NCBI GenBank assembly: GCA_022767895.1
Contig: JALENH010000026.1
Coordinates: 1-32,742, forward strand
Direction of reading: 5' to 3'
Length of the DNA stretch: 32,742 nucleotides
Source: Eubacterium sp.
GTDB taxonomy: Bacteria > Bacillota > Clostridia > Lachnospirales > Lachnospiraceae
A program made the translations under genes and the position numbers. The notes below the pieces were generated by a model. The model was not told the DNA's origin. It searched no databases and saw only the letters and a program-made list of their open reading frames with translations. Every line of letters starts with the position of its first letter. Positions within the stretch are counted from its first letter, which is position 1. This document shows positions 1-32,742 of this stretch, in pieces.

Positions 1-320
1 ATAGCTCTCGTCCACAACCCGCGACCCAATGCGGTATAAAAACAATATTTCTCCTTGTGAATATAGATGAAGTGATGCCATATTTCTTAATTTCCCCTGC
101 ATTTTGTATACTCTCCTTTTTTTATAGTAAGATTCGTTGCCCTTTCAAGAAATTTTAACCGATTTTCAGTATAGCATAGCATGAAGTCAAATACAAATGA
201 CAGGCTCCTGACCTTTCCACACTCCACATAGGTACATTTAATCAATATATGTACTATATATATCATTGACAGGAGTATTTTTTCGCCTTATTATTAAAAA
301 AAATTTTAAGGAGGATACTC

Positions 321-2141
321 ATGTTTACACAGAGAAAAGGGAAATTCATGTGCTGCTTGTTGACATTGGGGTTGATATGCACAAGTATTGCAACACCGGT
401 CGATGCTGCGAGTAAAGCAAAATTGACAACCAAGAAACTGAACTTAAAGGTAGGACAGTCGAAAAAAATCAAAATTAAGGGGAAAAAGAAAAAAGCAAAA
501 TATACTTTTTCTTCTTCTTCCAAGAAAAAAGCTACTGTGACTAGCTCCGGAATGGTAAAAGCCAAGAAGGTTGGTAAAGTGGTAATTACCGTAAAAGAAA
601 AGTATAAGAAAAAGACGAGAAAGTTGGGTAAAGTGAGCGTTACAATTACAAAAAAACAGAGCACAAATAAATCAACAACTTCTCCCACAGCAAATTCAAC
701 CGCTACTACCACAGTAGCCCCAACAGCTACCGCCACGGCTACTGCCACGGCCACGGCTACTGCTACTGCTGCGGCTACTGCCACTGCCACTGCCACGGCT
801 ACTGCTACCGCCACGGCTACGGCATCACCGGAGCCTGAGCAGGATGACATCGTAGTGCCAGTTGGTTATCGCAACCAAATTTCAGCCAACGAAGGAACGG
901 TTCAAGATATCTCTTATGAATCTACCGCTATCGTTGAAGGGAAAACTGTCACAAGAAAAGCAAAAGTTGTGTTGCCAAAGGGATATACAACAGAGAAAAA
1001 ATATCCTGTCGTTTATATGATACATGGCATTTTCGGAAACGAGACTTCTCTTTATAGAGATAAAACCCAAAATGTAATTTGGAATGCAATTGCCAATGGC
1101 GATGCCAAAGACATGATTGTTGTTTTCCCAAATGCATGTGCAAACGAAGCCGGAAAGGGAGAGGGATATAATCTTGAGCACTATGCCGCATATGACAATT
1201 TCATCAACGATTTGTCTGAATGTCTGATGCCGTACATCAACGACAACTATTCTACTCTGACAGGACGTGAAAACACAGCGATCTGTGGTTTCTCCATGGG
1301 TGGACGTGTGAGCCTGCAGATTGGATTTACCAAACAGGAAGATTTCGGATACATAGGTGGTTTCTGCCCGGCATTTGGTATTTTTGAATATACGAACTAT
1401 GGCGTTACAGAGCCTGGTTTCTTCACAGAAGATACTTTCACGTTAAAACCGGAATACATGAACAACACGCTGGTACTAATCGCCGCAGGTCCAAAGGACG
1501 ACATTGTAAAAACTGAGCCAAAACGCTATGCAAATGCCTTGGAAAAGAATAAAGTTCCACATATTTATTATGAAACAATGGGTGGAGATTCTTCACAACG
1601 CGGCGGAGGTGGTCACGAACCTGCGGTATATCAACATGGTGTATACAATTTCTTGAAACGTGTTTTCAAAGACAACCTTGACATACCGACACCCGGTGAT
1701 GACGATGACAACACGGATACGGTTTCCCTTGATATGAGCAAGGCAGAGACTGCAATCAAGGATGGTGCAAATACTCAGGTCGTAGCGAACAGCGAGACGA
1801 ATTGCCTTGAATTATCACTCGCTCAGTTCCAGGGAGTTATTCTGAAGAATACCGCATCCAATCCAAGCAACTTCAAGAAGGTTACGATTACCTACAAGTC
1901 TGATTCAGCAATTAATACATATGTCTTTGATGCGGATCTGACAGATGGTATAGGTCATACTCCTTTAGGGCAACATCAAGTAGACTCGCTTCCCGCAACA
2001 GATTCCTTCCAGACAGTAACACTCGAAGCACAGGATGGATTTAGCGGTTCTTGCATAACAGCACTTAAGTTGGTTCACGTGGATTTTAACGATAGTAGTG
2101 CAAAACACATGGAAATTCAGTCGATCGTATTCTCGAAATAA
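321..2141 (+). CDS. Secreted multidomain esterase (CE1/esterase D-like) with signal peptide, Lys-rich Ig-like (BIG2-like) N-terminal module, Thr/Ala linker and C-terminal carbohydrate-binding-like domain
   Basis: SD aaggagg before ATG; hydrophobic signal peptide; KAKLTTKKLNLKVGQSKKIKIKG module; TATATATA linker; GFSMGG nucleophile elbow and GGGGHEPAVYQHGVYNFL region as in CE1-like esterases. Confidence 0.88.
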   Translation: MFTQRKGKFMCCLLTLGLICTSIATPVDAASKAKLTTKKLNLKVGQSKKIKIKGKKKKAKYTFSSSSKKKATVTSSGMVKAKKVGKVVITVKEKYKKKTRKLGKVSVTITKKQSTNKSTTSPTANSTATTTVAPTATATATATATATATAAATATATATATATATATASPEPEQDDIVVPVGYRNQISANEGTVQDISYESTAIVEGKTVTRKAKVVLPKGYTTEKKYPVVYMIHGIFGNETSLYRDKTQNVIWNAIANGDAKDMIVVFPNACANEAGKGEGYNLEHYAAYDNFINDLSECLMPYINDNYSTLTGRENTAICGFSMGGRVSLQIGFTKQEDFGYIGGFCPAFGIFEYTNYGVTEPGFFTEDTFTLKPEYMNNTLVLIAAGPKDDIVKTEPKRYANALEKNKVPHIYYETMGGDSSQRGGGGHEPAVYQHGVYNFLKRVFKDNLDIPTPGDDDDNTDTVSLDMSKAETAIKDGANTQVVANSETNCLELSLAQFQGVILKNTASNPSNFKKVTITYKSDSAINTYVFDADLTDGIGHTPLGQHQVDSLPATDSFQTVTLEAQDGFSGSCITALKLVHVDFNDSSAKHMEIQSIVFSK

Positions 2142-2168
2142 GTAAATTATCTATAATACACTTAGAGC

Positions 2169-2207
2169 AATCCGCCCCTTTGTAGATGATGCAAAGGGGC
2201 GGATTTT
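2169..2207 (+). terminator. Rho-independent terminator after the esterase gene
   Basis: AATCCGCCCCTTT-gtagatgatgc-AAAGGGGCGGATTTT perfect inverted repeat followed by T's. Confidence 0.85.
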
Positions 2208-2224
2208 AAACGGAGGTTTTACAG

Positions 2225-3106
2225 ATGTCATTTTTCTACAAGATTCCAGATTACAAAAAGGTGCGTGTTATTATTGATACAGATGCTGCCTGCGAGGCAG
2301 ATGACCCCTATGCAATTGCCCACGCATTGATGTGCCAAAAGTTTATCGTAAAGGGAATTTTGGCAGAACATTTTGATTGCGAGGGAAGCACCCAGAGAAG
2401 CTATGATGAGATTTGTACGATTCTTGATGCAATGAATCTGTCTGTTCCTGTTTTCATGGGTGCAGAGACAAAGCTGGCGGACAACACCATGGCAGAACTT
2501 TCCCCTGCATCGGCCTTTCTAGTGAAAGAGGCTCTGCGGGAAGAGGACAAGCCACTTTATGTTTTATGTATCGGTGCCATCACCAATGTTGCCGCTGCCA
2601 TTCAAGCCTGTCCGGATATTACTTCCCGTATGACAGTGGTTTGGATTGGTGGACAAAGTTACGATGGCCCCGTTGCCGACGACCGTGAATATAATGCGGG
2701 CAATGATGTTGATGCCATCAATCTGGTTTTGGATAGTGGCGTGGATTTCTGGCAGATTCCCAGAGATGTATACAGCAGCATGAGAATCAGCCTTGCTGAG
2801 ATTCAGACCCGCATAGCTCCCCATGGCAGAATCGGCAGACATTTGTTTGAAAATATGGTTGCCTACAACCAGTCCGAGCATGCCGGATGGACTGCCGGAG
2901 AGAGCTGGACATTGGGAGATTCTCCCGCCGTTGGTGTAGTTCTTGATCCTGATTGCGGCAAATACCGCATAGCAGAGGCACCAATTGTGAACCCGGACAC
3001 CACTTATCGTTTTGAAAAAGGCCGCCACAGAATCCGGGTGTATACCTCCATTGATTCACGTTTTATACTGGAGGATTTGATTGCCAGACTTGAACTTCTT
3101 TTTTAA
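2225..3106 (+). CDS. Nucleoside hydrolase (inosine-uridine preferring family)
   Basis: N-terminal VRVIIDTDAACEADDPYAIAHAL matches the DTDxxxDD-type Ca-binding motif; overall length and layout fit. Confidence 0.85.
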   Translation: MSFFYKIPDYKKVRVIIDTDAACEADDPYAIAHALMCQKFIVKGILAEHFDCEGSTQRSYDEICTILDAMNLSVPVFMGAETKLADNTMAELSPASAFLVKEALREEDKPLYVLCIGAITNVAAAIQACPDITSRMTVVWIGGQSYDGPVADDREYNAGNDVDAINLVLDSGVDFWQIPRDVYSSMRISLAEIQTRIAPHGRIGRHLFENMVAYNQSEHAGWTAGESWTLGDSPAVGVVLDPDCGKYRIAEAPIVNPDTTYRFEKGRHRIRVYTSIDSRFILEDLIARLELLF

Positions 3107-3131
3107 TCGATTACACAAGGAGGAAATTTTT

Positions 3132-3482
3132 ATGTTATTTGTACAATACGCAAAATGCAGTACCTGCAAACGGGCGAAGAACTGGTTGGATGAACACGGA
3201 ATCGTTTACACAGACCGCCCCATCAAAGAAGAAAACCCCACCGTTTTGGAATTGAGGGAATGGCACAAAAAGAGCGGACTTCCCCTGAAGCGTTTCTTCA
3301 ACACCAGCGGGATGCTTTACCGGGAGATGGCATTGAAGGACAAACTCCCCACCATGAGCGAGGAGGAACAGTTGGAACTACTGGCTTCCGATGGCATGCT
3401 GGTGAAACGTCCTTTGCTGATTACAGAAAGTCATGTACTGGTGGGATTCCGGGAAAAGGAATGGGAGGAGACACTTTTGTGA
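3132..3482 (+). CDS. ArsC/Spx family protein (arsenate reductase-like thioredoxin fold)
   Basis: AAGGAGG SD then MLFVQYAKCSTCKRAKNWLDEHGI; CxxC motif; FNTSGMLYRE and KRPLLI segments typical of the family. Start revised from the ORF-track start at 3081. Confidence 0.9.
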   Translation: MLFVQYAKCSTCKRAKNWLDEHGIVYTDRPIKEENPTVLELREWHKKSGLPLKRFFNTSGMLYREMALKDKLPTMSEEEQLELLASDGMLVKRPLLITESHVLVGFREKEWEETLL

Positions 3483-3493
3483 TTTTCTTCTAA

Positions 3494-3531
3494 AAAGCGG
3501 CGGCTGAAAAGTACGTCGCTTATTTTTTTAT
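3494..3531 (+). terminator. Rho-independent terminator after the ArsC/Spx-like gene
   Basis: AAGCGGCG...CGTCGCTTATTTTTTT. Confidence 0.7.
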
Positions 3532-3621
3532 AAATTTTTATAAAAATCGCACATTTAGGGATTCTATTTCGTTTATTCTATGAGAGCTCTTTGAAAAACA
3601 ATGTACGAATGGGAGGTAACG

Positions 3622-4146
3622 ATGCAAAAAGAGAACTATGAAAAGGCCGTCTCGAATTATGCGGAAGATATTTATCGGATGGCATTCAGTATGGTCCAGG
3701 CAAAAGAAGATGCAGAAGATATACTTCAAAACGTTTTTATGAAATTGCTTATGCATCAGAAAGAATTTCATGACAGCGATCATCTTCGCAGATGGTTGAT
3801 TCGTGTTGCTATCAATGAGTGCAATAGTTTATGGACTTCTTCATGGAGAAAAAGGGTGGAGTTGAAAGAATTTTCCGAACGGGATATGGCAGGAAATGAA
3901 TCCTTTTACAACTCGGAATACGAAGATTTGTATACCGCTATGCGCACGCTGCCACCTAAGCTGCGTATTGTTATTCATTTGTTTTATTATGAGGAATATT
4001 CAACAAGAGAAATTGCTTCTTTGTTGCATATTCTCGAGGCAACCGTTCGTACCAGATTATCGCGGGCACGTAAACTTTTGAAAATTCAATTGGATGATCA
4101 GACGAAAGAAAGGAGAGCCGTCAATGAGCAAAATAAACGATTATAA
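3622..4146 (+). CDS. RNA polymerase sigma factor, ECF (sigma-70 family)
   Basis: MQKENYEKAVSNYAEDIYRMAFSMVQAKEDAEDILQNVF (region 2) and LPPKLRIVIHLFYYEEYSTREIASLLHILEATVRTRLSRARKLLK (region 4); GGGAGG SD upstream of 3622. Confidence 0.93.
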   Translation: MQKENYEKAVSNYAEDIYRMAFSMVQAKEDAEDILQNVFMKLLMHQKEFHDSDHLRRWLIRVAINECNSLWTSSWRKRVELKEFSERDMAGNESFYNSEYEDLYTAMRTLPPKLRIVIHLFYYEEYSTREIASLLHILEATVRTRLSRARKLLKIQLDDQTKERRAVNEQNKRL

Positions 4147-5950
4147 GCAGATGATGAATGAGATTCCGTTACCAGACGGGAGCTATACAAAACTAATGGA
4201 TTTACCAAATGATAATAAAAGAAAACAGAGCTACCGTTTCCAGCAAAGAAAGGCTGCCTGGCGATTTGCAGCCGCCTGTCTGGCGCTGACACTTATGTGT
4301 GGGGGAACAGCCTACGCGGCCTTTCATTACTTAAGCAGCAGCCAGGTTGCGGAGCACATGGAAAATGATTCGCTGAAAGAATTATTTGCAAGCAACAAAT
4401 CTGTAAAGGTTAATGAGACACAGAAATTTGAGGATTATGAGGTTACGTATCTTGGGATGGCCGCCACAACTGACATACAAGAGTATGGCCTGCAGGGAGA
4501 TTTTGAAAGCGATATGATGTATTCTGTTTTGGCCGTGAAAAGGACGAATGGAACCGCTATGGAGTTGTCCTCCCGGGCTGGCAAAAATGGGATTGATTTC
4601 TATGTTACACCAATTATAAAGGAAACCAATCCCGTGAACGTGAATGCTCATACCATGAATGGTTCCACAGTGAAAATGGTGAAAAATGGTGTCCTGTATA
4701 TCCTCTATGGTCAGGAATCTCTTGGGAAATTTGCTGACACCGGTGTCTATCTGGCTGTTATGAATGGCAACGGCTACAACGAGAATGCCTACACGAGCAA
4801 GGCGCAGGGCGAGTTCACACGGAACCCCGATTACAAAGGCGTCAATGCCTTGTTTGAAATGCCTCTGGACCACAACCTCGCCAATCACGATGAGGCTAGG
4901 CGCCTTCTGGATTTTTGGTCCGGGAAGACTGGGGATGGAGTAGAAAAGTCAAAAATAGAGTTATCGAATTGCTGGAATAATTGGTCCGACTCCCATACGG
5001 AGGAAATGTTTGCGGCCTTTGGCAATCAGGTATGTGTAAGAAAGAATAATGGCAATGACCTTGTTCTGGATTTTTACCTTGCCAGTGGCAACAAACTGGG
5101 AAATTCTGTGCAGCTTTCGATGTCCGGCAGATTTATTCGGACTTACAGCACCGGACAATATGTGGTTGCCATGACAGAACATGAGGAAAAAAGGCATTTT
5201 GCGGTAATCAATAACAATCATGAAGTTATTGCCGACCGCGTATTTGAGAAAAAGATGGAATTTTCAGATATTTTCCTAATTGCTCCCGAACAGGAAAAAA
5301 TCATTTTTTCCAAGGAGAGCGAAGATAAAAAGGGATGGTATTTTGAAATCAGCAGCTGCAATTACGATGGCAGCCAATGCGAGTCTCTTTATAAAGTCTA
5401 CACGGATGCAAAAGAAACGATCGGGAAGTTTGAAAGTGTCAGCGGTGCGAAACTATCGAAAGATGGAAAAAAGATTTTCTTTGTGGGCGAATATTTTGAA
5501 TCAAGAGAGTCCGGAAGCAGTTCTAAGCATGGCGCAGGTGCCATTGACCTTTTGACCGGAAAGGTGACATTTATCCACGGTGGAAATGATAGTCTGGCTG
5601 ACACATTGGAAAATGAAGGGATTTACATCAGTAATTCCGGTGACAATTCGGATGTGGTATTTATGAATGCCGAAGGAGAGTGCAGAAGTATTCAACTGGA
5701 AACAGCGTCCGAACTTCCCTATGTGTATGTCTCCGAAGATGGCAGGATGATTTATACTGTCGCAGAAAAACCGGCAGGGAAAAATCGCTTGAGCCACGTG
5801 GTGAAATGCTATCGTGTTTCGGACAATAAGGTTCTGTGGCGTACCGAACTGGATTCGGCATATGCTGTGAGGAGCCTGATTCACAATGGAACGTTACTTG
5901 TTCTTTGCGCCAATACGGATACCGACCAATGCGTTATGATGAGTAAATAA
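4124..5950 (+). CDS. Membrane-anchored anti-sigma-like / DUF4179-like protein with a large extracytoplasmic region, partner of the ECF sigma factor
   Basis: Overlaps the 3' end of the sigma gene (translational coupling); SD aggag; one TM segment (WRFAAACLALTLMCGGTAYAAFHYL); C-terminal half has repeated WD-like/beta-propeller-type strands. Confidence 0.75.
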   Translation: MSKINDYKQMMNEIPLPDGSYTKLMDLPNDNKRKQSYRFQQRKAAWRFAAACLALTLMCGGTAYAAFHYLSSSQVAEHMENDSLKELFASNKSVKVNETQKFEDYEVTYLGMAATTDIQEYGLQGDFESDMMYSVLAVKRTNGTAMELSSRAGKNGIDFYVTPIIKETNPVNVNAHTMNGSTVKMVKNGVLYILYGQESLGKFADTGVYLAVMNGNGYNENAYTSKAQGEFTRNPDYKGVNALFEMPLDHNLANHDEARRLLDFWSGKTGDGVEKSKIELSNCWNNWSDSHTEEMFAAFGNQVCVRKNNGNDLVLDFYLASGNKLGNSVQLSMSGRFIRTYSTGQYVVAMTEHEEKRHFAVINNNHEVIADRVFEKKMEFSDIFLIAPEQEKIIFSKESEDKKGWYFEISSCNYDGSQCESLYKVYTDAKETIGKFESVSGAKLSKDGKKIFFVGEYFESRESGSSSKHGAGAIDLLTGKVTFIHGGNDSLADTLENEGIYISNSGDNSDVVFMNAEGECRSIQLETASELPYVYVSEDGRMIYTVAEKPAGKNRLSHVVKCYRVSDNKVLWRTELDSAYAVRSLIHNGTLLVLCANTDTDQCVMMSK

Positions 5951-6254
5951 CGTCCAAAAAGAATTCCAATTGCCCCGAAAGAGGTGATTGGAATTCTTCT
6001 TTTTCGTCTAGAACTCTTTTTTCTCCATAATGTGACAGCTGACCGCACAGGAAAGAACGACTACCGCCAGTGCAGTCCCAAAACTGAGCATTTCCACCAT
6101 CCAGATGTATAAGGTCGAGAATTGCCTTGAATGTCGTGGTTTTACCGGCCCCGTTCTGCCCTACCAGTCCGGTAATACAGCTGGGTTTTACTTCCATAGA
6201 GCACTCCAGGGCAAAATCATTATATTTTTTGATTATGTGATTGATTTTCAGCAT
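5934..6254 (-). pseudogene. ABC transporter ATPase truncated after the Walker A region and fused by deletion to out-of-frame permease C-terminal remnant
   Basis: MLKINHIIKKYNDFALECSMEVKPSCITGLVGQNGAGKTTTFKAILDLIHLDGG then unrelated residues; alternative frame 6100->6008 encodes MVEMLSFGTALAVVVLSCAVSCHIMEKKEF*, like an ABC-2 permease end. Confidence 0.8.
5959..6005. terminator. Bidirectional terminator-like hairpin between convergent genes
   Basis: AAGAATTCCAAT-tgccccgaaagaggtg-ATTGGAATTCTT followed by cttttt. Confidence 0.8.
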
Positions 6255-6274
6255 ATTTCCTCCATTCCAGGCGA

Positions 6275-6646
6275 TTATTCCCTCATGAGTATTTCAAACA
6301 GGTTGCGGATTTCCTGTTCTGTCAGACCACAGCGCCGGCCCTTGGCTATCGCCTGCTCCAAATCTTTCTCTACTTCCTTCTGCTGTTCTTCCTTCATCCG
6401 CTCCTGGTTGGCAGCAGCAACAAAGGTTCCCTTGCCATGGACTGTCACGGTGAACCCTTCTTCCTCCAGATGGTCGTAGGCTTTCTTCACAGTGAGAACA
6501 CTGATTTTCAGTTCTTTCGCCAATCCTCTCACGGAAGGAAGCATCGTATCCTCCGTTAATTCACCGCTTATAACAGCAGCTTTGATTTGATCCATAATTT
6601 GCTCATAAATCGGCACCATGGATGTGTTGTTCACGATAATATGCAT
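6275..6646 (-). CDS. GntR family transcriptional regulator (YtrA-type)
   Basis: MHIIVNNTSMVPIYEQIMDQIKAAVISGELTEDTMLPSVRGLAKELKISVLTVKKAYDHLEEEGF winged HTH; short C-terminus; SD gggggat upstream of 6646. Confidence 0.92.
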   Translation of the reverse strand: MHIIVNNTSMVPIYEQIMDQIKAAVISGELTEDTMLPSVRGLAKELKISVLTVKKAYDHLEEEGFTVTVHGKGTFVAAANQERMKEEQQKEVEKDLEQAIAKGRRCGLTEQEIRNLFEILMRE

Positions 6647-6700
6647 ATTTATCCCCCATGTTTCCATTGGTTTATTTCAGAGTACGCGCTCTCTTTATGT

Positions 6701-6750
6701 ATAACAGTATATAACAGTATTGAACTGTTGTCAACTGTTTTATACTGTTA
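6701..6750. promoter_or_regulatory. Operator-like array of AACAGT/ACTGTT motifs upstream of the gntR gene
   Basis: AACAGT at 6703 and 6713; ACTGTT at 6724, 6734 and 6744, about 10-bp phased and in opposed orientation. Confidence 0.6.
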
Positions 6751-6810
6751 TATACCAAATTTGTGCTGTTATCTTTCCGGACGGGATATGAGGCTAGAAA
6801 TTAGGTCGAT

Positions 6811-7104
6811 TTACGGTTGCAATTTGGACTATTCTTGAATTAGTACGTTAACTTGACTTTGCTCTTTGGTTGGGGTTACGGCTGAATTAGGAAAAATGGT
6901 GATTTCGTCCGTAAAATTCTCCTGTTTGCTGAGGGGGCATTACGGACTAAAAGATGAAAGTTACGAAACAGGCCTAAAACCTGCTGGATTTTGAGACTTG
7001 GTTACGGACTTATCCCGCATAATTACGAATAAGGAACGTAACTTTGTCGAAACTATGCCGATTTATTACGTTCCTTATTGCAAATTTGAGTATTTAGTAC
7101 GTAA
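6811..7104. repeat. Intergenic region enriched in TTACG/CGTAA, including a 14-bp perfect inverted repeat
   Basis: Ten TTACG/CGTAA occurrences counted by eye; AATAAGGAACGTAA (7028-7041) and TTACGTTCCTTATT (7066-7079). Confidence 0.6.
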
Positions 7105-7159
7105 CCAGGTCTAAAAAGGTAGCCAATGACTCCCCCTTTGCCAGCGGCATAATTCCATA

Positions 7160-8095
7160 TCAGTCTCTGCCCCTTTCCACATCTTCCAGAAGCCTCAAAT
7201 AATGATTGGCTTCCCGAAGCACATGATCGGCTAACAGCGGCAGAATAATCGAACGTATCTCGCACCCTGTAATACCTTCTGTGCCTGCCGTCTTGAATTG
7301 CTGGTATTTCTCCGTAGTGCGGAGGGTTTTCGCCGTAACTTCCTCCATCGCACACGCATCCCGTTCTCTCGCTTCTTCCAGAAGCCTTTTGTAGTCTTTC
7401 GCAAATCCGTCTGCCGCCTGAATCAGCTCATTTTCTGTCGGATCCAAAAGTCCCCGGATGAACTCTGCATGCTCCATCATAATCTGATTCCAGAACATTT
7501 CCATTTCCTTGATGCCGGTGGCCGATACCCTTCCCCTCTGTTCCAGTTCCCGGATTATCCGCCGATACAATTTGGCTTCCCGGATAATGTGCTCAATGAG
7601 CAACGGATAGTTGGTGGTGTACAACCGGCAAGCCGTAACTTTCCGCAGAATTTCTTCCTTGAAGGAAATCAATCCATTTAAGGAACATAGCATCCGCTTA
7701 TTGAGCATTTGCACGGCCCTCACCATGTCTCGGTTCAACCGGCAGGCACAGCCGCTGCGCAGACGCTCCTCCGCCTCCGTAATCCGGCTGTCAATGGAAA
7801 TCCCCGACAAGTCGCTGGTCTGGCACTCCGCCTTCTTGGTAAATTCCGTTACGATTTCGCCCGACGCTAAAACCTCTTCGCTCACCATCCCATCGGCAAG
7901 CTCTACCGTCCGCCGGAGTCCTTCTTCAAATTCCTCCCGGAACCGGTCTGCTCTGTGGCGAAATTCTTTCTCCTTTTCCGGGAACCCCGCCAGCAAAAAC
8001 AGCGAATGTTCCTTCATGATTCTTCCAAAGAAAAGATGTGTTTCCAGTGATAAAGTGACATATTCTCTCATATTTCGAGTACCTTTAAATTGCAT
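7160..8095 (-). CDS. DUF2935 domain-containing protein
   Basis: REYVTLSLETHLFFGRIMKEHSLFLLAGFPEKEKEF ... EHAEFIRGLLDPTE ... LPLLADHVLREANHYLRLL; duplicated helical H/E motifs typical of the family. Confidence 0.8.
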   Translation of the reverse strand: MQFKGTRNMREYVTLSLETHLFFGRIMKEHSLFLLAGFPEKEKEFRHRADRFREEFEEGLRRTVELADGMVSEEVLASGEIVTEFTKKAECQTSDLSGISIDSRITEAEERLRSGCACRLNRDMVRAVQMLNKRMLCSLNGLISFKEEILRKVTACRLYTTNYPLLIEHIIREAKLYRRIIRELEQRGRVSATGIKEMEMFWNQIMMEHAEFIRGLLDPTENELIQAADGFAKDYKRLLEEARERDACAMEEVTAKTLRTTEKYQQFKTAGTEGITGCEIRSIILPLLADHVLREANHYLRLLEDVERGRD

Positions 8096-8196
8096 GATTT
8101 CTCTTTATTATATGACAGAATGAAGAAATGTTGAAAAATAGAATGCAGAAAACATATCTGAAAAAAGAGAAAATTGCAGAATGAAGGCATAAAAAA

Positions 8197-8270
8197 TCGG
8201 AGCAACAGGATTTGAACCTGCGACCTCACGGCCCCCAGCCGTGCGCGCTACCAAACTACGCCATGCTCCG
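8197..8270 (-). tRNA. tRNA-Pro (anticodon GGG)
   Basis: Reverse strand CGGAGCATGGCGTAGTTTGGTAGCGCGCACGGCTGGGGGCCGTGAGGTCGCAGGTTCGAATCCTGTTGCTCCGA; complete cloverleaf; anticodon loop CTGGGGG; T-run after the 3' end; CCA not encoded. Confidence 0.96.
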
Positions 8271-8326
8271 CTACCACTCTATTGTATAGAATATGAGGAA
8301 AAAAATCAATCCTTTTTTTTAAAGTT

Positions 8327-9019
8327 TTATCTCATAGCCAAATTCTGCTTTTTTTCTCTTTTTTTCCAACTTACAAATCCATACATATCATTAAGAAAGA
8401 AAATGAAGAAATTTACTACCACCGGAATATATATCGGATTTTCCCTTGACGCGAAAATCCAAAGAATTATTAGTACAATGTCGTTTGAGGCATATCCCAG
8501 AGCAAAATACGATGAACGAAGCATGGTGAGAGATGCCGCAAGAAAACTTGTTGTAATTGATATTGTGCTAAATATAATGTTAGGTGTATTCAGTAGCCAT
8601 AAAATGAAATAGAAGCCACTTGTTACTGCAATACAAAAAAAGATAAGTGCTGCTACATGCTTCCGACTTAATTTTTGAATTGCTACTTCATTTTCATTTT
8701 CTTTTGATGGATTCCTAATCCATGTAATTGTCGACCATATAGCCATAGGCATCGTCATTCCTAAATAGGTAATCATCTCTCCCCAATAGCGAAACTGCCA
8801 GGAAATAATACCATAAAGAATACTGAATACAATCATTAAAATCTGTGCCCATACGTTTCCCTTCGCCGCGAAAATCAAAGAGGTAACACCAACTAACGCT
8901 GCAAAAAGTGTCAACAAATCAAAATCACCTGATATGATATTGGAAACGGCAACAACAAACAATGAGCCTACCCAAAGTGCCCATTCTTTTTTGGATAAGC
9001 TTAAAATCGGATTATTCAT
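8327..9019 (-). CDS. pnuC: PnuC-like nicotinamide mononucleotide/riboside transporter
   Basis: Multi-TM protein with WAQILMIVFSILYGIISWQFRYWGEMITYLGMTMPM and NDIVLIILWIFAS...FFLNDMYGFVSW signatures. Confidence 0.85.
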   Translation of the reverse strand: MNNPILSLSKKEWALWVGSLFVVAVSNIISGDFDLLTLFAALVGVTSLIFAAKGNVWAQILMIVFSILYGIISWQFRYWGEMITYLGMTMPMAIWSTITWIRNPSKENENEVAIQKLSRKHVAALIFFCIAVTSGFYFILWLLNTPNIIFSTISITTSFLAASLTMLRSSYFALGYASNDIVLIILWIFASRENPIYIPVVVNFFIFFLNDMYGFVSWKKREKKQNLAMR

Positions 9020-9328
9020 TTTTCTCTCCCTGAATCATAGGCTTATAGCAACACATTCATTATAGCAGAGAAAATGACAAAATGAAATATTATTTCGTGC
9101 GCTTTTCCTCAATCAATATAATCTTCAGATGGCAAGACGTTACTGGAACAACGAGCCATCGGAAGACCGTCCGGTTCTGGAATTGCTGGCGGCCGGAAAG
9201 CTTACTGTAAAAGAAATTTATCCGACACCGTAAAAACGGTGCCGGCACAAAAAGCAACCTCGTTTGTCCACAGAAGTATAGTCTGGTTCTCCATGACGAA
9301 TTAAATAGAAAAGTGCCATAATTTTCTC

Positions 9329-11245
9329 CTACTCACAATCAATCCCAAGTCCACCTTCATCCCAGCGCACTTTCCGAATTCTTGCATGGCGACACGGGTC
9401 ATAAAGAGGATCATTATCCGCATACCCACATTTCCCCTCAAAACACTCTTTACTTCTGGCATGATACACAATCCAGTCTTCTCCGTTTTCGTCCTTCACA
9501 AAGGAATTATGACCCGGACCATACTCATTCTGCAAATCCTCCGATGTCAGTACTGGGTGCGGCTTCTTTTCCCAGGAAGCAACGGAAAGCAAATCACTTT
9601 CCTCTTCCGCCTCAAGCACTCCGACGCAATATTCCGGTCCGGTTCCCGACGCAGAAAAGCATACATATATTTTCCCCTCATGCTTGATTACCGCCGGCCC
9701 TTCGTTCACAGCAAATCGAACCTTTTCCCAGTCATATTCCGGCTTTGTCAAAAGCATCGGCAGAGAAATCAAATGCCATGGCTCTTCCGGATTCACTTCA
9801 CCGAGATAAAGACAGGAAATTTTATCCTCGTTGTGCTGTGCCCAAATGACATAGGAGTGTCCTGCCGCCTCAAAATAAGTCATATCAAGAGAAAATCCCG
9901 TGAAAGAAAACGTGTCCTCCGGCAGCTTTCCAAATTTACCTTTTTCTACCCATTTCCCGGTATAAGGATCGTCCCCCTCGCACTGCAGCACATGACAGTC
10001 AAATGCCCACCGGTTCTCTGTACTGCAGCTACCGGCGTAAAAAATATACCATTTTCCATTTATCTCATGAAGCTCCGGTGCCCAAATAAACCGATGACTG
10101 GCAGTGGATTCATCCGCTTCCCAAATGGTTATTTCTTCTTCCTGCGACAGTTCCTGAATCGTCTTTCCACGGCGAAGAATGACTCGGTCATACCCTTCCG
10201 GGTCCCCGTCACTTTTCATGGGATAGGATGCTGTAAAGTAATAGAATCCATCGGATCCTTTCATCACATAGGGATCCGCCCGCTCCAAAATGAACGGATT
10301 GGGGTATTTTTCTTTTTCCAATTGTTTACGAAGCTGGCAAATCAATTTCTTCTGCTCTTCGTTCTCCCTCTTCTGCTCTTCCAATTCCTTCTCAAGCCGC
10401 TCTACTTTTGACTGATTCGTTTTATTTAAACTTGCGATAATATCTTCTTTTTCAAAAAAGTCTGTCATGAGTTCCATCAATTCCTCCCGGTCTTTTGTAA
10501 TCAGTATAACACGAGAAAACACAGCTTGAAAAGAACTATTTTTTGCAAGAAATTTCTCCATATCCTCCACTTGGTCAATGGTGAGAAAATTTAACCATCT
10601 CTCCAGTTCTCCTGCTACATGAGGTTTTTGTTTTTTGAATATATCCAAACATATGTAATCGTAATATTGTAGCAGTTCCTGCTCCACTCCGGTATTGCTA
10701 GTCTGCTGAAAATGATGATGATACTTACCACTTTGTTTAAATTCCATAGGGCTATTCTCAAAGATTATTATTGTATAAACTGGTTGAATACGCTCAAAAT
10801 CAACCTCGGATTTTGGCTCCCCTTTTTCCACCGCATACTGTCTGGTTACCAGATCTGCCGAATAGCAGGCGGCCCGTTTGGAGGGAAAACGAATTCCATA
10901 TCGTTGTATTTCAACATTTCCAATGGAACCATTTTCAAATTGCACAACAAGATCCATCACAATACCCTTGCTGTACATACTGTGGTGACGTCCCTCATTT
11001 TTTAAAGAATGCAATACTTTTACCTTTTTCCCCAAAATTGCACTAATAAACCGAGACAGCTGTTCCCCGTTTTCATCCGGATCAAAAATCGTCTTAAAAA
11101 CGGTATCATTCAGCAAGTCCGGCACCCGGATACCAGCATCCACTTCCTGTAATTCCTTTTGTGTCTGCGGACTTAATCGGCTCCACAAATAAAAAAGCTC
11201 CTTGTCCATTTTGATCCGCTCATATAAAGATGTTGTTCTCTCCAT
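9329..11245 (-). CDS. Fusion protein: Rpn/PD-(D/E)XK nuclease family transposase-like domain + coiled coil + GH43 glycoside hydrolase domain
   Basis: N-terminal LLNDTVFKTIFDPDENGEQLSRFISAILGKKV...MDLVVQFENGSIGNVEIQRYG (D...ExQ); coiled coil VERLEKELEEQKRENEEQKKLICQLRKQLEKEK; then YPNPFILERADPYV...WAPELHEINGKWYIFYAG...NEGPAVIKHEGKIYVCFSASG...GHNSFVKDENGEDWIVYHAR (GH43). One uninterrupted frame. Confidence 0.88.
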   Translation of the reverse strand: MERTTSLYERIKMDKELFYLWSRLSPQTQKELQEVDAGIRVPDLLNDTVFKTIFDPDENGEQLSRFISAILGKKVKVLHSLKNEGRHHSMYSKGIVMDLVVQFENGSIGNVEIQRYGIRFPSKRAACYSADLVTRQYAVEKGEPKSEVDFERIQPVYTIIIFENSPMEFKQSGKYHHHFQQTSNTGVEQELLQYYDYICLDIFKKQKPHVAGELERWLNFLTIDQVEDMEKFLAKNSSFQAVFSRVILITKDREELMELMTDFFEKEDIIASLNKTNQSKVERLEKELEEQKRENEEQKKLICQLRKQLEKEKYPNPFILERADPYVMKGSDGFYYFTASYPMKSDGDPEGYDRVILRRGKTIQELSQEEEITIWEADESTASHRFIWAPELHEINGKWYIFYAGSCSTENRWAFDCHVLQCEGDDPYTGKWVEKGKFGKLPEDTFSFTGFSLDMTYFEAAGHSYVIWAQHNEDKISCLYLGEVNPEEPWHLISLPMLLTKPEYDWEKVRFAVNEGPAVIKHEGKIYVCFSASGTGPEYCVGVLEAEEESDLLSVASWEKKPHPVLTSEDLQNEYGPGHNSFVKDENGEDWIVYHARSKECFEGKCGYADNDPLYDPCRHARIRKVRWDEGGLGIDCE

Positions 11246-11326
11246 GTAAATCCCCCTATCGTATTAAAATATTGTTTGGTAGTCTTTCGCCAGATTGGCA
11301 TTGAAGATAGAGAACTCTCCTATCAG

Positions 11327-11368
11327 AAAAAAGCCTGCACCACCATGGATTTGGTGTGTGTAGGCTTA
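11327..11368 (-). terminator. Rho-independent terminator after the P-loop kinase gene
   Basis: Reverse strand AAGCCTACACACACC-aaatccat-GGTGGTGCAGGCTTTTTT. Confidence 0.75.
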
Positions 11369-11415
11369 ATGATATCACAATATCTTGTGGTTGTAAAGTA
11401 TAACCATTCTTTTTC

Positions 11416-11931
11416 TCATTTTGGTCTCCATTCCACCCGATACTCTTCATCGATTCGGATTATTTCACATCCATATTTTTCACAATTCTCCCGGCATCTT
11501 CTGTTTTCTTCCAATACCCACTGTTTCTCCAGGCCTTCCTCTTCTCCCCGGTTCTCAATGGCAGAGGCATACTTTTTGATATCCTCAAAATGTGATTCGA
11601 TATAATGGGGTGTCATAACGAGAAAAACCGCCCGAATCTGTGACAGATATTCCTCCTCAAATTGCTCTTTCCAGTTATAGGGAAAATAGCAGCCTTCTAT
11701 AATCAGATTCTGCTCATTTTCAATAGCCGTTTTTATCCACTCCCTCACAATCGGCCACAAATAATCGGTTAACTTGTCATCATCCATGGGGGTTAGCGAT
11801 GTCTGGTCGCTTCGTATCAACCCCATCTTCAGATGGTCCAAAGAAAAACACGGGAAATGATATGTTTCAATCATCTTTTGTGCCAAAGCTGTCTTGCCTG
11901 TGTGACTGGCACCGCCAATTAAAAATATCAT
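11416..11931 (-). CDS. P-loop NTPase/kinase-like protein (small-molecule kinase or zeta-like fold)
   Basis: MIFLIGGASHTGKTALAQKMIETY Walker A; LIIEGCYF second strand; aaggag SD. Confidence 0.75.
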   Translation of the reverse strand: MIFLIGGASHTGKTALAQKMIETYHFPCFSLDHLKMGLIRSDQTSLTPMDDDKLTDYLWPIVREWIKTAIENEQNLIIEGCYFPYNWKEQFEEEYLSQIRAVFLVMTPHYIESHFEDIKKYASAIENRGEEEGLEKQWVLEENRRCRENCEKYGCEIIRIDEEYRVEWRPK

Positions 11932-11960
11932 TTTTTATCACTCCTTATTTCCTAAATCTC

Positions 11961-11989
11961 TTGAAATTTTGTTTCTTAGATGTTATCAT
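11961..11989 (+). promoter_or_regulatory. Sigma-A promoter for putative antitoxin RNA
   Basis: TTGAAA (11961-11966), 17 bp, extended -10 TGt-TATCAT (11984-11989). Confidence 0.65.
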
Positions 11990-11995
11990 AGACTT

Positions 11996-12100
11996 AGATT
12001 AAGGAAAGCACCCACTCCGGTAGCGGATGCTCCTAGATTAGTTAAATGTCTTTACAGACACAGCCTCTCTTGTGGCTCAGACAGGAGAGGCTTATTTTTT
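11996..12100 (+). ncRNA. Putative antisense RNA antitoxin of a type I toxin-antitoxin system, complementary to the toxin mRNA 3' region
   Basis: Promoter 11961-11989; terminator AGCCTCTC(12062-12069)...GAGAGGCT(12085-12092)TATTTTTTT; convergent with the toxin gene. Confidence 0.65.
12001..12031 (-). terminator. Terminator-like hairpin of the toxin mRNA
   Basis: Minus-strand RNA GCAUCCGCU-ACCGG-AGUGGGUGC-UUUCCUU; 9-bp stem using G.U wobbles available on this strand only. Confidence 0.5.
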
Positions 12101-12214
12101 TCTCTTGTTCTTCCTCATATCGAGAAAGGCAAGCAACGCTATAAGCAAACTACCAAAGGCAATCATCAATGCTAATATACCTATGAAAATCGAAATAATT
12201 TCAAAAGCAGTCAT
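12092..12214 (-). CDS. Putative holin-like toxin (type I TA, TxpA/BsrG/Hol_Tox-like), 40 aa
   Basis: MTAFEIISIFIGILALMIAFGSLLIALLAFLDMRKNKRKK: one TM helix and basic tail; perfect SD AAAGGAGGTGG upstream; start revised from the ORF-track start at 12319. Confidence 0.85.
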   Translation of the reverse strand: MTAFEIISIFIGILALMIAFGSLLIALLAFLDMRKNKRKK

Positions 12215-12307
12215 ATGCGCCACCTCCTTTCTATGTAGTCTGGCATATTCCTCGCCAGCATATATAAAGGAGGCTACCACCCTGTCGTGGGTACTTTCCG
12301 TGAATTT

Positions 12308-12336
12308 ATTGTAACACATCTCATACCATCACGCAA
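12308..12336 (-). promoter_or_regulatory. Promoter of the holin-like toxin gene
   Basis: Reverse strand TTGCGT, 17 bp, extended -10 TGt-TACAAT. Confidence 0.65.
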
Positions 12337-12372
12337 CGAATAGTTCGGTTTTTATCACATGTTGGTCGGTGT

Positions 12373-13551
12373 TTACTCCTTTCTGCAAACCACAACTCCT
12401 GTTGCCTTATGAATAAAGAAAAAACCTTCTGAATTTTTCTGGCTCTCAACCAAATCAAAAAAACGCTCTTTGTTCCTTTCCAACCTTTCGGCATTCTCCT
12501 TGGAATAGGATGATACGTACTCATATATCAAATCCGTATCTGGTACAAGCAAATCATTTTCCTGTTCCCACCATTGTATCCCGGTAAAATATTCTGCAAG
12601 TTCGTGTTGTGCAGTTTCCAAAAAAATATCAAAAGATTCTAACGGAATATCCATGTCGGAATCAAATTCTTTTACTAATTGATGAAGTTCCCGATTATGT
12701 TCTCTGCCTATCAGACTGCTGGAAAATATACCGTTCTCTTTGAGTAAATCACGGACTTCTTTATAAAGAGAAGGGCAATTGTCATTTTTCAAATGATACA
12801 GCATGTAATTTGCCATAATCCGGTCAAAGTCACCAACCGGATAAGAAAAGTTTTCCGCGTCCTTTTTTTCCAGAGTAAATCGTAACCTTTTCTCTGGAAA
12901 TTTTTGCTGTAGTTCGTTCATGGTTCTCCCAGCGGCCTCAATCATCCCATCGGAATAATCCGTTAAATGAATTTCCAAATTTTCCGGAAGTTGTGGTGCA
13001 ACTCCCTTCCAAAAAGCAGCGTTTCCACAACCAATTTCCAATATTTTCATACCCGGCTCCAGCCGAAGTTTTTCAAGCATCCATGGAAAGAATCCAACCT
13101 CCGCCGTACTGTAATCATGGATACTTACCCGCTTATTAAAATTATCATCGTCCCGGTATTGTTCAATTACAAACTCCCTCTCTCGCGTAAGTTCCACAAT
13201 CCGTCGAAGTTTTTGCCACAAATCGGTGGTATCTGCCTTCCTCGCCTGACGCACTGCAAAAAGAACCCGTTCCATGTGCTCCGACTTTTCAATTAGCAAC
13301 CGCTCCTGTTCTGCCAGAGACTGCCTGACATCAATATCTCCCGGTTCTATCATTTGCTTAATTTGTTCCAGGGAAAATTTCAGATACCGCAGCATCAGGA
13401 TTTTCTGTAACTTTTCCACACTGCTTTCATCATAAATTCGGTATCCTGCTTCCGAATATCCCCCCGGTCTCAAAATACCTTTCTCATCATAAAAGCGCAC
13501 TGTCCTTGCCGACACACCTAATTTTTTTGCCAGTTCTCCCGCTGTGTACAT
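12373..13551 (-). CDS. MerR family regulator fused to class I SAM-dependent methyltransferase
   Basis: MYTAGELAKKLGVSARTVRFYDEKGILRPGGYSEAGYRIYDE (MerR HTH); MKILEIGCGNAAFW (SAM motif I) and DRIMANYMLYHL. Confidence 0.93.
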   Translation of the reverse strand: MYTAGELAKKLGVSARTVRFYDEKGILRPGGYSEAGYRIYDESSVEKLQKILMLRYLKFSLEQIKQMIEPGDIDVRQSLAEQERLLIEKSEHMERVLFAVRQARKADTTDLWQKLRRIVELTREREFVIEQYRDDDNFNKRVSIHDYSTAEVGFFPWMLEKLRLEPGMKILEIGCGNAAFWKGVAPQLPENLEIHLTDYSDGMIEAAGRTMNELQQKFPEKRLRFTLEKKDAENFSYPVGDFDRIMANYMLYHLKNDNCPSLYKEVRDLLKENGIFSSSLIGREHNRELHQLVKEFDSDMDIPLESFDIFLETAQHELAEYFTGIQWWEQENDLLVPDTDLIYEYVSSYSKENAERLERNKERFFDLVESQKNSEGFFFIHKATGVVVCRKE

Positions 13552-13585
13552 AGTTCTTCCTCCTTTTCATGGATTTTTCCACTTA

Positions 13586-13616
13586 ACCATACACCTTTCC
13601 GTTACGGAAAGGTCAA
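13586..13616 (-). promoter_or_regulatory. MerR-type promoter/operator with 19-bp spacer
   Basis: Reverse strand TTGACC-TTTCCGTAACGGAAAGGTG(19)-TATGGT overlapping perfect palindrome ACCTTTCCGT-T/A-ACGGAAAGGT (13593-13613). Confidence 0.85.
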
Positions 13617-13623
13617 GAGGCTT

Positions 13624-13866
13624 CTATTTATACAACGCGTAGTAATCACTTTCCATATTTTCCACATTCCTTGTGAGCCATAACTTCACATCATCCAACG
13701 CTTTGTTGTAAATGGTCTCACCCAGTACATCAAGAAAAAAATCAAGAATTGTCTCCGCACCAATAATTCCTAATTCTTCCTCTCTTTCTTCCTGAAAAAA
13801 ATAGATGATTTCTTCCTGCATTTTTTTCCTTTCTTCCGGCAAAAAGTCAAACGTATTTTTCCTCAT
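13624..13866 (-). CDS. DUF2164 family protein
   Basis: EERKKMQEEIIYFFQEEREEELGIIGAETILDFFLDVLGETIYNKALDDVKLWL; SD aaggagaggg upstream of 13866. Confidence 0.88.
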   Translation of the reverse strand: MRKNTFDFLPEERKKMQEEIIYFFQEEREEELGIIGAETILDFFLDVLGETIYNKALDDVKLWLTRNVENMESDYYALYK

Positions 13867-13944
13867 TTTCCCTCTCCTTATTTGCAAACTATTCCCATTA
13901 TAGCATCCCCATTTCGATTTACGCAACCCGCCACATTACCACAA

Positions 13945-14529
13945 CTAAAACACCCCTGTAATGAAAATTTCAAGGCCAATCAGAATCAGAATCACACCGC
14001 CCAGAATCGACGCTTCCCGGGACATATTGGTTCCAAATTTCTTTCCAAGGACAAGGCCGGATATACTAATAAAAAATGTCACCACGGCAATGATAAGTGC
14101 ACAAACCAAAGCCATACACAAATCATAGGAGGCTATGGTAAATCCAACCGACAACGCATCAATTGATGTTGCCACTCCCTGTACCAGCAATGCCGCTATG
14201 CCAAGTCCCGTTTTTTCGTCTCCCTCTTCTTCCCCTTTTCTTGCTTCCAAAAGCATTTTTCCACCCAAGAAAAGAAGCAGGCCCAATGCAATCCACGGGA
14301 TGAATTTTTCGAACGCCTGAAAGTAGCTGAGTATTACGTGAACGCAGATCCAGCCCACCATGGGCATCAATGCCTGAAAAAATGCGAACACTCCCGCAAT
14401 ACCACACATTTTTTTCCGCTTCATGGCCGGCTCACCAAGTCCGTTAGCAAGCGATACAGAGAAAGCGTCAATTGCTAACCCCACACCAAGCAGCACGCTG
14501 TTAAAGAAAAATAAAACATTCCATTCCAT
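13945..14529 (-). CDS. mntP: Manganese efflux pump MntP
   Basis: GVGLAIDAFSVSLANGL and VQGVATSIDALSVGFTI duplicated Asp-containing TM motifs of MntP/YebN. Confidence 0.93.
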   Translation of the reverse strand: MEWNVLFFFNSVLLGVGLAIDAFSVSLANGLGEPAMKRKKMCGIAGVFAFFQALMPMVGWICVHVILSYFQAFEKFIPWIALGLLLFLGGKMLLEARKGEEEGDEKTGLGIAALLVQGVATSIDALSVGFTIASYDLCMALVCALIIAVVTFFISISGLVLGKKFGTNMSREASILGGVILILIGLEIFITGVF

Positions 14530-14625
14530 CCTTTGTTCCTCCTGATTTCATTTTTGACTTTCTACCTAAAATCTGCTATCGTGTATCTTGACATCACCTA
14601 ATCCGTAGTCACAAGGAGTGTACTT

Positions 14626-15021
14626 ATGTCCCGCATACGCCAATGGTTCACAAAAACAGATTTTATCCTTATTTTGTTCCTCTTCCTCGCCGGCATTGTC
14701 TTGACACTTTGTGTGTTTCTTCCACAATCCGGGGAGGGCAGTGTTGTTGAGGTGCACGAAAACGGAGAACTCCTTCTTTCCCTGCCCCTTGACCAAAATA
14801 CAGAACGAACCATCCGGACGGATGACGGACACACAAATCACTTTGTCATCCGGGACGGCACCGTGACAATGACATCTGCTGACTGCTCCGATCAGACCTG
14901 CGTCCGCACCGGTGGAATCCGGCAGGCCGGGCAGTCCATCGTATGTCTGCCCCATCGTCTGGTACTGACCATTGTGGAACAATCTTCCTCGGACAACTCG
15001 CTGGATGCCGTCGTACAGTAG
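14626..15021 (+). CDS. NusG domain II-containing membrane-anchored protein
   Basis: N-terminal TM then VVEVHENGELLLSLPLDQN...CSDQTCVRTGGIRQAGQSIVCLPHRLVLTI. Confidence 0.88.
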   Translation: MSRIRQWFTKTDFILILFLFLAGIVLTLCVFLPQSGEGSVVEVHENGELLLSLPLDQNTERTIRTDDGHTNHFVIRDGTVTMTSADCSDQTCVRTGGIRQAGQSIVCLPHRLVLTIVEQSSSDNSLDAVVQ

Positions 15022-15071
15022 AAGATGCCAGGGGCAAGAGTTCAATAATATGATAAAAAAGGGAGGTTGCT

Positions 15072-15584
15072 ATGAAATCCCGAACCGCTAAAATCACAGA
15101 ACTTGCAATTTATACAGCCGTGGCTTTCATATTCAGTTATATCGAAAGTCTGTTTCCGCTACCCTTACCATTCCCGGGAATCAAACTGGGACTGGCAAAC
15201 CTAATCATTGTCCTCGTTCTGTACCGGGATGGTTTCAAAAATGCCTTTCTCGTATCCATGGTTCGCAATCTGCTGAACGCATTTACTTTCGGAAGTTTGT
15301 TCAGCTTCTTTTACAGCCTTGCGGGAAGCATCCTAAGTCTTGTCGTTATGGCACTGCTCCTAGCCGATAAAAAACACCTGCGGCTCTCTCCCATGGGAGT
15401 CAGTGTCGCAGGTGGTGTTCTTCACAATATTGGTCAGTTTGTCGTGGCAGCCTTCCTTGTAGGACCTACCGCCATCCTACCCTATCTGCCTTTTCTTTAC
15501 TTCGCCGGAATGATTGCCGGAGCACTCATCGGCATTTTTGCCATTCTCTGTCTCAAGAGGCTTCCTGTCAGCAATAAGAATTGA
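15072..15584 (+). CDS. Gx transporter family protein (annotated elsewhere as heptaprenyl diphosphate synthase component I)
   Basis: FSYIESLFPLPLPFPGIKLGLANLIIVLVLYRDGFKNAFLVSMVRNLLNAFTFGSLFSFFYSLAGSILS; commonly follows NusG-II proteins. Confidence 0.9.
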   Translation: MKSRTAKITELAIYTAVAFIFSYIESLFPLPLPFPGIKLGLANLIIVLVLYRDGFKNAFLVSMVRNLLNAFTFGSLFSFFYSLAGSILSLVVMALLLADKKHLRLSPMGVSVAGGVLHNIGQFVVAAFLVGPTAILPYLPFLYFAGMIAGALIGIFAILCLKRLPVSNKN

Positions 15585-16191
15585 ACAACATACCACTATA
15601 AATCGACGGCTCATACGCTGTTCCAATGTCACTCTGATGCAAATGGGCATAACTGTATACTTTTTTCTCCACATATTCCATGGGATTCATACTCATCTGC
15701 TCTGCTTTCTCTGCCAGCTGTTTCGTAAAACTCTCGGGAAGCTTGATATCTCCCTCCTCCGGCACCTCAAGGAAACCGCGGTCATCAATCTGAATTCCTG
15801 CCTCAAAAAGCTCTGCCGTATTGTTCTCCACCAGATTGCGCAGTTCTCCGCCCGGCCTGGATGGACGTCCATTGGCCTCACCATACTCATCACTACGAGT
15901 CAGCAGTTTATTGAACAAGCCGGTCATTTTCCGCAGATTGTCCCGGACATCCTCCGGTCTTCCAGTAAGCGTCTCATAAGCCGCCTCCGAAAGTTCCATA
16001 GACATCTCTTTGACATTCAGTGCATACGCCTGCGTGTCATTGGACAATTTCACCATGACAAGTGGATTCGCATTGTTCAGACTGACAATACTCTTATATT
16101 TACTTTTCAATTCACTTTTGTTGTGAACACTGTTCTTCGGAGATACCTTGGGAAGGTATCCGCCCAAATATAAATTGTATGCCGCTATCAT
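15568..16191 (-). CDS. Conserved hypothetical protein (possibly flagellar-cap-like)
   Basis: Long ORF with aaggaagg SD upstream of MIAAYNLYLGGYLPK; no clear catalytic motif; convergent overlap with 15072..15584. Confidence 0.6.
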   Translation of the reverse strand: MIAAYNLYLGGYLPKVSPKNSVHNKSELKSKYKSIVSLNNANPLVMVKLSNDTQAYALNVKEMSMELSEAAYETLTGRPEDVRDNLRKMTGLFNKLLTRSDEYGEANGRPSRPGGELRNLVENNTAELFEAGIQIDDRGFLEVPEEGDIKLPESFTKQLAEKAEQMSMNPMEYVEKKVYSYAHLHQSDIGTAYEPSIYSGMLFNSYC

Positions 16192-16310
16192 AACAATCAC
16201 GCCTTCCTTGGCTGTCCCTTTCGGGGTAACAATACGTCCTGTAATGAGCCAGACAAACAAAGTCTAGTTATTCGTTTATATTATAAACGATTTTCAGGCA
16301 AAATGCAAGA

Positions 16311-16362
16311 AAAAAGCCGGCAGGGTTTGTGTCATTCGTTGGTACAAACTCTGCCGGCTTTT
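16311..16362 (-). terminator. Terminator hairpin after the SASA esterase gene
   Basis: AAAAGCCGGCAGAGTTTGT...ACAAACCCTGCCGGCTTTTTT on the reverse strand. Confidence 0.88.
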
Positions 16363-16370
16363 CATTCTTT

Positions 16371-18389
16371 TTACAATTTCACAATTTTCGCCTTACTGCC
16401 CAATCCTTTTCCCTTTAATAACTTTTTGTAGGATTTCAATTTGCTGGAAGGCACTTTGATTCGTATTTTGGCATTTACTTTCTTGAAAGCGTCTTTACCA
16501 ATCTTTTTAATTGTCTTGGAAGAGATTTTCACCGTCTTCAGTTTCTTCGCCTGGTAAAAAGCTTTCTTGCCAATTTCTGTCACTTTATACGTATGGCCTT
16601 TATAAGAAATTGTTTTCGGAATGATAACCGATGTTTTTTTCTTATTGGTAAGCAGTTTGACAGAAACCGTTTTCGTCTTTTGTGTTGAACTGGTAATCGT
16701 ATATTTCAGGGCACCCTTTTTTATCACTGTCCCCTTCTTGGGCAGAACCGGGTCTACCGTAGAAACAGGATTGCTTGTCGGGGTTGGTGAAACGGTAGGT
16801 ACCGGAGTCCCACTCGGTAAAGGTGTTCCCTGCGGAGTCGGTTTGTTGCCCGGTGTCGGGGAAGGTTCTGTCACCTCTTTTTCCACAAGTCCTGCCTTCG
16901 CCGTAAGAAGAGCGACAGACGCCCTCTGTATTTCTTCCGCAGTTGCCGCCCCATTGGCACTTACCTGCTTTGCTGTCTGAATGGCACTGGCAAGCGCCGT
17001 TTTTGATGCGTCGTCATACAATTCCAGATTGATACTCTCTGCCTGTGCTAAATCTGTTCGAAGCGCATTGGCCAATTCATCATAGGTCACAAACTCTGCC
17101 GACAAAACAGCCTTCTCTGCATGCATGGTGAAGGAAGTTCCATCCACAGCTCCCGGCTGTCCATACACCTGAAAAGTACCCATTTTTAAATAATAGCCGT
17201 CATTTGGCACCGCACTGACAGACACTGTATCGCCCGCATAATAAGCATCCTTTTCTGTAACAAAGGTTCCATTCTGCAAAGACTCATCACAAACCACTTC
17301 GTGACTGGAAAGCATCTTTTCATAAACCACATCGGCCCAACGCTTTCCATGTTCAATCAGACCCTTTTCACTCAGATGAAGATTATCTTCCGGGCGACGG
17401 TACTCACCTTGCAAATCATCCGTTGTCGGTCCAACAAAAATATTATAATCATTGCAGGCAGCCCGCTGTGTCTCTTTCATGGATTCCATTTTCTTGGTGT
17501 CATTGTAATTGCTCCATGCATAAGACACCTGGGCAATGACCCAGTTCAAATCATATCCGGCATCTTCCCTGGTCTGGGCAATCAGTCCTTGAAGGGATTG
17601 CAAATAGGCGTCGCGCTTCGTCCCGGGCGTATCAGCCTCTCCCTGATGGAGCAGGAAAGCACGATAGCCGTATGGTTTTAAATCAGTAATTGCACTACGT
17701 ATTGCAGCATAATGTTTCACTCTCAGTTCCTCAATTTTCGCTGAACCAACACCCGTGGAAACAAAGCCAACAGGCACACCAATTTTGGCAACCAGTGCAT
17801 CTCCCATGGACGGCCACGCCGAGCCCCCTTCATTCCCTGTATTGTAACCACTCATACTTGGCTGGCTGTCTTCACAATGCTGCCAGCTTTTCGTATTCGG
17901 ATTATAAGCCGAAACAATATCTTCTTTTGCTGTTGTCTTTGCACCCCCGAAGTTGCAGGAGTTGGATTGGCCACCGGTAATAAATACCTCGCCAACGCCA
18001 AACTTTTCCACCGTTGCACGGGCAAGTTCGGTTTCACTTGACGAATCAACAGCTTTTACAGCCAGTTGATACCAGCCACCACCGGGAATGTTAGCAATGG
18101 TACCTGAATACGTTGTTCCCTCACCTTTTGTCAGAGAAATCCATTCACTCAGTTCATCACCATTCTTCATAACCTGCGCCTGAACGGTGCCTTTGCCATT
18201 ATACTGAACAGTCACATTAATCTGTGCCTTATTTTCATTATCCCGTTGATAAATAGCCCGTTCCGTAGGAATTGTGACATCAATATTATCCGCAGCATGA
18301 ATTACTGATGGAAAAGCTAGCATCCCCAGCAGCAATGCTGCTGAGAATACAATTTTTTTTGCGCTTTTTAGATTCATAACAAACCTCAT
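16371..18389 (-). CDS. Secreted sialate O-acetylesterase/acetylxylan esterase-like (SGNH/DUF303) with FIVAR-like domain, Pro/Thr linker and Lys-rich BspA-type LRR C-terminus
   Basis: Signal peptide; FITGGQSNSCNFGG block I; LLHQGEADT; DNLHLSEKGLIEHG; DELANALRTDLAQAESINLELYDDASKTALASAI; PTPxGT linker; KVTEIGKKAFYQAKKLKTVKISSKTIKKIGKDAF. Confidence 0.88.
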   Translation of the reverse strand: MRFVMNLKSAKKIVFSAALLLGMLAFPSVIHAADNIDVTIPTERAIYQRDNENKAQINVTVQYNGKGTVQAQVMKNGDELSEWISLTKGEGTTYSGTIANIPGGGWYQLAVKAVDSSSETELARATVEKFGVGEVFITGGQSNSCNFGGAKTTAKEDIVSAYNPNTKSWQHCEDSQPSMSGYNTGNEGGSAWPSMGDALVAKIGVPVGFVSTGVGSAKIEELRVKHYAAIRSAITDLKPYGYRAFLLHQGEADTPGTKRDAYLQSLQGLIAQTREDAGYDLNWVIAQVSYAWSNYNDTKKMESMKETQRAACNDYNIFVGPTTDDLQGEYRRPEDNLHLSEKGLIEHGKRWADVVYEKMLSSHEVVCDESLQNGTFVTEKDAYYAGDTVSVSAVPNDGYYLKMGTFQVYGQPGAVDGTSFTMHAEKAVLSAEFVTYDELANALRTDLAQAESINLELYDDASKTALASAIQTAKQVSANGAATAEEIQRASVALLTAKAGLVEKEVTEPSPTPGNKPTPQGTPLPSGTPVPTVSPTPTSNPVSTVDPVLPKKGTVIKKGALKYTITSSTQKTKTVSVKLLTNKKKTSVIIPKTISYKGHTYKVTEIGKKAFYQAKKLKTVKISSKTIKKIGKDAFKKVNAKIRIKVPSSKLKSYKKLLKGKGLGSKAKIVKL

Positions 18390-18409
18390 CTCATTAAGTC
18401 CTGTTTTCT

Positions 18410-19726
18410 TTATGGCTCAAAAGTGATTTTTGTAATCGTTACCGAACCTGCAAAGCCTTTCTGACCGGCATTAATCACGACAAAGGGGTCGGTTCCTGTA
18501 GCCGCTAATACATTATTCAGTGTGATTTCAAAAAGTCCGGTAGAAGTAACGCCATATTTCGGATCTGTTACCTCTGCTCCATCCACCTTATGCCCCAGAA
18601 TACCATGGAATTCAAATTCCGGGTCGGAAGATGTAAACTCGATTTTGCAGGTTTTATATTTGCTAAAATCGATGTCTGCCGGAAGATTAACTTTAGCAGT
18701 CGCCGCGTACTGGTTCATACCACTTTCTACATAGCTAACAGTTGGCGGCAAACTCTCAACCAGGCTCTCGCCTCCTACTTCAATGGACGTGTACGTAAAT
18801 GTTCCTTTGAATCCTGCTGAGGCAGTGGCAACATGCATATATACCGTATCTTCCTCACCAATTTTGGCAAGATGGTCCGCCGTAATTGGAATACTGATAC
18901 TTCCTCCCATTTTTCCGTAAGCATCAAGCACTGCTGGAGAATTCCATTTATCACCTGTCTTCAAAGCGATATTGAAGCCCTGTGTGTCCTTTACATCACT
19001 TTCTCCTTCCACCGCTGTATAAGTAAGCACAATAGTACTACCCTCCGTCAATTTGCTCTTGTCAATGGCAAAAATACCCATGGAGGAATAAGCCGCAAAA
19101 CCATTTGGTTCATAGGTAAAGGAAGCACTTTCTCCTAAATCATCCCCCTCCAGTACGAGAGATTTTGGTTCTTCAGGCGGAACAGGTGTTGGCGTTGGTG
19201 TCGCTGTTGGCGTTGCTGTCGGCGTTGCCGTTGGCGTTGCTGTTGGTGTTGCCGTTGGTGTATTATCCGTTTTTGCCGGTGGCGTTGGAGAATTGCTCGC
19301 TTTTGCCGGCGGGGTCGGTGTTGAGGTATTCTTCACCGTCGCATTATCGTCCTTCTTAACAGCATCTTTCGATTTTACCGTTACTTTAATCGTCTTTTTA
19401 TAAGTTTTCTTTCCTGCTTTCATGGCAACGGAAATATCGGCAGTTCCTTTCCTTAATCCCTTGATTGTGGCACCCTTTTTAGATTTCTTGGTGAGTTTCA
19501 CAATCTTCCCCGATTTTTTGGACAATTTCCAAGTAACCTTTTTCGCATTTTTAACAGTTACCTTTTTTGTCTTTCCTACCGATACTGTTACTTTAGTTGT
19601 ACTCAATTTCGGTTTCTTCACCTTTCCATCCACCGAAGCTGCCGGCATGGATGATGCAATCATCCCAAAAGCTAATAGAACAGCCAGCCCTTTGGCGTGA
19701 GCCATAGATACTACATTTCTTTTCAT
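18410..19726 (-). CDS. Secreted protein with Lys-rich Ig-like module, (TPTA)n linker and two beta-rich carbohydrate-binding-like domains; no recognisable catalytic domain
   Basis: SD aggagg upstream of MKRNVVSMAHAKGLAVLLAFGMIASS; VKKPKLSTTKVTVSVGKTKKVTVKNAKKVTWKLSKK; TPTATPTATPTA linker; C-terminal beta-rich region. Confidence 0.75.
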   Translation of the reverse strand: MKRNVVSMAHAKGLAVLLAFGMIASSMPAASVDGKVKKPKLSTTKVTVSVGKTKKVTVKNAKKVTWKLSKKSGKIVKLTKKSKKGATIKGLRKGTADISVAMKAGKKTYKKTIKVTVKSKDAVKKDDNATVKNTSTPTPPAKASNSPTPPAKTDNTPTATPTATPTATPTATPTATPTPTPVPPEEPKSLVLEGDDLGESASFTYEPNGFAAYSSMGIFAIDKSKLTEGSTIVLTYTAVEGESDVKDTQGFNIALKTGDKWNSPAVLDAYGKMGGSISIPITADHLAKIGEEDTVYMHVATASAGFKGTFTYTSIEVGGESLVESLPPTVSYVESGMNQYAATAKVNLPADIDFSKYKTCKIEFTSSDPEFEFHGILGHKVDGAEVTDPKYGVTSTGLFEITLNNVLAATGTDPFVVINAGQKGFAGSVTITKITFEP

Positions 19727-19751
19727 TTCATTTCCTCCTAATTTTAGATAT

Positions 19752-22259
19752 TTAATCATAAATCTTATAATAATCAAAGTCTACGTACCCACCGGTCTGC
19801 GTCGTTGCATAGTTGTACAAATAGGTACGATATCCCATGAAAATTGTAAGATCATAATTCATTGTCAGGTTTCCTCCAATCTGGTTCCATTTTGTTCCAT
19901 CCAGACTATAGAAGAAAGTTGCTGTGTTACTGGTAAAGTTATACTTAATTTTTAATTTCACTGTATCCTGTTCCAGTGCAATTTTATCTGCATCTTTTAC
20001 CGTCATTTCTGTTTTTCCGCTTCCATAGTAAATCCATGATTTACCATCTTCATCCTTCATGACGCCTACTTGACCATAAGAGTTCTGGAATGCACAGATT
20101 CCGGCGTAATCGCCTGCCTTCATCTGACTGACATCCATTCCCACCTCAGAAGTACAAGTCGGGCCATAGGTCCTCTGCGTCAGTGAGTTTCTTGCATCCT
20201 TAATACTGTCAGCAAGAGAACCTGTCTTCAATCTCAGATAGCCTTCCCGTTCAGTCACAGACCAATTGGCATTATCCGGATTATGATTCCACTGCCATAC
20301 AAGCTGTAATTTATTTTCCGTGTAACTGAACTCATCGTCTGCATAAATGTAATTCTTTCCTGAACTCGTCAGATTTACATCAAGTTCCTCGGAGGCACTT
20401 GCCTTACCGTTGTCCGAACCCATCATCGGCCATCCATCGATCCAATATACATCCAGAAGGACAGGTGTTCTTCCAACGGCTCCGTGATCCTGGAACAAAA
20501 TGGCATACCAGTCACCATATTTCGTGTCCACAATTCCACCTTGGGCAATTCCGGCACCTTTGTAATTGCCGTCATCACAGAATACTACCTTACCTTCCCA
20601 CTCTCCGGTCAGACTCGTAGAACGATAGCACCACTGCATCCGCTTGCCACCATTTGGCCATTCAATAAAGAACAAATAATAATAGTCACCAATTTTGTAA
20701 GCATGAGAACCTTCAATATTTACGATATTTCCTGCAGCTGTTTTCTTAATAATCGTCTGGGCATTATCCTTAAACACAATCTGGTCGCCGGATAACTCTG
20801 CCTCCTGAATAGTGATATTGCCATTCCCGGAAACGACATACATTTTTCCGTCATCAAAAATCAGCCCCGGGTCATGTTTCGTTCCATTTGCAGAATGCTT
20901 CTCCCATGTTCCATTGGCAATATCTGTTGTCGTATAAATATAAGTCTTGGCCTGATCATTGCTGGAGAAACATACGTAATATGTCTCATCAGCCTCGTTA
21001 TACCGCAGGCTGGCTGCCCAGGAACCTTTCCCATAACACTGTTTGCCATTCTGAAGATTCGTAATATCATTGTCTTCCAGTGTGTCATACACATAGTTAA
21101 TAATTTCCCAATGTACCAAATCCGTAGAATGCATAATCGGTACACCCGGATTCAAAAACATCGTGGTGCTTACCATGTAGTAATCATCACCGACACGAAT
21201 ATAATCCATATCCGGAACATCGGTATACATCAACGGAAGAGATGCGGTTGCATGAACTCCCGGTGCCGTCGTCTCTCTCGCCGGAACCTGATCTGCCGGA
21301 ATATCCGATGGCATGACAACCGGCGTTGGAGTCGGAATCGTATTCATTTTGTAGCTCACATCAATACTTTTTATAATCAAATCATCAACGCTGTCCTGCC
21401 AGGAAATTCCTTTGAATTCCAAATATCCCACTTTGTCCGTCGCAGTGAGTGAAAGATCCCATTCGAAATCCCCTGAGATTCCTGCCTCTGTTGATTTCAG
21501 CTGTTCCGAGAAATTGCCGTCTCCGGAAGCTGCCAGCCATACACGAAATCCAAGTGTCCCATTGTATGTTCCCTTGATTTTCAAAGTCACCTTTGTTCCC
21601 GCGGTAACACTTTCCGGCAAAGGCACATGGAAAAACTTTACGCCCTTTGCCTGTAGCTGTTTTGTCGTTGCGTCATATGTCACTGTACCGGTTCCACTTC
21701 CATTGGTGAATTTTAACAAATTCAGGGAAGTATTTGTCACACCCGGTTCCAAAGGTGGTGTCGCTGTTGGCGTTGCTGTTGGAGTTGCTGTCGCCGTTAC
21801 AGCATCTGTCGGTTTTGGGGTTGGCGTCGCTACGTTACTCTTATTGCCAGCCTGATTCGTTGACTTCTGAGTTGTACTTCCACTGTCTTTTTGGGTTTTA
21901 GCCGCTTTCACTTTAACCTGAATTTTCTTTTTATACGATTTTTTCCCGGCTTTCATTGTCACCAAAATACTTGCAGAACCCTTTCTGAGTCCTTTGATTG
22001 TGGCCCCTTTTTTCGATGTCTTGGAAAGCTTTATCACTTTTTTAGCTTTCTTTTCCAACTTCCAGGTCACCTTTTTCGCATTTTTCACTGTAACCTTTTT
22101 ACTTTTTCCAACTGTTACTGTTACCTTTGTTGCGCTCAGTCTGGGTTTCTTTACCTTTCCGGATGCCTGTGGAATGGATTGTGTTGACGCAATCATTCCC
22201 ACTGCAAGCAAAACAGCCAGTCCCTTTACATGAACACTCCCCATAAGTTTTTGCTTCAT
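19752..22259 (-). CDS. Secreted GH43 family glycoside hydrolase (xylosidase/arabinofuranosidase-like) with Lys-rich Ig-like module and CBM-like domain
   Basis: Signal peptide; GKVKKPRLSATKVTVTVGKSKKVTVKNAKK; TPTATP linker; YTDVPDMDYIRVGDDYYMVSTTMFLNPGVPIMHSTDLVHWE and VNIEGSHAYKIGDYYYLFFIEWP of GH43; C-terminal ConA-like domain. Confidence 0.93.
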   Translation of the reverse strand: MKQKLMGSVHVKGLAVLLAVGMIASTQSIPQASGKVKKPRLSATKVTVTVGKSKKVTVKNAKKVTWKLEKKAKKVIKLSKTSKKGATIKGLRKGSASILVTMKAGKKSYKKKIQVKVKAAKTQKDSGSTTQKSTNQAGNKSNVATPTPKPTDAVTATATPTATPTATPPLEPGVTNTSLNLLKFTNGSGTGTVTYDATTKQLQAKGVKFFHVPLPESVTAGTKVTLKIKGTYNGTLGFRVWLAASGDGNFSEQLKSTEAGISGDFEWDLSLTATDKVGYLEFKGISWQDSVDDLIIKSIDVSYKMNTIPTPTPVVMPSDIPADQVPARETTAPGVHATASLPLMYTDVPDMDYIRVGDDYYMVSTTMFLNPGVPIMHSTDLVHWEIINYVYDTLEDNDITNLQNGKQCYGKGSWAASLRYNEADETYYVCFSSNDQAKTYIYTTTDIANGTWEKHSANGTKHDPGLIFDDGKMYVVSGNGNITIQEAELSGDQIVFKDNAQTIIKKTAAGNIVNIEGSHAYKIGDYYYLFFIEWPNGGKRMQWCYRSTSLTGEWEGKVVFCDDGNYKGAGIAQGGIVDTKYGDWYAILFQDHGAVGRTPVLLDVYWIDGWPMMGSDNGKASASEELDVNLTSSGKNYIYADDEFSYTENKLQLVWQWNHNPDNANWSVTEREGYLRLKTGSLADSIKDARNSLTQRTYGPTCTSEVGMDVSQMKAGDYAGICAFQNSYGQVGVMKDEDGKSWIYYGSGKTEMTVKDADKIALEQDTVKLKIKYNFTSNTATFFYSLDGTKWNQIGGNLTMNYDLTIFMGYRTYLYNYATTQTGGYVDFDYYKIYD

Positions 22260-22312
22260 GTTCTTACCTCCTTATTTTTTTAGCAAGCATAAAAGCATCT
22301 CTAAAATGCAAA

Positions 22313-22343
22313 ATACTGCCATAGCAAAAAACAATGACAGTAT
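22313..22343. promoter_or_regulatory. Inverted repeat between the araC-type gene and the GH43 gene (operator or weak terminator)
   Basis: ATACTGCCAT-agcaaaaaaca-ATGACAGTAT, one mismatch (G.U pair in minus-strand RNA). Confidence 0.45.
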
Positions 22344-22462
22344 CTGCTTTATAAGAGTTGTTTTGAGGGAAAGTAAAATTGATTTACTGATTTTATAGTA
22401 TCATAATTCCCAAAAACCACAATGATATATAAAGCATTTCTTTTGATATTTTACGCACACCT

Positions 22463-23236
22463 TCACTTGTTGATACAGTGTCTTTTTCGATATACACTCG
22501 GCGAGCACTTCTCTCGGTTCTTGAACTGCCGACAGAAATGTTCTACGTTGCGGTAACCGCACCGCTCACTGATTTCGCCCACATCCAAACTGCTTCTGAC
22601 CAAAAGAAGCTTTGCCTGAAGCATACGACTTTCTATCACTTCAGAAATGCAGGAAGTATTGGCAAAGTTTTTGTACAATTTTTGTAAAGACCGCGTACTC
22701 ATATTAACCTGTTTTGCCATATTCTCTAACGTCCAGTCGTATTCCGGATGGGCATAAATCTCTCCACGCAGCCTTTCCAATGCCACTTGATACCGGGAGC
22801 TTTCTTTTGGATAGGCATAATCATGAAACCAGTGAAAAATGATGTGCATCAGGTCGGAGATAATGTATTCCTCACTGGGCTTGTGCCAATAGTTCTCACA
22901 GGCAACCATGTGCCAGTAATTCAGAAAATAATCGTAATTTTGACAGTAAATAGGTACGCCAAACGGGACATATCCCTCTGCGAACAAAGGCTCATCACAA
23001 TCGAACCGAATCCATGTGTACACTAGTTCACCTTCCTGTGCATAATAATGAACTCTCTGTCCCGGTTTGAAAATAATGCCTGTATGCTCCGGATATGGAC
23101 GCATCTCTCCTTCAACTTCTATATAAACAGCCGATTCAAACAGCATCATCTCATATTCACCCTCTGCAAACACAAGATCATCCACAAAATCTGTCGGCAT
23201 TTTCTCTCGCTCTACCGCATAAATGATTCTGAACAT
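22463..23236 (-). CDS. AraC family transcriptional regulator
   Basis: N-terminal cupin-like sensor; C-terminal WTLENMAKQVNMSTRSLQKLYKNF...LDVGEISERCGYRNVEHFCRQFKNREKCSPSVYRK double HTH. Confidence 0.95.
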   Translation of the reverse strand: MFRIIYAVEREKMPTDFVDDLVFAEGEYEMMLFESAVYIEVEGEMRPYPEHTGIIFKPGQRVHYYAQEGELVYTWIRFDCDEPLFAEGYVPFGVPIYCQNYDYFLNYWHMVACENYWHKPSEEYIISDLMHIIFHWFHDYAYPKESSRYQVALERLRGEIYAHPEYDWTLENMAKQVNMSTRSLQKLYKNFANTSCISEVIESRMLQAKLLLVRSSLDVGEISERCGYRNVEHFCRQFKNREKCSPSVYRKRHCINK

Positions 23237-23332
23237 ACAGCACCCCTCCTTTTTTCTATCATAACACGAAATATCGATTTATGACACCCCCGTTTTTCTT
23301 CTTTTTCAAATAGCTGGCACAAAAAGAACGTT

Positions 23333-23374
23333 ACAAAAAAAAGAAGAAACCGCAAACTAGCAGTTTCTTCTTTT
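23333..23374 (-). terminator. Terminator after the second secreted GH43 gene
   Basis: Reverse strand AAAAGAAGAAACTGC-tagttt-GCGGTTTCTTCTTTTTTTT. Confidence 0.8.
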
Positions 23375-23388
23375 CATATTTTTTTAAA

Positions 23389-25851
23389 TTACTTTTTGAA
23401 AACCCAAGAGTCCATCATGACATCCAGCTTACCAAACTCAAAATAGATTGTATGCTTTCCAGTCAATTTCTTACTCAATTTCTGTGTGATTTCTTTGTAC
23501 CCATCTGTCGTGGAATCCGCAAGTTTCAAGGTCACTTCGGATGCTCCCTCTGAACCAAAGTCTACATCTGCGACACCAATATAGGAACCAAGCTTTCCGT
23601 TATATACAGAGTAGTTTGTCATCCAATCTTTATTGGTACTTGTCTCTGTATTCTGTACTGTTCCTACCGTATCTGCCAGAGCAAAGGTCTCTGCCTCAAC
23701 TGTCTCATATGGATTCAGTGTGGCGATGGAACCAACACCGGAAGTTGTCATCTTCGTATCTGCGATGCTGCCATCCGCATTGGTAAAGTCACCGTTGTCA
23801 CCCAGATTCAACTCATTGACATAAGTTGTACGGTAATCCTGTTTCGTACCAATGGCAAGTGTATCTTTCTTTGTGTGGTAGAAGGCATACATCTTACCTT
23901 TGAACTCAGCCAGGCAGTGATGGTTGTTGCCGGTAGCACCAGGGAAGTAGCTTCCCGGATTTTTCAATACACATCCTACATATTTGAAATCTCCCATTGG
24001 GGAATCGCTGACCATGACGGCAATGTTTGCTGCCGGGCAATCCTCGCGTCCCGAAATTCCTGACCAGTTGGAACAATAGCTGTAATAGTATTTATCACCA
24101 ATTTTATTGATTCCGGAATCCTCAAACATATATGGTGCGTCAATCGTCTTCGCAGCGCCATCGAGGCTTACCATGTCTGCGCCCAATTTAATCACGCGGG
24201 CACATTTTGGATTGCGAATATAGTCTTCTGATTTTCCGCTGGTATCACCGATACCACCAAAGTACAGATAACCGGTTCCATCATCATCCACCAGAACAGC
24301 CGGATCAAACAACCAGGCAACTTCTTTTTCAGAACATCCCGGAACAGAACGATCAATCAATGCCTTTCCAATCGGATCCGTCCACGGGCCAGTCGGACTG
24401 TCAGCTGTCAACACGCCAATACTGCTGGCATTGTTTGCAAAGTAAAGGAAGAATTTTTCCTTACCGTTGATGGTTTTGTGGCAGGCAGCCGGTGCCCAGG
24501 AGTTTGCTGACCATTTGGCAGCTCCCTTTACGTTAATCGTACCGTGATCCGTCCAGTTTACCATATCCGCAGAAGAATAACAGTTCAGCGTCCGAATCTT
24601 GGAATAATTGTTATCTGCACTTCCTGCAGCATCATACTGCTGGGAATCATTTGTTCCGTATACATACACCCTTCCGTTGTATTCCATCGCCCATGGATCT
24701 GCTGTCAGACGGGAAGTCATGATCGGATTACCAATCTTGCCCTTTACCAATCCTGTGCTGAGATCCGGGATGCCGGAATCGCCACTATCTGCTTTTGCGA
24801 CACCTGTCATGGTCACTTCATCCAGATAGAAATCCATGAAATTGTTACTTTGGTATACGGACTGCCAGTAAAGCAATAAATCTCCTGTAAATTCAGGAAC
24901 CGTCAAAGTTGCCTCGCATTTTGTCCATGTATCATTCGGCAGTTCAAACTGTCCAACGCCGTCATAATGAGTCTGCCCATCGTCTCCCACATACTGGATA
25001 GACAAATCAATTTTGCTGTCCTCGCCGGTAGACTGCTTCGCATAAAATGTAATCTGATACTGATTACCAACCTCAACCATCTGAGCTATCCCAACACCTG
25101 CTCCATGCCAGTCTTCGGTACGATTGGATACTTTCACAGACTTTTTGGTGCCATTTGCACCATCATCTACAATGGTAAGAGTAGTGGATCCACGTGAAGC
25201 AACCGGCTCACTGTCACCATTCTCCATATTGGCATCAATGAGCAATGCCGCTGTTGGGGCTGGTGTTGCATCCCCTTTCAGCGGAGTTGGTGACGGTGTC
25301 GGCATATGTCCAACCCCATCCACTTCAGCAAGCTTGTTAGCCTCTGTAATCTCATCGGAGTATACCTTCACCGAGATGCCCTTCTCCGTCGGAGCCGGGG
25401 TCGGTGTTGCCTTTTTATCACCGCTGTTGCTGGCGTTGTTATTGGCATTGTTCGTCACCTTCGCTGTTGGCGTACTCTTTGTGACAACGGAGGTCTTCTT
25501 CGTAACTGTAACCTTCACAGTTCCCAGCTTTCTTGCTTTTCCTTTTCCCTTTTTCTTAATCTCTTTTACCGTAATCTTTGCTGTTCCTTTTTTAACGCCT
25601 GTCACGATTCCCTTTTTGGAAACTTTTGCAACTTTCTTTTTGCTGCTGGTGAAGGTGTACTTGCAGGATTTACTTTTGTTAGTAATCTTTATTGTTTTCT
25701 TCTTTCCCACCTGTACACTGATTTTCTTAGTCTTCAATTTTGCCTTTTTTGCTTTTGCCCCTGCATCTGGTGCTGTCATCCCACCAAGTGTCATGGACAA
25801 AGCTAAAACCCCTGACAAAACAACTCCGCTTACGCGTTTCCATTGTTTCAT
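23389..25851 (-). CDS. Secreted GH43 family glycoside hydrolase with Lys-rich Ig-like module, CenC-like CBM and C-terminal CBM6-like domain
   Basis: Signal peptide; KAKLKTKKISVQVGKKKTIKITNK; TSRLTADPWAMEYNGRVYVYGTND; WLFDPAVLVDDDGTGYLYFGG; APYMFEDSGINKIGDKYYYSYCSNW. Confidence 0.93.
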   Translation of the reverse strand: MKQWKRVSGVVLSGVLALSMTLGGMTAPDAGAKAKKAKLKTKKISVQVGKKKTIKITNKSKSCKYTFTSSKKKVAKVSKKGIVTGVKKGTAKITVKEIKKKGKGKARKLGTVKVTVTKKTSVVTKSTPTAKVTNNANNNASNSGDKKATPTPAPTEKGISVKVYSDEITEANKLAEVDGVGHMPTPSPTPLKGDATPAPTAALLIDANMENGDSEPVASRGSTTLTIVDDGANGTKKSVKVSNRTEDWHGAGVGIAQMVEVGNQYQITFYAKQSTGEDSKIDLSIQYVGDDGQTHYDGVGQFELPNDTWTKCEATLTVPEFTGDLLLYWQSVYQSNNFMDFYLDEVTMTGVAKADSGDSGIPDLSTGLVKGKIGNPIMTSRLTADPWAMEYNGRVYVYGTNDSQQYDAAGSADNNYSKIRTLNCYSSADMVNWTDHGTINVKGAAKWSANSWAPAACHKTINGKEKFFLYFANNASSIGVLTADSPTGPWTDPIGKALIDRSVPGCSEKEVAWLFDPAVLVDDDGTGYLYFGGIGDTSGKSEDYIRNPKCARVIKLGADMVSLDGAAKTIDAPYMFEDSGINKIGDKYYYSYCSNWSGISGREDCPAANIAVMVSDSPMGDFKYVGCVLKNPGSYFPGATGNNHHCLAEFKGKMYAFYHTKKDTLAIGTKQDYRTTYVNELNLGDNGDFTNADGSIADTKMTTSGVGSIATLNPYETVEAETFALADTVGTVQNTETSTNKDWMTNYSVYNGKLGSYIGVADVDFGSEGASEVTLKLADSTTDGYKEITQKLSKKLTGKHTIYFEFGKLDVMMDSWVFKK

Positions 25852-25965
25852 TGCAAATCCTCCTTTTTCCTCATGATTATAAATATTATATAAATAATAT
25901 CATAATAACTCATAAATTCCCATTTCGCCATGATATTTACCGTCCAAAAATTGATAAATTTGGCA

Positions 25966-26655
25966 CTATTTCAACAATAACATGGGATTTACTGTCTGAT
26001 TCTTTTCCTTCACCTGAAAATACAGGTTACTTCCTTCCTCCGAATAATATTTCGTTGGCTTCGCGATTTTGCCGATGACCTGTCCTTCCGACACCGAATC
26101 GCCTTTTCCCACTGCCACATCTTTCAGTTGGCCATAGGTCACTGTGAAATTATCACCAATGGAAACTGTGACCGTTCTTCCCGTCTCCTCCGAGGTAGTC
26201 ACGGATTCCACCACACCATCGGCACTTGCTTTTACATCCGTTCCTTCTTTCGCTTCAATAATCAGTGCCGGATTGGTACGGTACTCTGCCAGAGTCTTGA
26301 AATATACCACTTTGTCTGCACTGTACTCCATCAGAACGTCTCCATTTACCGGCCAAAGCAGGCCCGCCTCCTGATCAAATTCCAGCTTATTACGTACCGA
26401 CTCTGACTGGGTTTTTACAGTCTTCTCTGTTGGCTTTGGTGTTTTCGTTTCCTTTAGCTCAGTTTTCGCACTACCGTTTAACACTTCCTCCGTCTCCGGC
26501 GTAGCCACGCTGGTAGGTGCCGGTGTGTTGCTTGCCTCCGCCATGGGAGAGGAATCCTCGCCATCCCGCATATTGAGACATATGGCAGCAAAGGCAGCGA
26601 TGGCAATGACACCACAGGCCAATGATATATAAAAACCCTTTTCCTTAAAAAACAT
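25966..26655 (-). CDS. Degenerate M23/LytM-domain membrane protein, SpoIIQ-like
   Basis: N-terminal TM; LLWPVNGDVLMEYSADKVVYFKTLAEYRTNPALIIEA...VTYGQL...KYYSEEGSNLYFQVKEKNQTVNPMLLL; M23 fold with zinc ligands apparently replaced. Confidence 0.82.
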   Translation of the reverse strand: MFFKEKGFYISLACGVIAIAAFAAICLNMRDGEDSSPMAEASNTPAPTSVATPETEEVLNGSAKTELKETKTPKPTEKTVKTQSESVRNKLEFDQEAGLLWPVNGDVLMEYSADKVVYFKTLAEYRTNPALIIEAKEGTDVKASADGVVESVTTSEETGRTVTVSIGDNFTVTYGQLKDVAVGKGDSVSEGQVIGKIAKPTKYYSEEGSNLYFQVKEKNQTVNPMLLLK

Positions 26656-26692
26656 ACTATCACCTCACAAAAATTTGTTTGATGATAGTATG
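26653..26692 (-). promoter_or_regulatory. 10-bp perfect hairpin plus T6 overlapping the start codon of the SpoIIQ-like gene (terminator/attenuator-like)
   Basis: Reverse strand CATACTATCA-tcaaacaaatttttgtgagg-TGATAGTATGTTTTTT; the ATG is in the 3' arm. Confidence 0.6.
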
Positions 26693-26716
26693 CTCGATAC
26701 AAAAGAAAATATACAA

Positions 26717-29179
26717 TTACAATGTCACTTTCTCCAGATACCAGATTTCTTTTGCGTACTCCTCGATGGTACGGTCAGAAGAGAACTTGCCACATTTGGC
26801 AGTCTGAAGCATAGCCATTTTCGCCCAGCGCTCCTCATCCCGGTAAGCTTCTTCCACCTTCTTCTGAGCAGCCTCATAAGAACGGAAATCTTTCAAAATG
26901 AAGTACTGGTCTGCGCGCTCATAACCATTGGTCTCCAGAAGAGAATTGTAAATCTCCCGGAACAAATCCAGATTTTCCTGAGAATAGGTTCCATCAATCA
27001 ACTGGGTCAATACGGCGCGGATGTCGGAATCCATATTATAAATTTCCTTTGGATTGTATTGATTGTTGTGCTCAAAATCAATAACCTCCTGTGAAGACAG
27101 TCCGAAGATAAATGCATTTTCCTCGCCTACCTCTTCTACTATTTCCACATTGGCTCCATCCATGGTTCCCAGTGTCGGTGCACCGTTTAACATAAATTTC
27201 ATGTTACCGGTTCCGGATGCCTCTTTGCTGGCAGTGGAAATCTGCTCAGAAACATCGGCTGCCGCAAAAATCATCTCCGCATTGGACACGCGGTAATTTT
27301 CAATAAACACGACTTTAATCTTGCCCTGAATGGAAGCATCGTTGTTGACAACATCCGCCACGCTGTTAATGAGCTTGATGATGGCCTTGGCACGACGATA
27401 TCCCGCAGATGCCTTGGCGCCAAAGATAAAGGTGCGCGGATACATATCCATGCCCGGATTTTTCTTCAGCTCATTGTACAGATGCATGACATGCAAAATA
27501 TTCAGAAGCTGACGTTTGTATTCATGCAGACGTTTTACCTGTACGTCAAAGATGGAATGCGGATCCACTTCAATGCCATTATGTTCTTTGATGTATTTTG
27601 CCAGACGGACTTTATTCTGGAACTTAATGTTCATAAATTCCTGCTGTGACTGCTTATCATTTACAAAAACAGACAGTTTGTCAATCTTGGACAAATCCGT
27701 AATCCACTCATCACCAATTTTATCCGTTACCCACTGTGCCAGTTTCGGATTACCATGCAGCAGGAAACGGCGCTGGGTAATACCATTGGTCTTGTTGTTA
27801 AATTTCTCAGGCATCATCTCATAGAAATCTTTGAGCTCCTGATTTTTCAAAATTTCTGTATGAAGTCTTGCCACACCGTTGACGGAGAAACCGGCAACAA
27901 TGGCAAGATGCGCCATTTTTACCTGACCGTCGTAGATGATTGCCATACTCTTTACCTTATCAAAATTGCCCGGATATTTGGCCTGAATCTCGTTCTGGAA
28001 ACGGCGGTTAATCTCCTCGGTAATCTGATAAATTCTCGGAAGCAGACGGGAAAACAGCTCAAGTGGCCATTTTTCCAAAGCTTCGGACATAATCGTGTGG
28101 TTGGTATACGCACAGGTTCTCGTGGTGATATCCCATGCATCATCCCACTCAAGACCATACTCATCCAGAAGAATACGCATCAACTCCGGAATGGTAACCG
28201 TCGGATGGGTATCGTTCAACTGGAAACATACCTTATCCGGAAGTCCATGGATGTCGTTATGGGTTTCCATATATTTCATAATCGCACGCTGCACACTGGC
28301 AGATACGAAGAAGTACTGCTGTTTCAAACGGAGTTCTTTTCCTGCGGTATGATTATCATTTGGATAGAGCACTTCACAAATGGTACGAGCCAGATTCTGC
28401 TGCTCCACCGCCTTCTGGTAATCACCCTTGTCGAAGGAATCCAGGTTGAATGTATCGATTGCCTCGGCATCCCAGATACGAAGTGTATTCACAATCCGGT
28501 TGCCATAGCCTACCACTGGCAGGTCATAAGGCACTGCCATAACAGACTGGTAGTTCTCCTGCACAAATTTATCGCGGCCGGTCTTCTCATCCTTGCGGAC
28601 TGCCACATAACCGCCGAAGCGGACTTCTACGGCATATTCCGGGCGCTTCATCTCAAAAGGATTGCCCTCTTTGAGCCAGTCATCCGGCGCCTCAATCTGA
28701 AAACCGTTCTCAATTTTCTGCATGAACATACCATATTTATAGCGGATGCCGCAACCATATGCCGGGTATCCCAACGTCGACAAAGAATCCAAAAAGCATG
28801 CTGCCAGACGGCCAAGGCCACCATTACCAAGTGCAGCATCCGGCTCTTCATCCTCCAGCACATCCAGGTCAACACCCATCTCATTTAACACTTCACGAAC
28901 CAGTTTATCCTGCTTTAAGTTGATGATAGTATTTCCAAGCGCACGCCCCATCAGAAATTCCATGGACAGATAATAAACCGTCTTCACATCCTGTTTCTCA
29001 TAGGCTTTGTGTGTTGCCATCCAGTCATCGACAATAATATCCTTTACGGCGAAAGCCACAGCCTGAAATAACTGCTGATTACTTGCCTCTTCTACCGATT
29101 TGCGGAACAACAATTTCATGTAGTTCTCAATATTGGTCTTCAGTTCCTTTTTCTTTTCCTTTTCTGTTAAAAATGCCAT
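26717..29179 (-). CDS. glgP: Glycogen/starch/alpha-glucan phosphorylase
   Basis: Full-length 820 aa; DEEPDAALGNGGLGRLAACFLDSLSTLGYPAYGCGIRYKYGMF; EASGTGNMKFMLNGAPTLGTMDGANVEI PLP-region motif. Confidence 0.98.
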   Translation of the reverse strand: MAFLTEKEKKKELKTNIENYMKLLFRKSVEEASNQQLFQAVAFAVKDIIVDDWMATHKAYEKQDVKTVYYLSMEFLMGRALGNTIINLKQDKLVREVLNEMGVDLDVLEDEEPDAALGNGGLGRLAACFLDSLSTLGYPAYGCGIRYKYGMFMQKIENGFQIEAPDDWLKEGNPFEMKRPEYAVEVRFGGYVAVRKDEKTGRDKFVQENYQSVMAVPYDLPVVGYGNRIVNTLRIWDAEAIDTFNLDSFDKGDYQKAVEQQNLARTICEVLYPNDNHTAGKELRLKQQYFFVSASVQRAIMKYMETHNDIHGLPDKVCFQLNDTHPTVTIPELMRILLDEYGLEWDDAWDITTRTCAYTNHTIMSEALEKWPLELFSRLLPRIYQITEEINRRFQNEIQAKYPGNFDKVKSMAIIYDGQVKMAHLAIVAGFSVNGVARLHTEILKNQELKDFYEMMPEKFNNKTNGITQRRFLLHGNPKLAQWVTDKIGDEWITDLSKIDKLSVFVNDKQSQQEFMNIKFQNKVRLAKYIKEHNGIEVDPHSIFDVQVKRLHEYKRQLLNILHVMHLYNELKKNPGMDMYPRTFIFGAKASAGYRRAKAIIKLINSVADVVNNDASIQGKIKVVFIENYRVSNAEMIFAAADVSEQISTASKEASGTGNMKFMLNGAPTLGTMDGANVEIVEEVGEENAFIFGLSSQEVIDFEHNNQYNPKEIYNMDSDIRAVLTQLIDGTYSQENLDLFREIYNSLLETNGYERADQYFILKDFRSYEAAQKKVEEAYRDEERWAKMAMLQTAKCGKFSSDRTIEEYAKEIWYLEKVTL

Positions 29180-29208
29180 AAATTACCTCCATTCTAATGT
29201 AATATTGA

Positions 29209-32200
29209 CTACTTCGCAGCCTTTACAACACCCAGAGTAACTGCCTCACCGTTGATCTTCCAATCAGCCGTGTACCCTTCTGCCTGATCCCATACAATCT
29301 CTTCTGCCAGGACCTCTGACTTAATCTGATCGGCATTGGCCGCCATAATCTCTTTGATTCGGTCATTGCCCTGCTCATACAGACAAATGTGGTCCGTAAC
29401 TTCAAAACCTGCGTCCTTACGCATGGTCTGCACCTTACTGATTACTTCGCGTACGAAGCCCTCCTCAATCAGCTCCGGTGTCAGATTGGTATCCAGCACA
29501 ACGGTAATTCCATGATCAGACTCACTGACATATCCTTCCATCTGTGCAGATTCAATCAGAAGATCTTCAGTTGCCAGAACTTCATCGACACCACCAACCT
29601 GAACCGTCACTTCGCCGGAAGCATTCAGCTGATCCATCGTGGCATTTCCATCCAGTCCGGAAAGCACCTCTTTCAATTCATTCAACCGGCTGCCAAAACG
29701 ACGTCCCAGAGTACGAAGCTGCGGTTTGAAGCTGTAGGTCGTAAAGTCCTTCACGTCATCTGTGAAGAGTACCTCCTTTACATTCAACTCATCCGCAATG
29801 ATGTCTTTATAAAAATCGGACAGCTCGCCTTCGGTCTTCACATACATCTTACCGATTGGCTGGCGGTTCTTGATGTTTGCCGTATTCCGGCAGGCACGAC
29901 CAAGAACAACAATGTCCAGAAGTTCTTTCATCTGTGTTTCCAGTTCCTTGTCAATCCATGCTTCTTCTACTTCCGGGAAGTCGCAAAGATGAATACTTTC
30001 CGGTGCGGACGCATCCAGATTGCACACCAGATTCTGATAAATGCTCTCGGTCATGAATGGAATCATCGGTGCTGCTGCCTTACTGATGGTGACAAGTGCA
30101 GTATACAGCGTCATATAAGCATTAATCTTATCTTGTTCCATTCCTTTTGCCCAGAAGCGGTCACGACAACGGCGTACATACCAGTTACTCATATCCTCCA
30201 CAAAGCTCTGAAGCGCCTTTGCTGTCTCCGGGATACGATAATTCATCAGATTCTCATCCACTTCCTTCACCGCGGAATTCAGCCGGGAGAGAAGCCATTT
30301 ATCCATAACGGATAATTTGTCATATTCCAATGTATGTTTCGTCGGATCGAACTGATCGATCTCTGCATACAACACATAAAAAGCAGAGGTATTCCACAGG
30401 GTTCCCATAAATTTGCGCTGTCCCTCAGTCACTGCTTTACCATGGAAACGGTTCGGCAACCATGGAGCACTGTTCACATAAAAATACCAGCGAATTGCAT
30501 CTGCCCCATAATTCTCCAATGCCTCAAAAGGATCTACGGCATTGCCCTTGGACTTACTCATCTTCTGCCCGTTTTCATCCTGTACATGTCCCAATACGAT
30601 GACATTTTCATACGGTGCCTTATTGAACAAAAGCGTCGATTCTGCCATCAGCGAATGGAACCAGCCACGGGTCTGGTCCACAGCCTCGGAAATGAACTGT
30701 GCCGGGAACTGCTGCTCGAACAGCTCCTTATTTTCAAATGGGTAATGATACTGGGCAAAAGGCATGGCACCGGAATCAAACCAACAGTCAATCACTTCCG
30801 GTACACGGTGCATCACTTTGCCGCAATCCGGACAGGTGAAAGTCACCTCGTCAATGTAGGGGCGATGCAGTTCCACCTCAGCAGCCTTCGGGTCACCGGC
30901 ACGCTCTGCCAGTTCTTCCCTGCTGCCGATACACTCCTGGTGACCACAGCCTTCACATTCCCAAATATTTAACGGCGTTCCCCAGTAACGGTTACGGGAA
31001 ATCGCCCAGTCCTGGATATTTTCCAGCCAGTTGCCGAAACGTCCCTTGCCGATGGATTCCGGAATCCAGTTGACCGTATTGTTGTTGCGAATCAAATCAT
31101 CCTTCACTGCTGTCTCCCGGATGTACCAGGATTCTCTTGCATAATAAATCAGCGGTGTATCACAGCGCCAGCAGTGTGGATACTCATGCTCAAATTTCGG
31201 AGCATCAAAAAGCTGTCCTCTGGCATCCAGATCTTTCAGCACCTCCGGGTCTGCCTTTTTCACGAAAATACCGGCGAATGGCGTCTCTTCTGTGAGTTCA
31301 CCCTTGCCATTTACAAACTGTACGAAAGGAAGATCGTAATTTCTTCCCACATTGGCATCGTCCTCACCAAAGGCAGGCGCAATGTGTACAATACCGGTAC
31401 CATCCGTCATGGTAACATAAGTATCGCAGGTTACGAAAAATCCCTTTTTATTCTGCTTGTCAGCACACTCTTTGGCACAGGCAAACAGCGGTTCATATTC
31501 CTTGTGCTCCAGTGCCGTACCAGGGAAGCTCTCCAGAATTTCATAAGCAGGTGTTCCTTCCTCCGGTGCCAGCTTGCCAAGAACAGTATCCAGAAGCTGT
31601 TCAGCCATGTAATAAGTATAGCCATCTGCCGCCTTTACTTTGCAGTACGTATCATTCGGGTTGACACAGAGGGCAACGTTACTCGGCAGAGTCCACGGGG
31701 TGGTGGTCCAGGCCAGGAACCAGGCATCCTCTCCTACAACCTTGAAGCGGACAACGGCAGAACGTTCTTTCACCGTTTTATAACCCTGAGCAACTTCCTG
31801 GGCAGAAAGAGGTGTTCCACAGCGCGGACAATATGGTACAATTTTAAATCCTTTATAAAGAAGGTCTTTGTTCCAGATTTCTTTCAGCGCCCACCACTCG
31901 GATTCAATAAAATTGTCATCATAGGTGACATAGGGATCATCCATGTCTGCCCAGAAACCAACGGTATCAGAAAAGTCTTCCCACATTCCTTTGTATTTCC
32001 AGACAGATTCCTTACACTGCTTGATGAATGGCTCCATACCATATTCTTCAATCTGCTCTTTGCCGTCCAGCCCAAGCAGTTTCTCCACTTCCAACTCCAC
32101 TGGCAGTCCATGGGTATCCCATCCGGCCTTACGGGGTACTTTGTACCCTTTCATGGTACGGTAACGGGGAATCATATCCTTGATAACACGGGTCAGCACA

Positions 32201-32373
32201 TGACCGATATGCGGCTTTCCGTTGGCCGTAGGCGGTCCATCATAGAACATATAGGTGGGAGCATCTTCCCGCAGCTCAATGCTCTTTCTGAAAATATCCT
32301 TGTCTTTCCAGAACTGTTCTACCTCTTTCTCTCTCTCGACAAAATTCATGCCTGTTGATACTTTGTTATACAT
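29209..32373 (-). CDS. ileS: Isoleucyl-tRNA synthetase
   Basis: FYDGPPTANGKPHIGHVLTRVIKD (HIGH), GQKMSKSKGNAVDP (KMSKS); GGAGG SD upstream of MYNKVSTGMNF, so the start is revised from the ORF-track 32526. Confidence 0.97.
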   Translation of the reverse strand: MYNKVSTGMNFVEREKEVEQFWKDKDIFRKSIELREDAPTYMFYDGPPTANGKPHIGHVLTRVIKDMIPRYRTMKGYKVPRKAGWDTHGLPVELEVEKLLGLDGKEQIEEYGMEPFIKQCKESVWKYKGMWEDFSDTVGFWADMDDPYVTYDDNFIESEWWALKEIWNKDLLYKGFKIVPYCPRCGTPLSAQEVAQGYKTVKERSAVVRFKVVGEDAWFLAWTTTPWTLPSNVALCVNPNDTYCKVKAADGYTYYMAEQLLDTVLGKLAPEEGTPAYEILESFPGTALEHKEYEPLFACAKECADKQNKKGFFVTCDTYVTMTDGTGIVHIAPAFGEDDANVGRNYDLPFVQFVNGKGELTEETPFAGIFVKKADPEVLKDLDARGQLFDAPKFEHEYPHCWRCDTPLIYYARESWYIRETAVKDDLIRNNNTVNWIPESIGKGRFGNWLENIQDWAISRNRYWGTPLNIWECEGCGHQECIGSREELAERAGDPKAAEVELHRPYIDEVTFTCPDCGKVMHRVPEVIDCWFDSGAMPFAQYHYPFENKELFEQQFPAQFISEAVDQTRGWFHSLMAESTLLFNKAPYENVIVLGHVQDENGQKMSKSKGNAVDPFEALENYGADAIRWYFYVNSAPWLPNRFHGKAVTEGQRKFMGTLWNTSAFYVLYAEIDQFDPTKHTLEYDKLSVMDKWLLSRLNSAVKEVDENLMNYRIPETAKALQSFVEDMSNWYVRRCRDRFWAKGMEQDKINAYMTLYTALVTISKAAAPMIPFMTESIYQNLVCNLDASAPESIHLCDFPEVEEAWIDKELETQMKELLDIVVLGRACRNTANIKNRQPIGKMYVKTEGELSDFYKDIIADELNVKEVLFTDDVKDFTTYSFKPQLRTLGRRFGSRLNELKEVLSGLDGNATMDQLNASGEVTVQVGGVDEVLATEDLLIESAQMEGYVSESDHGITVVLDTNLTPELIEEGFVREVISKVQTMRKDAGFEVTDHICLYEQGNDRIKEIMAANADQIKSEVLAEEIVWDQAEGYTADWKINGEAVTLGVVKAAK

Positions 32374-32428
32374 CTCTACCTCCATCTGTGTGCCCTCAGG
32401 CAACTTCTTACTCCAACAAAGCGTCATA

Positions 32429-32706
32429 AAGGCCCTCATCCAAACTAGGATGAGAGCCCTTTTATTGCTTTCATTATACCACCTGTTTTCTACGTCGGTT
32501 CCAATGCTTTTCACCAGAACGAACATATATCCACATAACGGGGGATACCGGCGCGGTCTACTCGGCTCACGACAAGCTTTCGACCTTGCAGCTCAAGAGG
32601 GATATTCACCTGTGTCTACTGGTACCGGGTTTTCACTGTCTCCGGCTCACTGGGACGCTTCGGCAAAGGCTACTGTCTCCGTCAACGCTTTTCTCTTTCT
32701 CAAGTC
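32429..32706 (-). promoter_or_regulatory. T-box leader of ileS, including terminator and T-box motif
   Basis: Reverse strand: Stem I GAGCCGGAGACAGTGAAAACCCGGT, specifier region GTGAATATCCC (AUC, Ile), T-box AGGTGGTAT (32476-32484), terminator GGGCTCTCATCC-tagttt-GGATGAGGGCC. Confidence 0.88.
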
Positions 32707-32712
32707 ACGTTT

Positions 32713-32741
32713 ATCATAGTACGAAAATTTGTAAATGTCAA
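32713..32741 (-). promoter_or_regulatory. Sigma-A promoter of the ileS leader
   Basis: Reverse strand TTGACA, 17 bp, TATGAT. Confidence 0.88.
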
Positions 32742-32742
32742 G

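Follow-up and report, generated by a model that had tools for sequence, protein, structure and literature searches.

The window, that is, the whole 32,742-nucleotide stretch of DNA analysed, is the entire contig C47 of a draft MAG (332 contigs, 2.58 Mb, 90% complete). It holds a gene in which an Rpn-type nuclease domain, a long helix and a GH43 glycoside hydrolase domain are joined in one frame (Table 1). The ATG of this gene (11245-11243) is preceded at about 7 nt by the ribosome site AGGGGG, and its stop codon lies at 9331-9329. No stop or frameshift interrupts the 638 codons, and all six key catalytic residues are kept. With two full-length domains, no stop and both active sites preserved, the frame is far beyond chance. 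The original prediction had given its extent exactly, leaving unstated that it lies on the minus strand. Named relatives of both halves come mostly from Lachnospiraceae and other Clostridia.

Table 1. Features of the fusion gene and of the frame that follows it
Feature	Position in window (nt)	Strand	Basis
Fusion gene, 638 aa (PDDEXK_2 nuclease, long helix, GH43)	9329..11245	minus	Reading frame and Pfam
PDDEXK_2/Rpn-type nuclease domain, residues 45-258	10472..11113	minus	Pfam PF12784
Nuclease catalytic residues D98, E112, Q114	10954-10952, 10912-10910, 10906-10904	minus	Alignment A2
Candidate internal extended -10 promoter TGTTATACT, residues 245-248	10503..10511	minus	TGNTATAMT conserved in homologs
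Candidate internal Shine-Dalgarno GGGAGG and ATG (codon 257, 10477-10475)	10475..10489	minus	Shine-Dalgarno energy, conservation
Long C-terminal helix of the rpn gene, residues 253-311	10313..10489	minus	AlphaFold models; free-standing paralogs share this tail
Junction zone, codons 309-313 (L-E-K-E-K)	10307..10321	minus	phmmer alignment with 3k1u (MENEK-ILNP against LEKEK-YPNP), start-codon scan, N-termini of relatives
GH43 domain (GH43_26-like exo-1,5-alpha-L-arabinofuranosidase), residues 314-632	9350..10306	minus	Pfam PF04616; closest solved structures
GH43 catalytic residues D324, D454, E515	10276-10274, 9886-9884, 9703-9701	minus	Alignment with AtAbf43C
33-aa frame MALFYLIRHGEPDYTSVDKRG... 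immediately following the fusion stop, with the coupling Shine-Dalgarno sequence GGAG	9218..9319	minus	Direct reading

The two enzyme halves and the helix that joins them

The nuclease half scores 78.8 bits on PDDEXK_2 (PF12784), against a curated cut-off of 27.4. Its residues D98, E112 and Q114 are invariant across 13 aligned sequences, and we take them as the counterparts of D63, E82 and Q84 of Escherichia coli RpnA, where mutation abolishes or alters activity (PMC5350276). A nuclease-like fold is predicted for the domain (pLDDT 80.5). Searches of the PDB by fold gave weak matches, among them the nucleases EcoO109I (E 0.016, probability 0.35) and EndoMS (probability 0.66), and none that reaches E 0.001, and a search by sequence profile gave nothing meaningful. 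Neither the rpn half nor its close paralogs match the NCBIfam Rpn model TIGR01784, on which a more typical member of the family scores 131.5 bits; because the clade lies in PF12784 and lacks this match, we call it Rpn-like. The PADLOC defence models gave no match for the fusion.

The likeness to the Rpn proteins (RpnA-E of E. coli, COG5464; RpnL/RpnS) lies in the predicted PD-(D/E)XK domain with its D...ExQ motif, in a variable helical C-terminal tail of the kind that oligomerises, in single-gene mobility and in the occurrence of orphan C-terminal ORFs. Unlike those proteins, the clade of the fusion falls under PF12784 instead of PF04754, and any activity of the fusion as nuclease, toxin or antitoxin is putative. 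Its closest rpn relatives are free-standing genes of 325-369 aa with their own helical tails and stops, including relatives in the genus at 65% (L013) and 57% identity (C167), the latter in the same genome. Two related genomes, G022 and G032, carry multiple rpn copies, both intact and stop-broken (e.g. L060, L062, L127, L136), and the copies in related genomes show a rapid birth and death of the family. A scan of IMG/VR returned no fusion and one distant partial relative of the rpn half (L169; contig IMGVR_UViG_3300001528_000894, 442-957), with 44% identity over residues 37-204.

The GH43 half scores 174.4 bits on Glyco_hydro_43 (PF04616), against a cut-off of 32.2, and D324, D454 and E515 line up with D168/D283/E344 of AtAbf43C, a catalytic triad confirmed by experiment (PMC12493170). 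Its propeller matches GH43 arabinofuranosidases of the PDB at E of about 1e-31, and the closest solved structures by both sequence and fold are 3k1u, 9nxj, 3akf, 5m8e and 5m8b. The GH43_26 enzymes 9nxj/9nxg and 3akf are among the best solved relatives, and the subfamily was judged by such relatives. Characterised members of this group are arabino-oligosaccharide hydrolases (PMC12493170). The fusion shares with the GH43_26 exo-1,5-alpha-L-arabinofuranosidases (SaAraf43A, 3AKF; AtAbf43C, 9NXG; the Weissella enzyme 5M8E and the L. brevis enzyme 5M8B) the five-bladed propeller, the D/D/E triad and about 40% identity and, in its close relatives, the short stand-alone domain. It differs from them in that its enzyme hangs on the rpn helix; SaAraf43A and AtAbf43C carry CBM42 instead, and no GH43_26 enzyme with a nuclease domain was found.

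The nearest GH43 proteins, at 77% (G034), 75% (CAOKVX010000028, L028) and 71% identity (G026), are free-standing, about 331 aa long, begin with sequences such as MYTDKTIYPNPFIQERADPYV and by eye have no signal peptide. In somewhat more distant members of the clade, a Laminin_G_3 domain stands at the N-terminus. The LamG-GH43 enzymes of Lachnospiraceae (L029, L030, L015), at 56-61% identity, thus resemble the fusion in clade and in having an N-terminal fused module, which in their case is Laminin_G_3 and not a nuclease. The fused GH43 groups in the clade of the free copies, with a branch length of 0.21 against 0.19 and 0.23 in those copies, and its ratio of first- and second- to third-position changes is 0.27-0.30 against 0.28 between them. 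This equality argues against a long neutral drift, not against a recent fusion; it may mostly reflect the time before the fusion. By its sequence, the GH43 half is probably a cytoplasmic arabinofuranosidase close to GH43_26, with nothing out of the ordinary.

The AlphaFold model of the fusion was based on alignment A5; the full-length alignments A1, A3 and A4, in which the rpn rows were misplaced, were left out. It consists of a nuclease-like domain, an unbroken helix over residues 253-310 and then a beta propeller, the two domains being separate bodies on the long helix (pTM 0.53). The same tail is found in free-standing rpn paralogs, which assigns the coiled coil to the rpn gene and not to the GH43. 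The junction falls between about residues 308 and 313. A TTG at 10321 (codon 309) may be the former start of the GH43 gene; as an independent GH43 start it was rejected, having no Shine-Dalgarno sequence.

These results agree with much of the original prediction, which had described an apparently intact D98...E112-x-Q114 motif, a complete GH43 domain from about nt 10306 with its catalytic acids apparently kept, and a protein predicted to be cytoplasmic, without signal peptide, and had proposed structure prediction as a check. The lack of a signal peptide had been regarded as odd; it is normal for a GH43 of this kind, as the closest relatives are free-standing cytoplasmic genes that likewise lack one. 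The charged coiled coil is present, although not as a separate part but as the C-terminal helix of the nuclease gene. The suggestion that the GH43 uses a coiled coil for oligomerisation by design thus finds no support, the coiled coil having arrived with the rpn gene.

Conserved signals inside the nuclease half

In seeking a start for the GH43 alone, we came upon a GGGAGG that stands five bases before an in-frame ATG (codon 257), from which a product of 382 aa (residues 257-638) is predicted. In rpn relatives at 50-65% protein identity the upstream pattern TGNTATAMT recurs, together with GAGG or AGGAG before an ATG or TTG, while third positions among these relatives are near saturation (identity about 0.43). 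The codon-257 position is not always ATG in the relatives, as TTG, CTG, GTG and ATT also occur. Against synonymous-codon sampling of the peptides concerned, the extended -10 match reaches z = 6.9 (0 of 2000 samples) and the Shine-Dalgarno energies, at z -3.6 to -4.1 (0 of 400 samples), are also stronger than chance. The internal site was first chosen in the fusion and then tested in the relatives; free of that choice is only the scan for synonymous constraint, which covered the whole gene with no location specified beforehand. Its top score, 6.5 against an all-window mean of 0.5 (sd 1.6), falls at residues 241-252, over the -10 element. Two lesser peaks were seen at residues 63-72 and 86-92 of the rpn gene (about nt 10970-11060). 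Promoter, Shine-Dalgarno sequence and start occur together in six of seven close homologs, against 0.13 expected under codon permutation, and in none of 28 distant PDDEXK_2 genes of the family. An internal start at the conserved Met229 was rejected, as the relatives have no conserved Shine-Dalgarno sequence there.

Each of the five rpn genes of E. coli also yields RpnS, a short protein of the C-terminal part that is translated from an internal start, and transcription has an internal start as well. In the cases tested (RpnA, RpnB and RpnP2), RpnS counteracts the toxicity of the full-length RpnL; rpn genes move as single genes, and RpnS is sometimes a separate gene (PMC10327210). The fusion and its close clade resemble this layout at the level of sequence signals. 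An orphan ORF of 97 aa in the same genome (C40:1222-1512; L007/L063) consists of the RpnS-like C-terminal part only and keeps both the -10 element and the Shine-Dalgarno sequence; further orphan C-terminal ORFs (L132, L133, L134 and L135) are found in four related genomes. Unlike RpnS, the internal product of the fusion would carry a 326-aa GH43 enzyme.

The conserved internal start points to possible production of the sugar enzyme alone on a short stalk, without the nuclease. The original prediction had missed the internal promoter and start, which alter the products to be expected of the fusion. As a finding, these conserved signals are more general than the fusion itself.

Distribution and origin of the fusion

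A search for proteins with both domains, proposed in the original prediction, found the architecture in one genome only: no protein spans both halves in 38 other genomes of the genus, in 397 drawn from the family or in 391 from the class. A GTDB pattern scan gave GH43 relatives and no fusion, and among the best matches listed for PDDEXK_2 genes in the 397 family genomes no open frame exceeds about 505 aa except the fusion (644). As no other tested genome has it, the fusion appears as a single event in one draft genome, and the combination is unusual but probably one-off. We found no synteny between the neighbours of either half and those of its relatives, and no paper joining Rpn proteins and glycoside hydrolases.

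A singleton in a draft MAG of 332 contigs could be an assembly artefact, with two unrelated pieces put together by the metagenome assembler at about 10310. The GC content steps at the junction from 39.0% in the rpn half to 47.5% in the GH43 half, and no genome searched has an rpn gene adjoining a GH43 gene, so that the ancestral arrangement was not seen. However, the junction stretch has no second copy within the genome and hence offers no repeat to misjoin on, the best relatives of both halves are in the same genus, and a random join would rarely be same-strand and in frame and bring together a helix end and a GH43 start that are both complete. We regard such a misassembly as quite improbable.

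The occurrence in one genome only also fits a recent neutral accident heading for decay, in which the frame is still open and neither activity matters to the cell, as do the numerous rpn copies of related genomes that are partial or interrupted by stops, with their fast birth and death, and the probable truncated gene directly after the fusion. This 33-aa frame resembles the opening 21 or so residues of a histidine phosphatase, after which unrelated sequence follows, although a search of relatives and Pfam gave no support for a histidine phosphatase remnant. Against decay stand the 638 uninterrupted codons with their catalytic residues, the GH43 substitution pattern, which is as constrained as that of the free copies, and the intact internal signals. 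Such an accident is unlikely.

Elsewhere in the window, a short antisense frame lies just past the 33-aa frame on the plus strand (about 9131-9235). Two genes upstream of the fusion, a MerR regulator is fused to a class I methyltransferase (12373-13551, minus strand); its PADLOC matches to MADS mad1/mad2 are probably generic to MerR and methyltransferase domains. A SASA esterase, a GH43 with GH43_C2, an AraC regulator and a CBM_4_9-GH43 (16371-25851, minus strand) make up a locus that appears to serve hemicellulose use and to be distinct from the fusion. None of the neighbouring genes supports an arabinan role.

Of the interpretations first offered for the gene, the fusion of a mobile element with a host gene is supported; full-length, free-standing relatives of both halves occur in the genus. 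The reading as a new DNA-acting protein that responds to sugar is not, as the gene occurs in one genome only and nothing marks a conserved working design. More broadly, selection could have favoured a protein with two functions, its nuclease being either controlled by sugar bound to the GH43 or directed at phage DNA that carries sugar modifications. This would suit two active sites that look intact and a GH43 attached to the very tail by which known Rpn proteins are regulated (PMC10327210). It is nonetheless highly improbable in view of the lack of recurrence in the genus, family and class samples, the arabino-oligosaccharide activity of the characterised GH43 relatives and the prediction of separate bodies on a long helix.

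Expected products and their meaning

The explanation we lean towards, with moderate confidence, is a lineage-specific fusion with two products, in which the GH43 still acts as an intracellular arabino-oligosaccharide hydrolase and is probably made partly from the internal start. An rpn-type gene, that is, a mobile, defence-type nuclease gene with a gene-within-a-gene layout, would have arrived just upstream of a free-standing cytoplasmic gene of the GH43_26 type, lost its stop codon and joined the GH43 in frame. In the relatives, the internal start would yield a short C-terminal, RpnS-like partner. Since the GH43 is fused downstream of that start, two proteins are expected, both carrying it: the ATG at 11245 would give the complete nuclease-helix-GH43 protein of 638 aa, and the internal promoter and start (10511-10475) the helix-GH43 protein of 382 aa. 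If it behaves like RpnS, the short form would exceed the long one in abundance, and may bind it via the helix and restrain it. The long form would be an active nuclease. The GH43 would remain a cytosolic arabino-oligosaccharide hydrolase, held in an oligomer by the rpn helix, with the rpn-internal promoter driving at least part of its expression.

A further possibility is that a toxin-antitoxin locus has captured a metabolic enzyme. As the antitoxin-like internal product carries the GH43, the cell would have to keep making the sugar enzyme for protection from the nuclease, or the enzyme would depend on the antitoxin promoter. We consider this distinctly unlikely.

If the lineage-specific fusion is real, it would be, within the searches made, the first link of an Rpn-type intragenic toxin-antitoxin layout with a carbohydrate enzyme. 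It would also illustrate how a mobile defence gene can absorb the metabolic gene next to it and leave an internal promoter to drive that gene. We found no earlier demonstration in the literature of a gene-within-gene layout in the PDDEXK_2 clade of Lachnospiraceae, and the conserved internal -10 element, Shine-Dalgarno sequence and start provide a sequence-level test for such layouts in this clade.
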